64,000 nt of DNA from Amycolatopsis lexingtonensis (GTDB lineage: Bacteria; Actinomycetota; Actinomycetes; Mycobacteriales; Pseudonocardiaceae): positions 2,668,501-2,732,500 of the forward strand of contig NZ_JADBEG010000001.1 in assembly GCF_014873755.1 (NCBI RefSeq), in the 5' to 3' direction. Shown here one piece after another: positions 1-64,000 of this stretch. The notes under the pieces were generated by a model. It was not told where the DNA came from and made no database searches. It saw nothing but the letters and a program-made list of their open reading frames with translations. Each line of letters opens with the position of its first letter. Position 1 is the first letter of the stretch. The position numbers and the translations under genes were made by a program.

Positions 1-1595
1 CAGTAGGCGTACATCCAGCCGTTCTCGCTGAACTTCGGGTCCAGCGTCAGCCCGAGCAGGCCCTCCTCGTTCTTCACCAGCTCGTCACCGCTGCCGCGGT
101 TGCCCATCACGCGCAACGTCGTGAGCAGCTTCGGCTTCTTGGTGACCGGGTCCCACTGGTGGATCGTGCCGCAGCCGAGGCCGACGTTCGGGTCGTCCCA
201 GCTGACGACCGGCCCGGTCGGGCAGGCCGCCTTGCCGATGTAGAACACCTTGCCGTCGGGGGCGATGGTCAGCCCGTGCGGCTCGCCGATCTGGTCGAGC
301 TGCCCGGCCGCGTTCTGGCCGGTCAGCCGCTCGACCTTGTAGTTCGCGGCGATCCCGGCCTGGCAGTCACCGCGCACCATCCCGGTCGTCCAGCGCAACG
401 CGCCGAGCAGGTGCTTCCGGAACTGGTCTTCGCCGTAGGACCCTTCGGTGCGGCCCATGCCGGTGTAGAAGGAGCGGCCGCCGTCGTAGTCGCGGCACCA
501 CGAGATCGGGTGGAACGCGCCGTTCGCGCCGACCCCGGGGTTGTAGCCCTTCTCCTCGACCTGCGCGACGGTGTGGACGGTGCCGACCGGGTTGGTCTCC
601 CAGTTGAGCCAGCGGTCGGTGCGCGTCCAGTTCTGCGGCAGCCCCTGAGTGGCCGGGTGCTGCGCGTCGAGGACGTCGATCACGGCCTGCTGCGGCGCCG
701 GTTCGGGCGGCGGCGGGGTGGTCGAGGTGTCCTTGAACAGCTTCAGGTCGGCGAGCTGGATGATCGGTTCCCCGGCGTTCGCGGTGATGTTCAGCCGGTA
801 GTTCGCGTACGCCGTGGTGTTGGCGAAGGTGAACGTCCGGGTCTGGAACGGATCGGTGAACACCTCGTTCGCCCGCGTGTCCAGGTCGGTCCACGTGGTC
901 CCGTCGGCGGAGCCCTGCAGGGTCCAGTTCTTCGGGTTCCGGCCCGGGAAGTCGTTCGCCGACACCAGCGAGTAGCTGCTGACCGCGACCGGCGCCGCCA
1001 TCTTGTAGGCCGCCCAGCCGGTGGTGGCGAACGTCAGCCACTTGGTGTTCTCGTTGTTGTCGGCGAGCTTTTCCTTGGTCTCGTTCGGCGGGTTCTCCCC
1101 GCTCGCCGTCACCGCCGCGACCGCCTCGGGCGTGGGCCGCGCGCCGATCGGCCGCGCGCCGATCAAGCCCGTGAACCACTGGGACGAGTCCTGCGCGCGG
1201 GCGGCGTCGGAGATGCCGAGGAACCCGCCACCCGCCTTCATGTACGCCTGCAGCGCGCCTTCCTGTTCACGGCTGAGCGTCACGCCCTGCGCGGACAGGT
1301 AGACGACCCCGCGGTACTTCGCGAGGTTCGCGGTGCTGAACACGGCGGGGTCCGAGGACGCCGTCACGGTGATGCCGTTGTCCGTGCCCAGCCGCGCGAT
1401 CGCGTCGGCCGCGCGCAGCACGGGGTCCTTCTGATCCGCCGGCGTGCCGTGGAAGACCAGCACGTTGACGGGCACGTTCACCGCGGCGGGCGCGGCCTGC
1501 GCCACCGGCATCGTGATCAGCGGGGCCCCGGCCGCCAGGACCGAGCCGATGGCGAGCACGAGCGCCCCGCGCCTTCCGAACCACCGTTTTCCCAT
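1..1595 (-). CDS. ThuA / discoidin / GSDH-like secreted protein, 3' end beyond window
   Basis: The gene runs off the left edge, so only the first ~531 residues are visible. The N terminus is a signal peptide (basic MGKRWFGRR, hydrophobic stretch, AQAAP cleavage region). Residues ~40-150 begin a ThuA (trehalose-utilisation, glutamine-amidotransferase-like) domain. It is interrupted at ~154-290 by an F5/8-type-C (discoidin) carbohydrate-binding module and resumes at ~295-400 with HPATQGLP and GAFHPISWCRDYDGGRSFYTG. From ~400 to the edge the sequence resembles a glucose/sorbosone dehydrogenase beta-propeller (GEPHGLTIAPDGKVFYIG, LGLTLDPKF). Start chosen: ATG with GGGAG upstream, 11 bp after the laccase stop. 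Likely an extracellular sugar-binding or sugar-oxidising protein and the last visible gene of the sugar operon. Domain calls are by eye. Confidence 0.85.
   Translation of the reverse strand, partial: MGKRWFGRRGALVLAIGSVLAAGAPLITMPVAQAAPAAVNVPVNVLVFHGTPADQKDPVLRAADAIARLGTDNGITVTASSDPAVFSTANLAKYRGVVYLSAQGVTLSREQEGALQAYMKAGGGFLGISDAARAQDSSQWFTGLIGARPIGARPTPEAVAAVTASGENPPNETKEKLADNNENTKWLTFATTGWAAYKMAAPVAVSSYSLVSANDFPGRNPKNWTLQGSADGTTWTDLDTRANEVFTDPFQTRTFTFANTTAYANYRLNITANAGEPIIQLADLKLFKDTSTTPPPPEPAPQQAVIDVLDAQHPATQGLPQNWTRTDRWLNWETNPVGTVHTVAQVEEKGYNPGVGANGAFHPISWCRDYDGGRSFYTGMGRTEGSYGEDQFRKHLLGALRWTTGMVRGDCQAGIAANYKVERLTGQNAAGQLDQIGEPHGLTIAPDGKVFYIGKAACPTGPVVSWDDPNVGLGCGTIHQWDPVTKKPKLLTTLRVMGNRGSGDELVKNEEGLLGLTLDPKFSENGWMYAY
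1135..1164. repeat. Perfect 15-bp tandem duplication inside the ThuA gene
   Basis: GGCCGCGCGCCGATC occurs twice without spacing. On the coding strand it duplicates five residues (IGARP IGARP) at the point where the first half of the ThuA domain meets the inserted discoidin module. It is in frame, so it only lengthens the linker. Confidence 0.85.
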
Positions 1596-1606
1596 AGCTC
1601 CCGTCC

Positions 1607-2584
1607 TCATGCGTGCGTCCGTCCATCCGGGCTCATGTCGTGCCCGGAATGGTCATGCAGCTTGAACCGGTCGATCGCTTCCTGCGCTCCCTCGGGGAGG
1701 CTGCCGTCGGCGTTGCGGACCAGGAACAGGCCCACCATCCCGCCGTCGGAGTGGGTCTGGACGTGGCAGTGGTACATCCACGCCCCCGGCCCGACGCCCT
1801 CGCCGGCGATCACCTGGAAGCCGAACGAGCTGCCGGGGTCGAGGTTCTTGTTGTCGACGATGGCAGCGTTGTCAGCGGCGCTGCTGAGCATCCCGGTGCG
1901 GGTGTCGGCCCAGCGGTGCGCGTGCAGGTGGAACGTGTGCGGCAGGCTGCCGTACCCGATGCAGACCCATTCGACGCGCTCGCCGAGGCGGGCCTCGAGG
2001 ATCGGCGTGTCGGGGGCCATCTTGTGGTTGATCATCATCTCGTTGAACACGACCGTGTACTGCTTGCTCGGCAGCAGGTCGCCGCGCTTGCGCACGATCA
2101 GGCCGCCGTAGAGCCCGCGCGCGAGCCCGGCGGTGCCGTGGTCGGTGCCCATCGCGTGGTCGTGGTAGTGCCAGTAGCCGGCGTTGCCCGGCATCCAGAA
2201 CCCGCCGCCGGCGTCGTAGCGGGCCCGCGTCTTCCAGGTGTAGGTCCGCGTCTCGCCGGGCTTGTTGAACGACGCGTTGAGCGGGGCGCCGTCGGACCCG
2301 GTGTCGTAGTTGACGCCGTGCGGGTGGATCGACAGCCGCTGGTCGGTCCGGTTGACCAGTTCGATCTCGAGGGTGTCGCCCTCGTAGATCTCCAGCAGCG
2401 GCCCGGGGATGGTGGCCTTGCCCGGTTCGAGGCCATAGCCGTAGAGGCCGCCGGGCAGGGCTTCGGCGTAGATGGTGATCTGGCGGTTCAAGCCCGCCGC
2501 GAAGGCCGAATCGGCCATCCCGACCGCGGGCGCGAGGACGCCCGCGGCGGTTCCGGCCAGCATCGACCGACGTGACACTCGCAT
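1607..2584 (-). CDS. Two-domain multicopper oxidase (small laccase)
   Basis: 325 aa, matching the ~340-aa two-domain small laccases (SLAC) of Streptomyces; these work as trimers, oxidising phenolics and reducing O2 to water. Residues 1-30 form a Tat-type signal (SRRSMLAG then a hydrophobic run to AFA). Copper ligands are visible in order: IHPHGVNYD, GYWHYHDHAMG, HTFHLHAHRW and WMYHCHVQTHSDGGMVGLF, the usual type 1 and trinuclear set. ATG with GGGGGA upstream. Its neighbours are a TIM-barrel isomerase-like protein (18 bp) and the ThuA protein (11 bp). A secreted laccase in a sugar-uptake operon suggests a substrate tied to lignin or phenolic glycosides; that link is inference. Confidence 0.93.
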   Translation of the reverse strand: MRVSRRSMLAGTAAGVLAPAVGMADSAFAAGLNRQITIYAEALPGGLYGYGLEPGKATIPGPLLEIYEGDTLEIELVNRTDQRLSIHPHGVNYDTGSDGAPLNASFNKPGETRTYTWKTRARYDAGGGFWMPGNAGYWHYHDHAMGTDHGTAGLARGLYGGLIVRKRGDLLPSKQYTVVFNEMMINHKMAPDTPILEARLGERVEWVCIGYGSLPHTFHLHAHRWADTRTGMLSSAADNAAIVDNKNLDPGSSFGFQVIAGEGVGPGAWMYHCHVQTHSDGGMVGLFLVRNADGSLPEGAQEAIDRFKLHDHSGHDMSPDGRTHA

Positions 2585-2602
2585 GTGGATTCCCCCGGGG
2601 TC

Positions 2603-3457
2603 TCAGAACCGCACGGTGCGGAGGTATTCGAAGCCGACCTTCGCCGTGTTGAGCGGATCGGCGGGCTGGTCGTGCTCGACGATGTACTCCGCGATGTTGT
2701 GGCAGGACGCGGCGAAGATGCGCGGGAAGTTGATGACACCCGCGCCGGGATCGACCATCTGCCCGTCCGCGGTCCGGTCCTTGACGTGGTACTGCCTCAC
2801 TCGCGGGTAGTTGCGGCGGAACAGCTCGACCGGGTCCGCGCCGCCGTTCACCGCCCAGAACAGATCGATTTCCAGGTGCACGAGCCGCGTGTCCGTCTTC
2901 GCGGTGAGCACGTCGTAGGGCACGACGCCGCCGATCGGGGCGAACTCGTGGTCGTGGTTGTGGTAGCCGAGCTTCAGCCCGGCCTTCTTGAAAGCGACCG
3001 CGGCGGTGTTCATGCGGCCCGCGAAGGCCTCCCACTCGGCGATGGTGCCGAAATTCGCGTATGGCACGACGACGGAGCGGTTGCCGAGGACCTTGGCATC
3101 GGCGATGGCCTGGTTCAGGTCGCCGTCGATGCCGACGTGCGTCGAGGAGGCCTCGAGGTGGCACCGGTCGAGGATGGCGCGGAACTCGGTGGCGCTGCGG
3201 CCGTACGTCCCGGCCAGCTCGACCTTGCGGTAGCCGATGTCTGCCAGCGCGGAAAGCGTGCCTTCGGGATCGTTCTGGAGCAGGGAACGCAGGGAGTAGA
3301 GCTGGATGCTGATCTTGTCGAGCGGGATCCGCTGCCGGGCCGCCGACGCGCTCGCGGTACCGGGCAACGCGATGGCCGCCGCGCCCACCGTGAGGGCCGC
3401 TGTCGCCACGTTCAGGAACGTCCGTCGGGAGTGCTGCTCAGCTTCATGACCGCACAT
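2603..3457 (-). CDS. Secreted sugar phosphate isomerase/epimerase-like TIM-barrel protein
   Basis: 284 aa of the xylose-isomerase-like TIM-barrel superfamily (AP_endonuc_2), with a Tat signal (SRRTFLNVATAALTVG) that implies export or a membrane-proximal site. Superfamily landmarks are ISIQLYSLR at the first strand, LGYHNHDHEF (metal-binding region), LEIDLFWAV and YHVKDRTADG near the end. Family members epimerise or isomerise free sugars or inositols using a divalent metal. It lies 9 bp after another TIM-barrel gene in the same operon, so a two-step sugar conversion is plausible. Exact substrate unknown. Confidence 0.88.
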   Translation of the reverse strand: MCGHEAEQHSRRTFLNVATAALTVGAAAIALPGTASASAARQRIPLDKISIQLYSLRSLLQNDPEGTLSALADIGYRKVELAGTYGRSATEFRAILDRCHLEASSTHVGIDGDLNQAIADAKVLGNRSVVVPYANFGTIAEWEAFAGRMNTAAVAFKKAGLKLGYHNHDHEFAPIGGVVPYDVLTAKTDTRLVHLEIDLFWAVNGGADPVELFRRNYPRVRQYHVKDRTADGQMVDPGAGVINFPRIFAASCHNIAEYIVEHDQPADPLNTAKVGFEYLRTVRF

Positions 3458-3466
3458 GGAACTCCC

Positions 3467-4471
3467 TCATCTCTGGTTGCTGAAAGCCGCGTCGAAAGCC
3501 GCCGACGGCTGGTCGAACAGGTGCTCGCGCAGGTACTTCACCGCCTCCGCCGCGCCACGGAGCCGGTCCATCCCGGCGTCTTCCCACTCCACCGAGATCG
3601 GGCCGGTGTAGCCGATCGAGTTCAGGGCCCGGAAGCAGTCCTCCCACGGGACGTCGCCGTGGCCGACGGACACGAAGTCCCAGCCCCGCCGCGGATCCGC
3701 CCAGGCCAGGTGCGAGCCGAGCCGCCCGTTCCGGCCGTCGAAGCGCTTGCGGGTGTCCTTGCAGTCGACGTGGTAGATCCGGTCGGCGAAGTCGAGGATG
3801 AACCCGACCGGGTCGAGGTCCTGCCAGACGAAGTGCGACGGGTCCCAGTTCAGCCCGAACGCCGGCCGGTGGTCCACGGCTTCGAGCGCGCGCTTGGTCG
3901 TCCAGTAGTCGTAGGCGATCTCCGACGGGTGGACCTCGTGCGCGAACCGGACGCCGACCTCGTCGAAGACGTCGAGGATCGGGTGCCAGCGCCGCGCGAA
4001 GTCCGCGTAACCGTCATCGATGTCATCGCGCGTGACCGGCGGAAACATCGCCACGTACTTCCAGATCTTCGACCCGGTGAAGCCGATGACGGTGTCGACG
4101 CCGAGCTTCGCCGCCGCCCGCGCGGTGTCGGCCATTTCGGCCGCCGCCCGCTGCCGGACGCCCTCCGGTTCGCCGTCGCCCCAGATGCGGGACGGGAGGA
4201 TCGCGCGGTGCCGGGCGTCGATCGGGTCGTCGCAGACGGCCTGCCCGACGAGGTGGTTCGAAATCGCCCACACCTTGAGGCCGTGCTCGGCGAGCAGCGC
4301 CAGCCGCCCCGGCACGTAGTCCTCTTCGGACAGTGCGCGGTCGACCTCGAAGTGGTCGCCCGAGCAAGCGATTTCCAGGCCGTCGTAACCCCAGTCCGCG
4401 GCGAGCTTGCAGACCTCGGTGAACGGCAGATCGGCCCACTGGCCGGTGAACAACGTGACGGGTCGGCTCAT
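3467..4471 (-). CDS. Sugar phosphate isomerase/epimerase, cytoplasmic
   Basis: 334 aa, xylose-isomerase-like TIM barrel without a signal peptide. Visible core elements: [11 protein letters not shown] near the N terminus, [27 protein letters not shown] (metal-binding Asp/His) and YHVDCKDT, with a C-terminal [10 protein letters not shown]. The start is the ATG that overlaps the upstream dehydrogenase stop as ATGA; extending the frame upstream adds only an Arg-rich read-through of the neighbour. Tight coupling to the Gfo/Idh/MocA dehydrogenase is typical of catabolic operons for inositol or rare sugars in which a keto-sugar is isomerised after oxidation. Confidence 0.9.
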
Positions 4472-5616
4472 TTCCCCTCCTCCACCGCGGTCCAGGTGGC
4501 CTCCGTGGCCGCGCTTTGCCAGACGGCGTGCAGGACCCGCTGGACGCGCAGGCCGTCGTCGAAGCTCGGCGCGGGGTCGGTGCCCGCGCCGATGGCGTCC
4601 AGGAAGTCGGAGACCTCGTGCGTGAACGTGTGCTCGTAGCCGAGCAGGTGCCCCGGCGGCCACCACGCGCCGACGTAAGGGTGCTCGGGCTCGGTGACGA
4701 GGATGCGGCGGAACCCGGCTTCGGTCCCGCTGCCCTCGTACCACTGCAGTTCGTTCATCGACTCGAAGTCGAACGCGAGACTCGCCTTCGAGCCGTTGAT
4801 CTCCAGCCGCATCGCGTTCTTGCGGCCGAGCGCGAACCGCGTCGCCTCGAAGGTCGCCACCGCTCCCCCGGCCAGCCGCGCCAGGAACAACGCAGTGTCG
4901 TCGACCGTCACGTCGTCCGTCCCGCCGTCTTCGGACGGACGCTGCTTCACGAAGGTGTTCGTCAGCGCCGAGACGCCGGTGATCACATCGCCGGTGACGA
5001 ACTGGGCGGCGTCGATGATGTGCGCGCCCAGGTCGCCGAGCGCACCCGAACCGGCGGATTCCTTGCGGAGCCGCCAGGTCATCGGCGCCTGGGGATCGGA
5101 CAGCCAGTCCTGCAAGTACACCGATCGCACATGCCGGATTTCGCCGAGCGCCCCGCTCTCGACCAGTTTCCTGGCGTGCGCGAGCGCGGGCACCCGGCGG
5201 TAGTTGAACGCCACCATCGCCCGCACCCCGCGTTCACGGGCCTTCCGCGCCGCCTCCGCCATCGCTTCGGCTTCGGCGACCGAGTTGGCGAGGGGTTTCT
5301 CGCACAGCACGTGCTTCCCGGCCTCCAGCGCGGCGATCGCGATCTCCGCGTGGCTGTCCCCCGGCGTGCAGACGTCGACCAGGCCGACGTCGTCCCGGGC
5401 GACGAGCTTCCGCCAATCGGTCTCGACGTCGTCCCAGCCGAACTTCTCCGCGGCGGCCCTGGTCCGGGCCTCGTCCCGGCCGCCGAGAACGGCGAGTCGC
5501 GGCACCAGCGGCGGATCGAAGAACCGGTGGACGCTGCGCCAGGCGTGCGAATGCACCGCACCCATGAACGCGTGGCCCACCATCCCGATCCCGATCGTTT
5601 CCCGTGCCGGGCTCAT
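4468..5616 (-). CDS. Gfo/Idh/MocA-family NAD(P)-dependent oxidoreductase
   Basis: 382 aa. The N-terminal Rossmann fold carries [12 protein letters not shown] as nucleotide-binding loop, and the family hallmark EKPLA follows at ~100. [13 protein letters not shown] (catalytic Asp/His region) is near 195. Family members oxidise sugars or inositols to keto forms. Its stop overlaps the next isomerase start (ATGA). Upstream lies a 79-bp gap to the ABC binding-protein gene containing a 20-bp inverted repeat, so expression may drop or be re-initiated here. Confidence 0.92.
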
Positions 5617-5628
5617 ACCCCTCCTTGG

Positions 5629-5687
5629 AAGTCCGTGAATGCCACATTGAGAGACCTAACGTCCGTGAATGTGGCATTCACGGACTT
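5629..5687. repeat. 20-bp inverted repeat with internal hairpin (AAGTCCGTGAATG type)
   Basis: AAGTCCGTGAATGCCACATT at 5629-5648 is exactly the reverse complement of 5668-5687. The right arm also belongs to its own hairpin: GTCCGTGAATG, loop TGG, CATTCACGGAC (5661-5685). It fills the gap between the binding-protein and Gfo/Idh/MocA genes. It shares a plan (GTC, GAATG, 3-nt centre, CATTC, GAC) with palindromes near 10.7-10.8 kb, suggesting one dispersed family. It could act as an attenuator or RNA-stability element inside the operon. Confidence 0.85.
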
Positions 5688-5695
5688 CGGCCGGC

Positions 5696-6751
5696 TCAGG
5701 AATCGAAGCCGACGTCGAGGTACTGGTCGACGTTCTCCTTCGTGACCACCGCCGAGTACGTCGTGATGTCGGCCGGGATGTCGTGCTCGGCCAGGTCGCC
5801 GATCCCCTTGGCCTGCGCGAGCAAGCGGGCGAGCGCCACCGCCGTCGAGGCCATCGAGGGGCTGTAGAGCACGGTCGCCTTGATCGGCGACGAGTCGGCC
5901 TTGATCAGGTTCATCATGTTCTTCGAGCCGGCCCCGCCGACCATGATGAACTCCTTGCGGCCCGCGGTGTCGATCGCCGCGTTGACCCCGATGCCCTGGT
6001 CGTCGTCGTGGTTCCACAGCGCGTCCAGCTTCGGCGCGCCCTGGAGCAGGTTCGCGGTCTGCTGCTCCCCCGACTCCGACGTGAACTGCGCCGACACCCG
6101 CGGGCCCACGCTGAACCCGGCGCGTCCCAGCGCGTCCTTGAAGCCCTTGCTGCGTTCCTGGGTCAGCGGCAGCGAGTCGATGCCGGCGACCTCGCCGATG
6201 ATCGGGTTCGCGACGTTCTTCTTCTTGAGCTCCGCGGCGATGTAGTTGCCCGCGTTGACGCCCATCCGGTAGTTGTCGCCGCCGATCCACGTCCGGTACG
6301 CCAGCGGCGTGTCGAAGATGCGGTCGAGGTTGATCACCGGGATGCCGGCGTCCATCGCCTGCTGGCCGACCGAGGTCAGCGCCTTGCCGTCGAAGGGCAG
6401 GATCACCAGCACGTCGACCTTGGCGTTGATCAGCGTCTCCACCTGGGAGATCTGCTGGTTGACGTCGTTGGTGCCCTCGGTGGCGTTGAACTTCACCTCG
6501 CTGAACTTCTGCGCCTGCGCCTTGGCGTTCTTGGTGATCGCCGCGATCCAGCCGTGGTCGGCGGCCGGGGCGGAGAAGCCGATGGTGACCGGCTTGCCCG
6601 GCTGGGCGTTGTTGCCCGCGTTGGCGACCGGCGCGTTCGACTCCGAGTTCGCGGGCGTGTTCGACGTGCAGCCGGCCAGCAGCGCGCCGGCGCCGACGGC
6701 GGCCCCACCCAGCAGGAATCCCCGGCGGCCGAGGAAGGGTTGTTCGGTCAT
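5696..6751 (-). CDS. Sugar ABC transporter substrate-binding lipoprotein
   Basis: 351 aa, periplasmic-binding-protein type I (ribose/RbsB-like). The N terminus combines a twin-arginine stretch (GRRGFLLGG) with a lipobox LLAGC, so the mature protein is a membrane-anchored lipoprotein. Family features: VTIGFSAPAADHGWIAAI, VDVLVILPFDGKAL, AGIPVINLDRIF and LDALWNHDDDQGIG. Start chosen: ATG at 6749-6751 with GGAGG five bases upstream. An alternative ATG 12 bp further upstream overlaps that ribosome-binding site. It delivers a sugar to the permease encoded 21 bp upstream. Confidence 0.93.
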   Translation of the reverse strand: MTEQPFLGRRGFLLGGAAVGAGALLAGCTSNTPANSESNAPVANAGNNAQPGKPVTIGFSAPAADHGWIAAITKNAKAQAQKFSEVKFNATEGTNDVNQQISQVETLINAKVDVLVILPFDGKALTSVGQQAMDAGIPVINLDRIFDTPLAYRTWIGGDNYRMGVNAGNYIAAELKKKNVANPIIGEVAGIDSLPLTQERSKGFKDALGRAGFSVGPRVSAQFTSESGEQQTANLLQGAPKLDALWNHDDDQGIGVNAAIDTAGRKEFIMVGGAGSKNMMNLIKADSSPIKATVLYSPSMASTAVALARLLAQAKGIGDLAEHDIPADITTYSAVVTKENVDQYLDVGFDS

Positions 6752-6772
6752 GCGGACCTCCATCGGTGGTGA

Positions 6773-7774
6773 CTACGGACCGGTCCTGGCTTTCCTGGCC
6801 CGGAACTGCAAGAGCACGGCGAGCACGATGATCACGCCCTTGGCGATGTTCTGGATGTCGGTGTCCAGGTTGTTCAGCGTGAAGATGTTCGACAGCACCG
6901 TGAAGATCAGCACGCCGATGAGCGTGCCGATGAGGGAGCCGCGGCCGCCGGTCAGCAGCGTGCCACCGATGACCACCGCCGCGATCGCGTCGAGCTCGTA
7001 GAACATGCCGTTGGTCGACGCGCCCGCCGTGGTCCGCGCGACGACCATCAGCGCGGCGATCCCGCAGCACAGCCCGGCCACGCCGTAGACGAGCGCGAGG
7101 TGGCGCTTGACGTTGATCCCGGCCAGCCGCGACGCCTCGGCGTTGCCGCCGACCGCGTACGTCCGGCGGCCGAAGGTGGTGCGGTTGAGCACGACCCAGC
7201 CGACCGCGAAGACCAGCGCGAACAGCCAGATCAGCGTCGGGATGCCGAGAAAGCCGCCGCGGAAGAACGCGAGGAAGTCCTGGTCGGCGACGACCTGCGT
7301 GCGCCGGCCGCTGATCCGCTCGGCGAGCCCGCGTGCCGAGACGTACATCGCGAGCGTCGCGATGAACGGCACGACCTTGCCGTAGGCGACGAGCACACCG
7401 TTGATCAGCCCGCAGCCGAGGCCGACCGCGAGGCCGCAGACCACCATCACGAACGGCCCGTACGACTGTGTTGCCAGCGTCGTCAGCCAGACGCCGGCCA
7501 GGCCGACCATCGAGCCGACGGACAGGTCGATGCCGCCGCTGATGATCACGAACGTCATCCCGACGCTGACCACGCCGATCGCCGCGGCCAGCCGCAGGAT
7601 CGTCGAGATGTTGCTTTCGGTGAAGAACAGTTCGGGCCGAGAGAACTGGCCCACCAGGCAGAGCACCACGAGCACGCCGGCCAGGCCGAGCAACCGCGGA
7701 TCCGCCGAGAAGGCGAACTTCCGGCGCCGTGGCGCGGGAAGCGCTTCCTGTGGCGGTGCTTGGGTTTCGGTCAT
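6773..7774 (-). CDS. Sugar ABC transporter permease (RbsC-like)
   Basis: 333 aa with about ten hydrophobic segments; BPD_transp_2 family. The family motif IISGGIDLSVGSMVGLAG is near 90, and VGGNAEASRLAGI and IGGTLLTGGRGSLIGTLIG follow. The start is the ATG overlapping the ATPase stop (ATGA). It forms the membrane channel with the neighbouring ATPase and binding protein. Confidence 0.94.
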   Translation of the reverse strand: MTETQAPPQEALPAPRRRKFAFSADPRLLGLAGVLVVLCLVGQFSRPELFFTESNISTILRLAAAIGVVSVGMTFVIISGGIDLSVGSMVGLAGVWLTTLATQSYGPFVMVVCGLAVGLGCGLINGVLVAYGKVVPFIATLAMYVSARGLAERISGRRTQVVADQDFLAFFRGGFLGIPTLIWLFALVFAVGWVVLNRTTFGRRTYAVGGNAEASRLAGINVKRHLALVYGVAGLCCGIAALMVVARTTAGASTNGMFYELDAIAAVVIGGTLLTGGRGSLIGTLIGVLIFTVLSNIFTLNNLDTDIQNIAKGVIIVLAVLLQFRARKARTGP

Positions 7775-9270
7775 GCCGCGCTCCCCTCGAGAATCACGTC
7801 GAGCACTTCGGCCTCGGTCAGCCCGGAGGAGCGCCGGTCGGCGAGGACCCGGCCCTCGCGCAGCACCAGCACCCGGTCGGACAGCCCGAGCACCTCGGGG
7901 ATTTCGCTGGACACCAGCACGATCGCGACGCCGGTCGCGGCCAGCTCGTCGATCAGCCGGTACAGCTCGGCGCGGGCGCCGACGTCGACGCCGCGCGTGG
8001 GTTCGTCGAGCAGCAGCACCCGGCACCCGCGGACCAGCCACCGCGCGAGCACGGCCTTCTGCTGGTTGCCGCCGGACAGCGTGCGGACGATCCGGCGTGG
8101 GTCGGCGGGCCGCAGGTCGAGCTGGCGCAGGCTCGCGCCGGCGTCGTCCAGTTCCTTGGCGCGCTCGGTGAAGCCGAGCTTCGCGTAGCGGCCGAGGCTG
8201 GCCAGGGTCACGTTGTGCACCACCGGGAGGTCCAGCAGCAGGCCCTGGCTCTTGCGTTCCTCGGGCGCGAGCCCGATCCCGGCCTTGACGGCGGCCCGGA
8301 CGTTGCCGGTGCTCAGGGGTTTCCCCTGCACGGTGACGGTGCCGCGGTCGGCCTTGCGCGCGCCGAAGATCGTCTCGAGCAGCTCGCTGCGGCCGGAGCC
8401 GACCAGCCCGGCGATGCCGACGACTTCGCCCGCGTGGACGGTGAAGCTGACGTCCTCGAACTCGCCGTGCCGGGAGAGGTGCGCGACCTCGAGGGCCGTC
8501 TCCGGCCGGGCGTGGCCGTCGTGCCGCGGCCCGAAGACCGTCTCCACCTTGCGCCCGGCCATCAGCGCGACCAGGTCGGCGGTCGGCGTCGCGCGGGCGT
8601 CGAGTCCGGTGCCGACGGTCCGGCCGTCCTTGAGCACGGTCACCCGGTGCCCGATCCGGCGCAGCTCCTCGAGCCGGTGGGAGATGTAGACGACCGCGAC
8701 GCCGTCCGCGGTCAGTTCGCCGACGATGCGGAAGAGATTGTCGACCTCTTCACCGGCGAGCGCGGCGGTCGGTTCGTCCATCACGAGCAGGCGGGCGTCG
8801 TGGGCCAGCGCACGGGCCATCGAGACGAGCTGCTGCCCGGCGGCGGAGAGCTTGCCGACTTCGGTCGACGGGCGGATGTCGGGGTGGCCGAGCCGGGCCA
8901 TCAGGCGGGCGGCCTCGTCGCGGGCCTGCGAGATGCGCGTGAAGCCGAAGCGGGCGCGTTCGTGGCCGAGGAAGATGTTGTCCGCCACCGAAAGCCCGGG
9001 CACGAGGTCGAGTTCCTGGTACATGGTGGCGATGCCCAGGCGCAGGGCGTCGACCGGCGTGCCGAGCGTGACGGGTTCGCCCTGCCAGGTGATCTCGCCG
9101 GTGTCAGGCTGGTGCGCGCCGGCGAGGACCTTGATGAGCGTCGACTTGCCCGCGCCGTTCTGGCCGAGCAGGCAGTGCACCTCGCCCGGCTCGACGTCGA
9201 GGTCGACGCCGTCCAGCGCGCGGACGCCGGGGAAGGTCTTCACGATCCCGCGGACGGACAGCAGGGTCAT
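7771..9270 (-). CDS. Sugar ABC transporter ATP-binding protein (RbsA-like, two NBDs)
   Basis: 499 aa with two nucleotide-binding domains. NBD1: Walker A GQNGAGKST, signature LSAAGQQLVSMARAL, Walker B LLVMDEPTAAL. NBD2: degenerate P-loop GLVGSGRSELL, signature LSGGNQQKAVLARW, Walker B LLLDEPTRGVD. A degenerate second P-loop is normal in this family. ATG overlaps the ROK stop as ATGA, and the gene's own stop overlaps the permease start. It powers import of a pentose- or hexose-like substrate. Confidence 0.95.
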   Translation of the reverse strand: MTLLSVRGIVKTFPGVRALDGVDLDVEPGEVHCLLGQNGAGKSTLIKVLAGAHQPDTGEITWQGEPVTLGTPVDALRLGIATMYQELDLVPGLSVADNIFLGHERARFGFTRISQARDEAARLMARLGHPDIRPSTEVGKLSAAGQQLVSMARALAHDARLLVMDEPTAALAGEEVDNLFRIVGELTADGVAVVYISHRLEELRRIGHRVTVLKDGRTVGTGLDARATPTADLVALMAGRKVETVFGPRHDGHARPETALEVAHLSRHGEFEDVSFTVHAGEVVGIAGLVGSGRSELLETIFGARKADRGTVTVQGKPLSTGNVRAAVKAGIGLAPEERKSQGLLLDLPVVHNVTLASLGRYAKLGFTERAKELDDAGASLRQLDLRPADPRRIVRTLSGGNQQKAVLARWLVRGCRVLLLDEPTRGVDVGARAELYRLIDELAATGVAIVLVSSEIPEVLGLSDRVLVLREGRVLADRRSSGLTEAEVLDVILEGSAA

Positions 9271-10451
9271 ACCGAGGCCTCCTCGACGAGCGTCGGGTTC
9301 TCGAACAGCCGCTCGGCGGCCAGGTGCGCGGCGCCCCGCAGCGGAGCCTTCAGGCCGAGCCGGGACGGCACGACCCGGGCGTGCCCGAGCGGCCGGGCGG
9401 CCAGCTCGACGCGGACCGGCTCGACGAGCCACTCGCCCAGCTCGGCGAAGTAGCCGCCCAGCACGACGACGTCCGGGTCGAGCACATCGACCACAGTGGA
9501 CAGTGCGACGCCGAGCGCGACACCGAGTTCGTGCACCGCCGTGACCGCGCGCTGGTCGCCTCGCCGGACGCGCTCGGCGAGCAGGCCGACCCGCCCTTCG
9601 ACGCCGAGCGCGGGATCGTGCAGCGGATCGCCCGGTGGCGCCGCGGCCCGCAGGACCGCGGCCAGGTTCGCCTTCGTCTCCAGGCAGCCGGTCCGGCCGC
9701 AAGCGCACCGTTCGCCGACCGGGTCGACGGCGATGTGCCCGACCTCGCCCGCGAACCCGCGCGCGCCCCGCAGGATCGCGCCGGCGGAGACGAGCCCGCC
9801 GCCGACGGTCGTCCCGCCGCTGAGGTAGAACAGGTCTTCGGCACCGTCGACGGATTCGGCGAGCGCCCCGAGGTTGGCGTCGTTGTCGACGGCGACGGCC
9901 TCGGCCGGGAGGTTCAGCCGCGCGGCCATCAGCCCGGCGATCTCGGCGTCCCGCCAGCGCAACGCCGGCGCGAGCCGCAGCACGGCGGCGGCCGAGTCGA
10001 CCAGCCCCGGCACCGAAATCGCGACCCCGACCGGGGCGCCGGGCAGCACCTGACGGGCCAGGTGGGCGAGCTCGTCCATGCCTCTCAGCAGCCCGAGCGC
10101 GGCGACGTCGACGGTCTCGGCCCGCTCCGCGAGCACCCGCCCGGCCAGATCGGTGACCACGGCCGACAACCGGTCGGCTTCGATGCTCAAGGCGAGCGCG
10201 TACGCGCCTTCGCCGTGCAGCTCGACGAGCCGGCTCGGGCGCCCGTTGCCGGGAAGCACCCCGGCGGGCCGCACCAGCCCGCGCCCGGCGAGGTCGGTGA
10301 GCAGGCCAGGCACCGCCGACTTCGCGATCCCGCACCGGGCGGCCAGCTGCGTACGCGAGAGCGGCCCGCCCCGCAGCGCCCGCAGGACGGCGGCCAGGTT
10401 CGCGGTCCGCGGGCTCGCCGAATCGGCTCGCCTCGTCCCGGTGACGGCCAC
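9267..10451 (-). CDS. ROK-family transcriptional repressor
   Basis: 394 aa: N-terminal winged helix (residues ~15-75, LSRTQLAARCGIAKSAVPGLL) followed by a ROK sugar-kinase-like sensor with zinc motif CACGRTGCLE at ~245. The start is GTG with GGGGG five bases upstream. It is the first gene of the sugar-transport operon and overlaps the ATPase gene, so it probably represses its own operon and is released by the imported sugar. A clear promoter lies ~50 bp upstream. Confidence 0.93.
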   Translation of the reverse strand: MAVTGTRRADSASPRTANLAAVLRALRGGPLSRTQLAARCGIAKSAVPGLLTDLAGRGLVRPAGVLPGNGRPSRLVELHGEGAYALALSIEADRLSAVVTDLAGRVLAERAETVDVAALGLLRGMDELAHLARQVLPGAPVGVAISVPGLVDSAAAVLRLAPALRWRDAEIAGLMAARLNLPAEAVAVDNDANLGALAESVDGAEDLFYLSGGTTVGGGLVSAGAILRGARGFAGEVGHIAVDPVGERCACGRTGCLETKANLAAVLRAAAPPGDPLHDPALGVEGRVGLLAERVRRGDQRAVTAVHELGVALGVALSTVVDVLDPDVVVLGGYFAELGEWLVEPVRVELAARPLGHARVVPSRLGLKAPLRGAAHLAAERLFENPTLVEEASV

Positions 10452-10503
10452 GGTGCCCCCAACTTGCGCTGCCTGCTGAACGGACTTTGTCGCTCAGGCA
10501 GCG

Positions 10504-10532
10504 AAAGTAGGGTGGCGCGCATCACTCGTCAA
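10504..10532 (-). promoter_or_regulatory. Sigma-A-like promoter of the ROK/sugar operon
   Basis: Reading leftward: -35 TTGACG (10527-10532), 17-bp spacer, -10 TACTTT (10504-10509), giving a start near 10497 and a ~45-nt leader to the GTG at 10451. The leader contains AGTCCGTTCAGCAGGC, where a ROK operator could lie. This is the best consensus promoter seen in the window. Confidence 0.75.
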
Positions 10533-10675
10533 GGTGAGGGAGTCGCTTTATGCCCGGTTTTCACCCGGATAGACGTGCGAAACCGGACAGACTTTCGATC
10601 GCGGAGTGCAAAAGTGTGTGCGATCTTGACGTTACTACCCGGGGTTGCTCGGCGACCGACCGTGAGACTGCGAGC

Positions 10676-10698
10676 GTCGCGAATGACTAATTCGCGAC
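10676..10698. repeat. Palindrome GTCGCGAAT-gacta-ATTCGCGAC
   Basis: Nine-base perfect arms around a 5-base centre. Same architecture as the other GTC..GAATG..GAC palindromes in the window, with GCG at the variable position. Confidence 0.85.
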
Positions 10699-10792
10699 CT
10701 CGAGGCGACACCGGCGCGCCACGCCGACTCCGCCGGACCTCCGGCTCAGCGACCGACCGCGAGCCGGACCGCTCGGCACCGGCCAGCTCGAA

Positions 10793-10817
10793 CGTCTTGA
10801 ATGAGTCATTCAAGACG
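10793..10817. repeat. Perfect 25-bp palindrome CGTCTTGAATGA/g/TCATTCAAGACG
   Basis: Twelve-base perfect arms around a single central G. It lies 72 bp beyond the ROK stop at 10889 and could form a strong hairpin in either transcript. Confidence 0.9.
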
Positions 10818-10823
10818 CCCAGC

Positions 10824-10847
10824 GCCCTGAATGACTCATTCAAGACC
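10824..10847. repeat. Degenerate copy of the same palindrome (CCTGAATGA/c/TCATTCAAGAC)
   Basis: Seven-base perfect inner arms TGAATGA/TCATTCA and mismatched outer bases. It sits 7 bp from the perfect copy, as expected of a decayed duplicate. Confidence 0.7.
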
Positions 10848-10888
10848 TCGACCGCTGCGGCGACTCCGCCGGACCCGCCCAGCGCCGG

Positions 10889-12061
10889 TCAGCTGCTCAG
10901 CGTGAAGGCCCGGTCCGTCGCCGACCACGCGGCCCCGATGACCCCCGCCGTCTCGCCCAGCTCGGACAGCACGATCGGCAGGTTGCCCGTCGCCAGCGGC
11001 AGCGAGCGCCGGTACACCGCGCTGCGGACCTCCGCCAGCAGCTGGTGCCCGAGCTGGGCCACCCCGCCGCCGATCACGACCATGCCCGGGTTGATGAAGC
11101 AGACCAGCGAGGCGATGACCTGGCCGAGCCGGCGGCCGCCGTCGCGGATGAGGTTGACCGCGCCGAAGTCGCCCGCCGCCGCCGCGCGGCCGACGTCGCG
11201 GGCGGTGACCGCGCCGCCGTCCGCGGCCACCTCGGCCAGGTGCGCCGAGCGGCCGCTGCGGGCCAGCGCCAGGCCGTCGCGGGCCAGCGCGGCGCCGCCG
11301 AAGTAGGCCTCCAGGCAGCCGACCTCGCCGCACGCGCAGGTCGGGCCGAAGTCGTCGAGCCGGATGTGCCCGATGTCGCCCGCCGTACCCGCGACCCCGC
11401 GGTACACCTTGCCGCCGAGCACGATGCCGCAGCCGATCCCGGTGCCGATCTTGACGAACATCAGGTCGTCGGTCGAGCGCGCGACCCCCGCGTGCCGCTC
11501 GCCGAGCGCCATCGCGTTGACGTCGTTGTCCACCGCGACCGGGCAGCCCCACAGCCCGCCGAGGTGGTCCCGCACGTTGAACCGGTCCCACCCGGGCATG
11601 ATCGGCGGCGCGACGGCCATGCCCTCGGCGAAGCTGACCGGCCCCGGCAACCCAATGCCGGCGGCGATGAGCCGTCCGGGCGCCTCCTCGCGCACCTTGT
11701 CCGCGAGCGCGGCGACCCGCCGCAGCACGGGGTGCGGCCCCTGCCGCACGTCGCAGTCCTCGACGGCGTGCGCGAGCACCTCGCATGAGGCGTCGGTGAC
11801 CGCCACCCCGACCGACGTGGCACCGACGTCGACGGCGAGCACCCGCAGCTCACCGGACAGCCGCACCAGCGTCGAGCGCCGCCCACCCCGGCTGGCCGAC
11901 GGCCCCGCGGCCTCGACGAGCCCGACCTCCGCGAGCCGGGCCACCTCGGCCCCCACCCGCGCCCGCGGCAGCTCGAGCCGCTCCCCCAGTTCGACCCGCG
12001 ACATCGGGCCCTCGTCCCGCAGCAGGGTGAGCAACCGCGTCTGGTGCCGGGTTTCGACCAT
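10889..12061 (-). CDS. ROK-family transcriptional regulator / sugar kinase homologue
   Basis: 390 aa from the preferred ATG at 12061 (GGAG six bases upstream). A second ATG at 12091, 7 nt after a possible -10 TACGCT, would add ten residues. N-terminal helix-turn-helix (MSRVELGERLELPRARVGAEV), then ROK domain with VDVGATSVGVAV (phosphate 1 loop), VDNDVNAMALGE, KIGTGIGCGIVLGG and zinc cluster CACGEVGCLE. Distinct in sequence from the downstream ROK gene. It may respond to a related sugar; its own target is not evident. Confidence 0.9.
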   Translation of the reverse strand: MVETRHQTRLLTLLRDEGPMSRVELGERLELPRARVGAEVARLAEVGLVEAAGPSASRGGRRSTLVRLSGELRVLAVDVGATSVGVAVTDASCEVLAHAVEDCDVRQGPHPVLRRVAALADKVREEAPGRLIAAGIGLPGPVSFAEGMAVAPPIMPGWDRFNVRDHLGGLWGCPVAVDNDVNAMALGERHAGVARSTDDLMFVKIGTGIGCGIVLGGKVYRGVAGTAGDIGHIRLDDFGPTCACGEVGCLEAYFGGAALARDGLALARSGRSAHLAEVAADGGAVTARDVGRAAAAGDFGAVNLIRDGGRRLGQVIASLVCFINPGMVVIGGGVAQLGHQLLAEVRSAVYRRSLPLATGNLPIVLSELGETAGVIGAAWSATDRAFTLSS

Positions 12062-12129
12062 CGAGTGCTCCGTGCCGGATACCGCGCTCATTCGCCTCAG
12101 CGTACTGCGTCGGACCGCGAACCTCGCCA

Positions 12130-12523
12130 CGTCCCGAGTGGACGGACGCCCCGGCCGCGGCCGTCAGGTGCTCGACCGCTTCCCGGACGCGACCCGCGTG
12201 GAGATCGACAGCCGACCTGATCGAGCTGTTCGCCGGGCAGCCCACCGCGAAGGCGTCGTTCGCCACGAAGTACGTCAACCTCAGCCCCGACGTCTACCCG
12301 GGTTGGCTCGAGGACTGGCCGAGCTGCTGACGCACGACCGCGAGCTGTGGCACCCGAAGGCCGAGCCGGTCCTGTGGCGCCCCGACTTGCAGGAGACGAA
12401 GCGCAGCGAGGGCGGTGGATCGACGTCCGTTACCGCGCGGGGCAGAAGCGGGCGCTGCTGGACGAGCTGCTCGACCTCGTCGCGGTCCACGCGCCCTACC
12501 TCCGGGTGCGCTACGCCTTCTGA
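12130..12523 (+). pseudogene. Decayed spore photoproduct lyase (SPL-family) remnant
   Basis: Four protein segments in successive frames match, in order, separate parts of actinobacterial SPL-family radical-SAM proteins as I know them: LDRFPDATRVEIDS (N-terminal), ADLIELFAGQPTAKASFATK plus YVN (middle), LSPDVYPGWLEDW with AELLTHDRELWHPKAEPVLW and RPDLQETKRSE (near the end), then WIDVRYRAGQKRALLDELL to HAPYLRVRYAF and a stop. The radical-SAM CxxxCxxC core and most of the barrel are missing, and the frame shifts at least three times. It is therefore a multiply deleted pseudogene. The match is from memory, not alignment. Confidence 0.72.
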
Positions 12524-12578
12524 TCCGTCTGGCAGTTGCTGTCCAGTCTTTGACCTGTGCCGGCGTTGATCGCTGAAC

Positions 12579-12584
12579 TAGCAT
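12579..12584 (+). promoter_or_regulatory. Candidate -10 box for a leaderless transcript
   Basis: TAGCAT lies 8 nt before GTG 12593 and 11 nt before ATG 12596. No Shine-Dalgarno precedes either codon, which suits leaderless translation. TTGACC at 12550-12555 is too far upstream to be its -35. Confidence 0.45.
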
Positions 12585-12595
12585 GCCGACGTGTG

Positions 12596-14794
12596 ATGGA
12601 CGGGCCGCGTGGGGAAATCGACGAGCTTGACGAAATCGTCCGGTCGGCGGAGCGGTCGCTGAATCGGACGGAACACCTGCCGGACGACGGGCGAGTGTTC
12701 CTGGAGGAGATCGCCCACCGGTGCCGCGGCGACGCGGAAGTACTCGATGTCGCGTTGGCCTCGCCCCGTCTCCGATGGCCCAGCGAACCAGTGGACCGGC
12801 GAGAAGCCCTCACCGAGCTTCTGGTGAGCAGCGGTGCCTTCGCAGCCGAGAACGGGCGCTTGAGGTTCGCGAGCCCGGAGCTCAGGGACTACCTGGCCGC
12901 CTGCCGCGTGTTCCGCCGTCACCCGCGTGGCCCCCGGGTGATGGCACCGTCGACGTTGAAGTACTTCGTCCCGCGGAAGAACTGGCCTTGGCCCGATGCC
13001 GGAGTGCAGGCCTTCCTGGCCGCGCTCTGGTGGAAACCCGCGAGATCCGCGGTCGAACGACGGCTCGGGAACCTCCTGCACAAGCGGCACCGCGAGCCCA
13101 ACATCCGGTTCGTCGTCGATCTGCTCCGCCGGGACCTGCTGCCGGGAAGCGATCTCCGGCAACTGACGATCGATGTTCTGCGCGAAGCGGTACACGACGA
13201 CGAGCTGGACGACGAGCGCTGGACCGCGTCACTCGCGCACCTGCAATCGATCGATGCTGCCGTCGCCGCTGACGAGCTCGACGCGATGGTTTCGTTCGCC
13301 GCGCCGACCGCCAGTTCACGCCGCCGCTATCACGCCGTGGTCGCGCTGATCGGCTACGACCGGGCGCGGGGCGTGCAGGCACTGAAGATCCTCGCGAGGA
13401 ACCCGACCGGCGCGGCTCAGGACCGGTTCGACACGGCGATCCTCATCGGCGAGCTGGACGCGGCCGAAGGCGAAGTGGCGTTGCTGCAGCTCACCGGCAC
13501 CGACGACATGGGCGATCTGCGGGTGGACGCGGCGATCGCCCTGCGCCGCCCCGACCTGCTGAGCGACCTCGTCACGGCCGGACGTGACCTGTCCGACGAC
13601 GCCTGCTCGAGAGCGATCGGCGAACTGCTGAGAGTAGCGCCGGAGACCGCGATCACGGCCGCCGAACGGCTCGCGGAGACCACAGCGAACGAGGAAACGC
13701 CGTTGCGGCTCGCCGAACTGATCCGGCCGTTCGACCGCGCGGCGGCGCTGCGGATCGCGGCCAGGTCGGCCGAGCGGGAAGACGGGCGAGCGGACAGTGA
13801 AGCGCGGTACCGGGCGGTTCTCCTGATCGGTGAAATCGACCCGGCGCAAGCCGTGCCCGCGTTGCACCGGCTCTCCGAAAGCGGGTTCGCGACCTTCCAG
13901 GTCCGGCTCCGGGCCGCTACGCGGATCGTGACCGAGCACGGCGGGCCGATCGACGCGGTGATCGCCCTGGCGAAAGCCCCGGGCGTCGTGTGGGCGGACC
14001 GCGCCGACGCGGCCGAAGCGCTCAAGGAGAGCCATCCCGAGACCAGTGCCCAGTTGCTGGTGACGATCGCGGGATCAGGACCGCCCACCGACGCGGGCCG
14101 GTTCGCCGTGCTGCAACGGGCCTACAAGATCGACCCACGGCAGGCCACCGGCGAAATAGTGGAACTGGTGAAGAACAAGCTGGTGGCGGGGCCGCTCCGG
14201 GTGCGCGCCGCGGAGTTCGTCGGCCCCTCTTTGGAGACGGCCGTCATCATCGGTCTCTACGCCGCGATCGTCGACACGGCCGACGGCGAAAGCGCGAGGA
14301 ATGCCGCGCGCAAGGTCATCGCCATGCATCACCCCGAGGGCCCGCGACTGATGGGCAGGGTGGCCGACCGGACCAACGAAAAGCCCGAATTCCGGCTCAG
14401 CGCGGCCCTGGAAGCAGGCCCGCACGGGAAGGACACCTTGCTGAGCCTGGCACAGAAAGGGCGTCCCGACGCCCTGCGGCTGAAAGCGGCCAAGGCGCTG
14501 TTCGAGATCGACCGGACGAGCGGGCGGCGGGCCCTGGAAAAGCTGGTCAAGCGGGCGACGCCGGGCAAGGTCCGGATCGACGCGGCGCTCAGCCTCCCCG
14601 GACCGGCGGTGGTGGGGGCACTCGCCGTCATTGCGAGTGACCCCCACGCCGGGGAGAGCGTCCGGCTGGACGCCGCGTTCCGGGCCTTCGAGATCGATCC
14701 CAAACGCGGCCGAATCCTGCTGGAAGGATTGCTGAACGGCGCAGCGATCTCGGCCAAGGGCCGGGAAAAGATTCAGTACCTCCTGGGCAGGTGA
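12596..14794 (+). CDS. HEAT-repeat protein resembling a NACHT/STAND protein lacking its NTPase
   Basis: 732 aa. Residues ~1-130 resemble the winged-helix region that follows a NACHT ATPase (REALTELLVSSGAFA, GRLRFASPELRDYLAACRVF). From ~190 to the end it is alpha-helical HEAT-like repeats (A-LIGELDAAEGEVALLQL, AVLLIGEIDPAQAVPAL, AAFRAFEIDPKRGRILL). No Walker A or B motif exists in the chain. ATG is preferred; a GTG lies one codon earlier and an in-frame GTG lies at 12557. STAND proteins with HEAT sensors act as ligand-triggered switches, often in antiphage defence. This one may be a remnant or a stand-alone sensor. It starts 73 bp after the SPL pseudogene, so an upstream rearrangement may have removed the ATPase half. 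Confidence 0.75.
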   Translation: MDGPRGEIDELDEIVRSAERSLNRTEHLPDDGRVFLEEIAHRCRGDAEVLDVALASPRLRWPSEPVDRREALTELLVSSGAFAAENGRLRFASPELRDYLAACRVFRRHPRGPRVMAPSTLKYFVPRKNWPWPDAGVQAFLAALWWKPARSAVERRLGNLLHKRHREPNIRFVVDLLRRDLLPGSDLRQLTIDVLREAVHDDELDDERWTASLAHLQSIDAAVAADELDAMVSFAAPTASSRRRYHAVVALIGYDRARGVQALKILARNPTGAAQDRFDTAILIGELDAAEGEVALLQLTGTDDMGDLRVDAAIALRRPDLLSDLVTAGRDLSDDACSRAIGELLRVAPETAITAAERLAETTANEETPLRLAELIRPFDRAAALRIAARSAEREDGRADSEARYRAVLLIGEIDPAQAVPALHRLSESGFATFQVRLRAATRIVTEHGGPIDAVIALAKAPGVVWADRADAAEALKESHPETSAQLLVTIAGSGPPTDAGRFAVLQRAYKIDPRQATGEIVELVKNKLVAGPLRVRAAEFVGPSLETAVIIGLYAAIVDTADGESARNAARKVIAMHHPEGPRLMGRVADRTNEKPEFRLSAALEAGPHGKDTLLSLAQKGRPDALRLKAAKALFEIDRTSGRRALEKLVKRATPGKVRIDAALSLPGPAVVGALAVIASDPHAGESVRLDAAFRAFEIDPKRGRILLEGLLNGAAISAKGREKIQYLLGR

Positions 14795-14813
14795 GACGCC
14801 CGTTCACCGGAAC

Positions 14814-15773
14814 TCAGCTGATGAAGCCCGCCGACTTCAGCCAGTCCCGCGCCACCTCCGCCGGCTTCTGACCGTCCACGCTCACCTTCTTGTTCAGCTC
14901 CGTCAACGTCGCCGTGTCCAGCTTCGCCGCGATCGGCGTGAACACCTGCTCCAGCTGCGGGTACTTCCGCGCCACCCCGGACGCGATCGAGATGGCCGGG
15001 TTGTACGTCGGGAAGAAGTGCTTGTCGTCTTCGAGCACCACGAGCTTCTGCCCCGCCACGCGGCCGTCCGTCGACGCGACCTCGCCGAAACCGCAGGTGT
15101 CGCCCTTGCCGACCGTCGGGTAGATGACCGCGTCGTTGAGCAGGTGCTCCTGCGGGGCGGGCAGGTCGAACCCGTAGGTCTTCTCCAGGCCCGGGAAGCC
15201 GTCGTCGCGGCTCTTGAACTCCGGGCCGATGCACGTCGACGCCGCCGCCGGGTCGCGCTTGGCCAGTGCCGCGTAGTCCGAGAGCGTCTTGACGCCGGTG
15301 CGGGCGATCGCCGCCGGGTTGCCGGCCAGTGCGTAGGTGTCGTTGGCCGGTGAGCGGGCCCACCAGGTCACGTTGTTGGCGGCGTCGGCCTGCTTGACCG
15401 CGTCGTACTGCGCCTGCGGGTCGGCGATCGGCTTGGTCTGCTTGAGGTAGCTGATCCAGGCGGTTCCGGTGTACTCCCAGTACAGGTCGACCGCGCCGCT
15501 GGTGAGCGCCTGGCGGACGTTGCTCGAGCCGGTGATGTTGGTCTTGTCCTGCGGGCTCGCCCCGGCCGCCTGGAGCGCGACGGCGGCGATCTGGCCCAGC
15601 AGCAGCTGTTCGTCGAACTCCTTGGAGCTGACCCGGATCTGCGCCCCGCTCAGCGCGTCGATCTTCTTGATGGATCCCTCGCCCACCTGGGCGCCGGACT
15701 GGTCCTTGCCGATCGTGCACCCGGCGGCGAGCAGCGCGACGAGTGCGGAAACGGCGGCGACCGTGCGTCGCAT
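14814..15773 (-). CDS. Glycine betaine/choline ABC transporter substrate-binding lipoprotein
   Basis: 319 aa with lipoprotein signal (lipobox LLAAGC). OpuAC/ProX-type domain: IRVSSKEFDEQLLLGQI, the ligand-region VDLYWEYTGTAWISYL and YNPAISIA. ATG preceded by GGAGG. It lies 9 bp downstream of the fused permease-ATPase gene, forming a two-gene importer for a quaternary-amine osmolyte. Kup upstream supports an osmotic theme. Confidence 0.93.
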   Translation of the reverse strand: MRRTVAAVSALVALLAAGCTIGKDQSGAQVGEGSIKKIDALSGAQIRVSSKEFDEQLLLGQIAAVALQAAGASPQDKTNITGSSNVRQALTSGAVDLYWEYTGTAWISYLKQTKPIADPQAQYDAVKQADAANNVTWWARSPANDTYALAGNPAAIARTGVKTLSDYAALAKRDPAAASTCIGPEFKSRDDGFPGLEKTYGFDLPAPQEHLLNDAVIYPTVGKGDTCGFGEVASTDGRVAGQKLVVLEDDKHFFPTYNPAISIASGVARKYPQLEQVFTPIAAKLDTATLTELNKKVSVDGQKPAEVARDWLKSAGFIS

Positions 15774-15782
15774 GGTGTCCTC

Positions 15783-18203
15783 CTAGGGTTGGGTTCCGCG
15801 CGGGTGCAGGACTTCCTCGGCGAGCAGGCCCAGCCAGTCGGCGAAGAGCGCCAGCGCGGCGACGACGATGCCGAAGGTCAGGCTCAGCACCGGGCGGTAC
15901 AGCCCGATCCCGGCGACGAGCCCGCCGCCGAGACCACCGCCGTCGATGAACGTCGCCAGCGTCGCGCTCGCGACGGTGAGCACCAGCGCCGTCCGGATCC
16001 CGGCGAGGATCACCGGGACCGCCAACGGGAGTTCGATCCGCCACAGGATCGCCGTCTTCGTCATGCCCATGCCCCGCGCGGCGTCCACGAGCGTCGGGTC
16101 GACGCCGTCGAGGCCGACGATCGTGTTGCGCAGCACCGGCAACGTGGCGTAGACGACCAGCGCCGTCACCGCCGTCGTGGTGCCCGTGCCGATCCACAGC
16201 GCGAGCAGGACGACGAGCCCGATCGACGGGATCGCCTGGCCGAGGTTGCCCAGCCCGAGCCCGATCGGCCGGGCCCACCGGGCCCCGGCGCGGGTGAGCA
16301 GGATGCCCAGCGGGAGCGCGATCGCGATGGTGCACACCGTGGAGATCAGCGTCAGCCGCAGGTGCGCGCCGAGTTCGGCGAAGATCTCGTCCGCGTTGAG
16401 GTAGCGCTGCTCGATCGAGTCGATGTCGTGCGCGCGCACGATCAGGAACAGCGCCAGCAGCGCGAGGGCGAGCAGGACCGGGCGCACCAGCAGCCCGAGC
16501 CGGCGCCGCCGTGGCCGTTTCGACGCCGGAGAAGACGGCGCCGGCGCCGAAGCGACCGCCGGTGGTGGCGGCTCGACGGCGGGTTCGAGCGCCGCCACCA
16601 GGCGTGCGACGTCGCAGACACCCCGCGCGTGACCGTTGTCCGTCACCGAAACCGCGGTGCTGCCGGTGCGGACCATCGTGTCCAGCGCGTCCCGCAGCGT
16701 CGCCGTGGCGTCGATCGACGGCAGCCCGCCGTCCGCCGGCCCGAGTGGCACGTCCGCCACCGGGATCAGCCCCAGCCGCTTCAGGTTCCGCTGCGAGCCC
16801 ACGAACGACGACACGTAGTCGTCGGCCGGCGCGGCCAGGATCGCCTGGGGCGTGTCGTACTGCGCGAGCACCGACCGCGGCCGCAGCACCGCGATCCGGT
16901 CGCCGAGCTTGAGGGCCTCGTCGAAGTCGTGCGTGACGAACACGATCGTCTTGCGCACCTGCCGCTGCAGCCGCAGCAGCTCGTCCTGCAGCCGGGCGCG
17001 CGTGATCGGGTCCGTGGAACCGAACGGCTCGTCCATCAGCAGGACCGGCGGGTCCGCCGCCATCGCCCGCGCCACGCCGACGCGCTGCTGCTGGCCGCCG
17101 GAGAGCTCACGCGGGTAGCGGAGGCCGTGCTCGCGGGTCAGCCCGACGACGTCGAGCAGCTCGCGCACGCGCCCGGCGATGCGGTGCCGCGTCCAGCCGA
17201 GCACCCGCGGCACCACGCCGATGTTGGCGTCCACCCGCAGGTGCGGGAAGAGCCCGACCTGCTGGATGACGTACCCGGTGTGGCGCCGGTGCTCGTCGAG
17301 GTCGAGCTCCGACACGTCGGTGCCGCCGAGGGTGACGACGCCCGAGGTGGGCTCGACGAGCCGGTTGATCATCCGCATGGTCGTCGTCTTGCCACAGCCC
17401 GACGGGCCGGTCAGCACGACGATCTCGCCCGCCGGGATCCGCAGCGAAAGGCCGTCGACGGCGGGCACCGCGTGGCCGGGGTAGAGCTTGCTGACTTCGC
17501 GCAGCTCGATCGTCTCGCCGCCGGTGCCGGTCGGCTCCCCCGGTGCCCCTTCGAGCCGGGTGCGCGGGCGCCGCCACGCCGTCAGCTTGCCGACGACCAC
17601 GTAGGCCAGGTCGAACAGCAGGGCCAGCACCATGATCCCGACCGTCCCGGTCAGCACCTGGTTGAGGGAGTTGACCGAGCCGAACCGGCCGAGCCCGTCG
17701 AAGATCTCGTTGCCGAGACCGGGTCCCTTGACGTAGGCGCCGATGGCCGCGATCCCGATGGTGATCTGCGTCGACACCCGGATGCCGGACAGGATCACCG
17801 GCCACGCCAGCGGCAGCCGCACCCGCCACAGCACCCGCACCCGGCCGAGCCCCATCCCGTGCGCGGCGTCGACGACGGCCGGATCGACCCCGCGCAGCCC
17901 GACGATCGTGTTGCGCGTGATCGGCAGCAGCGCGTAGAGCACCAGCGCGAACAGGACGTTCGTCAGCCCGAGCCCGAACGGCCCGATCAGGATGCCGAGC
18001 AGCGCGATCGACGGGATGGTCAGGAAGGCCGCGGTGGTCGTGGTGGCGAGCGAGCCGAGCCAGCGCCGCCGGTAGGTGAGCACGCCGATCGTGGTGCCGA
18101 TCAGCACCGCCAGCGCGACCGCCGCGAGGGTGAGGTCCACGTGCAGGATGGCGTCGTTGACGACGTCGATCCAGTTCTCGCGGAGGTACTCCCACCAGCT
18201 CAG
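15783..18203 (-). CDS. Fused permease-ATPase-permease of a betaine/choline ABC transporter
   Basis: 806 aa from the proposed start. Residues ~20-215: ProW-type permease (GMGLGRVRVLWRVRLPLAWP). ~230-500: ATPase (Walker A TGPSGCGKTT, LSGGQQQRVGVARAM, LLMDEPFGSTDP) plus a short CBS-like tail. ~560-806: second permease (GMGMTKTAILWRIELPLAVP). First ATG/GTG in frame is GTG 18140, but 21 codons upstream read SWWEYLRENWIDVVNDAIL, the usual family N terminus. That extension begins with CTG 18203, preceded by GAGGAG seven bases away. A CTG start, or a base-call error in it, is likely. The domain order fuses three normally separate subunits. Confidence 0.85.
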   Translation of the reverse strand: MSWWEYLRENWIDVVNDAILHVDLTLAAVALAVLIGTTIGVLTYRRRWLGSLATTTTAAFLTIPSIALLGILIGPFGLGLTNVLFALVLYALLPITRNTIVGLRGVDPAVVDAAHGMGLGRVRVLWRVRLPLAWPVILSGIRVSTQITIGIAAIGAYVKGPGLGNEIFDGLGRFGSVNSLNQVLTGTVGIMVLALLFDLAYVVVGKLTAWRRPRTRLEGAPGEPTGTGGETIELREVSKLYPGHAVPAVDGLSLRIPAGEIVVLTGPSGCGKTTTMRMINRLVEPTSGVVTLGGTDVSELDLDEHRRHTGYVIQQVGLFPHLRVDANIGVVPRVLGWTRHRIAGRVRELLDVVGLTREHGLRYPRELSGGQQQRVGVARAMAADPPVLLMDEPFGSTDPITRARLQDELLRLQRQVRKTIVFVTHDFDEALKLGDRIAVLRPRSVLAQYDTPQAILAAPADDYVSSFVGSQRNLKRLGLIPVADVPLGPADGGLPSIDATATLRDALDTMVRTGSTAVSVTDNGHARGVCDVARLVAALEPAVEPPPPAVASAPAPSSPASKRPRRRRLGLLVRPVLLALALLALFLIVRAHDIDSIEQRYLNADEIFAELGAHLRLTLISTVCTIAIALPLGILLTRAGARWARPIGLGLGNLGQAIPSIGLVVLLALWIGTGTTTAVTALVVYATLPVLRNTIVGLDGVDPTLVDAARGMGMTKTAILWRIELPLAVPVILAGIRTALVLTVASATLATFIDGGGLGGGLVAGIGLYRPVLSLTFGIVVAALALFADWLGLLAEEVLHPRGTQP

Positions 18204-18309
18204 GGCTTCGCTCCTCGACGTCGCGGTCGGTGATTCACCGGCCGCGTCCCCGGGCGGCCGGGGTCCAGCCCAGCACGCCGACGGGTGTCCTGTCCACCGC
18301 CCGGAACCC

Positions 18310-20256
18310 CTAAACGTCGATGTGCGAGCCGATGATCACCGTGCGGTCCCGGGGCAGGCCGAAGTACTCGGCGGCGTCCGCGGTGAGGTACGAAGTGGCG
18401 ATGAACAGGCGTTTCCGCCACACCGCCATCGTCGGTTCCGGGCCGCGCCGCAGCTCGATCTTCGACAGGAAGTACGACGCTCCGTCGAGGTCCAGCCGTC
18501 CCTCGGTCTGCCTCGGGTCGAGCCGCGCCAGCGCGCTGGGCACGTCCGGCGTCTCCATGTAGCCGTAGCGCGCGGTCACGAAGACGATCTCGTCGTCGCG
18601 GTGCCCGAGGCCGGCGACCGTCACCCGCTCCTCGACCGGCACCCGCGGGACCGGCTCGGTCTCCAGCGACACGATCACCACGTGCTCGTGGCGCACGTGG
18701 TTGTGCTCGGCGTTCGCGCGCAGAGCCAGCGGGGCCGTCCGGCCGCCGCGGTTGAGGAACACCGCCGTGCCCGGGACGCGCCGCGTCGGGGTCTCGCGGT
18801 CGCGCAGCTGCTCGATGAACTCCGGCAGCGAGCCCTCCCGGCGTTCGCGCTCGGCGGTGACGATCTCGCGCCCGCGCTGCCAGGTGATCATCACGGTGAA
18901 CGCCGTCAGGCCGATCAGCAGCGGCAGCCACGCGCCGTGCACGAGCTTGGTCAGGTTGGCGCCGACGAACAGCAGGTCGACGAGCAGCAGCAGGCTCCCG
19001 CCGGCGCCGATGACCCAGCGCGGGGTGCCCCACTTCGCGCGGGCCACGTAGCAGAACAGCAGCGTCGTGATGGTGATCGTCCCGGTCACCGCCATGCCGA
19101 ACGCGAACGCCAGCGCGGCCGAGCTGCGGAACGCGAAGATCAGCGTGAGCACCGAGACCAGCAGCAGCCAGTTCACCCACGGCACGTAGATCTGCCCGCG
19201 CTCGGTCTCCGACGTGTGCGCGATCCGCAGCCGCGGCAGGTAACCGAGCTGCGCGGCCTGCGACGCCACCGAGTACGCCCCGGTGATCACCGCCTGGGAC
19301 GCGATCACGGTGGCGGCCGTGGCCAGCAGCACCATCGGCAGCCGGGCCCAGCCGGGCAGGAGCAGGAAGAACGGGCTGGCGGTGTTGGCCGGATCCGCCA
19401 GGATCAGCGCGCCCTGCCCGAAGTAGCTGAGCACGCAGGCCGGGAAGACCAGCAGCAGCCAGCCGCGGGTGATCGCCTTGCGGCCGAAGTGACCCATGTC
19501 GGCGTACAGCGCTTCGGCGCCGGTGACCGCCAGGACCACGGCGGCGAGCGCGAAGAACGCGATGCCGAAATGACCGGCCATGAACCCCAGCGCGTACGTC
19601 GGCGAGAGCGCCTTGAGGATTTCCGGGTGCCCGGCGATGCCGGTGATCCCGACCGCGCCGATCACCGCGAACCAGGCGATCATCACCGGCCCGAACACCC
19701 GCCCGACCGCCGCCGTGCCGCGCCGCTGCACGAGGAACAGCACCACCACGATGACCGCGGTGATCGGCACGATCCAGCCTTCGAAGGACGGGTCGACGAC
19801 CTTGAGGCCCTCGATCGCCGAGAGCACCGACATCGCCGGGGTGATCATGCTGTCGCCGAAGAACAGCGCCGCGCCGAAGATCCCCATCCCGGCCAGCACC
19901 ACCGCGGCCCGCTTCCCGCGTTTCGCCATTCCCCGCCGCAGCAACGTGATGAGCGCCATGATGCCGCCCTCGCCGTCGTTGTCGGCGCGCATGGCCAGCA
20001 GGACGTAGGTGACGGTGACGATGACGGTCACCGACCAGAAGATCAGCGAGACGACGCCGTAGACGTTCTCCGTGCTGACCGGGACCGGGTGCGGGTCGGC
20101 CGGGTTGAAGACCGTCTGCAGGGTGTAGATCGGGCTGGTGCCGATGTCGCCGAACACCACGCCGAGCGCCCCGACGACGAGCCCGAGCCGTACGGTGTCG
20201 CGCACGGACGACGTCGTACCCGACGGCTCCTGCGCCGTGGTCGTTTCGTGCCGCAC
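18310..20256 (-). CDS. kup: Kup-family potassium uptake permease
   Basis: 648 aa with ~12 transmembrane segments followed by a ~170-residue cytoplasmic domain, the Kup/HAK/KT layout. Hallmarks: LVVGALGVVFGDIGTSPIYTL, DNDGEGGIMALITLL, GAALFFGDSMITPAMSVLSA and VTGAEALYADMGHFG. GTG start at 20256 follows a GGAGG-type site about eight bases upstream; the longer ATG frame upstream lacks support. It acts as a proton-coupled K+ importer. The 5' side faces the divergent secreted-protein gene at 20463. Confidence 0.95.
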   Translation of the reverse strand: MRHETTTAQEPSGTTSSVRDTVRLGLVVGALGVVFGDIGTSPIYTLQTVFNPADPHPVPVSTENVYGVVSLIFWSVTVIVTVTYVLLAMRADNDGEGGIMALITLLRRGMAKRGKRAAVVLAGMGIFGAALFFGDSMITPAMSVLSAIEGLKVVDPSFEGWIVPITAVIVVVLFLVQRRGTAAVGRVFGPVMIAWFAVIGAVGITGIAGHPEILKALSPTYALGFMAGHFGIAFFALAAVVLAVTGAEALYADMGHFGRKAITRGWLLLVFPACVLSYFGQGALILADPANTASPFFLLLPGWARLPMVLLATAATVIASQAVITGAYSVASQAAQLGYLPRLRIAHTSETERGQIYVPWVNWLLLVSVLTLIFAFRSSAALAFAFGMAVTGTITITTLLFCYVARAKWGTPRWVIGAGGSLLLLVDLLFVGANLTKLVHGAWLPLLIGLTAFTVMITWQRGREIVTAERERREGSLPEFIEQLRDRETPTRRVPGTAVFLNRGGRTAPLALRANAEHNHVRHEHVVIVSLETEPVPRVPVEERVTVAGLGHRDDEIVFVTARYGYMETPDVPSALARLDPRQTEGRLDLDGASYFLSKIELRRGPEPTMAVWRKRLFIATSYLTADAAEYFGLPRDRTVIIGSHIDV

Positions 20257-20449
20257 GTGCTCCCCCTCCAGCCGTGGTCGCGCCGGAGCGGACCCTGCCG
20301 GTCCATTGTGGCCGGACCCGGCCGCCCGCGCACGCAAGCGGCGTCGGCCCGGGCGATCTTGGGGAAATCTTGACGCCGGCCCACGGGCATCGGCCGAAAG
20401 AACGAGGCCCGCTGTCCCTTCGGCCGAGGTGGCCGCCCGCGCGCTCCCC

Positions 20450-20455
20450 TAGCTT
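20450..20455 (+). promoter_or_regulatory. Candidate -10 box TAGCTT, leaderless ATG 7 nt downstream
   Basis: TAGCTT ends 7 nt before the ATG at 20463, with no Shine-Dalgarno between, matching the spacing of actinobacterial leaderless genes. Confidence 0.45.
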
Positions 20456-20462
20456 GGCGGCC

Positions 20463-20900
20463 ATGGAGTTCACCGCCAAGCGCGTCGCGGTGGCCGGGGT
20501 CGCCGCCGTCGCCGCGGCGGCCGCCATCGGGGCGACCGTGCTGGCCTCCGCCGCCGATCCCGTCGCGCCGGAGGTCTTCAGCGCGACCCCGGCCGAGGCG
20601 GGGCACGAAAACGAGGGCAAGTACACCACCGGGGACTACGTGCTGAACGTGCACGAGCTGGACGACGACGGCGAGGGAACGAGCACCGCCATCGGGCCGC
20701 GCACCACGTACTACTCGAAGACGTTGCACGGCAACGGAACCCGGGTCCCGACCGTCGTCAGGTTCTCCGTCGGCAGCGAGCGCGACGGGCCGATCGTGTT
20801 CAGCTACCCCGTTCCGGGCCCCGGCCGCGGCCTCGACTGCGTCGCGTCCGGGACCGAAGCGGCGCCGGTGGTGCGCTGCGAAACCAAGCCGGCGCGCTAG
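20463..20900 (+). CDS. Hypothetical secreted protein
   Basis: 145 aa. Basic N terminus and an Ala-rich hydrophobic segment (VAVAGVAAVAAAAAIGATVL) form a signal peptide or anchor. The mature part is acidic to polar, with no domain I recognise, and has two cysteines near the end (GLDCVASG, VRCETK) that could pair. Divergent from kup and probably leaderless. Function unknown. Confidence 0.75.
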   Translation: MEFTAKRVAVAGVAAVAAAAAIGATVLASAADPVAPEVFSATPAEAGHENEGKYTTGDYVLNVHELDDDGEGTSTAIGPRTTYYSKTLHGNGTRVPTVVRFSVGSERDGPIVFSYPVPGPGRGLDCVASGTEAAPVVRCETKPAR

Positions 20901-20969
20901 GTTCCCGGCTACGGCGAGAGCACGCCCGGACACCGACGGTTGCCGCCAGTCGATCAAGTCGGTAGAGTC

Positions 20970-21001
20970 CGCGGTGCCGAGGATCCCTTGGCAACGCCGC
21001 G
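20970..21001 (+). other. Stem-loop in the leader of the secreted propeller-like protein
   Basis: CGCGG (20970-20974) pairs with CCGCG (20997-21001). Inside, TGCC pairs with GGCA (20975-20978 and 20990-20993), and AGG/CCT closes the tip. It ends ~37 nt before the GTG of the next gene. It could terminate the upstream gene or structure the leader; no T-run follows. Confidence 0.5.
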
Positions 21002-21037
21002 TTGTTTCGCCCGAGCCCGATGGCCTTAGGAGCACAC

Positions 21038-22015
21038 GTGCGCGTCTCACGCCGGTTCACGGCACCCGTAATCCTCTTCGCGGCGATGCTCGCCGCCCCG
21101 GCCGGCACCGCGCAGGCCGCGACCGCGACGTGGCCCGGAGATCCGGCCGTCGCGGTCGCCGATGCCGCCGGCGTGTTCGGCGAAAACCTCAGCGGGCTCT
21201 CCTTCGCGGGCGCCGACGTGCTGTGGGCGGTCAAGAACGGCCCCGGCACGCTGTACCGCCTCGTCCGCACCGGCAGCACGTGGAGCCCGGACGACGGCTG
21301 GTCGTCCGGGAAGGCCCTGCACTACCGCGGCGGCAATGGCGACCCGGACGCCGAAGGCGTGGTGGCCACCCCCGACGGCGTCTTCGCCGCGACCGAGCGC
21401 GACAACGATGGGGACGGCAGCCTGCTGAAGGTGCTGCGGTTCGACACGACGTCCGCCGCGAAGTCGCTCGACGCGACCGCCGAGTGGGACCTCACCGACG
21501 ACCTGCCCGCGGTCGGCGACAACGGCGGTTTCGAAGGCATCACGTGGATCCCGGACGCGTTCCTGACCGCGGGCGGCTTCCTCGACGAGCGCACGAAGGC
21601 GCCGTACGACCCGGCCGCGTACGCCGGGCACGGCACCGGCCTCTACTTCGTCGGGCTCGAGGACACCGGCAAGGTCTACGCCTACGCGCTCGACCAGTCC
21701 GGCGGCGGGTTCACCAAGGTGGCGACCATTTCGTCCGGGTTCCCGAAGGTCATGGAGCTGGAGTTCGAGCCGGGCACCGGCCGCCTCTGGACGGTCTGCG
21801 ACGACACGTGCTCCGGCAAGACGGCGACGCTGAAGCTCACCGGCGGCAAGTTCACCGTCTCGGCGACCTACGCGCGGCCGTCGAAGATGCCGAACTACAA
21901 CAACGAAGGCTTCGCGATCGCCCCGGCGTGCTCGTCCGGTCGCAAGGCGGTCGTGTGGGCCGATGACGGCAACGACGGCGGCCACGCGCTGCGGTCCGGG
22001 ACACTGGCCTGCTGA
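21038..22015 (+). CDS. Secreted protein, probably beta-propeller (phytase/esterase-like)
   Basis: 325 aa. Start GTG with AGGAG five bases upstream; signal peptide (FTAPVILFAAMLAAPAGTAQA). The mature part has propeller-like strand repeats (LSGLSFAGADVLWAVKNG, DAEGVVATPDGVFAATERDNDGDGS, FEGITWIPDAF, NEGFAIAPAC) reminiscent of the esterase-like-activity-of-phytase/SdiA-regulated folds. Asp-rich loops could bind calcium. Exact activity unknown. Its stop codon lies inside the operator palindrome of the next gene. Confidence 0.8.
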   Translation: MRVSRRFTAPVILFAAMLAAPAGTAQAATATWPGDPAVAVADAAGVFGENLSGLSFAGADVLWAVKNGPGTLYRLVRTGSTWSPDDGWSSGKALHYRGGNGDPDAEGVVATPDGVFAATERDNDGDGSLLKVLRFDTTSAAKSLDATAEWDLTDDLPAVGDNGGFEGITWIPDAFLTAGGFLDERTKAPYDPAAYAGHGTGLYFVGLEDTGKVYAYALDQSGGGFTKVATISSGFPKVMELEFEPGTGRLWTVCDDTCSGKTATLKLTGGKFTVSATYARPSKMPNYNNEGFAIAPACSSGRKAVVWADDGNDGGHALRSGTLAC

Positions 22016-22044
22016 TTCAATCACTGATTGAATCAGTGCTTGAA
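22012..22044. promoter_or_regulatory. Overlapping palindromes, likely TetR operator
   Basis: CTGATTCAATCA-C-TGATTGAATCAG (22012-22036) is a palindrome with perfect 12-base arms. It overlaps a second one, TTCAATCACTGATT-G-AATCAGTGCTTGAA (22016-22044), with 13 of 14 matches. It lies 31 bp before the TetR start at 22075. AT-rich in otherwise GC-rich DNA, and typical in size and position of an autoregulatory TetR operator. Confidence 0.75.
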
Positions 22045-22074
22045 AGCTCGTCCTCCCGGTGGTCTACTCGTCGG

Positions 22075-22668
22075 ATGGCGGGAAAGACGACCGTGGACTC
22101 GACACCGGACCGGCTGCTGGCCGCGGCGGAACGGCTGCTGCTGGCGGGCGACTACGACAGCGTGTCCGTGCGGGCGATCTGCACGGCGGCCGGACTCAAC
22201 CCGGCCGCCGTGCACTACCACTTCGGCTCGAAGGAAGCGCTGGTCGCGGCGATGCTGGAGGACCGGCTGGCCCCCGTGTGGCGCGGCCTGCTCGACGACC
22301 TCGAGCAGCGGCGGAGCCAGGGCTGGGTGCCGGCCGCGGCGGACCTGGCCGACGCCGTCCTGGCGCCGCTGGCCGGGCTGGCCGCCGATCCGGTCGGGCG
22401 CCTCCGGCTGCACCTGCTCGCCCGCGTGCTGCTCTCCGGGCAGCGGATGCACTGGCAGTCCCCGTGGTTCAGCCTGGATCCGTGGGTCGGGCTGCTGCGC
22501 GCCGCCCGGCCGGACCTGACCGGCGAGCAGGCGACCACCCGCTGGGTCCTGGCCTTCCAGCTGCTGCTGCAGGTGTTCGGCCACCCGGCCGCGCCCGCGC
22601 CCCCCGAGCCGCGGCTGCCGCTCGACGCCGTGCGCTCGTTCGTCACGGCCGGGCTGGACGCGCCGTGA
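22075..22668 (+). CDS. TetR-family transcriptional regulator
   Basis: 197 aa. N-terminal HTH: LLAAAERLLLAGDYDSVSV, RAICTAAGLNPAAVHYHFGSKEAL. The C-terminal ligand domain is divergent (DUF1956-like region cannot be excluded). Start chosen at MAGKTT, because the longer frame begins inside the operator palindrome. It overlaps the following reductase gene by GTGA, so it most likely controls that enzyme through the palindrome upstream. Confidence 0.93.
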   Translation: MAGKTTVDSTPDRLLAAAERLLLAGDYDSVSVRAICTAAGLNPAAVHYHFGSKEALVAAMLEDRLAPVWRGLLDDLEQRRSQGWVPAAADLADAVLAPLAGLAADPVGRLRLHLLARVLLSGQRMHWQSPWFSLDPWVGLLRAARPDLTGEQATTRWVLAFQLLLQVFGHPAAPAPPEPRLPLDAVRSFVTAGLDAP

Positions 22669-23828
22669 CGCCGCCCGACGTGTTCGCCCCGGCGCGGCTC
22701 GGCCCGGTCGAGCTGCGCAACCGCGTGATCAAGGCCGCCACCTTCGAAGGCCGGACGCCGGACGCGCTGGTCACCGACGAGCTGATCGAGTACCACCGCC
22801 GTCCCGCGCGCGGCGGCGTCGGCATGACGACGCTGGCGTACTGCGCGGTGTCGCCCGAGGGCCGCACGGACCGCCACCAGATCTGGATGCGCCCCGGCGC
22901 GGTGCCCGGGCTGCGCCGGTTCACCGCCGCGATCCACGCCGAAGGCGCGGCGGCGTGCGCGCAGATCGGGCACGCCGGGCCGGTGGCGAACGCGGCGTCG
23001 AACCGGCTGCCCGCGCTGTCCCCGACCCGCCGGTTCAGCCCGCTCGGGATGCGGCCGACGCGCGCGGCCACCGCCGCGGACCTGGATCGGATCGTCGAAG
23101 CCCACGCGAGCGCGGCCCGCACGGCCGACGAAGCCGGCTTCGACGCCGTGGAAATCCACTTCGGACACAACTACCTCGTCAGCGCGTTCCTCAGCCCCCG
23201 GCTCAACCACCGCACCGACGCCTTCGGCGGCAGCCTCGCCAACCGGGCCCGCCTGGCGCGCGCGATCGCCCGCGCGGTGCGCGACGCGGTCGGCGACCGG
23301 ATCGCGATCACCGCCAAGCTGAACATGGACGACGGCGTCCCCGGCGGCTTCTGGCTGGACGAAAGCATCGAAGTCGCGCGGTGGCTGGAGGCGGACGGCA
23401 GCGTCGACGCGCTGGAGCTCACCGCGGGCAGTTCGCTGCTCAACCCGATGTACCTGTTCACCGGCGACGCGCCGGTGCGGGAGTTCGCGGCAAGGTTTCC
23501 GCAGCCGGCCCGCCTCGGACTGCGCGTCGGCGGCCGGTTCTTCCTGCGTGAGTACCCGTTCCGCGAGGCCTACCTGCTCGACCGCGCCCGCCAGTTCCGC
23601 GCGGCGCTGCGCCTGCCGCTGATCCTGCTCGGCGGGATCACGACGGTGGAGACGATGAACCTCGCGATGGCGGAGGGCTTCGCCTTCGTGGCCATGGCCC
23701 GCGCCCTGCTGCGGGAACCCGGCCTGGTCGCCCGCATGCAGGCGGACGCGAGCACCCGCTCGTTGTGCATCCACTGCAACCGCTGCATGCCCACGATCTA
23801 CGGCGGCACGCACTGCGTCCTGGCCTGA
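22665..23828 (+). CDS. Old-yellow-enzyme-family NADH:flavin oxidoreductase
   Basis: 387 aa FMN-binding TIM barrel. GTG start overlaps the TetR stop. Features: FAPARLGPVELRNRVIKAA at the N terminus, CAQIGHAGPVAN, catalytic-region VEIHFGHNYLVSAFLSP with N..R.D.FGGS following, and LILLGGITTVETMN (phosphate binding). The tail CIHCNRCMPTIYGGTHC keeps cysteines like the iron-sulfur motif of 2,4-dienoyl-CoA-reductase-type members, but the C-terminal NAD(P)/FAD domains are absent. Substrate likely an enone or xenobiotic. Confidence 0.92.
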   Translation: MTPPDVFAPARLGPVELRNRVIKAATFEGRTPDALVTDELIEYHRRPARGGVGMTTLAYCAVSPEGRTDRHQIWMRPGAVPGLRRFTAAIHAEGAAACAQIGHAGPVANAASNRLPALSPTRRFSPLGMRPTRAATAADLDRIVEAHASAARTADEAGFDAVEIHFGHNYLVSAFLSPRLNHRTDAFGGSLANRARLARAIARAVRDAVGDRIAITAKLNMDDGVPGGFWLDESIEVARWLEADGSVDALELTAGSSLLNPMYLFTGDAPVREFAARFPQPARLGLRVGGRFFLREYPFREAYLLDRARQFRAALRLPLILLGGITTVETMNLAMAEGFAFVAMARALLREPGLVARMQADASTRSLCIHCNRCMPTIYGGTHCVLA

Positions 23829-23927
23829 CCGTCGGTGCCCCTTGGGCCGATCGGCGCAATTCGCGGTGTCCCGGAACCGGGGCTTCCCGGGGCGCGTCAG
23901 TATGAAGGCCGTCAAGGGAGTGTGCTG

Positions 23928-26900
23928 ATGCCGGAGGGGAATCCGCTCGTCGCGGACTCGAAGCAGGACCCGGACGGCCCGGGCGCGTTCACCGCCGGCA
24001 ACGGCGACTACGGCTGGGCCGGCGGCATCGGCATCGCCGAATCCTCCATGGACGCCTTCAACGGCATCAAAGACGGCGACTGGGTCTCCGGCGGCCTCGG
24101 CATGCTCTCCCTCGCCGGAGAAATCGCCGGCGCCGCGATCGACCCGTTCGGGTACCTGATGTCGTCGGTCGCGTCGTTCCTGATGGAACACGTGCAGCCG
24201 TTGAAGGACATGCTCGACTCCGTCGCCGGCAACCCGCCGGTCATCCAGTCCTACGCCGACACCTGGGGCAACGTCTCCAAGGCATTGGGCGAACGCAAAA
24301 CCGATTTCGACAACGCGGTCAAGAACGGCACCACCGGCTGGACCGGCGCGGGCGCGGACGCCTACCGGAAGTTCGCCGCGGAGCATTCGGAGGCGCTGTC
24401 GGGGGCGGCGACGGTGGCCGGGGCGATCAGCACGGTCACGATGATCATGGGCCAGGTCGTGTCGTTCGTCCGCGAAACGGTCCGGCAGCTGATCGCCGAC
24501 CTGGTCGGGAAACTGATCGCGTGGGTGATGGAGGAGGTCTTCTCCCTCGGGTTCGGCACCCCGGTGGTGGTCGCGCAGGCGTCGGCGGCGATCGCCAAGT
24601 GGGGGAAGAAGATCGGGGAGCTGCTCAAGAAGCTCACCGACACCATCCGGAAAGTGTCGCCGCTGCTGTCGAAGCTGGTCGACGTCTTCGAGAAGATCGC
24701 GAAGGTGTTCGGGAAGGTCCTGGGGAAGGTCTCCGGCCTGGACGGGCTGAAGGTCAAGGAAGGCGGCTTCGTCCACAAGATCCCCAAGGGTGAAGGTGGC
24801 GGGGTTCATGCCCGGGCCCACGGCGACTCCCCGGATGGGGAGGGGTCGCACTCCGGCGACGGGTCCTCCGGTGGGGACGAGTCCGGGCATCCGGACGGGG
24901 ATTCGCCGAGTTCCGACCCGATGAACACCGAGTCCTCACCGGAGGCGGGGTCCCGCCGCGGCTCCGGCCAGGACGGTTCTTCTTCGCGCGCCGGGGACGA
25001 TTCCCCGGCGGCGCACGGTGGGGAGCCGGACGGCAGCCCGTCGGCGACGCGCACGGAGGAGGGTGCGCCGGGCCGGGGCGGGGATTCGAGCCCGTCGCAC
25101 GCCGGGGACAGCACACCGTCGCGGGCGGGTGAGGGCAGTTCACCGACTCGATCACCCTCCCACTCAGACGATTCCAGCCCCTCGCCCGCCCGGGGCGGCG
25201 AGCCCTCCCACTCCGGAGACAGCAGCCCCTCGCGTGCGGGGGACAACGGCCCGTCGCATGCCGCGGACAGCGCGCCGTCGCGGGCGAGCGACAGCAGCCC
25301 GTCGCCGACTCGCAGCAGCGAGCCGTCCCGTGCCGGGGACAGCAGTCCGTCGCCCACCCGGGGCAGCGAGCCGTCCCATGTCGGCGATTCGGGCCCGTCG
25401 CCTGCCCGGGGCAGCGACAGCACGCCCTCGCACGCCAGCGACAACACCCCCGCGCGGGCGAGCGACGCCAGCCCCTCGCCGACTCGCAGCAGCGAGCCTT
25501 CCCACGCCAGTGATTCGAGCCCGTCGCCCACCCGCAGCGAGCCCTCCCACGCCGGGGACAGCAGCCCGTCGCCGGCCCGCGGCGGCGACCCCAGCCCCGC
25601 CCGCTCGGCGCCGGACGGGCACACCGGCACCGATAGCCCCAGCAGCGTCGCACCTGCCCGGCCCGACGGGACCACCTCCGCCAGCGGCACCGCCCCCACC
25701 GCACCCCGCACCAGCGATCCCGTCCCCGCCCCCCGCGGCGCCGACAGCCCCGGTGTCCCGCCGCAGGGCGGCGCGCCGATGGCCGGTGGGATGCCGCCCG
25801 GCGGCGCACCCGCCGCCGGCGGCGGTGGGCTCGGCGGTGGCGGCACCCCGCGCACCAGCGGCGGGGGCTGGACCGGCACCCCCGGCAGCCCCGGCGCGCA
25901 CACCCCCGACGCACCCGGACGTCCCCGCACCGGCAACGACCTCCCGCCGAGCCGTCCCCGCACCCCGGAGGCACCCGCCCCGGCCGCCCGCGGCTACCGC
26001 CCCGACACCCACACTCCCGGTGCTCGGCCCGGCGCCAACACCTCACCCACCCGGCCCGGCACCCACGCGCCCGGTGCCCGGCCCGGTGCCGACGGCCACG
26101 CACCCGGCACCCACAGCCCCGACAGCAACGGCCACGGCCCCCACGACAACAGCCCCGGCCACCACGGCGCCGACGACCCTGACACCGGTACCCCGCACCA
26201 CAACGAGCCCCTCACCCCCGACGAAATCAACACCCGACACGCCGAACACACCCCCGCCGGCACCTCCTACCACGCCGGCGATCCCGACCTCGGCGACCTC
26301 CCCCACCGCGTCCAACCCGACCCCGATGGCCGCTACACCGTCGACGTCCACGTCACCCCCGACGGACACGCACGCATCGGCGACCGCCTCTACACCCCCG
26401 AACAATTCGCCGACATCCTCCGCCGCAACACCGACTACGACGGCCGCCCCATCCGCCTCATCGGCTGCGACGCCTCCTCCAACGACTTCGCCCACCGCCT
26501 CTCCCGCGAACTCGACACCGAAGTCCTCGCCCCCACCCGACCCGCCTGGACCGACTCCCACGGCCGCGTCTTCTCCTCCGACTACGAAATCGGACCCGAC
26601 GGCCGCATGCGACCCCGCATCCCACCCGACGGCGAATGGAACACCCACCACCCCGACGGCACCACCCACCGCCACGGCGACGACGGGTTCGCGCCCGGCA
26701 GCCACGACGCCGACGCCGACACCGCGCGAGCCCGGGGTGACGACGCGCACAAGAAGAAGGTCCACGAAGAACTCCTCGAAAAACTCAACAAGCACGACGA
26801 CGAAGCCAAGGAACTGCTCCGCAAGTACTGGCGGCAGATCGAGGGCGACGACCAGGTCATCAGCCGCCGGCGGACCAACGCCGAGCACGAAGGCGTCGAG

Positions 26901-27680
26901 CTGCCGGTGCTGCGCCGCAACGAAAACGGCGACTACGAGATCCACCAGCCCGCCAACGCCGGCAACAACGTCCGGTCCGAGTTCATCGACGGCAGCCGGC
27001 GGACCGGGGGTCGCGACACCGCGCCGCCCGAACTCCTGGAAGACGCCGACATCCTCGCCGCCGGGCGGCCGCACATCTGGTCCTATTTGGACGAAGCCAA
27101 CCACTCGGTGCGCGGGACTCCCCTGCCGGACAGCCGGTTCGAGACGCCGCTCGACGAGTTCGACCAGGCCGGCTTCAACGACGTGCAGAGCAACCACTGG
27201 AACAACAAGCTGGGCGAGCTGGCCGCCGACCACGCCGTCGGCGACGGGCTCGGGCGGGCCGAGTTCGCCGACCGGCCGCTGCGGCCGGTGGACGTGCCCG
27301 ACCGGGGCGCCCACCACTTCGACCGGGTCTACCAGGACCCCGACGGCAACTACGTGATCGTCGAGGCGAAGGGCCCGTCGGCCGGCTACAACGCCAACGG
27401 CGGCTACCAGCAGGGGCACCCCGAATACGTCCGGAACGTCATCGCCAAGATGATCGAACGCGGCGAACCCGAGGCCGCCCACGCACACCTGATGCAGAAG
27501 CAGCTCGACGAAGGCAAGCTGCGCTACTTCTACGTCAAGGCCCAGGTCGAGAAGCCCGATCTCACCGGCTACACCGACGAGCAGCTGCGCGCGATGCCCG
27601 CCGCGCAGCGGCCCGCCGACCGGTACGCCGGTTACGCCGCCTCGGAGTTCGACCTTTCCCTGACGACGCGGCGGCCGTGA
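23928..27680 (+). CDS. WXG-type polymorphic toxin with REase-like C-terminal domain
   Basis: 1250 aa; ATG with GGGAG seven bases upstream. Residues 1-290: helical secretion module with WTGAGADAYRKFA (WXG motif) near 139. ~297-565: Ser/Pro/Asp tandem repeats; ~565-790: Pro/Gly/His-rich linker. ~795-920: a possible caspase-like peptidase with conserved-looking His (TVDVHVTPDGHARIGDR) and Cys (IRLIGCDAS). C terminus: YVIVEAKGPSAGYN then QQGHPEYVRNVI, the D/E-xK pattern of REase-fold toxins. Probably exported by a type VII-like route, possibly self-cleaved to free the nuclease. The tail faces the RHS gene 12 bp away, so no immunity gene directly follows. Confidence 0.85.
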   Translation: MPEGNPLVADSKQDPDGPGAFTAGNGDYGWAGGIGIAESSMDAFNGIKDGDWVSGGLGMLSLAGEIAGAAIDPFGYLMSSVASFLMEHVQPLKDMLDSVAGNPPVIQSYADTWGNVSKALGERKTDFDNAVKNGTTGWTGAGADAYRKFAAEHSEALSGAATVAGAISTVTMIMGQVVSFVRETVRQLIADLVGKLIAWVMEEVFSLGFGTPVVVAQASAAIAKWGKKIGELLKKLTDTIRKVSPLLSKLVDVFEKIAKVFGKVLGKVSGLDGLKVKEGGFVHKIPKGEGGGVHARAHGDSPDGEGSHSGDGSSGGDESGHPDGDSPSSDPMNTESSPEAGSRRGSGQDGSSSRAGDDSPAAHGGEPDGSPSATRTEEGAPGRGGDSSPSHAGDSTPSRAGEGSSPTRSPSHSDDSSPSPARGGEPSHSGDSSPSRAGDNGPSHAADSAPSRASDSSPSPTRSSEPSRAGDSSPSPTRGSEPSHVGDSGPSPARGSDSTPSHASDNTPARASDASPSPTRSSEPSHASDSSPSPTRSEPSHAGDSSPSPARGGDPSPARSAPDGHTGTDSPSSVAPARPDGTTSASGTAPTAPRTSDPVPAPRGADSPGVPPQGGAPMAGGMPPGGAPAAGGGGLGGGGTPRTSGGGWTGTPGSPGAHTPDAPGRPRTGNDLPPSRPRTPEAPAPAARGYRPDTHTPGARPGANTSPTRPGTHAPGARPGADGHAPGTHSPDSNGHGPHDNSPGHHGADDPDTGTPHHNEPLTPDEINTRHAEHTPAGTSYHAGDPDLGDLPHRVQPDPDGRYTVDVHVTPDGHARIGDRLYTPEQFADILRRNTDYDGRPIRLIGCDASSNDFAHRLSRELDTEVLAPTRPAWTDSHGRVFSSDYEIGPDGRMRPRIPPDGEWNTHHPDGTTHRHGDDGFAPGSHDADADTARARGDDAHKKKVHEELLEKLNKHDDEAKELLRKYWRQIEGDDQVISRRRTNAEHEGVELPVLRRNENGDYEIHQPANAGNNVRSEFIDGSRRTGGRDTAPPELLEDADILAAGRPHIWSYLDEANHSVRGTPLPDSRFETPLDEFDQAGFNDVQSNHWNNKLGELAADHAVGDGLGRAEFADRPLRPVDVPDRGAHHFDRVYQDPDGNYVIVEAKGPSAGYNANGGYQQGHPEYVRNVIAKMIERGEPEAAHAHLMQKQLDEGKLRYFYVKAQVEKPDLTGYTDEQLRAMPAAQRPADRYAGYAASEFDLSLTTRRP
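25060..25620 (+). repeat. Degenerate Ser-Pro tandem repeats in the toxin linker
   Basis: Irregular in-frame repetition of GDSSPSP, SEPSHA/SRAGD and SPARG/SPTRS units of ~10-16 codons, repeated at DNA level as gacagcagcccgtcg and cgagccgtcccatg. Low complexity makes this region prone to length changes and assembly error. Confidence 0.85.
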
Positions 27681-27692
27681 CCGGCAGCGGCG

Positions 27693-30600
27693 TCAGCTGA
27701 AGTCGCCCGTGAGGGTGTCCATCTTGGTGCCCTTCGGCGGGAACTGCGGCAGGAAGTTCTTCTCCTTGGCGAAGCCGATGTACTTCTGCACCTCCGGCGT
27801 GAGCCCCTTGTACTCCGCGTTCAGCTCCAGGTGGTCGCGGATGGACCGCTCGAACGGGTTGGGCGAGTTCGGGAACTTGACGTTCGGGCTCGCGTTGACC
27901 GAGTACTCCACGTGCAGGTTCTTGATGTCGTCGCGGACCTTGTTGTACTCGCTGGGGCTGAAGCCGGCCCGCTTGAGGTCGTTGTCCGACGGGAGCTTGG
28001 ACTTCAGCTGGTCGAGGCGGGTGTTGGCGTTCTTCAGCGGGCCCTCGAACGAGCCGGACATGTTCTTGTTCGCCGTCGACGTCAGCGGCGTCATGTTGTC
28101 CGACAGGCCCGGGCCACCGAGGTTGTCGTTCTGCAGGTGGCCGCGGATCCAGCGGTTCTTGCCGTCCGGGTTGTAGCCGTTGACCTTGTTCAGCTCGTTC
28201 TGCAGCTCCGGGCTGTAGCTGGAGTGCTTGGTGTTCTCCAGGTCCTTGACGTCGGTGAGTTCGCCCGGCTGCGGCTTCGAGCCGCCGGGGCGCGGCGACC
28301 CGTCGAGGGTCTGCGTCCCGGACGTCGTGCCACCGCCCTGCGAAGTCGTGCGGCCGCTGACCGGGTCCTTGCTGCCCCACGGCTTCGAGGGACCGCTCGG
28401 CTGGTTCGACGACGTCCCGCCGGAGCCGCTGCCCTTCTTCGGCTTGGTCTTCGGGTACGGCGCCGCCGCCTGGGTGGCCGCCTTCGAGCACTTGCCCGCC
28501 GTCGTGCGGCCGGAGAACCGGCGCTGGTCACCCGGATCCGAGCCGAAGCCGCCGGAAGTCAGGCCGAGCGGGTCGGCCGCCATCAGCGGGTCGCCGACGT
28601 AGGTCAGCGGGTTCGGCGCCGGCGCGAGGCCGAGCGGGTCGGGCGAGATATAGCGGGCGTTGGCCGGGTCGTAGTAGCGGAAGACGTTGTAGTGCAACCC
28701 GGTTTCCCGGTCGAGGTACTGACCGGGGAACCGCAGCGGGGTCTCGGTCGCGCCCGCGCCGGACAGGCCCCACAGGCTCGTGCGCACGGCCCGGACCACC
28801 CCGTCCACGCCCACCAGGTCCACCGGCGTGCCGATGTCGTCGGTGACCAGCGCGGCCAGCCGCGTGCGGCCGTCCGGGGTGGTGACCGCCTGCGCCACCG
28901 GACGGCCGTCGTCGGGGTGGTGCACCCACGTCCACGTCTCGACCGGCGCGCCGCCCAGCGTGTGCCGGGCTTCGACCAGTGCGTTGCCGTCCCAGGTGAA
29001 CTCGACCTGCTCGGCGACCGCGCCCGCCGCGTCGAGGCGCTGCTTCGCGATCCGGCGGTCCAGCGCGTCGTAGTGGTAGCGCCACTCGGCGCCGTCGGGG
29101 GTGCGCACCGCCGTCAGGTGGTCCTGCGCGTCCCAGGCGAACGTCCAGGTCAGGTCCCCGATGGTCCGCCGCACCAGCCGGCCCTGCGCGTCGTGGACGT
29201 AGTGCACCGCGCCGGCCGCCTCCAGCACACCGCCGGTGTAGCGGCGCGGCCCGGCTTCGGGCCCGGTCCCCGGGGACGAGGACACGAGGTGGCCGAGGAC
29301 GTCGTAGGCGTAGTGCTCGGCCGTGCCGGGCCGCAGCACCGCCGTGATCCGGCCGCTCGCGTCGAACTCGTGCCGCACCGCGCCTTCCGGGTCTTCGCGC
29401 GCCACGACGCTGCCGTCCGGACGCCGGTGATAGCGCCGGGTCCCGGCGGGCGTCCGCTGCGCCGCGAGCCGGCCCGCGGCGTCGAACTCCTGCTGCACCA
29501 ACGGGTTCGCCCCGAAGGCGACGGCCACCGTGCGGCCCGCCTCGTCGCGCTGCAGCACCAGGCTCGCGCCCGCGACGTCCAGCAGGTCCATGCCTTCCGT
29601 CCGTCGCCAGTGGACGTCCACTCCGGACGGAGTGCGCCGCCGGGTCGCGGTTTCGCTGTCGTAGCCGAAGGTCGTGGTGCGGCCGCCGGTGGTCTGCCGG
29701 ACGACCCGGCCCTCGGCGTCGTGGGCCAGCTCGACCGCCCCGCCCGGGCCGGCGGCGTGCACGAGCCGGCCGACCGGGTCGTAGCGGTAGGTCTCGGTGC
29801 CCGCGGCGGTGACGCGCTCGGTCAGGTTGCCGAGCGGGTCGTAGCGGTACTCGACGACCTCGCCGGCGGCGTTCTCCATGCGGACCAGCTGCCCGGCGGC
29901 GTCGTAGGCGCAGCGGGTGACCCGGCCGTCGAAGTCGGATTGTGTGAGCAGCCTGCCCTCGGCGTCGTAGGTGTACTCCCAGGTCCGCCCGGCCGGGTCG
30001 GCCACGGCGAGGAGCCGCAGCTCGGTGTCGTAACGGCGGGTCGTGCGCGCGCCCGACGGGTCGGTCGTGGCGACGACCAGGTCGAACGGCCCGCGTTCGG
30101 TGACGGTGACGCGGCCGAGCGCGTCGGTGTGCGACGTCTCCCCGCCCTCGCCGTCGTAGGTCCACAGCTGCCGGGCACCGTCGGCGGCCACGACGGCCCG
30201 CAGGTCGCCCTCGACCGTCCAGGTCAGCGCGGCGCGGCCACCGCCGTCGCGCACCGTGCGCGGCCGGCCGAACAGGTCGGGCTCGGCCGGGGCACCGGGC
30301 GCCCACGGCTGCCCGGCGGTCGGCGGCTGCTCGTCGTCCTGGTCTTCGGCCACGCCCAGCGGATCGGTGTAGGGATCGGGCAGGGCCGTGGCCGGGTAGC
30401 GGCGGCGGAACACTCTCCCGGCGGCCGTGACCTCGATTTCGAGGGCCGTTTCCGTGCGCTCGATCAGCACCACTCGGGTGCCGTCCGGGCGCAGCACCGC
30501 GCGCAGGATCCCGGCGGCGTCGTGCTCGAACTCCGTGCGCCTGCCGAGCGGGTCGGTGCGGGCCAGCAGCCGGTTGTGCGGGCCCCATTCGCTGCGCGTG

Positions 30601-32483
30601 ACGCCGCCGAGCTTGTCGGTCTCGGCCACCACGTTGCCCGCCGCGTCGAACTCGAAGACCTTCCGGTGCCCGAGCGAGTCGGTGGTCGTCGTGCGGCCTT
30701 CGGCGTAGGCGAGGGACCCGTCGAGGTAGCCCTGGTCGCCGACGGTCCGGACGCAGCGGCCGGCGTCGTCGTAGACGTACCGGTACCAGGCGCCGTTGTG
30801 GTCGGTCCAGCCGGTGAGCCTGCCCTCGGCGTCGTGGTCGTAGCGCGCGGGCCGGGGCGTGGAGTTGGTGCGCACGGCGAGGTGCCCGTGCGCGTCGTAG
30901 TCGTAGCGCGCGACCGGCACGTCCCCACCGGGCGAGACGGCCCGCACGGCCCGGACCCGGCCGCCCGCGGTCTCGAACGCGATCCGCGCGCCCGCGGAGT
31001 GGGTCAGCAGCAGGGGCGCGCCGGCGGGGTCGCGGTCGAGTTCGAGGAACTCGCCTTCCTCGGTGCGGACTTCGCGCAGCAGCAGCTCACTGTCGCCGGC
31101 GGGCGCGAAACGCCGGGCCTGCCCGCGGCCGGGATCGGTGACCACGTAGTCGTCGCCGTCGGCGTGCAGCAGGCGAAGCGGCCCGTGCTGGGAACTCGTG
31201 GTGGCGCCCGGTGCGGGCAGCGGGAAGGTCAGCACCATCGCGTCGGCCGAGTGGTAGCGCACCAGGCCGGCGTCGAGGGTCAGCCGTTCGTCGGGCAGCG
31301 CGGTCCAGGACGGGCCGAACCAGCGGCCGTCCCGGTAGGACGACACGTGGTTGCGGGTGATCAGCTCGCCGAGCGCGCCGGGCACCACCAGGTCGACCTC
31401 GGTGAACAGCACGTCGCCGGTCGCGACGTCGATCGGGTCGAACTCGCAGACCTTTTCGTCCGGTTCCTTGGTCTTCGCCGGATCCGGCCCGTCCTTGGGC
31501 TTGCCCTTCGGCGTGCCCGACGGCGTGGTGGAGTTCCCGTCGGGACCGCCACGGGTGGCGGTCGGCGGCGGTTCCGGGCTCTTGGGGGCGTCGTCGGGCC
31601 CCTTCGACGCCGGCGGCGGGTCGGATTTCGGCGGGGTGTCCGGGCCCTTGGCGCCGGAGGTGTGGGTGCCGTCGATCCCCTTGGGGTTGCCGTTGATGTC
31701 GGCGTGCTTCGGCGGGGGCGCGGCCTTGCCCGGCTTGATGTTCTTCAACGCCTTCGCCGCATCCGAGAACAGGTCCCCGGCCCGCTTCAGCAGCGGCACG
31801 AGTGCTTTGAGGGCGGTGACGAGCCGTTTGACCAGGTCAGCGATCTTCGACGCGGTTTTGGCGACGGCGTTGATGACCTGCGGCACCACCCACGTGAGGC
31901 CGATGCCGAGGGTGAACACCACCTGCAACGCCCAGCTGATCAAATGCCCGATCAGCTCCGCGATGATGTCCCGCACCAGCGCCCGCACCGCCGCCACCAC
32001 CTCACCGGCGGTCTTCACCCCACTGGACGCACCTTCGCAGCCTTTCTGCGCGGTCTCCAGCAGGGTGACGGTGTCCTGCGCCCGCTGACGGTAAGTATCA
32101 GCGGCGGGACCGGTCCAGGAGACAGTGTCGGCTTTCACCATCCCGGTCAGGTCCTCGCCGATGCTGCCCAGCTCGGTCGCGACGTTCTTCCACGTCTCGG
32201 ACTGGGCGGCGATCTCATCGGCGTTCCCGGTCAACCCGTTGAGGGCTTCTTTGAGCGGGCCGACGTGTTCCATCAGCCACCCCACCCCGGCGGCGAGGAT
32301 CGCCCCGAACGGGTCCATCGCCATCGACAGGGCGTCGAGGGCGGTGCCGACCGCGCCCATCGCGACGGAGGCCCAGTCGCCTGATTCGATCGCGGATTTC
32401 AGGTCGTTCGCCGATTCCAGCAGCGAGATGCCCGAATACGCCTTGGTCGAGTCCTTGGTCTCAGCGACCAGCGGGTTGCTGAT
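27693..32483 (-). CDS. RHS-repeat polymorphic toxin with WXG-type N terminus
   Basis: 1596 aa if started at 32483. Residues 1-270: helical module paralogous to that of the convergent toxin (NPLVAETK, DPFGAILAAGVGWLMEHV, WTGPAADTYRQRA). ~345: DUF6531-like start (CEFDPIDVATGDVLFTEVDL). ~480-1300: YD/RHS repeats ending RYYDPANARYISPDPLGLA. C terminus: RGHLQNDNLGGPGLSDNMTP, a nuclease-like motif of polymorphic toxins. First ATG is 32360, but homology to the paralogue starts 41 codons earlier at an ATC codon with GGGGAGG nine bases upstream; a stop precedes it. Either AUC initiates or the start codon is mutated. Confidence 0.85.
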   Translation of the reverse strand: MSNPLVAETKDSTKAYSGISLLESANDLKSAIESGDWASVAMGAVGTALDALSMAMDPFGAILAAGVGWLMEHVGPLKEALNGLTGNADEIAAQSETWKNVATELGSIGEDLTGMVKADTVSWTGPAADTYRQRAQDTVTLLETAQKGCEGASSGVKTAGEVVAAVRALVRDIIAELIGHLISWALQVVFTLGIGLTWVVPQVINAVAKTASKIADLVKRLVTALKALVPLLKRAGDLFSDAAKALKNIKPGKAAPPPKHADINGNPKGIDGTHTSGAKGPDTPPKSDPPPASKGPDDAPKSPEPPPTATRGGPDGNSTTPSGTPKGKPKDGPDPAKTKEPDEKVCEFDPIDVATGDVLFTEVDLVVPGALGELITRNHVSSYRDGRWFGPSWTALPDERLTLDAGLVRYHSADAMVLTFPLPAPGATTSSQHGPLRLLHADGDDYVVTDPGRGQARRFAPAGDSELLLREVRTEEGEFLELDRDPAGAPLLLTHSAGARIAFETAGGRVRAVRAVSPGGDVPVARYDYDAHGHLAVRTNSTPRPARYDHDAEGRLTGWTDHNGAWYRYVYDDAGRCVRTVGDQGYLDGSLAYAEGRTTTTDSLGHRKVFEFDAAGNVVAETDKLGGVTRSEWGPHNRLLARTDPLGRRTEFEHDAAGILRAVLRPDGTRVVLIERTETALEIEVTAAGRVFRRRYPATALPDPYTDPLGVAEDQDDEQPPTAGQPWAPGAPAEPDLFGRPRTVRDGGGRAALTWTVEGDLRAVVAADGARQLWTYDGEGGETSHTDALGRVTVTERGPFDLVVATTDPSGARTTRRYDTELRLLAVADPAGRTWEYTYDAEGRLLTQSDFDGRVTRCAYDAAGQLVRMENAAGEVVEYRYDPLGNLTERVTAAGTETYRYDPVGRLVHAAGPGGAVELAHDAEGRVVRQTTGGRTTTFGYDSETATRRRTPSGVDVHWRRTEGMDLLDVAGASLVLQRDEAGRTVAVAFGANPLVQQEFDAAGRLAAQRTPAGTRRYHRRPDGSVVAREDPEGAVRHEFDASGRITAVLRPGTAEHYAYDVLGHLVSSSPGTGPEAGPRRYTGGVLEAAGAVHYVHDAQGRLVRRTIGDLTWTFAWDAQDHLTAVRTPDGAEWRYHYDALDRRIAKQRLDAAGAVAEQVEFTWDGNALVEARHTLGGAPVETWTWVHHPDDGRPVAQAVTTPDGRTRLAALVTDDIGTPVDLVGVDGVVRAVRTSLWGLSGAGATETPLRFPGQYLDRETGLHYNVFRYYDPANARYISPDPLGLAPAPNPLTYVGDPLMAADPLGLTSGGFGSDPGDQRRFSGRTTAGKCSKAATQAAAPYPKTKPKKGSGSGGTSSNQPSGPSKPWGSKDPVSGRTTSQGGGTTSGTQTLDGSPRPGGSKPQPGELTDVKDLENTKHSSYSPELQNELNKVNGYNPDGKNRWIRGHLQNDNLGGPGLSDNMTPLTSTANKNMSGSFEGPLKNANTRLDQLKSKLPSDNDLKRAGFSPSEYNKVRDDIKNLHVEYSVNASPNVKFPNSPNPFERSIRDHLELNAEYKGLTPEVQKYIGFAKEKNFLPQFPPKGTKMDTLTGDFS

Positions 32484-32671
32484 GGCGCCCTACCTCCCCG
32501 TGGAACAGCCTGGAATCACTCCATATAAGCACGGAACCGCGGATGGCCTTCCGGGCGCGCACGGAAGAGAGGTGCCTGGTGCCCGGACGCACCCGAAAGT
32601 GTGCCCGTGGCCACCTGGAGCGAGGGCACACCGAAGTACTCCGGGCCCGACATGGGGGTCGTCAGGGCCCG

Positions 32672-32809
32672 TCACCAGAGATCCTTCAGCTGGTTGATCA
32701 GGTTGACGACCTGCTCGACCAGCGTGAGGGCGATGACGAACGGACTGATGGCTGCCGCGACGCGCAACCTCGTCGTCTTCTTCTCCCGGTGGAACTTCCG
32801 ATGCGCCAT
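32672..32809 (-). CDS. 45-residue basic/hydrophobic peptide
   Basis: Start ATG with GGAG six bases upstream. The N-terminal third is strongly basic (MAHRKFHREKKTTRLR), followed by one hydrophobic helix (VAAAISPFVIALTLVEQVV) and a short polar end. Likely a single-pass membrane peptide. Its leader folds so that the ribosome-binding site is paired (next entry), an arrangement known for type I toxins and riboswitch-controlled genes. No homologue recognised; function unknown. Confidence 0.6.
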   Translation of the reverse strand: MAHRKFHREKKTTRLRVAAAISPFVIALTLVEQVVNLINQLKDLW

Positions 32810-32907
32810 GGACTTCTCCGTGGTTCTGGCCCGCTCGCGCGGGCCGGCTACCCCGGGTTTCCCCGGGGCTCTCGAGCCGGTGCCCGAGAGCTGACGGGGA
32901 GAAGTCC
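32810..32907 (-). ncRNA. Structured leader with three hairpins and a helix hiding the RBS
   Basis: On the minus-strand RNA, GGACUUCUCC (32907-32898) pairs perfectly with GGAGAAGUCC (32819-32810), which contains the Shine-Dalgarno of the 45-aa peptide. Enclosed are hairpin 1 (GCUCUCG/CGAGAGC, 32891-32885 with 32874-32868), hairpin 2 (CCCCGGG-GAAA-CCCGGGG, 32868-32851) and hairpin 3 (GGCCCGC-GCGA-GCGGGCC, 32845-32828). Two have GNRA tetraloops. The fold is a multi-branched junction resembling a riboswitch or RNA thermometer. I do not recognise it as a known class. Confidence 0.6.
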
Positions 32908-33114
32908 TGTCGCCCCGCCAGCGTAGCAATGACCAGGCTTCTCCGGTCGCATTCGTCTTGAACGCGGCTGTCCGGTTTTGTCAGCCGGTGTCCGCCCGTT
33001 GCGGCATCCGGCGTAATTCACCCCCGACCCGGTCACACCGGACGGCGGACCGCCGATACGTCCGGCAGGGATCTTCGTCATGGGGGCGGGGAAGTTCACG
33101 AGGGGGAACGATTC
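32908..33114. other. Divergent promoter region
   Basis: About 205 bases between the structured leader (leftward) and the secreted-protein gene (rightward). Contains GGTGTCCGCC, TCACACCGG and an AT-richer GTAATTCACC stretch, but no consensus -35/-10 pair I can defend. A GAGGGGG ribosome-binding site lies eight bases before GTG 33115. Confidence 0.4.
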
Positions 33115-34605
33115 GTGCTGTTTTCATCGCGTTCGAGAAGCCGGACGGCCGTGGTCGCCGTGCTGACCGCGGCGCTGGCCGCCGTCGGGACGGGTGTCGC
33201 GCAGGCCGCGGCGCCGCCGGGCAACGACGACTTCGACGACTCGGCCGTCGTCACCGCGCTGCCGTTCGCCGCGCAGGAGGACACCAGCGCGGCCACCGAG
33301 GCGGCCGACGACCCGGCCTGGTGCGAGGGGTCCGCCGCTTCCGGGACGGTCTGGTTCCGGTACACCGCCACCGAGGACGGCCTGCTCCGCGCCACGACGG
33401 CAGGCAGTGACCACCGGACGATCCTGTCCGCGACCACCGGGACGCGCGGGCACCTGCAGCCCGTGGCCGACGCCTGCGCTTACGGGACGGACGCCACCAT
33501 CACGTTCCGGGCCACGGCGGGCACGACCTACTCCTTCCAGGTCGCCGGCATCGAAACCGCGGGTGGCGCGCTGTCGTTCTCGCTCGGCACGGTCGCGCCC
33601 GCGGCCAACGACGCCTTCGCCGCCGCCGAGACCGTGACCGCCCTGCCGTTCACGCGGCAGCCGGACCTTTCGGTCGCCTCCGCCGAAGCCGGGGAGCCGG
33701 ACTCGACCTGCGTGGACGATGAGGCCCAGCCCTCGGTCTGGTACTCCGTGCCGGCCGCCGACGCGGCGCGTTCGCTCACCGTGCAGGCCCAGGGGACCTA
33801 CGCCGCCGCCACCGTCTACGCCGGGAACTCGCTGACGGCGCTGACGCAGGTCGCGTGCGACCGGAGCTCCTCGAACCCGGTCGCGTTCCGGGCGGCGGCC
33901 GGCACCGGCTACGTCGTCCGCTTCACCGGGGCGCACCAGAGCTACGGCCCGTTCGAGCTGGAGCTGGCCGAGGCACCGCCGCTGGAGCCGGACGTCTACG
34001 TGTCACCGAGGTCCGCGACGGTGTTCGACAACGTCGGTTTCTCGGCCTCGACGTGGAACTCGATCGACCGGCCGCTGGGCGGGACCTGGGACTTCGGCGA
34101 CGGCAAGACCGCCCCGGTCGGCACCGAGACCACCTACCACCGCTACGCGGCCGACGGCGTCTACCCGGCGGCGCTCCACGCGACGTCGCCCGACGGGCGC
34201 ACCGCGACCGTCGACGTCCCGATCACCGTGACCACGCACGACGTCGGGATCGCCAAGTTCGTCGTCCCCACCTCCGCGCGGCAGGGGGATAGCAAGCCGG
34301 TCTCGGTGGACGTGACCAACACGCGGTACGCCGAGACGGTCACCGTCTTGCTGTCGAAGCGGTCCGGGGACTCCTGGACCGACGTCGGCCGGCTGACGCT
34401 GCAGGTGCCCGCGCGGGCCACCGGCAAGGTCCGGTTCCCGTTCTCCTACACCTTCGGCCCCGAGGACGCGCTGTCCGGCAAGGTCGCGTTCCGCGCGGAG
34501 GCCCAGCTGCAGTACCCGACGGAAGACGCCTACCGGGCGGACAACGTGGCGATCTCCGTCGCCACCACCGTCACCCCGCCCGCCACGCGCATCGCCGCCG
34601 TCTGA
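33115..34605 (+). CDS. Secreted PKD-like multidomain protein, paralogue 1
   Basis: 496 aa. GTG with GAGGGGG upstream; signal peptide ending AQAAAPP. Two ~130-aa beta-rich modules beginning (P)GNDDFDDSAVVTALPF and ANDAFAAAETVTALPF, each with a Cys pair, then a PKD-like Ig fold (GTWDFGDGKT, YHRYAADGVYPAALHATSPDG) and a C-terminal beta domain. Resembles cell-surface adhesion or binding modules of Gram-positives; no catalytic motif. It is 14 bp from a paralogue with the same order. Confidence 0.8.
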   Translation: MLFSSRSRSRTAVVAVLTAALAAVGTGVAQAAAPPGNDDFDDSAVVTALPFAAQEDTSAATEAADDPAWCEGSAASGTVWFRYTATEDGLLRATTAGSDHRTILSATTGTRGHLQPVADACAYGTDATITFRATAGTTYSFQVAGIETAGGALSFSLGTVAPAANDAFAAAETVTALPFTRQPDLSVASAEAGEPDSTCVDDEAQPSVWYSVPAADAARSLTVQAQGTYAAATVYAGNSLTALTQVACDRSSSNPVAFRAAAGTGYVVRFTGAHQSYGPFELELAEAPPLEPDVYVSPRSATVFDNVGFSASTWNSIDRPLGGTWDFGDGKTAPVGTETTYHRYAADGVYPAALHATSPDGRTATVDVPITVTTHDVGIAKFVVPTSARQGDSKPVSVDVTNTRYAETVTVLLSKRSGDSWTDVGRLTLQVPARATGKVRFPFSYTFGPEDALSGKVAFRAEAQLQYPTEDAYRADNVAISVATTVTPPATRIAAV

Positions 34606-34619
34606 CCAGGGGGAACATC

Positions 34620-36077
34620 ATGAGACCGGCCATCCGTCCCTTCATCGCGGGCCTCGCGGCCGTCACCGCCGCGCTGCTCGCGCCCGGCGTCGCCAACGCG
34701 GCCGCGCCGTCCAACGACGACTTCGGCGCCGCCACCGCCGTCACCGCGCTGCCGTTCACGGCGTCCCAGGAGTCCGGCGAGGCAACGAAGGCGCCCGACG
34801 ACCCGGAGCCGTGCGGGACCGCCATCACCTGGAGCGTCTGGTACGACTACACCGCCACCGCGGACGCGCTCGTCCGCGTGACGCCGGCTTCCGGCACCGC
34901 CGCCCGGCCGTTCGTCGCGGTCTACACCGGTGACCGCGGCGCGCTGACGCCGGTGCCAGGCGCCTGCGCGACGTGGGGCAGTCCCGGGTCGGCGACGTTC
35001 CACGCCACCGCCGGGACGACCTACCACGTCCTGCTCGCCCAGCAGTTCAACCAGGGCGACCTCACCGTGCGGTTCGGCGTGGTGCCGCCGGCGCCGAACG
35101 ACGACTTCGCGGACGGCGTAACGGTCGCGGTGCCCGGGCGGTACGCCGGCGACCTGACCGTGGCCTCGGGCGAGCCCGGCGAGGTCCGGGCGAGCTGCGA
35201 TCCGGCCGCCGAACGGTCCGTGTGGTTCCGGTTCACGCCGGACCGCACCCGGTCGGTCAGCGTGCAGGCGCTGGCCGAGTGGGGCCCGGGCATCACGGTG
35301 TACCGGGGCGCGTCGCCGGCCGCACTGTCCGAAGTGGACTGCGTGGCCTCCGGCGACCGCCGCCCCGCGGTGTTCGCCGGCGTCGCCGGGGAGACCTACC
35401 AGATCCGGGTCGCCGATGACGCCGACGCGGCGTCGTTGTACGACATCGAGCTCGAGGCAGCCCCGCCGCTGTCGCCGTGGATCGGCGCGTACCCCGACAC
35501 CCCGACGGTGTACGACGAGGTCACCCTCACCCCGTACTCGGGCGACAGCCTCCGCCGTGACTTCGTCAGCGGCGAGGTGCGCTTCGGTGACGGCGCCTCG
35601 GCCCCGATCACCGGCGCGCCCATCACGCACCGGTACGCCGCCGACGGCGACTACCGGGTCGAGGTGACCGGCTCGACCGCCGACGGCCGCACCGGAACCG
35701 CCGCCACCACGCTGAAGGTCGAGACGCACGACGTCGCGCTGTCGGAATTCGTCGTGCCGGCCCGGGCACGGGTGGACGAGACCAAGCAGATCAAGGTGTC
35801 GGTGGCGAACACCCGCTACGACGAGACGGTCACGGTCACGCTGTACCGGCTGAGCGACCAGGGTTACTACCAGCAGGTCGGGAAGTCCGAGCGGTGGGTG
35901 CCGGCGACGGCGGACCGCAAGGTGGTGTTCCCCTTCGCCTACACCTACACCGCGGCGGACGTCGCGGCGGGCAAGACGTCGTTCAAGGTGGTGGCGACCA
36001 TCGACGCCCCCTACCCCGGCGACGCCAGGCCGGCCGACAACGAGCTCCTGGGGACGACGGCGGTCCGGGCCGGCTGA
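34620..36077 (+). CDS. Secreted PKD-like multidomain protein, paralogue 2
   Basis: 485 aa. ATG preceded by AGGGGG; signal peptide to ANAAAP. Same layout as the upstream gene: two Cys-containing modules (SNDDFGAATAVTALPFT, NDDFADGVTVAVPG), a PKD-like fold (GEVRFGDGASAPI, HRYAADGDYRVEVTGSTADG), and a terminal beta domain (HDVALSEFVVPARARVDETKQ). A tandem duplication followed by strong divergence. Co-transcribed with paralogue 1. Ends 1 bp from the convergent esterase gene. Confidence 0.8.
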   Translation: MRPAIRPFIAGLAAVTAALLAPGVANAAAPSNDDFGAATAVTALPFTASQESGEATKAPDDPEPCGTAITWSVWYDYTATADALVRVTPASGTAARPFVAVYTGDRGALTPVPGACATWGSPGSATFHATAGTTYHVLLAQQFNQGDLTVRFGVVPPAPNDDFADGVTVAVPGRYAGDLTVASGEPGEVRASCDPAAERSVWFRFTPDRTRSVSVQALAEWGPGITVYRGASPAALSEVDCVASGDRRPAVFAGVAGETYQIRVADDADAASLYDIELEAAPPLSPWIGAYPDTPTVYDEVTLTPYSGDSLRRDFVSGEVRFGDGASAPITGAPITHRYAADGDYRVEVTGSTADGRTGTAATTLKVETHDVALSEFVVPARARVDETKQIKVSVANTRYDETVTVTLYRLSDQGYYQQVGKSERWVPATADRKVVFPFAYTYTAADVAAGKTSFKVVATIDAPYPGDARPADNELLGTTAVRAG

Positions 36078-36078
36078 G

Positions 36079-37524
36079 TCACGCGGGCTGGTGGCGTCGC
36101 CAGATCCGGCGGGACGCCGCCAGCACGTCGCGGTGCTGAGCGGGTGGCGTCCGCCAGGTCCGGCTGACGCGCCCGGTGCTGTCGAACCGTGGCCAGCCCG
36201 GGTCGCCGGTCGCGGCGAAGGCAGCGAAGGCGTCGCGCATCGCGGTCGAGAGGGCCGGGAAGTCCGGGGGGACTTCCCGGCCGATCAGGCCGGCAGCGAG
36301 GGGCCCGTCGGGAGTGGTGAACGTGAACGGGACGTCGAGGCCGTGGCAGGCGCGCAGCGCGCCGTCGCGCGCCGGGCTCGGCCAGGCGAACTCGTACAGG
36401 TAGGTGGTCCGCCCGGCGTCGGCGTGGGCTTCGGCGCACCACAAGGCGGGTATCCGGAACAGCGCGTCCGACAGGACCAGTGCGTGCAGGTCCTCGTCGG
36501 TGCTGCCGGGGTTCCCGGCCCGGTAGTCGCCGACCGCGCTCGCGTCCAGGCCGCAGGCGCGGGCGGTGTCGGCCGGGTCGGTGGCCGACAGGTCCGCGTC
36601 CACGGTGAACACCCGGGCCTCGTCCGTGGTGAACCCGCAGACGAGTTCCCGGCCGATGCCCGAGGCGCGCTGACCCGCGCGGCTCCACGGCGGAGCGTCG
36701 AACAGTTCGCCGTCGATGCTCAGCGAGTACGGCGCGTTCGGGTGGGTCCACCGTCCCGGCTCCCCCGCCATCACCGCGACCGGTGCCATCTGGACGGCGT
36801 GGATCGTCTCGGACGGCACCGCCGCCAGTGCGTCGGCCGTCGGGCGGACATCGAGCTGTGCGGTGATCATCGCCGACACGGCACGGGCTTCGTCGGCCGG
36901 CACGAAGATCTTGCCCGGGCTCTGCGCTATCCCACGGCGGAAGAGCCCCGGCGCGCCGTCTGCGGTGATCAGGCCGGCGATCGACGAGGCGCCGGCGGAC
37001 TGGCCGATCAGGGTCACCGCGTCCGGGTCACCGCCGAAGGCCCCGATGTTGTCGCGCACCCAGCGCAGTGCGGCGATCTGGTCGAGCACACCCCGGTTGG
37101 CCGGCGCGTCCTCGACCCAGCCGAAACCTTCGTACCCCACCCGGTAGTTCAGGGTGACCAGGACGATTCCCGCGGCGGCGAAGGCCGCGCCGTCGAAGTC
37201 GGTGGTCGCGGCGGTGCCGCCGAGGCACGCGCCGCCGTGGATCCACACCAGCACCGGCAGGCCGGAGCGCGTGACGTCGGGGGTCCACACGTTGACGGTG
37301 AGGCACTCCGGGTCGTCGCCGGGGTGCCACAACACCGGCTGCGGCACCGAAGAGCCGAAGGACCGGGCGTCGCGCACGCCGTACCAGCACCGTGCCGGAG
37401 CGGGCGGCCGGAACCGGCGGGCGCCCTCCAGGGGCGCGGCGTACGGGATGCCGCGGAAGACCGAACACCCCTCTCGAGACTCGCCTCGGACCGCGCCACC
37501 TTCCGTGCGGACAACGACATCCAC
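36079..37524 (-). CDS. Type B carboxylesterase/lipase
   Basis: 481 aa alpha/beta hydrolase. N-terminal GGAVRGESREG then VFRGIPYAAP, oxyanion region VWIHGGACLGG, nucleophile elbow VTLIGQSAGA (Ser), and His in CHGLDVPFTF; TDEARVF supplies a candidate acid. No signal peptide, so cytoplasmic. GTG 37524 is preferred, with GGGGG five bases upstream; another GTG lies six codons earlier. Divergent from a TetR gene 67 bp away, which probably regulates it. Confidence 0.92.
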   Translation of the reverse strand: MDVVVRTEGGAVRGESREGCSVFRGIPYAAPLEGARRFRPPAPARCWYGVRDARSFGSSVPQPVLWHPGDDPECLTVNVWTPDVTRSGLPVLVWIHGGACLGGTAATTDFDGAAFAAAGIVLVTLNYRVGYEGFGWVEDAPANRGVLDQIAALRWVRDNIGAFGGDPDAVTLIGQSAGASSIAGLITADGAPGLFRRGIAQSPGKIFVPADEARAVSAMITAQLDVRPTADALAAVPSETIHAVQMAPVAVMAGEPGRWTHPNAPYSLSIDGELFDAPPWSRAGQRASGIGRELVCGFTTDEARVFTVDADLSATDPADTARACGLDASAVGDYRAGNPGSTDEDLHALVLSDALFRIPALWCAEAHADAGRTTYLYEFAWPSPARDGALRACHGLDVPFTFTTPDGPLAAGLIGREVPPDFPALSTAMRDAFAAFAATGDPGWPRFDSTGRVSRTWRTPPAQHRDVLAASRRIWRRHQPA

Positions 37525-37591
37525 CAGTTCCCCCTTGGCCACCCGACCGGCCCGACGCTAATATAGGTCACTGTACCAAAAAGGAGGCGCG

Positions 37592-38197
37592 GTGCCCAAG
37601 ATCGTCGATCGGCGGCAGCGGCGTGACGAGGTGGCGGCCGCGCTGTGGCGGCTGGCGTACCGCGAGGGGTGGGACGCGGTGAGCCTGCGCCGGGTCGCCG
37701 CGGAAGCGGGGTTGTCGCTCGGCTCGGTCCAGCACTACTTCACCGGGACGGACGACCTCCTCGACTACGCGGTCGGGGGCGTGCTCGAAGTCCTCGACGA
37801 GCGGCTCGTCGAGCAGCTCACCACGCTGGCCGACCCACGGGACGCCGAGTCGACCGTCTGCCGGGTCCTGCAGAGCATGATCCCCGGCGCCGCGCCGGTG
37901 CCCGACGACGTCTGGCGGATCCAGGTACTGGCCTGGCTGACCGTGGTCACCCGGGCGGCCCGGAGCCCGGAGCTCACGGTGCGGCTGTCGGCCGGCGGCG
38001 ACCGGCTCGCCGAGGCGATCGCCGCCGCCATCCGCCTGAGCGACGCTCGCCGCTCCCCCGGCGACGCGCACCGCGACGCGCGCGGCCTGCTTTCCCTCGT
38101 CGAGGGCCTCTTGCTGCACCTGGCGCGGCGTGCGATCGACCCCGCCGAGGCGGCCGGGTCGATCGCACGCTTCGTCGCGCTCGTCTTCACCCGGTGA
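37592..38197 (+). CDS. TetR-family transcriptional regulator
   Basis: 201 aa; GTG with GGAGG four bases upstream. HTH at residues ~8-55 (RRDEVAAALWRLAYREGWDAV, RRVAAEAGLSLGSVQHYF); C-terminal domain TetR_C_6-like (VWRIQVLAWLTVVTRAARSPE). The promoter gap contains TAATATAGGTCACTGTACC (37559-37577): a -10-like TAATAT and a GGT...ACC partial dyad that may be the operator shared with the divergent carboxylesterase. Confidence 0.92.
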   Translation: MPKIVDRRQRRDEVAAALWRLAYREGWDAVSLRRVAAEAGLSLGSVQHYFTGTDDLLDYAVGGVLEVLDERLVEQLTTLADPRDAESTVCRVLQSMIPGAAPVPDDVWRIQVLAWLTVVTRAARSPELTVRLSAGGDRLAEAIAAAIRLSDARRSPGDAHRDARGLLSLVEGLLLHLARRAIDPAEAAGSIARFVALVFTR

Positions 38198-38198
38198 G

Positions 38199-38335
38199 TC
38201 AGCTCGCGTGGACGAGCACCCCGCGGATGTTCCGGCCCTCGCGCAGGTCGCCGTACCCCTGGTTGATGTCCTCGAGGCGGTACCGGGTGGTCACCAGCTC
38301 GTCGAGCTTGAGCTGCCCGACGTCGATCCGGCGAG
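38199..38335 (-). pseudogene. C-terminal stub of a zinc-type alcohol dehydrogenase
   Basis: A frame with no start reads IDVGQLKLDELVTTRYRLED, INQGYGDLREGRNIRGVLV and a stop. This is the extreme C terminus of NDMA-dependent/class III medium-chain alcohol dehydrogenases (normal length ~370 aa). Homology stops near 38335 and ~26 bp later the AcoR-like regulator ends. AcoR-like regulators in actinobacteria often sit beside such dehydrogenases, so the enzyme gene was probably deleted, leaving ~43 codons. Confidence 0.75.
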
Positions 38336-38361
38336 GTCCCGTGCCCGGTTTCCGGACGGTT

Positions 38362-39996
38362 TCAGCCGGGGACGCCGAGCGCGCGCATCCGGCTGTAGAG
38401 CGTCGTGCGGCTGACGCCGAGCCGGCGGGCCGCCTGCACCTTGTTGCCGTCCGTACCGCGCAGCGCTTCGACGATCGCGGCGCGCTCGGCGCGCTCGCGG
38501 CCGCCCAGGTTCGTCGTCTTCGGCACCGCCCGGTACTGCGGCGGCAGGTCGGCGAGGACGACGTCGCCGGTCGTGCGGTGCCCGATCACCTGGCGCAGCA
38601 CCGTTTCCAGCTCGCGCAGGTTCGCCGGCCACGGCTGCGCGGCCAGCGCGGCGACCGCGCTGGAGGTGAACCGCAGCCGGCAGCCTGGCCCGAGTTTCGC
38701 CGCGATTTCCTTGACCAGCGCGGGGAGTTCGGCCGCGCGCTCGCGCAGCGGGGGCAGTTCGACGGTGGCCCGGCAGGTCGACGCGAGCCCCGCGGTCTCC
38801 GGGGCCGACCGCGCGTCGGACGGTCCGGTGAGGACAGTCGGCAGGTCGCCCCGCGCGGCGAGCGTCCGGACCAGCCGCGCGCGGAGCACCGGCGGGAGCA
38901 GGTGGATCTCTTCGACCACGAGCACGTCGTCGAGCGCGGCGGCCTCGTCGAGGCGGCGCGCCCACGCGGTTTCGCCGAGCACGGGCAGGTCGGTGGCGTC
39001 CAGGACGGTGCTCGCGCGGCCGTCCGCGACCGCGTGGGCGGCCCACGTGCGCCCGGTCCCCGGCTCGCCGCCGATCAGGACCGCGCCGCCGGTGCCGCGC
39101 AGGGAACTCAGCTGCCGCAAGGGATCGAATTCGGGGACGGCCACGGCGGGGGCCGCCGCGTCGGGTTCCAGTCGCAGCAGCGTGCCGTCGCCGGTGCCGG
39201 GGATCCGCTCGGCCAGCACCCGCACGCCCGCGCCCGAGCCGAGCGCCAGCCGCCGGGTCCAGGACTCGCGGTCCGGGCCGTCGAGGGCGAGCGCCCGCAG
39301 CACGCCGTGGTCGGCGGCGTCGAGCAGGTCGGTGGCGGCCTGGTTCATCAGCACGACGTCGGCGCCGAACACCAGCACCGGGCCCGGGCGCTCGCGCATG
39401 GCGGTCTGGAAGGCGTTCAGCAGCCGGCGTTCGGACAGCCGGGCCCCTTCCAGCAGGCGGCGCTCGATGTCGCGGACCGCGCGGACGAGGAACGGCGCCA
39501 GCATCGGGTTGGCGTCCCGGGTGATGCCGGTGATGTCGAGGACACCGGCGATCCGGCGGGTCACCGGGTGGTAGATCGGGTGGCCGTAGCAGCTGAACGC
39601 CTTGAGCGCCTCGACGTAGTGCTCACCGCCGTGCACGACCACGCCGCGGCCGACCTCGACCGGGGTGCCGAGACCGTTGGTGCCCGCGGACTCTTCGGCG
39701 AAGTGCCGCCCGGGCAGCGCCCCGATGCGGTCGAGCGCGCGCCCGACGGCGGTGTCGTCGCACCAGCGGTCGACGATGTTGGCCGAGCTGTCGCCGAGGA
39801 CCGTGCAGAACCGGGTGCCCCGCAGCTCGTCGGCCATCTCGTCGAGGACGGGCCGGGCGGCCACGACCAGCCGGCTGGACCGGTCGACGGCCCGGAACGC
39901 GGCGCGCTCGAGCGCGTTGTCCGGCGCGACCCCACCGAGGCGCGCGCGGCGCCAGGACAGCTCGATTTCGGCGCGAAGCGACGTCTGTTCCCGCAC
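38362..39996 (-). CDS. AcoR-like GAF/AAA+/Fis-type regulator
   Basis: 544 aa from GTG 39996 (GAGGAGG ten bases upstream). N-terminal GAF sensor (~60-200: LGDSSANIVDRW, AEESAGTNGLGT, CYGHPIYHPVTRRIAGVLD), degenerate AAA+ core (~300-470), and a Fis-type HTH at the end (AIVEALRGTDGNKVQAARRLGVSRTTLYSRM). The P-loop reads GGEPGTGRTW (Arg for the usual Lys), Walker B is DVLVVEE, and the sigma-54 GAFTGA loop is missing, so it cannot work as a classical sigma-54 activator. Its probable target, an alcohol dehydrogenase, survives only as a stub. Confidence 0.88.
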   Translation of the reverse strand: MREQTSLRAEIELSWRRARLGGVAPDNALERAAFRAVDRSSRLVVAARPVLDEMADELRGTRFCTVLGDSSANIVDRWCDDTAVGRALDRIGALPGRHFAEESAGTNGLGTPVEVGRGVVVHGGEHYVEALKAFSCYGHPIYHPVTRRIAGVLDITGITRDANPMLAPFLVRAVRDIERRLLEGARLSERRLLNAFQTAMRERPGPVLVFGADVVLMNQAATDLLDAADHGVLRALALDGPDRESWTRRLALGSGAGVRVLAERIPGTGDGTLLRLEPDAAAPAVAVPEFDPLRQLSSLRGTGGAVLIGGEPGTGRTWAAHAVADGRASTVLDATDLPVLGETAWARRLDEAAALDDVLVVEEIHLLPPVLRARLVRTLAARGDLPTVLTGPSDARSAPETAGLASTCRATVELPPLRERAAELPALVKEIAAKLGPGCRLRFTSSAVAALAAQPWPANLRELETVLRQVIGHRTTGDVVLADLPPQYRAVPKTTNLGGRERAERAAIVEALRGTDGNKVQAARRLGVSRTTLYSRMRALGVPG

Positions 39997-40195
39997 GTTC
40001 CCGTCGCCTCCTCGCAGCCGGCGTCCGAGGGCGACGAGACGAACCCGTCGCGCCGTCGCGACTGCGGGGACAGTAATTGCACCCGGTGGCGAAATGGAAG
40101 GCCTGGTCCGAACGGCGGCTTCAGAACACCCGATCGGGCTAATCAAGCGTGCTGGGTGGTGGCGGCTTTCGGGGTCCGGGAACCGGACACCGGCG

Positions 40196-40672
40196 TCAGG
40201 CCGACGGGCCCTGACCGGTGCTTTCCTGGAGCTTGCGCCGCCGCGACGCCCACCGCTGGGTCTCCGAGGCGACGATCTCGTCGACGGCGGCGAGCAACGC
40301 CCGCCGGTCCGCCTCGCCGCGGCGCTCTTCGGGCAGCAGGCGGTACTGGTGGACGACGCTCCGCAGCTCCGACCAGCGGCCGATGAACTCGACCCAGTTC
40401 TCGTGCCAGTCGAAGGAGCGCCGCAACCCGGTCACGACCAGGGTGGCCGCGGCCAGCACGGCGGTGACCCAGGCGGTCGCCCCGAGCGCGGCGGCGACCG
40501 TGGTGGCCGCGGACCCGAGCAGCAACGCGACCTCGGTGGCCCGGTTCGCCACCCGGTTCCGATCGGCGTTCCGCCGGTACCACCCCAGCTCCCGCAGCGC
40601 GACGGCCAGCGCGGGATCGGGCTCATCCCACGGATCGACAGCGCCCCCGGCGCCCGGACTACGCGAATTCAT
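40196..40672 (-). CDS. DUF4231/SLATT-like two-helix membrane protein
   Basis: 158 aa. A polar N terminus (RELGWYRRNADRNRVANR) leads into two adjacent transmembrane helices (ATEVALLLGSAATTVAAALG, TAWVTAVLAAATLVVTGL), then a helical tail (FDWHENWVEFIGRWSELRS). This is the DUF4231 pattern, grouped with SLATT proteins proposed as membrane-active effectors in nucleotide-signalled defence. No partner nucleotidyltransferase or SLOG gene is visible nearby. Start MNSRSP: no Shine-Dalgarno, but a -10-like TACTGT lies six bases upstream. Confidence 0.8.
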   Translation of the reverse strand: MNSRSPGAGGAVDPWDEPDPALAVALRELGWYRRNADRNRVANRATEVALLLGSAATTVAAALGATAWVTAVLAAATLVVTGLRRSFDWHENWVEFIGRWSELRSVVHQYRLLPEERRGEADRRALLAAVDEIVASETQRWASRRRKLQESTGQGPSA

Positions 40673-40678
40673 GGCGCG

Positions 40679-40684
40679 ACAGTA
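40679..40684 (-). promoter_or_regulatory. -10 box TACTGT for a leaderless DUF4231 transcript
   Basis: TACTGT on the minus strand ends six bases before ATG 40672. No Shine-Dalgarno intervenes. No good -35 seen. Confidence 0.45.
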
Positions 40685-40818
40685 GCGCCCCGAACCGGCC
40701 TCACCGGACCATCCCGGCGACCACCCTCGGCTCCCGCCGGGCCAGCGCACGGACCCGGCCGGGCTCCGCGGCCACCCGCCCCTGCCACGACGAGCCGGTC
40801 ACCACGGGCCCGCGGCAC

Positions 40819-41295
40819 CTACATCTTCGCCGCACCCGCCTTGATCGCCTCCCGGATCCGCGAATAGGTACCGCACCGGCACACGTTCCGGATCTCGTCC
40901 AGATCGCTGTCGGTGATCTCCCGCCCCTGCGCCCGGACCTGCCGCACCTTGGCCACCGCCGCCATGATCTGGCCCGGCTGGCAGTAGCCGCACTGGGCGA
41001 CGTCGTGCTCCAGCCACGCCTCCTGCATCGGGTGCAGGTCCGCGCCCACCGTGCCCGGCAGGCCCTCGATCGTGGTGACCTCGTCGGTGGCCTTCACGTC
41101 CGCCACCCGGACCGAGCAGGGGTTGAACGCCTTGCCGTTGAAGTGCGACGTGCACGCCTTGCAGACGTTGATGCCGCACCCGTACTTGGGCCCGCGCACG
41201 CCGAGGACGTCGCGCAGCACCCACAGCAGGCGCACGTCGTCGTCGACGTCGACGGTCACCGGCTGCCCGTTGAGGACGAAGGTGTGCTTGCTCAA
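40819..41295 (-). CDS. 2Fe-2S subunit of a molybdenum hydroxylase (IorA-like)
   Basis: 158 aa. Starts at TTG (MSKHTF) with GGAGG five bases upstream. N-terminal plant-type [2Fe-2S] motif CGINVCKACTSHFNGKAFNPC and C-terminal cluster CGYCQPGQ plus CRCGTYSRIR. This is the small subunit of isoquinoline-1-oxidoreductase-type enzymes, relaying electrons from the molybdopterin site. It lies 10 bp downstream of the large-subunit gene. Confidence 0.94.
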   Translation of the reverse strand: MSKHTFVLNGQPVTVDVDDDVRLLWVLRDVLGVRGPKYGCGINVCKACTSHFNGKAFNPCSVRVADVKATDEVTTIEGLPGTVGADLHPMQEAWLEHDVAQCGYCQPGQIMAAVAKVRQVRAQGREITDSDLDEIRNVCRCGTYSRIREAIKAGAAKM

Positions 41296-41305
41296 GGGAT
41301 CCTCC

Positions 41306-43642
41306 TCAGTAGGTGTGGTCGAGGCCGTCGGTCGGCGAGGCGGGCACGGGCGGGACGAACGTCTTGACCTCGAAGCCGATGGGGGCGTCGTGGTTGATCG
41401 GGAACCGCTTCGGGACCTTCCCGGTGGCGCGGGCGTACGCGCACGCGACGGCCGCGAACGAACACGCGACGGCCGCCTCGCCCGCCCCGCCGGGCTGTTC
41501 GCCGTGCGAGGGCATGACGATGGGGGTGAAGTCCGCGGGCACGTTCCACTGGCGGGTGTAGAAGTAGTTGTCCCAGCTGGCTTCCAGGAAGTGCCCGTCC
41601 TTGAGGTGGACGCTGCTGGTGAGCGCGAGCGCCATGCCGTCGGCGAACCCGCCCATCACCTGCGCTTCGAGCCCGCGCGGGTTCACCACGAGCCCGATGT
41701 CGATCGCGACGACGGCCTTCGTGACCCGGGGGCCGCCGACGCCGTCGCGGATCTTGCGGTTCACCGTCTCCGGGCGGCAGTCGATCTCGACCAGGCACGC
41801 GCTCGCGCCCTTGTACTCCTTGTGGATCGCGATGCCCTGCGCGCAGCCCGCGGGCAGCTGCCGTCCCCAGCCGCCGACCTCGGCGACCTTGCGGAGCACG
41901 CCCTTCACGACGTCGCTCTTGAGGAATTCCAGCCGGAAGTCCAGCGGGTCCTTGCCGACCGTCTTGGCCAGCATGTCGACCACCAGCTCGGCGGCGCAGC
42001 CGACGTCCGGCGAGTAGATGTTGCGCATCGAGCCGGTGTTGAAACGCTGGTCGGTCTCGGTGAGGAGCTGGTCGACGACGCCGAAGTTGTACGGCGCCTC
42101 CTGGGTGAGCGCGAAAATGGTCTCCGCGACGCCGAGGTTGGCCAGGCCGGTCGGCAGCTTCGTCGCGACCGCGGTGAGCGCCTCGCCGAGGCCGTGCCGG
42201 AACGACGTCTCGACCGAGGTGTGGCGCTGCTCGAACGTCAGCACGTTGCCGGCCAGGATCGTCGCGCGCACCCGCGAGGTCGCCATCGGGTGCAGCCTGC
42301 CTTGGCGCGGCTCGTCGGCCCGGTGCCACATCAGCCGGACCGGCTTGCCGAACGCCTTCGACGCCCGCGCGGCCTCGACCGCGTGGTCGTTGAACAGTTT
42401 GTGCCCGAACGAGCCGCCGCCGGTGATGACGTTGACCTTCACCTTGTCCTGCGGCAGGCCGACGGCCTGCGCGACCTCGCTCTGGGCGACGATCGGCGAC
42501 TTCAGCCCGGCCCAGACCTCGGCGCTGCCCGCCCGGACGTCGGCGATCGCGGCGTAGGGCTCGAGCGCGGCGCTGGAGCGGAACATGAACTCGAAGTCCG
42601 CGTCGACGGTCTTGGTCAGCAGCGGCACCTTCGGCACGGCCAGGGGCAGCTCGGCCTTGCGCAGGTTCGCCAGCACCGATTCGTCGTCCTGGCCTTCGAC
42701 GCTGCCGGGGCCCCAGTCGACGCGCAGCGCGCGCACGCCGTCGATGCACTGGCCGAACGTCTCCGCGCGCACGGCGACGCCGGTGGGGATCATCGCGACG
42801 TCGGTGACGCCGGGCAGCGCCAGCACGTCGGCCTTGTTGAGGATCGCCTTCGGGTGGCCGTTGAGCGTCGGCGGCCGGCAGACCATCGTGGGCAGCGCGC
42901 CCGGGACGTCGAGGTCCATCGCGAACTGCTTGCGGCCGGTGACGATGTCGTACGCGTCGACGCGGTTGCGCGGCTTGCCGAGCACCTTGAACTCCGACGC
43001 GGCCTTCAGCAGGCTCGGGTCGAGCGTGACCTGCTTGGTCTCGCTCGCCGCGGCCTTGGTGGCGAGCTCGCCGTAGGTCGCGGTCGAGCCGTCCGGCGCG
43101 CTGATCACCCCGGCCTTGGACTGCAGCAGGGCGATGTTCGAACCGAGCAGGAGCGCCGCCGCTTCGAGGAGCTGCTGCTTCGCGATCGCCGCGGCGACGC
43201 GGATCGGCGTGAACGTCGAGATCGTCGTGTTGGACCCGCCGGTCAGCTGGTTGAACAGCAGCTCCGGGCGCGCCGGGGCGAGGGAGACGCGCACCTTCTC
43301 CACCGGCAGGTCCAGCTCTTCGGCGATGATCATCGCCGTCGACGTGGTGATGCCCTGGCCCACCTCGGCCCGCGGCAGCTCGAACGCCGCCGTGCCGTCG
43401 GGGTGCACCGTGACGGTGATGAGCTGCGACGTCGGCAGCGCGGCGTCGGTGAGCGCGTCGTTGAGGTCGTAGAGCTCGGGCGGCTGCGGCAGCGACGGCA
43501 CCGAGGCGGCGGCCGGGGAGCTCTGCCCCAGGTCCGCGGCGACGACCAGGGTGCCGGCCGCGAGGACGTAACCGAAGAATCCGCGCCGGGAGACGCCCCG
43601 GGGCGCGTTGCCGGCGTTCGGAGCGTCGTGGCTGAGGGTCAC
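41306..43642 (-). CDS. Molybdopterin-binding large subunit of an aldehyde/N-heterocycle oxidoreductase (IorB-like)
   Basis: 778 aa. GTG start with GGGGAG four bases upstream. Tat-like signal (SRRGFFGYVLAAGTLVVAA) suggests export of the assembled complex. Family landmarks: ELPRAEVGQGITTSTAMIIAEEL, TGGSNTTIS, VITGGGSFGHKLFNDHAVE and the catalytic-Glu region GGAGEAAVACSF. Single chain, without FAD subunit, as in IorAB. Substrate probably an aldehyde or N-heterocycle; it could feed the nearby aromatic pathway. Confidence 0.93.
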   Translation of the reverse strand: MTLSHDAPNAGNAPRGVSRRGFFGYVLAAGTLVVAADLGQSSPAAASVPSLPQPPELYDLNDALTDAALPTSQLITVTVHPDGTAAFELPRAEVGQGITTSTAMIIAEELDLPVEKVRVSLAPARPELLFNQLTGGSNTTISTFTPIRVAAAIAKQQLLEAAALLLGSNIALLQSKAGVISAPDGSTATYGELATKAAASETKQVTLDPSLLKAASEFKVLGKPRNRVDAYDIVTGRKQFAMDLDVPGALPTMVCRPPTLNGHPKAILNKADVLALPGVTDVAMIPTGVAVRAETFGQCIDGVRALRVDWGPGSVEGQDDESVLANLRKAELPLAVPKVPLLTKTVDADFEFMFRSSAALEPYAAIADVRAGSAEVWAGLKSPIVAQSEVAQAVGLPQDKVKVNVITGGGSFGHKLFNDHAVEAARASKAFGKPVRLMWHRADEPRQGRLHPMATSRVRATILAGNVLTFEQRHTSVETSFRHGLGEALTAVATKLPTGLANLGVAETIFALTQEAPYNFGVVDQLLTETDQRFNTGSMRNIYSPDVGCAAELVVDMLAKTVGKDPLDFRLEFLKSDVVKGVLRKVAEVGGWGRQLPAGCAQGIAIHKEYKGASACLVEIDCRPETVNRKIRDGVGGPRVTKAVVAIDIGLVVNPRGLEAQVMGGFADGMALALTSSVHLKDGHFLEASWDNYFYTRQWNVPADFTPIVMPSHGEQPGGAGEAAVACSFAAVACAYARATGKVPKRFPINHDAPIGFEVKTFVPPVPASPTDGLDHTY

Positions 43643-43720
43643 GCTGCTCCCCTTTCGAGGTGGCGGGAAGGGACCCACCGGTTCGGGCGGTGGTGGGAGA
43701 TCACCCTGCCCCCTGGGGAG

Positions 43721-43755
43721 CGCGCCGGGTGTTCAACTTCTGGACACCCGGCGCG
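43721..43755 (-). terminator. Strong stem-loop after the acyl-CoA synthetase gene
   Basis: Twelve-base perfect arms CGCGCCGGGTGT and ACACCCGGCGCG around an 11-nt loop, 28 bp beyond the leftward synthetase stop at 43783. No U-tract follows, as is common in high-GC actinomycetes. It lies 79 bp upstream of iorB and could alternatively be an operator. Confidence 0.65.
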
Positions 43756-43782
43756 GGCCGCCGTGCGTACCCTGCCTCGACG

Positions 43783-45468
43783 TCAGCCGATGAGGTCGCG
43801 CTCGGCGAACTCGCCCGGGACCGGCCCCTCCCCCGCGTGCAGCTTCTCCTCGCGTTCCCGCAGCTCGACGCGGCGGATCTTGCCCGAAATGGTCTTCGGC
43901 AGTTCGGCGAACTCGAGCCGCCGGATCCGCTTGTAGGGGGCCAGGTTCTCCCGCGCGTACCGCAGGATCGCGGCCGCGGTGCCGGCGTCCGGCTCGTGCC
44001 CGGCCGCGAGGACGACGTACGCCTTCGGCACCGCCAGCCGGACCGGGTCGGGGGACGGGACGACGGCCGCTTCGGCCACGGCTTCGTGTTCCAGCAGCAC
44101 GCTTTCCAGCTCGAACGGCGAGATCCGGTAGTCCGACGCCTTGAACACGTCGTCGGCCCGGCCGACGTAGGTGAGGTAGCCGTCTTCGTCGCGGCTGCCG
44201 ACGTCGCCGGTGTGGTAGAAACCGCCGCGCATGACCTCGGCGGTGCGCTCGGGGTCGTCGCGGTAGCCCGCCATCAGGCCGAGCGGGCGGTCACGCAGGT
44301 CGAGGCAGATTTCGCCCTCGTCGCCGGGCTCGCCGGTCGCCGGGTCGACGAGCACGACCGGGTACCCGGGCATCGGGCGGCCCATCGACCCGGGCTTGAC
44401 GCGCTGGCCGGGCGCGTTGGCGATCTGGACGGTGGTTTCCGTCTGGCCGAAGCCGTCCCGGATGGTGACGCCCCAGGCCCGCTCGACCTGCTCGATGACC
44501 TCGGGGTTGAGCGGCTCACCGGCCCCGACGACCTTCTTCGGCGGGGTCTTCAGCGCCGTCAGGTCGGCCTGGATGAGCATCCGCCACACCGTCGGCGGCG
44601 CGCAGAAGCTCGTCACGCCGCACCGGTCCATCTGGGCCAGCAGCGCCTTCGCGTCGAACCGGTCGTAGTTGTGGATGAACACCGTCGCGCCCGCGTTCCA
44701 CGGCGCGAAGACGTTGCTCCACGCGTGTTTCGCCCAGCCCGGCGAGGAGATGTTGAGGTGGACGTCGCCGGGTTCGAGCCCGATCCAGTACATCGTGGAC
44801 AGGTGGCCGACCGGGTAGCTGGCGTGCGTGTGCTCGACCAGCTTCGGCAGCGCCGTCGTGCCGGAGGTGAAGTACAGCAGCAGGGTGTCCGACGCCCGGG
44901 TCGGGCCGTCCGGGGTGAAGGCGGGCTCGCTCGCGTAGGCCCCGGCGAAGTCCAGCCAGCCCTCGGCGGGCTCGCCGACGGCGATCCGGGTGTAGCCGCC
45001 GTCGGGGAACTTGGCGGTGTCGCGGTCACGGGCCACGACGTGCCGGACGCGGCCGCGGGTGACGCGGTCGGGCAGGTCGGCCGGGCCGAGCAGGGTGGAC
45101 GCGGGGATCACGACGGCGCCGAGCTTCATCGCCGCGAGCAGCACCTCCCACAGCTCGACCTGGTTGCCGAGCATGAGCAGCAGCCGCTCGCCCCGGCGGA
45201 CGCCCTGCGCGCGCAGCCAGTTCGCGACCCGGTTCGAGCGTTCGGCGAGCTCGGCGAACGTGTACTTCGCTTCGCTGCCGTCCTCCTCGACCAGCCAGAG
45301 GGCGGGCCGCGTGGCGGACTCCGGGTCGGCGGCCAGCGCGTCGAACCAGTCGAGCGCCCAGTTGAACTCGGTCAGCTCGGGCCACCGGAAGCCGGCGACG
45401 GCCGCGTCGTGGTCTTCGCGGTGGTCAAGCAGGAACCGGCGGGCGGACCGGAACGGCTCGTCAGTCAT
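43783..45468 (-). CDS. AMP-dependent acyl-CoA synthetase
   Basis: 561 aa of the ANL superfamily, acetyl/medium-chain acyl-CoA-synthetase-like. P-loop YFTSGTTALPKLVEHTH, A5 region GFGQTETT, A7 TGDVGSRDEDGYLTYVGRADD, A8 KASDYRISPFELES and the C-terminal catalytic Lys in LPKTISGKIRR. ATG with GGAG five bases upstream. Activates a carboxylic acid as its CoA thioester. Divergent from the GAF-LuxR gene, which likely regulates it. Confidence 0.93.
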   Translation of the reverse strand: MTDEPFRSARRFLLDHREDHDAAVAGFRWPELTEFNWALDWFDALAADPESATRPALWLVEEDGSEAKYTFAELAERSNRVANWLRAQGVRRGERLLLMLGNQVELWEVLLAAMKLGAVVIPASTLLGPADLPDRVTRGRVRHVVARDRDTAKFPDGGYTRIAVGEPAEGWLDFAGAYASEPAFTPDGPTRASDTLLLYFTSGTTALPKLVEHTHASYPVGHLSTMYWIGLEPGDVHLNISSPGWAKHAWSNVFAPWNAGATVFIHNYDRFDAKALLAQMDRCGVTSFCAPPTVWRMLIQADLTALKTPPKKVVGAGEPLNPEVIEQVERAWGVTIRDGFGQTETTVQIANAPGQRVKPGSMGRPMPGYPVVLVDPATGEPGDEGEICLDLRDRPLGLMAGYRDDPERTAEVMRGGFYHTGDVGSRDEDGYLTYVGRADDVFKASDYRISPFELESVLLEHEAVAEAAVVPSPDPVRLAVPKAYVVLAAGHEPDAGTAAAILRYARENLAPYKRIRRLEFAELPKTISGKIRRVELREREEKLHAGEGPVPGEFAERDLIG

Positions 45469-45524
45469 GGGCTCTCCTCGTCGAGTGCGGGGACGTATCA
45501 TCCGGAGCACCCGACCGGGCCGGC

Positions 45525-45542
45525 TACCCCCGGGCGGGGGTA
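45525..45542. promoter_or_regulatory. Dyad TACCCCC-gggc-GGGGGTA in the divergent promoter
   Basis: Seven-base perfect arms, 4-base centre, 17 bp before the GTG of the LuxR-type gene and within the 90-bp gap to the synthetase. A candidate binding site for the LuxR-type dimer. It could also be a hairpin in the regulator's leader. Confidence 0.5.
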
Positions 45543-45558
45543 CCGAAGGAGGTCCACC

Positions 45559-46347
45559 GTGGTGCTGCGGCCCGCCGACGACGACCTCTACCGGCGTGCC
45601 CTGCGGGGCATCCGGCAGCGCACGGGGGTGCCGCTGGCCTTCGCCGGCCGGTTGCGCGAGCGCCGCCTGGTGCTGTCCCACTTCCTCGGCGCGCGGACGG
45701 ACGGGCTGCACGACCTGCGGGTCGAACCGGGCAAGGGCGTCGGCGGCACGGTGCTCGCCCGGCTCCGCCCGCACGGGGTGTCCGACTACCGGGCCGCGCG
45801 GTCGATCACCCACGACTACGACGACCCGGTGCTCGGCGAGGGCATCCACGCGACGATCGCCGTCCCGGTCGCCACCCGCGGCCGCGTCGACGGCGTGCTG
45901 TACGCGGCGGTCCGCGACGACCTCCCGCTGGGCGACCGCGCGACCGCCGCCCTGCTCGCCGTCGCCGACGGCGTGGCGCGCGAGCTGGCCATCCGCGACG
46001 AGGTCGACCACCGCCTGGAGCTGCTCGGCGCCGCCGCACCCGACGGACTGCGCGCCGAGCTGGCCGCCATCGCGGCCGACGCGCCCCCGGGCCCGCTGCG
46101 GGACCGCCTGCGGCGCCTGTGCGAACGCTTCGAGGGCCCCGCCCCCGCCGAGACGTCGTTGTCCGCCCGCGAACTCGACGTCCTCGGCGAAGTGGCCCTG
46201 GGCTGCACGAACGCGGAGGCCGCCGCGCGGCTCGCGCTGAAGCCCGAGACCGTCAAGGCGTACTTGCGCAGCGCGATGGCGAAGCTCGGCGTGCACCGCC
46301 GCCAGCAGGCGGTGCTCGCCGCGCGCCGGCTCGGCGTCCTCCCCTGA
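45559..46347 (+). CDS. GAF-domain LuxR-type transcriptional regulator
   Basis: 262 aa. GTG with AAGGAGG six bases upstream. Residues ~15-150: GAF-like sensor (GIRQRTGVPLAFAGRL, LRVEPGKGVGGTVLA, GIHATIAVPVATRGRVDGVL). C-terminal LuxR HTH (LSARELDVLGEVALG, TNAEAAARLALKPETVKAYL, MAKLGVHRRQQAVLAAR). Members next to acyl-CoA synthetases typically control acyl or acetate metabolism. Convergent with an amidohydrolase (3-bp gap). Confidence 0.92.
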   Translation: MVLRPADDDLYRRALRGIRQRTGVPLAFAGRLRERRLVLSHFLGARTDGLHDLRVEPGKGVGGTVLARLRPHGVSDYRAARSITHDYDDPVLGEGIHATIAVPVATRGRVDGVLYAAVRDDLPLGDRATAALLAVADGVARELAIRDEVDHRLELLGAAAPDGLRAELAAIAADAPPGPLRDRLRRLCERFEGPAPAETSLSARELDVLGEVALGCTNAEAAARLALKPETVKAYLRSAMAKLGVHRRQQAVLAARRLGVLP

Positions 46348-46350
46348 CCG

Positions 46351-47292
46351 TCAGAGCCGCGGGAACAGCCGCGAGCAGTTGCGCGTCGTCAGCTCGCGCC
46401 AGGTCGTGCCCGCCGGCTGCGGTGCCGCGTCGATGCTCGCCAGCTGGGCGGCCACCGCCGCCGGCGGGGTCCAGCAGAAGTCGCTGCCGTACAGCAGGCG
46501 CTCGGTGCCGAACGCGCGCTCGAACGCCGGGACCTGGTGCGGGAACGGCGTGCCCGCGATGTCGAACCACAGCTCGCCGATCTGCCCGGGCACCGTCGGG
46601 CCGCCGGACTCCCCGGCGAACGCCGTGCGGAACAGCTCGAGGCGCTCGGCCAGCAGCGGCAGCACACCGCCGCCGTGGGTGAAGATCCACGGGATGCCCG
46701 GGTGCCGCGCCGGAACGCCCGCGAAGACGAGGTCGCTGACCGCGCGGCCGGTGTCGTAGAGGAACTCCAGCATCGGCCGCGGCCTGCCGAGCGAAATCCC
46801 CTCGGCGTGTGGAGGTGACGTCGGGTGCACGAACACCGGCGTCCGGCGGCGTTCCAGCTCCGTCCACAACGGACCGAACGCCGGGTCGCCGAGGTAGCGG
46901 CCGGCCGCGTTGGTCTCGATCGTGACGCCGTCGCTGCCCAGTTCGTCCACGGCGTAGGCGAGTTCGGCCAGCGCACCGTCCACATCGGGCAGTGGCAGCG
47001 ATGCGAAGTGCCCGAACCGGTCCGGGTGCGCGCGGCGGACCGCCGCGCCGGTGTCGTTGACGTGCCGCGCGAGTTTCCGCGCCGCGGCGTCGTCGCCGAA
47101 GTGGACGCCCGGCGACGAAATCGACAGCAGGGAAACCGCGACGCCCCAGCGGTCCATCAGTTCGAGGTGCGTCGAGGCGTCCCAGTTCGGCCAGCCGGGC
47201 ATGCCGTCCGGCCGGGCGTGCCCGGCCGCGATCGCGGCTTCGACGTACTCCGGGGTGAGGAAGTGCGCGTGGACGTCGACCAGTCCGCTCAT
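46351..47292 (-). CDS. Amidohydrolase-2 family hydrolase/decarboxylase (ACMSD-like)
   Basis: 313 aa metal-dependent TIM barrel. Metal ligands: VDVHAHF (HxH) at the N terminus, VFVHPTSP (His), IFTHGGG (His) and LYGSDFCW (Asp). The family includes 2-amino-3-carboxymuconate-semialdehyde decarboxylase and other non-oxidative decarboxylases of aromatic or muconate acids, which fits the adjacent meta-cleavage genes. ATG overlaps the stop of a 26-codon ORF (ATGA). Confidence 0.92.
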   Translation of the reverse strand: MSGLVDVHAHFLTPEYVEAAIAAGHARPDGMPGWPNWDASTHLELMDRWGVAVSLLSISSPGVHFGDDAAARKLARHVNDTGAAVRRAHPDRFGHFASLPLPDVDGALAELAYAVDELGSDGVTIETNAAGRYLGDPAFGPLWTELERRRTPVFVHPTSPPHAEGISLGRPRPMLEFLYDTGRAVSDLVFAGVPARHPGIPWIFTHGGGVLPLLAERLELFRTAFAGESGGPTVPGQIGELWFDIAGTPFPHQVPAFERAFGTERLLYGSDFCWTPPAAVAAQLASIDAAPQPAGTTWRELTTRNCSRLFPRL

Positions 47293-47369
47293 GCGCGGCC
47301 CTCGCTGACGCTCGGCCCGGCCTGAGCGGCACGCGCAGTGTCTGATGATTCGCTCGCAGACTCGCTCAT
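47289..47369 (-). CDS. 26-codon micro-ORF coupled between two amidohydrolase genes
   Basis: The ATG overlaps the upstream amidohydrolase stop as ATGA and its own TGA overlaps the downstream ATG as ATGA. The frame therefore exactly bridges the 73-bp gap. The product begins MSESASESSDTARA and is polar and Ser/Ala-rich with no predicted structure. It may serve only to carry ribosomes across the gap (translational coupling) rather than make a functional peptide. Confidence 0.45.
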   Translation of the reverse strand: MSESASESSDTARAAQAGPSVSEGRA

Positions 47370-48409
47370 GCGACCACCTCGCCGGCCGCCCAGACGCGGC
47401 GGACCTTCGCCGTCGCCGTGCTGTCCCGGGTCGGGTCGCCGTCGACGAGCACCAGGTCCGCCCGCAGGCCCTCGCGTACGGCCCCGCGATCCGGCAGCCC
47501 GAAGTGGCGGGCGGGCAGCTCGGTCGCCGCGCGCAGGACGTCCACTTCGGACAGTCCGGCGCCGGCCAGCAGCCCGAGTTCCTCGTGCAGGCTTGAACCC
47601 GGGACGACCGGGAACGGCAGCATCGGCGCGGAAAACGCGTCCGTGCCGGCCAGGATCGGCACGCCGGCCGCGTGCAGCACGGCGACCGACTCACGGCTGA
47701 ACTCGTAGCCCTCGGCGCCGAGCTTGGTCGTGAGCGCCGCCATCATCGTCAGCGTGGGCACGGCGACCTGGCCCCGCTCGGCCATCCGGGCGGCGGTCTC
47801 CGTGTCGAGGACGCCGTCGCGCGGCACGTGGGTGACGACGTCCGCCCCGGCCTGGACGGCGCGGTGGTAGGCGTCGACTGACGACGCGTGGGCGACGGTG
47901 CGCTTGCCGTGCGCCTTGGCTTCGGCGACCACGGCGTCGATGGTCGCTTGGCCGAGCAGGTCGCCCTCGATGACGACCTTGAGGTAGTCGGACCCTTCGG
48001 CGACGCGGCGGGCGACGAACTCCGCGGCCTGCCCGGGCGCGGTGAGGATCGCCTCGGCGGGCATGCCGGGCAGCTTCGCGTGGTTGCCGCCCGGGCCGAT
48101 CGCGGGCAGGCCCGCGCTGCGGATGTCGGGGACCCGGCCGCGGAAGGAGTCGACCTGCTCGCGGGGCCAGCACGCCATGTCGAGCGCCGTCGTGATCCCG
48201 TGCGCGGCGAGCGCGGCCAGGTCGTCCGGGGTGCGCAGGTGCACGTGGGCGTCGATGAGCCCGGGCAGGAGCGTGGCGCCGGCGCAGTCGACGACCTCGG
48301 CGCCGGCCGGGTCGGTGCCGAGCACCGCGCCGTCGAGCACGACGGTCGTGGGCTCGGTCAGGCCGGCGCCGTCGAAGACGCGCACGCCGGTCAACGCGGT
48401 CTTGGTCAT
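47366..48409 (-). CDS. Amidohydrolase (imidazolonepropionase/dipeptidase-like)
   Basis: 347 aa cyclic-amidohydrolase fold. Ligands: LLPGLIDAHVHL (HxH), SDYLKVVIEGD (candidate bridging Lys), TVAHASS (His), VVTHVPRDG (His), ILAGTDAF (Asp), with a small N-terminal beta domain completed at the C terminus (LVLVDGDPTRD). ATG overlaps the GntR stop (ATGA). Probably hydrolyses an amide or ester precursor of the aromatic substrate. Confidence 0.9.
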   Translation of the reverse strand: MTKTALTGVRVFDGAGLTEPTTVVLDGAVLGTDPAGAEVVDCAGATLLPGLIDAHVHLRTPDDLAALAAHGITTALDMACWPREQVDSFRGRVPDIRSAGLPAIGPGGNHAKLPGMPAEAILTAPGQAAEFVARRVAEGSDYLKVVIEGDLLGQATIDAVVAEAKAHGKRTVAHASSVDAYHRAVQAGADVVTHVPRDGVLDTETAARMAERGQVAVPTLTMMAALTTKLGAEGYEFSRESVAVLHAAGVPILAGTDAFSAPMLPFPVVPGSSLHEELGLLAGAGLSEVDVLRAATELPARHFGLPDRGAVREGLRADLVLVDGDPTRDSTATAKVRRVWAAGEVVA

Positions 48410-49098
48410 GAGTCCGTCCCGGGCAGGCTGAGGCTCGACTCCATCAGGATCTCCCTCGTGCGGTTGATGTGCGCCTCGAACCGGGCGACCGCCAGCTCGG
48501 CGTCGTGTGCCAAGGCCGCGTCCACCAGGCCCTGGTGCTCGCCGGCGACGTCGCGGTGCCGCTCCTCGCCGCCGGGGCCGGACCAGGCGCGGTAGAGCTC
48601 CGCCGCGTCGGACAGCCGGGTGCAGACGTCGAGCAGCACCGCGTTGCCGCACGCCTTGATCAGCGTGTGGTGGAACTCCAGGTGCGCGCGGGCCCATTCT
48701 TCGTTGCGCCGCACCGGCGGCCCCGGCAAGAGCATCGGCTGCCCGGCGAGCCGGTGGTGTGCGGCCAGCACCTCGGACTCCCAGGTGACGTCGCCGCGCT
48801 GCACGGACAGCCGCAGCGCCGAGCCTTCGTTGATCGCCCTCGCCTCGGTCAGGTCGGCGAGCGCCCGCATCGACAGCGGCGTCACCCGGAACCCGCGGTT
48901 GCGGTCGACCTGCACGAGGTCCTTGGCCGCGAGCAGGCCCAGCGCCTCGCGCACGACGCTCAAGCTGACCCCGTGCCCGGCGCTCAGGTCGGCGGCCTTC
49001 AGCCGCTCCCCCGGCGCCAGCTCGCCGTTGAGGATCGCCGACCGCAGCCGGGTGTACACCGACACGGCCAGGCTCTCGCCGCCCGCTCTCTTCGCCAT
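48406..49098 (-). CDS. GntR-family (FCD domain) transcriptional regulator
   Basis: 230 aa. Winged helix at ~10-75 (VYTRLRSAILNGELAPGERL, LSVVREALGLLAAKDLV, RGFRVTPLS) and an FCD ligand domain with metal-site residues (LEFHHTLIKACGN, VAGEHQGLVDAAL, RFEAHINRTREIL). First gene of the leftward amidohydrolase operon and divergent from the FAH operon. The 16-bp palindrome between them is its likely operator, so it probably represses both arms until an aromatic acid binds. Confidence 0.93.
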   Translation of the reverse strand: MAKRAGGESLAVSVYTRLRSAILNGELAPGERLKAADLSAGHGVSLSVVREALGLLAAKDLVQVDRNRGFRVTPLSMRALADLTEARAINEGSALRLSVQRGDVTWESEVLAAHHRLAGQPMLLPGPPVRRNEEWARAHLEFHHTLIKACGNAVLLDVCTRLSDAAELYRAWSGPGGEERHRDVAGEHQGLVDAALAHDAELAVARFEAHINRTREILMESSLSLPGTDS

Positions 49099-49124
49099 GC
49101 CGAGACGGTAACACACTCTTCGCG

Positions 49125-49140
49125 CAAGAATCGATTCTTG
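49125..49140. promoter_or_regulatory. 16-bp perfect palindrome, probable GntR operator
   Basis: CAAGAATCGATTCTTG lies 26 bp before the GntR start and 2 bp before the -35 of the rightward operon. AT-rich, perfect and centrally placed in the divergent promoter. Confidence 0.75.
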
Positions 49141-49142
49141 TC

Positions 49143-49171
49143 TTGACAGTCGCATATGACGGGCAGAGTAT
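49143..49171 (+). promoter_or_regulatory. Promoter of the aromatic-catabolism operon
   Basis: Consensus -35 TTGACA (49143-49148), 17-bp spacer, weak -10 GAGTAT (49166-49171); start near 49178, ~20 nt before the FAH ATG. The operator palindrome touches the -35, so repressor binding would block polymerase. Confidence 0.65.
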
Positions 49172-49199
49172 GAGATTCCTCCACCGAAAGGCACCCCTC

Positions 49200-50042
49200 A
49201 TGCGGATCGCCAATCTCGACGGCCGGCTCGTCCTCCTCACCGCCGGCGGCGCCGTCGACGTCGAACACGCCAGCGCGCGGCGCTTCGCCGCCGACCCCCA
49301 CGCCGGCTACGCCCGCTGGGACGAGTTCACCGCCTGGGCGGCCGATTTCGAGGCCACCGAAGCGGAAGCCTTCGACGAGGCCCGCCTGCGGGCGCCTTCG
49401 CCGACACCGTCGCAGGTCTTCGGCGTCGGCTTGAACTACCGCGACCACGCCGCCGAATCCGGCCTCGGCCTGCCGGATTCCCCCGCCGTGTTCACGAAGT
49501 TCCCCAGCTGCCTGACCGGCCCGTACGGCGCGATCGCGCTCACCGGGTCCACTGTGGACTGGGAGGTCGAGCTCGTCGTCGTGATCGGCCGCGAGGCGCG
49601 GAACGTGCCCGCTGAGCGCGGCTGGGACCACGTCGCCGGGCTGACCGCGGGACAGGACCTCTCCGACCGGACCGTGCAGCTGGCCGGCCCGGCCCCGCAG
49701 TTCAGCCTCGGCAAGTCCGCGCCCGGCTTCGGGCCGACCGGGCCGTGGCTGGTCACGCCGGACGAGTTCGCCGACCGCGACAACCTGGAGCTGAGCTCCG
49801 CGGTCAACGGCGAGTCCGTGCAGAAGGGCCGCACCAGCGACCTCATCTTTTCGGTACCCGAACTGGTCGCGCGGCTGTCGGCGATCCTGCCGCTGCGCCC
49901 CGGCGACCTGATCTTCACCGGCACGCCGTCCGGCGTCGGCATGGCCCGCAGCCCGCAGCGGTTCCTGGCCGCCGGGGACGAGCTGGTCACGACGGTCGAA
50001 GGCATCGGCTCGATGCGCCACCGGTTCACGGGGCCGGCATGA
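49200..50042 (+). CDS. Fumarylacetoacetate hydrolase-family protein
   Basis: 280 aa. Conserved FAH core: VFGVGLNYRDHAAE, AVFTKFPSCLTGP, metal-binding Glu pair in VDWEVELVVVIG, GFGPTGPWLVTPDE and LIFTGTPSGVGMARSP. Acts on acylpyruvates or 2-hydroxydienoates, late products of meta-cleavage. ATG with GAAAGG upstream; its stop overlaps the reductase start (ATGA). Confidence 0.93.
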   Translation: MRIANLDGRLVLLTAGGAVDVEHASARRFAADPHAGYARWDEFTAWAADFEATEAEAFDEARLRAPSPTPSQVFGVGLNYRDHAAESGLGLPDSPAVFTKFPSCLTGPYGAIALTGSTVDWEVELVVVIGREARNVPAERGWDHVAGLTAGQDLSDRTVQLAGPAPQFSLGKSAPGFGPTGPWLVTPDEFADRDNLELSSAVNGESVQKGRTSDLIFSVPELVARLSAILPLRPGDLIFTGTPSGVGMARSPQRFLAAGDELVTTVEGIGSMRHRFTGPA

Positions 50043-50569
50043 CCACAGTGGACGCCCACCGGTTCCGCGCGGTGATGGCCGCCGTCTGCGCGCCGGTCAC
50101 GATCGTCACCACGACCGCCGCCGACGGCCCGCGCGGCGCCACCGTCAGCTCGTTCACCTCACTCTCCCTCGATCCGCCGCTGGTGAGCGTCGCGTTCGAC
50201 CGGCGCTCGGCGCTGCTGGCCGAGATCCTGGGCGCGGGCCGGTTCGGCGTGAACCTGCTCGGCCAGGGCCAGGACGACCTCGCCGTCCGGTTCGCCACCC
50301 GCGGCGCCGACCGGTTCGGCGGCGACACGGCGTGGTTCACCGACGACGGCCTGCCGCGGCTGCGCGACGCCGCCGGCTGGGTGGCCTGCGACCTGGACCG
50401 GGTCGTCGAAGCCGGCGACCACCTCCTGCTGTTCGGCCTGGTCACCGCGCTCGGCCGGGCCGAGCTGCCGCCGCTCGTGTACGCCCACCGCACGTTCGGC
50501 ACCCACTCGCGCTACGCCGAGCGGCCCCGCCCGCGCATCACCGACCAGATCGCCGCCTGCGCCCGCTGA
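50039..50569 (+). CDS. Flavin reductase (HpaC/HsaB-like)
   Basis: 176 aa flavin_reduct fold: FRAVMAAVCAPVTIVTT, GATVSSFTSLSLDPPLVSVAF (FMN-binding), RFGVNLLGQGQDDLA, and YAHRTFGTHSR near the end. Supplies reduced flavin to the monooxygenase encoded next. Overlaps FAH by ATGA. Confidence 0.93.
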   Translation: MTTVDAHRFRAVMAAVCAPVTIVTTTAADGPRGATVSSFTSLSLDPPLVSVAFDRRSALLAEILGAGRFGVNLLGQGQDDLAVRFATRGADRFGGDTAWFTDDGLPRLRDAAGWVACDLDRVVEAGDHLLLFGLVTALGRAELPPLVYAHRTFGTHSRYAERPRPRITDQIAACAR

Positions 50570-50594
50570 CCCGCACCGGAAGGACAACGCCGTC

Positions 50595-51791
50595 ATGACC
50601 CTCGCGACCGAACAGCCCGCGCCCGCCCTCGACCGGCTCCTCGCCCGCATCGCCGACCTCCAGCCACTGCTGGAGAAGAACGCCGCCCAGGGCGAGGCAG
50701 ACCGCCGCGTCGTCGAGGAGAGCATCGCCGCGCTGACCGACGCCGGAGTGTTCAAGATCGCCCAGCCCCGCCGCTACGGCGGGTACGGGCTCCCGGTCCG
50801 CGCGATGCTCGACGTCTCCGCCGCGGTCGCCGAAGCCGACGGCGGCACCGCGTGGGTGGTGGCGCTGAGCAACGTCTGCGCCTGGCTCGCCGGCCTGTTC
50901 AGTCCGCAGGCGCAGGACGACGTCTGGGGCGCGAACCCGGACGCGAAGGTGTCCGGTGTGCTCGCGCCGACCGCCGAGACGACCAAAGTGGACGGTGGCT
51001 GGCGCGTCACCGGCCGCTGGTACTACAACTCGGGCTCCTGGCACGCCGACTGGGCCGCCCTCGGCATCCCGCTGACCGACGAGCGCGGCGAGGTCGTCGA
51101 CCAGGGCATGGCCCTGCTCCCCCGCACCGACCTCGGCTTCGAGGACACCTGGTTCGTCGCCGGGATGCGCTCGTCGGGGTCCAACTGCCTGATCGCCGAC
51201 GACGTCTTCGTGCCCGAGCACCGGGTGATGTCGGTGCCGCCGGCGATCGGCGGGCGGTACGCGAACGGCGAACCCGAGGAGGACGTGTTCCGGGCCGCGC
51301 TCGTCCCCGTGCTGACGCTCGTGCTCGCCGGGCCGCAGCTGGGCCTGGGCCGCAAGGCGCTGCGGCTGGTGCGCGAAAAGGCGGTCCGCAAACCGGTTTC
51401 CTACACGACCTACGCCACGCAGGCCGACTCCGTCGCCTTCCAGCTCCAGCTCGCCGAAGCGGCGATGCGGATCGACACCGCCCACCTGCACGCCCACCGC
51501 GCGGCCGACGACATCGATTCGGCGTCGGCGGCGGGCGGCTACCCCGACGTCGAAACGCGGGCCCGGACCCGCGCCGACACCGGCTGGGCCGTCGAGAACA
51601 TCACGCGCGCGATCGACGTCCTGCTTTCCGCGCACGGCGCCGGCAGCTTCGCCGAGGTCAACCCGCTGCAGCGGATCTGGCGTGACTCCGCCGTGGCCGC
51701 GCGGCACGCGATCGTGCTGCCCGCGGTCAACTACGAGATCTACGGCAAGGCGCTGCTCGGCCGCGACGACCAGATCACCCCGCTCGTCTGA
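50595..51791 (+). CDS. Acyl-CoA-dehydrogenase-like flavin monooxygenase, oxygenase component
   Basis: 398 aa, group D two-component flavin monooxygenase (HsaA/HpaH-like) with acyl-CoA dehydrogenase fold. Features: FKIAQPRRYGGYGLPV, ADGGTAWVVALSNV, GGWRVTGRWYYNSGSWHADW, VFVPEHRV and C-terminal NPLQRIWRD. Such enzymes hydroxylate phenols to catechols using FMNH2/FADH2 from the preceding reductase. It sits 25 bp after it and 16 bp before the ring-cleavage dioxygenase. Confidence 0.9.
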   Translation: MTLATEQPAPALDRLLARIADLQPLLEKNAAQGEADRRVVEESIAALTDAGVFKIAQPRRYGGYGLPVRAMLDVSAAVAEADGGTAWVVALSNVCAWLAGLFSPQAQDDVWGANPDAKVSGVLAPTAETTKVDGGWRVTGRWYYNSGSWHADWAALGIPLTDERGEVVDQGMALLPRTDLGFEDTWFVAGMRSSGSNCLIADDVFVPEHRVMSVPPAIGGRYANGEPEEDVFRAALVPVLTLVLAGPQLGLGRKALRLVREKAVRKPVSYTTYATQADSVAFQLQLAEAAMRIDTAHLHAHRAADDIDSASAAGGYPDVETRARTRADTGWAVENITRAIDVLLSAHGAGSFAEVNPLQRIWRDSAVAARHAIVLPAVNYEIYGKALLGRDDQITPLV

Positions 51792-51807
51792 CCCGGAGGG
51801 ACTCGTC

Positions 51808-52728
51808 ATGAGCCTGCACCGCCTGACCAAGATCGCCATCGGCGTCCCGGACGTCGACGAAACGGCCAAGTACTACACCGAGTTCGGCCTGACGCCGACC
51901 GCCACGGGCTTCGCCACCACCGACGGCGGCGAGCAGCTCGAGCTGCGCCGCACCCCGCAGCGCCGGCTGCTCAGCCTAGGCATCGGCGCCGACGACCCGG
52001 ACGACCTCGGCCGCATCACCGCGTCACTGGCCCGCCTCGACGTCGAGAGCCGCATCGAGGGCGACGCCCTGTACACAAAGGACCCGGTCACCGGCCTCGA
52101 CGTCGTCGTGTCGGTCGCACCGCGGCTTCGGCAGGAACCGCCAGAACTGGTGGCCTACAACGGACCCGGCGCGATCCGGCGGCCGAACACGCGCGCACCC
52201 GGCATCGACCGCGAGACCCCGGTGCGGCCGCGCAAGCTCGGCCACGTCGTGTTCGGCTCGCCCGACCAGGCCGCCACCCAGCGGTTCTTCACCGAGGGCC
52301 TCGGGTTCCGGGTCAGCGACGAGGCGCCGGGCTTCGCCGCGTTCATGCGCTGCTCGACCGACCACCACAACGTCCTGGTCCAGCAGGCGCCGGTGAGCTT
52401 CCTGCACCACACGTCCTGGGAGGTCGACGACGTCGACGAGGTCGGCCGCGGCGCCACGACGATGCTGCAGGGCCACCCCGAGCGCCACACGTGGGGCCTG
52501 GGCCGCCACTACATCGGCTCGAACTTCTTCTGGTACCTGCGCGACCCGGCCGGGAACTTCTCCGAGTACTACTCCGACATCGACTGCATCCTCGAGGACC
52601 AGCTGTGGGAGCCGCGCGTCGTCGCCGGGGAGAAGAGCCTGTACGCGTGGGGCCCACCGCCACCGCCGTCGTTCCTCGCCCCGGAGGACCTGGCGGAGCT
52701 GATGACCGACGCCCACGACGGCGCCTGA
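51808..52728 (+). CDS. VOC-family extradiol-type ring-cleavage dioxygenase
   Basis: 306 aa, two VOC modules (~5-105 and ~145-265). The second carries the iron facial triad expected of type I extradiol dioxygenases: LGHVVFG (His), LHHTSWEVDD (His) and FSEYYSD (Glu). The first module lacks metal ligands, as usual. Would open the catechol made by the monooxygenase in the meta position. GGAGG eight bases before ATG. Last gene of the rightward operon. Confidence 0.9.
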   Translation: MSLHRLTKIAIGVPDVDETAKYYTEFGLTPTATGFATTDGGEQLELRRTPQRRLLSLGIGADDPDDLGRITASLARLDVESRIEGDALYTKDPVTGLDVVVSVAPRLRQEPPELVAYNGPGAIRRPNTRAPGIDRETPVRPRKLGHVVFGSPDQAATQRFFTEGLGFRVSDEAPGFAAFMRCSTDHHNVLVQQAPVSFLHHTSWEVDDVDEVGRGATTMLQGHPERHTWGLGRHYIGSNFFWYLRDPAGNFSEYYSDIDCILEDQLWEPRVVAGEKSLYAWGPPPPPSFLAPEDLAELMTDAHDGA

Positions 52729-52740
52729 GCGAACCGCACG

Positions 52741-54186
52741 TCAGCCGGGCAGGTGCATCGACTGCAGTGCCTGGTACGCCGTCAGTCCCTCCGGGCCCAG
52801 CTCCCGGCCCAGCCCCGAGTCCTTCACCCCACCGAAGGGCGCCGCCGGGTCGACCGTGTACGTGTTGATGCCGATCGTTCCCGTGCGGATCCGGCTCGCG
52901 ACCGCCTGGCCGCGGGCCGGGTCGGTGGTCCAGACCGTGCCGCCGAGGCCGTACGGGGAGTCGTTCGCGATGGCGATCGCCTCCTCGTCGGTCTCGTACT
53001 TGATGATCGACAGGACCGGGCCGAAGATCTCCTCGCGGGCGATCGTCGAGTGGTTGTCGACGTCGGCGAACACCGTCGGCTCGACGAACCAGCCACGGGA
53101 CTGCCCGGCCGGGCGGCCGCCGCCGGTGGTCAGGCGGGCGCCCTCCGCCAGGCCCTTCGCGATGTAGCCCTCGACGCGCTCGCGCTGGGCCGCCGAGGCC
53201 AGCGGGCCGATCTGGGTCGCCGGGTCGAGGGCGTCGCCCACCGCGAGGCTCGCCGCGAAGCCGGTGAACGTCTCGACGATCTCGTCGTAGCGGCTCGCCG
53301 GGGCGAGGATGCGCGTGGTGAGGTGGCAGGTCTGCCCGTTGTTGACCATCGTCGACAGGAACAGGTCCTGCGGGTTCGCCATCAGGTCGGCGTCGTCCAG
53401 CACGATCGCCGCGGACTTGCCGCCCAGCTCGAGCGTGACCGGGCGCAGCAGCCGGCCGCACGTCTCGGCGATCTGCCGTCCGGCCGCCGTCGAGCCGGTG
53501 AACGCGACCTTGTCCACGCCCGGGTGGGACACCAGGTGGGCGCCGCCTTCGCGGCCGCTCTGCACGACGTTGACCACGCCCGGCGGGAAGCCGGCCTCGT
53601 CGACCGCCTCGGCGAACAGCTGCGCGTCGAGCACCGTGCCCGGGCTCGGCTTGAGGACCAGCGTGCACCCCGCCGCCAACGCCGGGCCGAGCTTGAACGC
53701 GGCCAGCGTCATCGGCAGGTTCCACGGCACGATCGCGCCGACCACGCCGACCGGCGTCCGCCGCACGCGGACCTTGCCGCCGAGCAGCCCGTCCCGCGCC
53801 TCGTCGAGCACGGCGGTCCGGATCAGGCCCGCGTAGTAGCGCAGGATCAGCTGCGGGAACCCGCCCTCGACGGCGTTGGCGATCGAGATCGGCAGCCCGT
53901 TCTGGCTGCTGACCCGGCGCGCGGTCTCACCGGCGCGCGCGTCGAGCGCGACCGCCAGCCGCTCCATCACGGCCGCGCGCTCGGCCGGCTCCCACGAGCT
54001 CCAGCCGACGGGGTCGTCGAACGCGGCCCGCGCCGCCGCCACCGCCGCGTCGATGTCGGCCTCGGCCGCCTCCGGCACCCGACCGATGACCTCTTCCGTG
54101 CTGGCCGAGACGACCTCGATGGTCCGGGCCGAAGCCGGCGCGACCCACTTGCCACCGATGTACAGGGATTCGTAGACCAGGTCCAC
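52741..54186 (-). CDS. Aldehyde dehydrogenase
   Basis: 481 aa NAD(P)-dependent ALDH. GTG start with GGAG upstream. VGAIVPWNLPMTLAAFK (coenzyme), VAFTGSTAAGRQI, general base VTLELGGKSAAIV, catalytic Cys in NNGQTCHLTTR, EEIFGPVLSI and PFGGVKDSG. Convergent with the dioxygenase gene (12 bp). Probably oxidises a semialdehyde from ring cleavage, with no overlap or shared promoter to prove it. Confidence 0.94.
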   Translation of the reverse strand: MDLVYESLYIGGKWVAPASARTIEVVSASTEEVIGRVPEAAEADIDAAVAAARAAFDDPVGWSSWEPAERAAVMERLAVALDARAGETARRVSSQNGLPISIANAVEGGFPQLILRYYAGLIRTAVLDEARDGLLGGKVRVRRTPVGVVGAIVPWNLPMTLAAFKLGPALAAGCTLVLKPSPGTVLDAQLFAEAVDEAGFPPGVVNVVQSGREGGAHLVSHPGVDKVAFTGSTAAGRQIAETCGRLLRPVTLELGGKSAAIVLDDADLMANPQDLFLSTMVNNGQTCHLTTRILAPASRYDEIVETFTGFAASLAVGDALDPATQIGPLASAAQRERVEGYIAKGLAEGARLTTGGGRPAGQSRGWFVEPTVFADVDNHSTIAREEIFGPVLSIIKYETDEEAIAIANDSPYGLGGTVWTTDPARGQAVASRIRTGTIGINTYTVDPAAPFGGVKDSGLGRELGPEGLTAYQALQSMHLPG

Positions 54187-54280
54187 GGTCCGACTCCGTC
54201 CTTCGACCGGGCAGTGCCGCCAGTAAAGCAGCGCCCGGCCGCCGGGGATTATCCGTTCGTGCGGTGCTTGGGGCCCCGCC

Positions 54281-54658
54281 TCAGCGGTGCGCCCCCGCGG
54301 CCCGGAACGACGCGATCCTGATGCGCAGCCCCCGCAGGTGGACCAGGTCGACGGCGAACCCCGCCTCGTCGGCCCGGCACGGACCCGCCAGGTGGACGGA
54401 CTCGTCCGCCGGGTCGTAGCGCGGCTCCGACCACACCGCCGCGTCGCCCGTTCCGGCGTCGCGGCGGGCGCGGGCCAGCCAGTAGACCGGGAGCTTCATC
54501 ACTTCACCCAGTACCTTGTCCAAGGCGGGGAGGTCGGCCTCGGCGATCGCGAGCCCGCGGCCGTGCCACACGCGCGGGGCCGCCGAGGCGTGGGTGAACG
54601 TCGCGGTGTCGCCGGACGCGGTGATCGTCCAGTCGGCCACGGTGGTGCGGGTCGGCAT
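54281..54658 (-). CDS. Conserved hypothetical protein
   Basis: 125 aa; ATG with GGGAG five bases upstream. Soluble alpha/beta-looking protein (VADWTITASGDTATFTHAS, LPALDKVLGEVMKLPVYWLA, LVHLRGLRIRIASF) with no recognised domain, signal or membrane helix. Isolated single gene. Confidence 0.7.
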   Translation of the reverse strand: MPTRTTVADWTITASGDTATFTHASAAPRVWHGRGLAIAEADLPALDKVLGEVMKLPVYWLARARRDAGTGDAAVWSEPRYDPADESVHLAGPCRADEAGFAVDLVHLRGLRIRIASFRAAGAHR

Positions 54659-54796
54659 CACGGCTCCCTGCGGTAGCGGCCCCAGGTCGGCACACCGTAT
54701 GCGAAACCCCGCGCGGACGGCGGAATGACGCGGCACGTTCAACTGCCGTTCACCGGATGATCACCTCGCGGCCCGGTTTGTGTCAGGCTGGTACCC

Positions 54797-55075
54797 ATGA
54801 ACGACGAAGCCCCGCGATCCGTGGCCGAACTGGCCGCGGACCCGGAGTGGGAGGTCACCCGCACCGGCACGACCGGGCAGTGGCTCACCGCCGAACGCGC
54901 CCTCGAGCGGAACGGCCACCGGCGGCTCGTCGGTCTCACGCCCATCCGGCCCGGCACGGTCGCGCTCATGCTGTGGTCCGGCGGCGACGTCATCGAACAC
55001 TTCCGCGGCAGCGAGGCCGAGGCCTGCGCGACCGCGCAGCGCTGGGCGGCCGAGTTCCTGGCCGGCGAACGGTAG
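54797..55075 (+). CDS. Small hypothetical protein
   Basis: 92 aa, soluble: RSVAELAADPEWEVTRTGTT, VALMLWSGGDVIEHF, AQRWAAEFLAGER. No domain recognised. ATG with weak upstream signals (no clear Shine-Dalgarno). Divergent from the hypothetical gene at 54281. Confidence 0.65.
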   Translation: MNDEAPRSVAELAADPEWEVTRTGTTGQWLTAERALERNGHRRLVGLTPIRPGTVALMLWSGGDVIEHFRGSEAEACATAQRWAAEFLAGER

Positions 55076-55134
55076 CGAACCCGGCGTACACCGGGAATTC
55101 GGCCGGAACCCGGGAAGAAGCCAACTGCGCCCGG

Positions 55135-55140
55135 TACGTT
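55135..55140 (+). promoter_or_regulatory. -10 box TACGTT for a leaderless glycosidase transcript
   Basis: TACGTT ends seven bases before GTG 55148 with only C/G between and no Shine-Dalgarno. Confidence 0.45.
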
Positions 55141-55147
55141 CCCCCGC

Positions 55148-56656
55148 GTGAAGACGAAGCTGCCCGCCGCGCTGGTCCTGTCCGCGGCGCTCACCGCCGC
55201 GCTGAGCACGCCGGCCGCCGCCGGCACCGGGGTCCGGGAGCTCGCGCCGGGCGTGACGGTCCACACCACCCTCACCGGCGAGGGCACCGGCCACAACACC
55301 TGGACGATCACCACGCAGGTCCCCGGCGGTTCCAGCCCCGACCCGGACGCCCCGCCGTCCGCGCTCGGCAGCCGGGAGCACGCCGAAGCGCTGGTGACGT
55401 CGTTGCGGGCCAAGGGTTTCGCGGCCCGTGCCGAACAGGTCGACTGGCCCGCGTTCGCCGACACGCCCCGGGGCCCGCTCGGCTGGCGGGTGCGGGTCGG
55501 CGCCTTCCCCGACCGGGCGCAGGCCGCCGCCACCGCGAGTGCCATGAGCGCGAACGGGTTCACCGGCAGCGTCGAATGGACCGGCCAGGACGGCCCGGCG
55601 GCCGGGGGCCCGCAGCGTGTGCGCGTCGCCGTCGTCGACCCGAAGCGGTTCACCGGGCGGGTCGCCGCTTCGCACGGGGAGTCCGTGGCCGGGCGGCGCA
55701 CGACGTCGGCGCTGTCGGCCGCCGCCGGGGCCCTGGTCGGGACCAACGGCGGCTTCTTCGTCATCGACCCGCGCGACGGCATCCCCGGTGAGCCCGCCGG
55801 GGTCGGCGTCTACCAAGGCCTGTTGCAGAGCGAAGCGACCACCGGCCGTCCCGCCCTGCTGCTGGGCGACCGCCCGTCGATCGGCGTTCCGCGCACCGCG
55901 ATCACCGCCGGCGGCCACCCCGTCAACGGCGTCAACCGCAAGCCGGGCGTCATCCGCAACTGCGGCGAGCCCGGCGACGTCCCCACCGACCGGCCGTTGC
56001 ACGACACGACCTGCACCCACCCGGACGAGCTGGTGCTGTTCACCCCGCAGCTCGGCACCCCGACCCCGGCGGGCGACGGCGTCGAAGCCGTGCTCGACGC
56101 CCACGACGTCGTCACCGCGCTGCGCCCCGCGGGCGGGGGCGTACCCGCGGCCGGCCACACCGTCCAGGGCACCGGTGCGGCGGCGGCCTGGCTGACCGGG
56201 CACGCGCGGCCGGGCACCCGGCTGCGCGTCGACACGCGGATCTTCGCGGACGGCCGGCCGGTCCACCCGGCGGGCGTGGTCAACGGCGGCCCGTGGCTGG
56301 TCCGCGACGGCCGCGTCTCGGTGAACGCGGCGGCGGACGGCATCGTGCACCCCGGTGACCCGTCGTTCGTCTACGGCTGGGGCGTCAAGCGCAACCCCCG
56401 AACCATGGTCGGCCTCGATCGCCGCGGCCGGCTGCTGATCGTCACCGCCGACGGACGGCAGCCCGGCTACGCCGAGGGACTGTCGCTGCTGGAGGGCGCC
56501 GAACTGCTCGAGCGCCTGGGCGCGGTCGAGGCGATCAACCTCGACGGCGGCGGCTCGACGGCGATGGCGATCGGCGGCGAACTGGTGAGCTCGCCCTCGG
56601 ACGCGACCGGCGAGCGCCCGGTCGGCGACGCCGTCCTGGTGCTGCCCCGCCGGTGA
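55148..56656 (+). CDS. Secreted SPOR-like/phosphodiester glycosidase (NAGPA) protein
   Basis: 502 aa. Signal peptide (LPAALVLSAALTAALSTPAAA), a SPOR-like repeat at ~75-145 (SREHAEALVTSLRAKGFAAR, WRVRVGAFPDRAQA), and a phosphodiester-glycosidase (DUF2233/NAGPA) domain to the end: GALVGTNGGFFVIDP, GVVNGGPWLVRDGRV, FVYGWGVKRNPRTMVGLD and the signature EAINLDGGGSTAMAIGG. Such enzymes remove N-acetylglucosamine or related sugars from phosphodiesters; here probably cell-wall or envelope glycopolymers. GTG start likely leaderless. Confidence 0.9.
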   Translation: MKTKLPAALVLSAALTAALSTPAAAGTGVRELAPGVTVHTTLTGEGTGHNTWTITTQVPGGSSPDPDAPPSALGSREHAEALVTSLRAKGFAARAEQVDWPAFADTPRGPLGWRVRVGAFPDRAQAAATASAMSANGFTGSVEWTGQDGPAAGGPQRVRVAVVDPKRFTGRVAASHGESVAGRRTTSALSAAAGALVGTNGGFFVIDPRDGIPGEPAGVGVYQGLLQSEATTGRPALLLGDRPSIGVPRTAITAGGHPVNGVNRKPGVIRNCGEPGDVPTDRPLHDTTCTHPDELVLFTPQLGTPTPAGDGVEAVLDAHDVVTALRPAGGGVPAAGHTVQGTGAAAAWLTGHARPGTRLRVDTRIFADGRPVHPAGVVNGGPWLVRDGRVSVNAAADGIVHPGDPSFVYGWGVKRNPRTMVGLDRRGRLLIVTADGRQPGYAEGLSLLEGAELLERLGAVEAINLDGGGSTAMAIGGELVSSPSDATGERPVGDAVLVLPRR

Positions 56657-56688
56657 CCCGATCGCCCGGATCGGGTGAATTCTTTTTG
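56656..56688 (+). terminator. Intrinsic terminator after the glycosidase gene
   Basis: Eight-base stem ACCCGATC/GATCGGGT, five-base loop, followed by GAATTCTTTTTG. It starts at the stop codon. A T-run is rare in this window, so this is a clear Rho-independent terminator. Confidence 0.85.
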
Positions 56689-56698
56689 TTCACCTCCG

Positions 56699-56760
56699 GT
56701 TCACCTTCCGGCCGTCTCATGGGGCATGTTCCCGGTACGACGCCCAACCGGAAGGTGAAC
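56699..56760 (+). promoter_or_regulatory. 13-bp inverted repeat covering the RBS of the three-helix-bundle gene
   Basis: GTTCACCTTCCGG (56699-56711) and CCGGAAGGTGAAC (56748-56760) are perfect complements 36 bases apart. The second arm holds the GGAAGGTGA ribosome-binding site and ends one base before ATG 56762. In RNA it would hide the site; in DNA it could be a repressor site. A related GTTCACCTCCGG lies just upstream (56689-56699). Confidence 0.65.
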
Positions 56761-56761
56761 G

Positions 56762-56974
56762 ATGAGCACGTTGGACACGATGGCCTCCGAAGCGCTCGAC
56801 ACCCACTTCGCCCAGCTCGAGGACCGCTTGGGCCACGACTACGCGAACATCGCGCGCCCCCGGCTGCACGACCTGGTCGACCACGAACGCGCGCGCTTCG
56901 CCGGCGCCCGCATCCACGCCTTCGTGCCGATCCTGGTCGAGCGGGCCGTCCGGGCGGCACTGGCCCGGACCTGA
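56762..56974 (+). CDS. Three-helix-bundle dimerization-domain protein
   Basis: 70 aa, all-helical: TLDTMASEALDTHFAQLEDR, HDYANIARPRLHDLVDHERARF, IHAFVPILVERAVRAAL. Matches the small actinobacterial family named for a three-helix bundle dimerization domain, function unknown. Clear GGAAGG site inside an inverted repeat, suggesting translational or operator control. Confidence 0.75.
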   Translation: MSTLDTMASEALDTHFAQLEDRLGHDYANIARPRLHDLVDHERARFAGARIHAFVPILVERAVRAALART

Positions 56975-56986
56975 CGGCCGCCCCGG

Positions 56987-57469
56987 TCACGGGTTGAGGA
57001 CGACGATGGCCGCGTTCAAGGCCGTCGCGAACAGCGTCCACGCCAGGTACGGCAGCTGCAGCGCGGCCGCAACCCGTGACCGGCGGCGGAACACCACCAT
57101 TGTCCCGGCGACGACGACGTCGAGGACCACGATCTCCACCAGCGCGAGCGTGTACGCGCCCGCCGCGAAGAACAACGGCGTCCACGCGGCGTTGAGGACC
57201 AGGCCGGCCGCGTACCAGGTGAACTCGCGGCGCGTGCCCGCCGCTCGCCAGAACAGCCAGCCCGAGACGGCGATCAGGATGTACAGCACCGTCCACACCG
57301 GACCGAAAAGCCACGACGGCGGCGCCCACGGCGGCTGGACGAGCGCGCCGTAGACCTCTCGCGACCGCGTCGCCGCGAGGCCGCCCACGACGGCCACCAA
57401 GGCCACCGCGGCGAGGAACCCGGCCAGGACCGCCACCGGGGCCGGGCGGGAGCGGGGCAGCGTAGTCAC
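56987..57469 (-). CDS. tspO: TspO/MBR family membrane protein
   Basis: 160 aa, five transmembrane helices. Family motifs: VYGALVQPPWAPPSWLFGPVWT, LYILIAVSGWLFW, LVLNAAWTPLFF and LPYLAWTLFATALN. GTG start with AGGAGGAG seven bases upstream. TspO proteins bind porphyrins and act in tetrapyrrole or oxidative-stress handling. Divergent from the FAD oxidoreductase. Confidence 0.95.
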   Translation of the reverse strand: MTTLPRSRPAPVAVLAGFLAAVALVAVVGGLAATRSREVYGALVQPPWAPPSWLFGPVWTVLYILIAVSGWLFWRAAGTRREFTWYAAGLVLNAAWTPLFFAAGAYTLALVEIVVLDVVVAGTMVVFRRRSRVAAALQLPYLAWTLFATALNAAIVVLNP

Positions 57470-57597
57470 GTCGGTTCTCCTCCTGACATCGCGATGCACG
57501 GCCGATGCGGAATACCCGCAGCCTAGAGCCGCAAACCCGCGACCGCACGGTAAAAGCCACTGATGCGCTCTAGCCCGATTCGTTGCAGTATCGATCC

Positions 57598-58824
57598 ATG
57601 ACCACCCACGAAACGGACGTCGTCGTCATCGGCGCCGGGCTCGCCGGGCTCGCCGCCGCCCGGCGGCTGCACGAGGCCGGCGTCGAATGCACCGTGCTGG
57701 AGGCGGGCGACGACGTCGGCGGGCGCGTGCGCACCGACGTCGTCGACGGCTTCCGCCTCGACCGCGGCTTCCAGGTCCTCAACCCCGCCTACCCGGCGAT
57801 CAAGCGGCTCGTCGACGTCGACGCGCTGAAGCTGGGCCGGTTCTGGCGCGCGGTCCGCGTCGCCGACGACGACCGCGTCTCGCTGCTCGGGCACCCGCTC
57901 GACGCCCCGAAGGCGCTGCGTGACGTCGCTGCCCGCCGGTACCTCTCGGCGAAGGACCTGGCCGCCCTCGGCGCCCTCTCCGCCCGCGTCGCCGCCGGCC
58001 CGGCGCGCTCGATCGTGCGGGGCGACGACGGGACGACCGCCGACGAACTGCGCCGCGCCGGGCTGTCCGACCGGGCCGTGGCCACCGTCCTGCGCCCCTT
58101 CCTGTCCGGCGTCTTCCTCGAAGCCGAGCTGAGCACGTCGGCGCGGTTCTTCCAGCTGGTGTGGCGGAGTTTCCTGCGTTCCGCGCCGTCGTTGCCCGCC
58201 CTGGGCATGGGCGAACTCCCCCGGCAGCTGGCCCGCCGGCTGCCGGAAGGTTCGGTGCACACCGGCACCCCGGTCGAGCGGATCAGCCAAGGCGAGGTGC
58301 GCACCGCGGGCGGTGACGTCTGGTCCGCGCGCACCGTCGTCGTGGCGACCGACGGCACGACGGCGTCGCGGCTGGTCGAGGGCGTCGCGGAGCCGCTGTG
58401 GAACGGCGTGACGACCTGGTACTTCGCGCCGGAGGACCGTCCGTCGCGCGAACCCGTCATCATGGTCGACGCCCGCCGCGGCCCCGTCGTGAACACGGCC
58501 GTGCTGAGCGAAGTGTGCCGCTCCTACGCGCCGCCGGGAACCGCCTTGGTGAGCGCGTCGGCACTGACGCCCGTCGCGGAGACCGACGTCCGGCGGGCGC
58601 TGGGCCGGATGTACCGCACCGACGCGACCCGCTGGCCGCTCGTCGGCCGGTACGAGATCCCGCGGGCGCTCCCGGCCATGCCCGCGCCGCACCCGATCCG
58701 CCGCGAAATCCGCTGGGGCGAAGGGATCTACGTGTGCGGAGACCACCGCGACACCAGCTCGTTGCAGGGCGCGCTCGCCTCCGGCGGCCGGACCGCCCGC
58801 GCCGTGCTGGCCGACCGGACGTGA
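57598..58824 (+). CDS. FAD-dependent amine-oxidase/phytoene-desaturase-like oxidoreductase
   Basis: 408 aa. N-terminal dinucleotide fold VVVIGAGLAGLAAARRLHEAG, FAD loop LEAGDDVGGRVRTD, substrate part LDRGFQVLNPAYPAIKR, and C-terminal FAD clamp GIYVCGDHRDTSSLQGALASGGRTA (cut here to its recognisable ends). Similar to the NAD(P)-binding/FAD proteins of the amino_oxidase family. Start ATG 57598; a longer ATG is 5 codons upstream. Substrate unknown. Confidence 0.88.
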   Translation: MTTHETDVVVIGAGLAGLAAARRLHEAGVECTVLEAGDDVGGRVRTDVVDGFRLDRGFQVLNPAYPAIKRLVDVDALKLGRFWRAVRVADDDRVSLLGHPLDAPKALRDVAARRYLSAKDLAALGALSARVAAGPARSIVRGDDGTTADELRRAGLSDRAVATVLRPFLSGVFLEAELSTSARFFQLVWRSFLRSAPSLPALGMGELPRQLARRLPEGSVHTGTPVERISQGEVRTAGGDVWSARTVVVATDGTTASRLVEGVAEPLWNGVTTWYFAPEDRPSREPVIMVDARRGPVVNTAVLSEVCRSYAPPGTALVSASALTPVAETDVRRALGRMYRTDATRWPLVGRYEIPRALPAMPAPHPIRREIRWGEGIYVCGDHRDTSSLQGALASGGRTARAVLADRT

Positions 58825-58827
58825 GGC

Positions 58828-59982
58828 TCAGCGGAGTCCGATGAGCAGCCGGTCGGCGGTGTCCCAGTGCTCGAACTTGCCGTCCTGAGCGAGCGCCTGC
58901 GGGATGACCCACTTGGCGAGCATGTCCATTTCCCCGGCCGCCATGAGCCGCTCCGGTCCGGCGTAGTAGGTCTTCCGCCAGTCCTGGACGAGACCGCAGG
59001 CCGCGTCGACGCCGACCGAGTAGTAGTCGTGCGTCACCGGGTCGATGACGTGCACGCCCGCCGTCTCGGCGACGCCGTAGACGGCCGCGGTGCTGCTGTC
59101 CATCCTGGCCGCGTCGTAGCCGACCAGTTCGGACTTCGGCAGGTCCGGGTTCTGCACCTGGCACAGCATCGAGAAGATCCGGGTGCGCATGAGCTTCCAG
59201 TACCAGCGGTACGACTCGATCGCGAACGCGAAGCGGCCCCCGGCGATGCCGCGCCTGGTCACCAGTGTGGCCAGGTTCCGCAGGAGGGCTTCTTCGTAGT
59301 TCAGGACAGCCGAGTAGCGCCGGCGGAAGTCGATCGCGAAGTCCGCGCTGTAGTACGGGTCTTCCTTCAGGTTCTCCATCCGGTCGAGCATCCGGCTCCG
59401 CAGCTTCTGGTACTCCGGCTCGTCGGGCAGCCGGAACTGGGACGCGTCGACGACGTACTCGGGACCGTGCCGGGCGACCAGCTGGGCGATGCGCTCTTCG
59501 AGCTGGACGACGTCGAGGTCGACCACGCCGGTGACGAACAGCGGGATGATCTCCCGGTTCGGCTCGAGGCCGGCCGGGAGCCCGTCGAGCTGCCGGTGCA
59601 ATTGCGCGCACAGGGTTTGCAGCGACCGCAGATAACCGCCTTGTGAGAAATCCGCGTACAACCGGTTGGCGAGACTGTCGGGCAGTTCGGAATCGTCCAA
59701 CCGTACCGGCAGGATGATGTCCCTTTTTTCGGCCCGCTCAATTTCGAGTGCCTGTTCGATCTCCCGCTTCACCCAGTCCGACGCCAGCATCTCGGCCGAC
59801 ATGGCGACGAGCACGAAGGACGACGCACCGACGCTCGCGCGGATGGTTTCGGTCAGCCGCGCCCCGACGTCGAGGCGCCATTCGTCGTACCAGACCTCGA
59901 AACCGCGCTGGGCCAGGTCCATCGCCAGGCGTTTGACGAACGACTTGTTCGACGACGAGTGCGAAATGAAGATGGCGGCCAT
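58828..59982 (-). CDS. TIR-domain protein with unrecognised C-terminal domain
   Basis: 384 aa. Residues 1-140 form a bacterial TIR domain: AAIFISHSSSNKSFVKRLA, FEVWYDEWRLDVGARLTETI, FVLVAMSAEMLASDWVKREI (the Glu after SDW is where NAD+-cleaving TIRs keep the catalytic Glu), IILPVRLDDSELPD. Residues ~160-384 are mixed and aromatic-rich (PYYSADFAIDFRRRYSAVLN, ESYRWYWKLMRTRIFSML, THDYYSVGVD), with no match I know. ATG with GGAGG nine bases upstream. Single gene between a convergent oxidoreductase and the NRPS terminator; a stand-alone TIR NADase effector or signalling protein is likely. Confidence 0.85.
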   Translation of the reverse strand: MAAIFISHSSSNKSFVKRLAMDLAQRGFEVWYDEWRLDVGARLTETIRASVGASSFVLVAMSAEMLASDWVKREIEQALEIERAEKRDIILPVRLDDSELPDSLANRLYADFSQGGYLRSLQTLCAQLHRQLDGLPAGLEPNREIIPLFVTGVVDLDVVQLEERIAQLVARHGPEYVVDASQFRLPDEPEYQKLRSRMLDRMENLKEDPYYSADFAIDFRRRYSAVLNYEEALLRNLATLVTRRGIAGGRFAFAIESYRWYWKLMRTRIFSMLCQVQNPDLPKSELVGYDAARMDSSTAAVYGVAETAGVHVIDPVTHDYYSVGVDAACGLVQDWRKTYYAGPERLMAAGEMDMLAKWVIPQALAQDGKFEHWDTADRLLIGLR

Positions 59983-60044
59983 GGTCTTTCACCTCCGGCG
60001 GCGGGTCCACCAGTTTAACCGCGCGCCGGAAAATATTTCGGTAA

Positions 60045-60082
60045 CGAAGCCGGCCGACGCGGATTCGCGTCGGCCGGCTTCG
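60045..60082 (-). terminator. 17-bp-stem terminator of the NRPS-MFS-MbtH operon
   Basis: CGAAGCCGGCCGACGCG and CGCGTCGGCCGGCTTCG flank the loop GATT, starting 15 bp beyond the mbtH stop. Downstream on the minus strand an AT-rich AAATATTTT follows, a partial T-run. It also isolates the TIR gene promoter. Confidence 0.85.
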
Positions 60083-60096
60083 TCATCGGCTGGGGG

Positions 60097-60294
60097 CTAC
60101 TGGGCCGCCATGCGCTCGCGGAGGCTGCGGGGGCGCATGTCGGTCCACACCTCGTCCACGTGGTCCATGCACTCCTGGCGGGTGCCCGTCGTGCCGTCCG
60201 GGCGCCAGCCCGCCGGTACCTCCTTGTCCACGGGCCACAGCGAGTACTGCTCCTCGTCGTTGACCAGGACCTGGAAGGTGGTGTTCTCGTCCAT
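60097..60294 (-). CDS. MbtH-family NRPS chaperone
   Basis: 65 aa with the invariant MbtH pattern: FQVLVNDEEQYSLWP, VPAGW, CMDHVDEVWTDMRPRSLR. Binds adenylation domains and is needed for their folding or activity. ATG overlaps the MFS stop as TGATG, so it is translationally coupled to the exporter and NRPS. Confidence 0.96.
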   Translation of the reverse strand: MDENTTFQVLVNDEEQYSLWPVDKEVPAGWRPDGTTGTRQECMDHVDEVWTDMRPRSLRERMAAQ

Positions 60295-61601
60295 CAGGGG
60301 TTCCTTTCCGTTACGGGATCGAGTTCGCGTGCCTGCGCCGCCGCGGGGAAGCCGCGGAGGGTGCCGCTGCACGTCGTCAGGATGGTGACCAGCGCGATGG
60401 CCGCCGCGCAGGTCAGGACCGCCGCCGGGCCGGGGAGGGCGTCCACCAGCCAGCCGCCCAGTGCCGGGCCGAGGGCCGCCGCGAGGCCGCCCGTCACGCC
60501 GAGGACCCCGCCGAGGCGGCCACGGAGGTGGTCGGGGGTGAACAGGAGCTGGTAGGTGCTGATCGTCGTGTTGGCCGCCGGCGGCAGGAACGCGATCACG
60601 GCGAACAGCACGCCCATCAGGTATCCACTGTGGACGAAGACCGCGAGCGGGGTCAGCACAGTCAGTGCCCAGAACACGCCGGCGATCAGCAGGTACGGGC
60701 TGAGCTTCCGGTGCAGGTACGGCGCCGCCAGCGCACCGAGGATCCCGCCCGCGCCGAGCATCGCCGCCATCACGCCGATTTCGCCGGACGGCACGCCGCG
60801 TTCGTTCGCCAGCACGATGATCACCAGGTAGTAGGCGGAGAAGAACAGGTTCAGGCTCACCACGCAGAAGACCGTGACGCGCAGCCGCGGCTGCTGCCAC
60901 ACCCACCGCAGCCCTTCGAGGATCTCCCGCCCCAGGTGCGCGGGCGCCCGCCCGGCCGGCGCGGGACGGCCCGGCAGCCGCACGAACACCAGAGACACGA
61001 ACGCGAACACGTGCGCGACCACGTCGAAGGCGAACGGCACCAGCCGCCCCAACGCGAACAGGAACCCGCCGAGCGCGGTGCCCGATAGCTGCCCAGCACT
61101 GGTCCGCGCGGCGTTCATCGCGACCGCCGCGGGCACCTGCTCGTCGGCCACGAGCCGCGGGAGGCTCGCTTCCTCCGCCGGTTCGAACAGCGCGCGGCAC
61201 ACCCCCATCACGACGGCGACGGCGACCAGCAGCCCGACTCCGGCGGTGCCCCACCACAGGGCGAGGACGAGGCCGACGGCCGCGATCGCTTGGACCGCCT
61301 CGCAACCGAGCATGACCAGCTTGCGGGGCCAGCGGTCGACCAGCGCGCCGGCGGGCAGGCCCGCGACGAGTTGGGCGATCGCTACGGAGCCGACGACCAG
61401 GCCTGATTGCGCGGCGGAGCCGGTGAGTGCCAGGACGAGCAGGGGGAACGCGATCATCGTGGTGCTGAAGCCGGCCTCCGAGACGACCTGGCCGGTCCAC
61501 AGCAGCCGGTAGTCGCGGTTCCCGCTGAGCCGGGTCGCGATGGACCGCCGCCCGCGATCGCCTGCGGCGACGCCGTCCGTCGGGTGGTCGCCGCGCGTCA
61601 C
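60294..61601 (-). CDS. MFS exporter (EntS-like) of the NRPS cluster
   Basis: 435 aa, ~12 transmembrane helices. [38 protein letters not shown] (loop 2-3 motif), [15 protein letters not shown] and [19 protein letters not shown]. Resembles the MFS_3/EntS exporters of siderophores and peptides. GTG overlaps the NRPS stop (GTGA). Likely exports the peptide product. Confidence 0.92.
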
Positions 61602-64000
61602 GGTCGCTCCCCTCGGCAGTCCGCCGCGATCGCGCGCAGCGCATCGGCGAAGTCGTCAGCCACCGCCGTCACCGTCGCCCGCTCATGCAGGTCAGGCCGG
61701 TAGAACCACGAGAACTCCAGCCGCCCGTCGCGCACGCCGCCGACGACCTCCAGGATGTGCGGGGGCCGGTTCGCCGGGTCCTGCTCGCGGCCGATCGGCG
61801 CATGGGCACGCACGTACAGCCCGTCACCCTCCCCCGCGTGGTCGCCCTGACCGAGGTAGTTGAACGCCACCTCCGGCGTCCGCCCGCCCAGCTCCGGGTC
61901 GCGGAAGCACCGCAACGCGCCGAACCCGAAACCATTACCCGGTACCGCACGCAGCTGCCGCCGGACCGCCTTCACCAAGTCGCGCCACCCCGCGGCCGGG
62001 TCGATCGTCAGTGCCACCGGGAACAACGTCGTGAACCAGCCGACCGTCCGCGACAGGTCCGCGCCCTCGAGGATCTCTTCCCGCCCGTGCCCTTCCAGGT
62101 CGACCGACACCGCGGGCTCGCCCGTCCACCGGGACAGTGCCCGCGCCAGTGCGGCGAGCAGGACGTCGTTGATGCGCGTCCGGTACGCCCCGGGAGCCAG
62201 GTGCAGCAACGCATCGGTCTCCCGCGAGTCGACCGCGACCGTGACCACGTCCGCCACCGGTGGGGCCGACGTCCGGTCGCGTGGGACCGCGCAGCCGGGC
62301 AGGTCACGCGCCCAGTGCGCGCGCTCGCCGTCCAGGCCACCCGAGACGACGAACTCGCGCAGCCGGTGCGCCCAGTCGCGGAAGGACGTCGTCTTCGGGC
62401 CGAGGTCCGCCTTCTCCCCCGCCTGGATCTGCCGGTACGCCCGCTCCAGGTCCTCCAGCAGGATGCCCCACGACACCGCGTCGACGACCAGGTGGTGCGC
62501 GGCCAGGAACAGCAGCCGGCCGGACAGCAGCGCGCGCAGCTGGGGCGGGTGCGCGAGGTCGAAGCTCGCCTGTGCCTCGTCCGCGGCCCGCTCGAGGTCG
62601 GCCGCGGGCACCACCCGCAGCGCCGCGCCCGTCTCGGCCGGCGCGTTGTGCTGCGTCCAGCCGTCCGGGGTCCGCTCGAAGCGCAGCCGCAACGCGTCGT
62701 GGTGCGCGACGACCGCGTCGAGGGCCTGCCGCAGGGCTTCCTCGTCCACCGGTGCGGCCAGCTCGACGAGCACGGACTGGTTGAAGTGCGCCGGGTTCGC
62801 CGGTTCCGCGTCGAAGAACCACTGCTGGATCGGCGTCAGCGGGACGTCGCCGACGACCACCTCGCGCTCCTCGACGGCGTCCTCGGCCGCGTGCACGACG
62901 GTGGCCAGCTCGGCGACCGTCTGGTGGGTGAACAGGTCCTTCGACCGCAACGCCAGCCCGGCCTGCCGCGTCCGGTGCACGACCTGGATGGCGAGGATCG
63001 AGTCGCCGCCCAGCTCGAAGAAGTTGTCCGTGACGCCGACCCGGGGCAGGCCGAGCACCGCCGACCACACCCCGGCGAGCGTCGTCTCGACGTCGGTGCG
63101 CGGGGCCACGAACTCCGCGGTCCGCACCGCCGTCAGGTCGGGCTCCGGCAGCGCCGCGCGGTCGACCTTCCCGTTCGCCGTCACCGGCACGGCGTCCAGC
63201 GGCACGAACACCGACGGCACCAGGTAGTCCGGCAGCGAATCGCTCAGGTGGGCCCGCAGCTCGGCCACCTCGCCGACGACGTAGGCGACGAGCCGCTTGT
63301 GCCCGTCCAGCTCGCGGGCGACCACGACGGCTTCCCGCACGTCCGGGTGCTGCCGCAGCGCCGCCTCGATCTCGCCCAGCTCCACCCGGAACCCGCGGAT
63401 CTTGACCTGCTCGTCGACGCGCCCGGCGAAGCACAGCTCACCCGCCGCCGTCCAGCGGACCACGTCGCCGGTGCGGTACATCCGGGTGCCCGGCGCGCCG
63501 AACGGGTTGGCGACGAACCGGTCCGCGGTCAGGCCCGGCCGGTCCAGGTAGCCGCGGGCCAGGCTGGGCCCGCTGACGTACAGCTCGCCGGGCGTCCCGA
63601 TCGGCACCGGCCGCAGTGCCGAGTCCAGGACATGGACCTCGGTGTTCGGGATCGGCCGGCCGATCGGCGGGGTGCCGCCCGGTTCGAGCGGCCCGCTCCA
63701 CGACGTGACGACCGTGGCTTCGGTCGGGCCGTAGGCGTTGATCATCCGGCGGCCGGGCGCCCACCGCGCCACCAGCTCGGCCGGGCACGCGTCCCCGCCG
63801 ACGAGCAGCGTGCGGAAGTCCGGCAGGGCGACGTCGGGCACGGTCGCCAGCGCGACCGGCGGGATCAGCGCGTGCGTGATTCCGTGGCGCCCCAGCACAT
63901 CCGCGAGCTGGTCGCCGAGCAGCGGTCCCTCCGGCGGCACGACCAGCGCCGCCCCGGCGGGCAGCGAGAGGCACAGCTCCAGGATCGACGCGTCGAAGCT
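61598..64000 (-). CDS. Nonribosomal peptide synthetase, last module A-PCP-E (5' part beyond window)
   Basis: 800 residues visible; the start is past the right edge. Partial adenylation domain from [10 protein letters not shown] (A4): [50 protein letters not shown] and [10 protein letters not shown]. Carrier protein [15 protein letters not shown], whose GGDSI form typically precedes epimerization domains. Then an epimerization domain: [44 protein letters not shown]. No thioesterase follows, so the chain passes to another protein. Pocket residues read by eye: D-A-L-L-L-G-A-V-V(-K), suggesting a hydrophobic or aromatic residue that becomes D-configured. Confidence 0.93.

Follow-up and report, generated by a model that had tools for sequence, protein, structure and literature searches.

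What does a leader do that folds back onto the ribosome-binding site (RBS) of a very small gene, and is it a riboswitch, a thermosensor, part of a toxin locus or simply a stable fold in GC-rich DNA? The question arose from a first-pass annotation, made from the letters alone, of a 64,000-nt stretch of Amycolatopsis lexingtonensis (hereafter the window), in which a leader was seen to pair the Shine-Dalgarno (SD) of a 45-codon open reading frame (ORF) into a perfect helix. Three further genomes of the family, referred to as G037, G111 and G330, carry related sequence. From upstream to downstream, the elements of the locus are as follows:

32920..32925, minus strand: -10-like hexamer TACGCT, 12 nt before helix P1 (hexamer scan)
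32898..32907, minus strand: 5' arm of P1, GGACTTCTCC, the anti-Shine-Dalgarno strand (fold and alignment)
32892..32897, minus strand: joining region J1/2, CCGTCA, identical in G037 and with one substitution plus a 1-nt insertion in G330
32868..32891, minus strand: P2 hairpin of 10 bp with loop ACCG, with mismatches in G037 and G330
32852..32867, minus strand: P3 hairpin of 6 bp with a GAAA loop, shifted to AAAC in G330
32828..32845, minus strand: P4 hairpin of 7 bp with a GCGA loop, GTGA in G037 and GCGA in G330
32810..32819, minus strand: 3' arm of P1, GGAGAAGTCC, including the Shine-Dalgarno GGAGAAG at 32819-32813 (fold, alignment and SD opening)
32672..32809, minus strand: 45-codon ORF with a basic N-terminus and one hydrophobic helix, with homologues in clusters P0001-P0005 and in G037
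32642..32671, minus strand: hairpin right after the stop codon, a terminator candidate without a U-tract (-19 kcal/mol, z -2.94, 1 of 200 shuffles)

RNA folding of the minus strand recovered the structure that had been described. The 98-nt leader (32907-32810) forms three hairpins closed by the 10-bp helix P1, in which 32907-32898 pairs with 32819-32810 at all ten positions, six of them G-C in the window; P1 spans the SD, and its last base directly precedes the AUG at 32809-32807. Every structural detail given beforehand, namely the three hairpins, the two GNRA loops and the perfect 10-bp helix over the SD, was confirmed by the fold, whose minimum free energy of -68.4 kcal/mol compares with a shuffle mean of -43.6 (z -6.69; none of 200 dinucleotide shuffles equally stable). 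After adjustment for composition, the leader ranks fifth among the non-overlapping 105-nt stretches of the window (25-base steps), so that stability by itself is not unique, whereas the placement on the RBS is. The strongest adjusted fold of the window lies at 10746-10850 (z -6.1), with a long stem made from two copies of TGAATGASTCATTCA, a motif that has 4 matches over both strands against 0 expected by chance; the adjusted fold energies at 5626-5730, 43651-43755 and 60026-60130 (+) are likewise stronger than that of the leader (z -4.0 to -4.6).

The position of the SD within this structure is where the leader stands apart. Its predicted opening is 0.01 in the window transcript and 0.003 in G037, and when the upstream part was shuffled with the SD and tail held fixed, the mean opening rose to 0.575 and 0 of 200 shuffles were as closed; the proposed hiding of the RBS is thus borne out in the folding model. 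Counting both strands, the window has 233 ATG or GTG sites that carry an SD-like motif. A perfect complement to the last 10 nt ahead of the start codon, located within the preceding 110 nt, occurs at one of them (1/233), and the leader's own site has such a complement. The earlier remark that such pairing is not expected by chance is supported. When the SD is forced open in the window, a site 3' of the SD becomes the partner of the 5' arm. Downstream pairing of the 5' arm was set aside as lying at chance level, with 163, 440 and 819 of 1000 shuffles as strong in the window, G037 and G330, respectively.

A helix holding the SD is also what an RNA thermosensor would require, and this was one of the functions originally put forward. 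Opening the SD is predicted to cost 9.9 kcal/mol in the window and 12.3 in G037 at 37 °C, but still 8.4 and 11.6 kcal/mol at 45 °C, and G-C pairs make up six of the ten pairs of P1 in the window. This high cost at 45 °C makes heat an unlikely trigger, and with a helix predicted to stay closed at that temperature, a thermosensor is the least likely of the functions proposed at the outset; we regard it as extremely improbable.

The small ORF downstream of this helix is, as judged from its sequence, a real and conserved coding gene. Its codon-position GC content (0.58/0.33/0.91) follows a coding pattern, and comparison with the syntenic G111 copy over 37 codons gave 5 synonymous and 1 non-synonymous changes (dN/dS 0.06), whereas dN/dS against the more distant G037 was 0.57. 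Homologues among 5.8 billion proteins fall into five clusters, P0001-P0005, of 45-48 aa, with Amycolatopsis sp. cmx-4-61, Amycolatopsis sp. TRM77291 and an Actinomycetota MAG (M3548) as named sources. Thus the small basic and hydrophobic ORF noticed at first sight stands as a gene under purifying selection. The five peptides examined carry 7-8 Lys/Arg in their first 20 residues, followed by a hydrophobic stretch; in the window peptide the best 19-residue hydropathy is 1.97 (residues 17-35), and AlphaFold, run from 7 sequences, predicts a single helix from residue 2 to 44 (pLDDT 79, pTM 0.39). No Pfam family was found for the peptide. A profile search of 390 family genomes returned three credible ORFs (window, G111 and G037), while weak matches (E about 0.002) in G107 and G241 were regarded as noise and kept out of the homologue counts.

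The gene appears to be transcribed on its own. TACGCT is the only minus-strand TANNNT hexamer in 32601-33000 of the window, and a TANNNT hexamer, picked by eye, stands at the identical 12-nt spacing before P1 in all three loci that have the leader (TAATCT in G037, TAGTTT in G330). From this spacing, the transcript would be expected to start a few bases before P1, and the leader would be nearly the whole 5' UTR. A simple sigma-70 consensus scan of 32450-33150 found no promoter, and the candidate promoter is therefore defined by its -10 element. At the other end, the 30-nt hairpin right after the stop codon points to a transcript confined to this one gene and not including the RHS gene, the frame of which starts ~190 nt further along. 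The corresponding hairpin of G037 is weaker (z -2.0, 11 of 200 shuffles); the stretch of G111 that was folded starts within the corresponding repeat and so gives no information here.

The adjacency to the RHS gene, which the first-pass annotation had pointed out, holds in the window and in the syntenic G111, but the neighbours are others in G037 and G330. The RHS gene itself, of T7SS type (27693-32483, minus strand), may start at ATC, to judge from its sequence: the SD GGGGAGGT is followed by ATC at 32483-32481, an in-frame TAG lies just upstream of it, and the first ATG/GTG/TTG comes 41 codons later. G111 shares this ATC, and there an in-frame TTG follows at a short distance. The gene converges with another at 23835-27680 (plus strand), both with WXG100-like N-terminal matches below the curated cut-off, and since their ends are 12 bp apart, there is no space for an immunity gene between them.

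How far does the leader extend beyond this locus? In G037, a homologous leader precedes a 48-aa homologue of the ORF at a different locus and folds alike (-61.7 kcal/mol, z -4.38); it lies between a GntR-type gene and YbaB-like genes, the latter being the nearest downstream, and a frame further downstream matches WXG100 weakly, with a score under the curated cut-off. A covariance model built from the window and G037 leaders detected a third one in G330, which belongs to another genus of the family (72.5 bits, E 1.2e-13 for one genome). Across 390 family genomes the model yielded three credible leaders, those of the window, G037 and G330; two further matches (E 0.012-0.017) were taken as noise. 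The weak model matches so treated, L044, L046, L069 and L070 (E 0.005-0.017), were left out of the homologue counts, and L044 and L046 lacked the leader architecture when folded. The order-wide (397 genomes) and class-wide (235 genomes) searches recovered the window's own leader only; the large RNA-model searches scored no more than 9-16 candidates per genome, so that weak relatives could escape. No Rfam family matched the leader at its gathering score, 11 matches at E up to 10 all fell below theirs, and at E up to 1 there was no match in L002 and L045, in agreement with the initial impression that no described RNA class has this arrangement.

Several other sources of relatives were followed and abandoned. 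A phage, plasmid or viral origin was rejected: no phage or plasmid sequence matched the locus in blastn, none of the 146 stretches that a protein pattern picked out of viral contigs was a relative, and a P1-pattern scan of the viral contigs gave 18 stretches, none of which, by eye, had the three-hairpin architecture or the leader sequence. Within its own genome, only short pieces were found besides the locus itself (E 0.035 or worse; 40 of 67 blastn candidates scored). Genus-wide, 46 of 80 genomes were among the blastn matches listed at E <=0.01, and the pieces other than the window, G111 and G037 (~23-57 bases, E 6e-4 or weaker) were dropped as chance matches of GC-rich sequence.

Whether the structure itself is under selection can be judged from the three aligned leaders. 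All pairs of P1, P3 and P4 are complementary in all three, with one compensatory pair (C-G to U-A) in P4, while P2 is paired in 26 of 30 cells (87%) and broken in the other 4. Within P1, P3 and P4, 6 of 6 single transitions swap a Watson-Crick pair and G-U when read as sense, against an expectation of half breaking the pair (p 0.016); with P2 included, 7 of 8 keep pairing (p 0.035) once an unbreakable G-U pair of the window is left out (8 of 9 before this exclusion), and P2 also carries transversions that break pairs. Read as antisense RNA, 4 pairs would be broken in G037 and 8 in G330, against 2 and 2 as sense. Formal covariation was not significant, as 162 of 500 shuffles reach the score, with only three leaders, two of them from one genus. 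The covariation check that had been suggested thus came out divided, with P1, P3 and P4 kept in all three leaders and one compensatory pair on one side, and the shuffles and the broken cells of P2 on the other. With random substitution as the control, P was 0.49 from window to G037, 0.10 from window to G330 and 0.06 from G037 to G330; the other directions gave 0.0005, 0 of 20000 and 0.01, but two of them run towards the window, where the structure was defined.

Sequence conservation bears on the same question. Between the window and G037, 14 of 99 leader columns differ, compared with 39 of 135 nt in the ORF and ~39% of synonymous sites (about 13 of 34), so that the leader is more conserved than the ORF (Fisher p 0.007 against ORF nucleotides and 0.005 against synonymous sites, with the leader entered as 14/100). 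Its paired columns vary less than its unpaired ones, with changes in 6 of 66 and 8 of 33, respectively (p 0.06). The three internal 1-nt indels between leaders all fall in unpaired columns and argue against the leader as coding sequence, a reading that was set aside.

The same data bear on a further explanation, namely that the element is a DNA-level palindrome, a site bound by protein or a fold that arose by chance. This GC-rich window has many strong folds, and the fifth rank of the leader is in keeping with such an origin, but the placement on the SD, shared by no other of the 233 sites, the changes that keep pairing more on the sense than on the antisense strand, and the conservation of the leader in another genus render it very improbable. 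With related copies in two other genomes, the leader has instead the look of a genuine genetic switch, albeit a rare one that has not been characterised.

Natural variants of the unit offer a further view of how its parts belong together. In G111, the flanks are 86-88% identical on both sides, and the leader and first seven codons are missing: TACGCT stands directly before codon 8, and the rest of the ORF is still open. Without a start and an SD, this remaining ORF is, from its sequence, probably silent; the 45-aa P0003 call starts at a GTG overlapping the promoter region. Loss of the helix in close relatives, which had been named as an outcome that would speak against the proposal, is therefore seen in part, as P1 is complementary in G037, but G111 has neither leader nor start codon. 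G330 presents the opposite case, with promoter region and leader kept, AUG changed to AUC and the small ORF absent. Folded alone, its leader retains P1 and P3, whereas P2 and P4 give way to other pairings (z -2.81; 2 of 200 shuffles equally stable), and with downstream sequence included, P1 is not favoured and the old SD is predicted to be 65-70% unpaired. The next reading frame in G330 resembles an unrelated secreted protein without a Pfam match, and the frames scanned there comprised an HxlR regulator, an alpha/beta hydrolase, an integrase core and a downstream frame that matched no Pfam family. Re-use of the leader to hide the SD of the new gene found no support (SD 0.38 unpaired, 115 of 300 shuffles as low). 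The G330 copy may thus be a decaying relic. Just upstream of it (L045 1095-1399) lies a large inverted repeat with 44-nt arms 89% and 35-nt arms 74% complementary, and a frame that we take to be IS21-like lies downstream.

The G330 variant could also be read as a dual-function or stand-alone small RNA, in which the leader would act in trans or be processed and the ORF would be secondary. Consistent with this, promoter region and leader persist in G330 without the ORF, and the blastn match between G037 and G330 begins 66 nt ahead of the leader and breaks off at the start-codon position (L071 9045-9214 with L073 8607-8777). Nevertheless, purifying selection on the ORF relative to G111 is at odds with a secondary role, and as the G330 copy may itself be decaying, having lost two pairs of P2, forming neither P2 nor P4 when folded by itself and not favouring P1 in context, we consider a small RNA quite unlikely.

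A metabolite riboswitch or protein-binding leader would fit other features, with the four-way junction as aptamer and P1 as an expression platform closed or opened by a ligand. The leader is conserved more than the ORF, the joining regions CCGTCA and GAACCA are identical between the window and G037, and in G330 the leader precedes a different reading frame, as a portable control element might. Furthermore, a competing helix between the 5' arm of P1 and that of P3 appears in the predicted nascent folds of all three leaders at 55-60 nt, with the same sequence in the window and G037 and a shorter one in G330; it is transient in these folds. However, this helix, measured as pairing inside P2-P4, is at chance level (373, 96 and 708 of 1000 shuffles as strong in the window, G037 and G330), shows no covariation and has 2 of its 6 pairs broken in G330. 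The leader is moreover rare, found in 3 of 390 genomes of the family and, at the level of order (397 genomes) and class (235 genomes), in the window's own genome alone, and it is without an Rfam relative. A ligand-operated leader seems unlikely to us. Our literature search met no matching riboswitch candidate and, by title, nothing relevant on Amycolatopsis riboswitches.

A further candidate is a classical type I toxin-antitoxin locus, where the peptide would be the toxin, a separately promoted antisense RNA the antitoxin, and the leader would keep the nascent mRNA inactive. Type I toxins are described in an excerpt of PMC8309996 as under 60 aa with a helical transmembrane segment, and the peptide is likewise below 60 aa and hydrophobic, with a predicted helix of this kind. 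Its SD is predicted to be buried in the mRNA, as an excerpt of PMC11228461 describes for primary toxin mRNAs, which are inactive with a structure blocking the RBS, and its distribution is sporadic, at different loci. On the other hand, no antisense TANNNT -10-like hexamer occurs in 32601-33000 of the window, and between 32660 and 32848 that strand lacks even a TA dinucleotide; in G037 a single antisense TANNNT hexamer lies at the ORF end (1646), and the scan leaves room for other promoter types or trans-encoded RNAs. Also, the positive charge is N-terminal here, while the same excerpt of PMC8309996 speaks of generally C-terminal cationic residues. With regard to the host, type I systems were, according to an excerpt of PMC12390103 (2025), known only in Proteobacteria, Firmicutes and Tenericutes before a cyanobacterial case, and among the matches listed in open-licence literature, searched by titles and abstract starts, there was no type I system in Actinobacteria or Actinomycetota. 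The classical arrangement, with its separate antisense RNA, seems unlikely to us.

We favour, with somewhat better than even confidence, a free-standing one-gene mRNA for a conditionally translated membrane peptide that is silenced in cis. Computation supports this in the structure, the predicted SD burial, the coding selection on the ORF and the homologous promoter region and leader at other loci. The unit would comprise ~250 nt, with a single promoter, a leader making up almost all of the 5' UTR, a 45-48 aa basic and hydrophobic membrane peptide and a probable hairpin terminator. During transcription, P2, P3 and P4 are predicted to form locally, and as the SD emerges it would be captured by the 5' arm in P1, which would leave the finished mRNA translationally silent by default. 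Translation would proceed only once P1 is opened or removed, with 5'-arm cleavage, a trans-acting RNA or protein, or a ligand as the putative opener. The product would most likely be a growth-affecting membrane peptide. What we infer is that the promoter is used, that the mRNA is off in cells, that it can be released, and that the peptide is active.

A more far-reaching version, to which we give a small chance, would see in the promoter-leader cassette a new class of actinobacterial regulatory RNA, whose four-way junction silences a membrane-active peptide wholly in cis and without antisense RNA. This would be a type I-like toxin system of Actinomycetota with its own leader as antitoxin, and in its boldest form the loop would be closed by the peptide itself, whose Arg/Lys-rich N-terminus would bind the GNRA hairpins in the leader of its own mRNA.

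Among known systems, RNA thermometers of the SD-helix type hold the SD in a helix, as does this leader, which is in contrast predicted to be closed at 45 °C, and by a long-range helix. In translational riboswitches and orphan candidates, the closing helix may contain the RBS; the leader resembles them in its multi-helix junction, its conserved joining regions and its location directly before the AUG, but differs in matching no Rfam class and in its very narrow distribution. Default silence in cis, the best-supported reading, would work as in the cis-silenced mRNAs of membrane type I toxins (the timP, tisB and AapA1 class; known type I toxins were compared via Pfam and protein searches). Common to both are a very short hydrophobic peptide, an RBS predicted to be buried by its own mRNA, and a small free-standing gene of scattered distribution. 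In contrast to that class, the window stretch scanned has no antisense -10-like site, the charge is N-terminal and the host is an actinobacterium, and here the P1 that closes the four-way junction lies on the SD itself. Should an off state and an effect of the peptide be demonstrated, cis-silenced membrane-peptide genes would extend to Actinomycetota, in the form of a compact RNA lock that comes with its own natural variants: intact pairs in the window and G037, a leader without its ORF in G330 and an ORF without its leader in G111.
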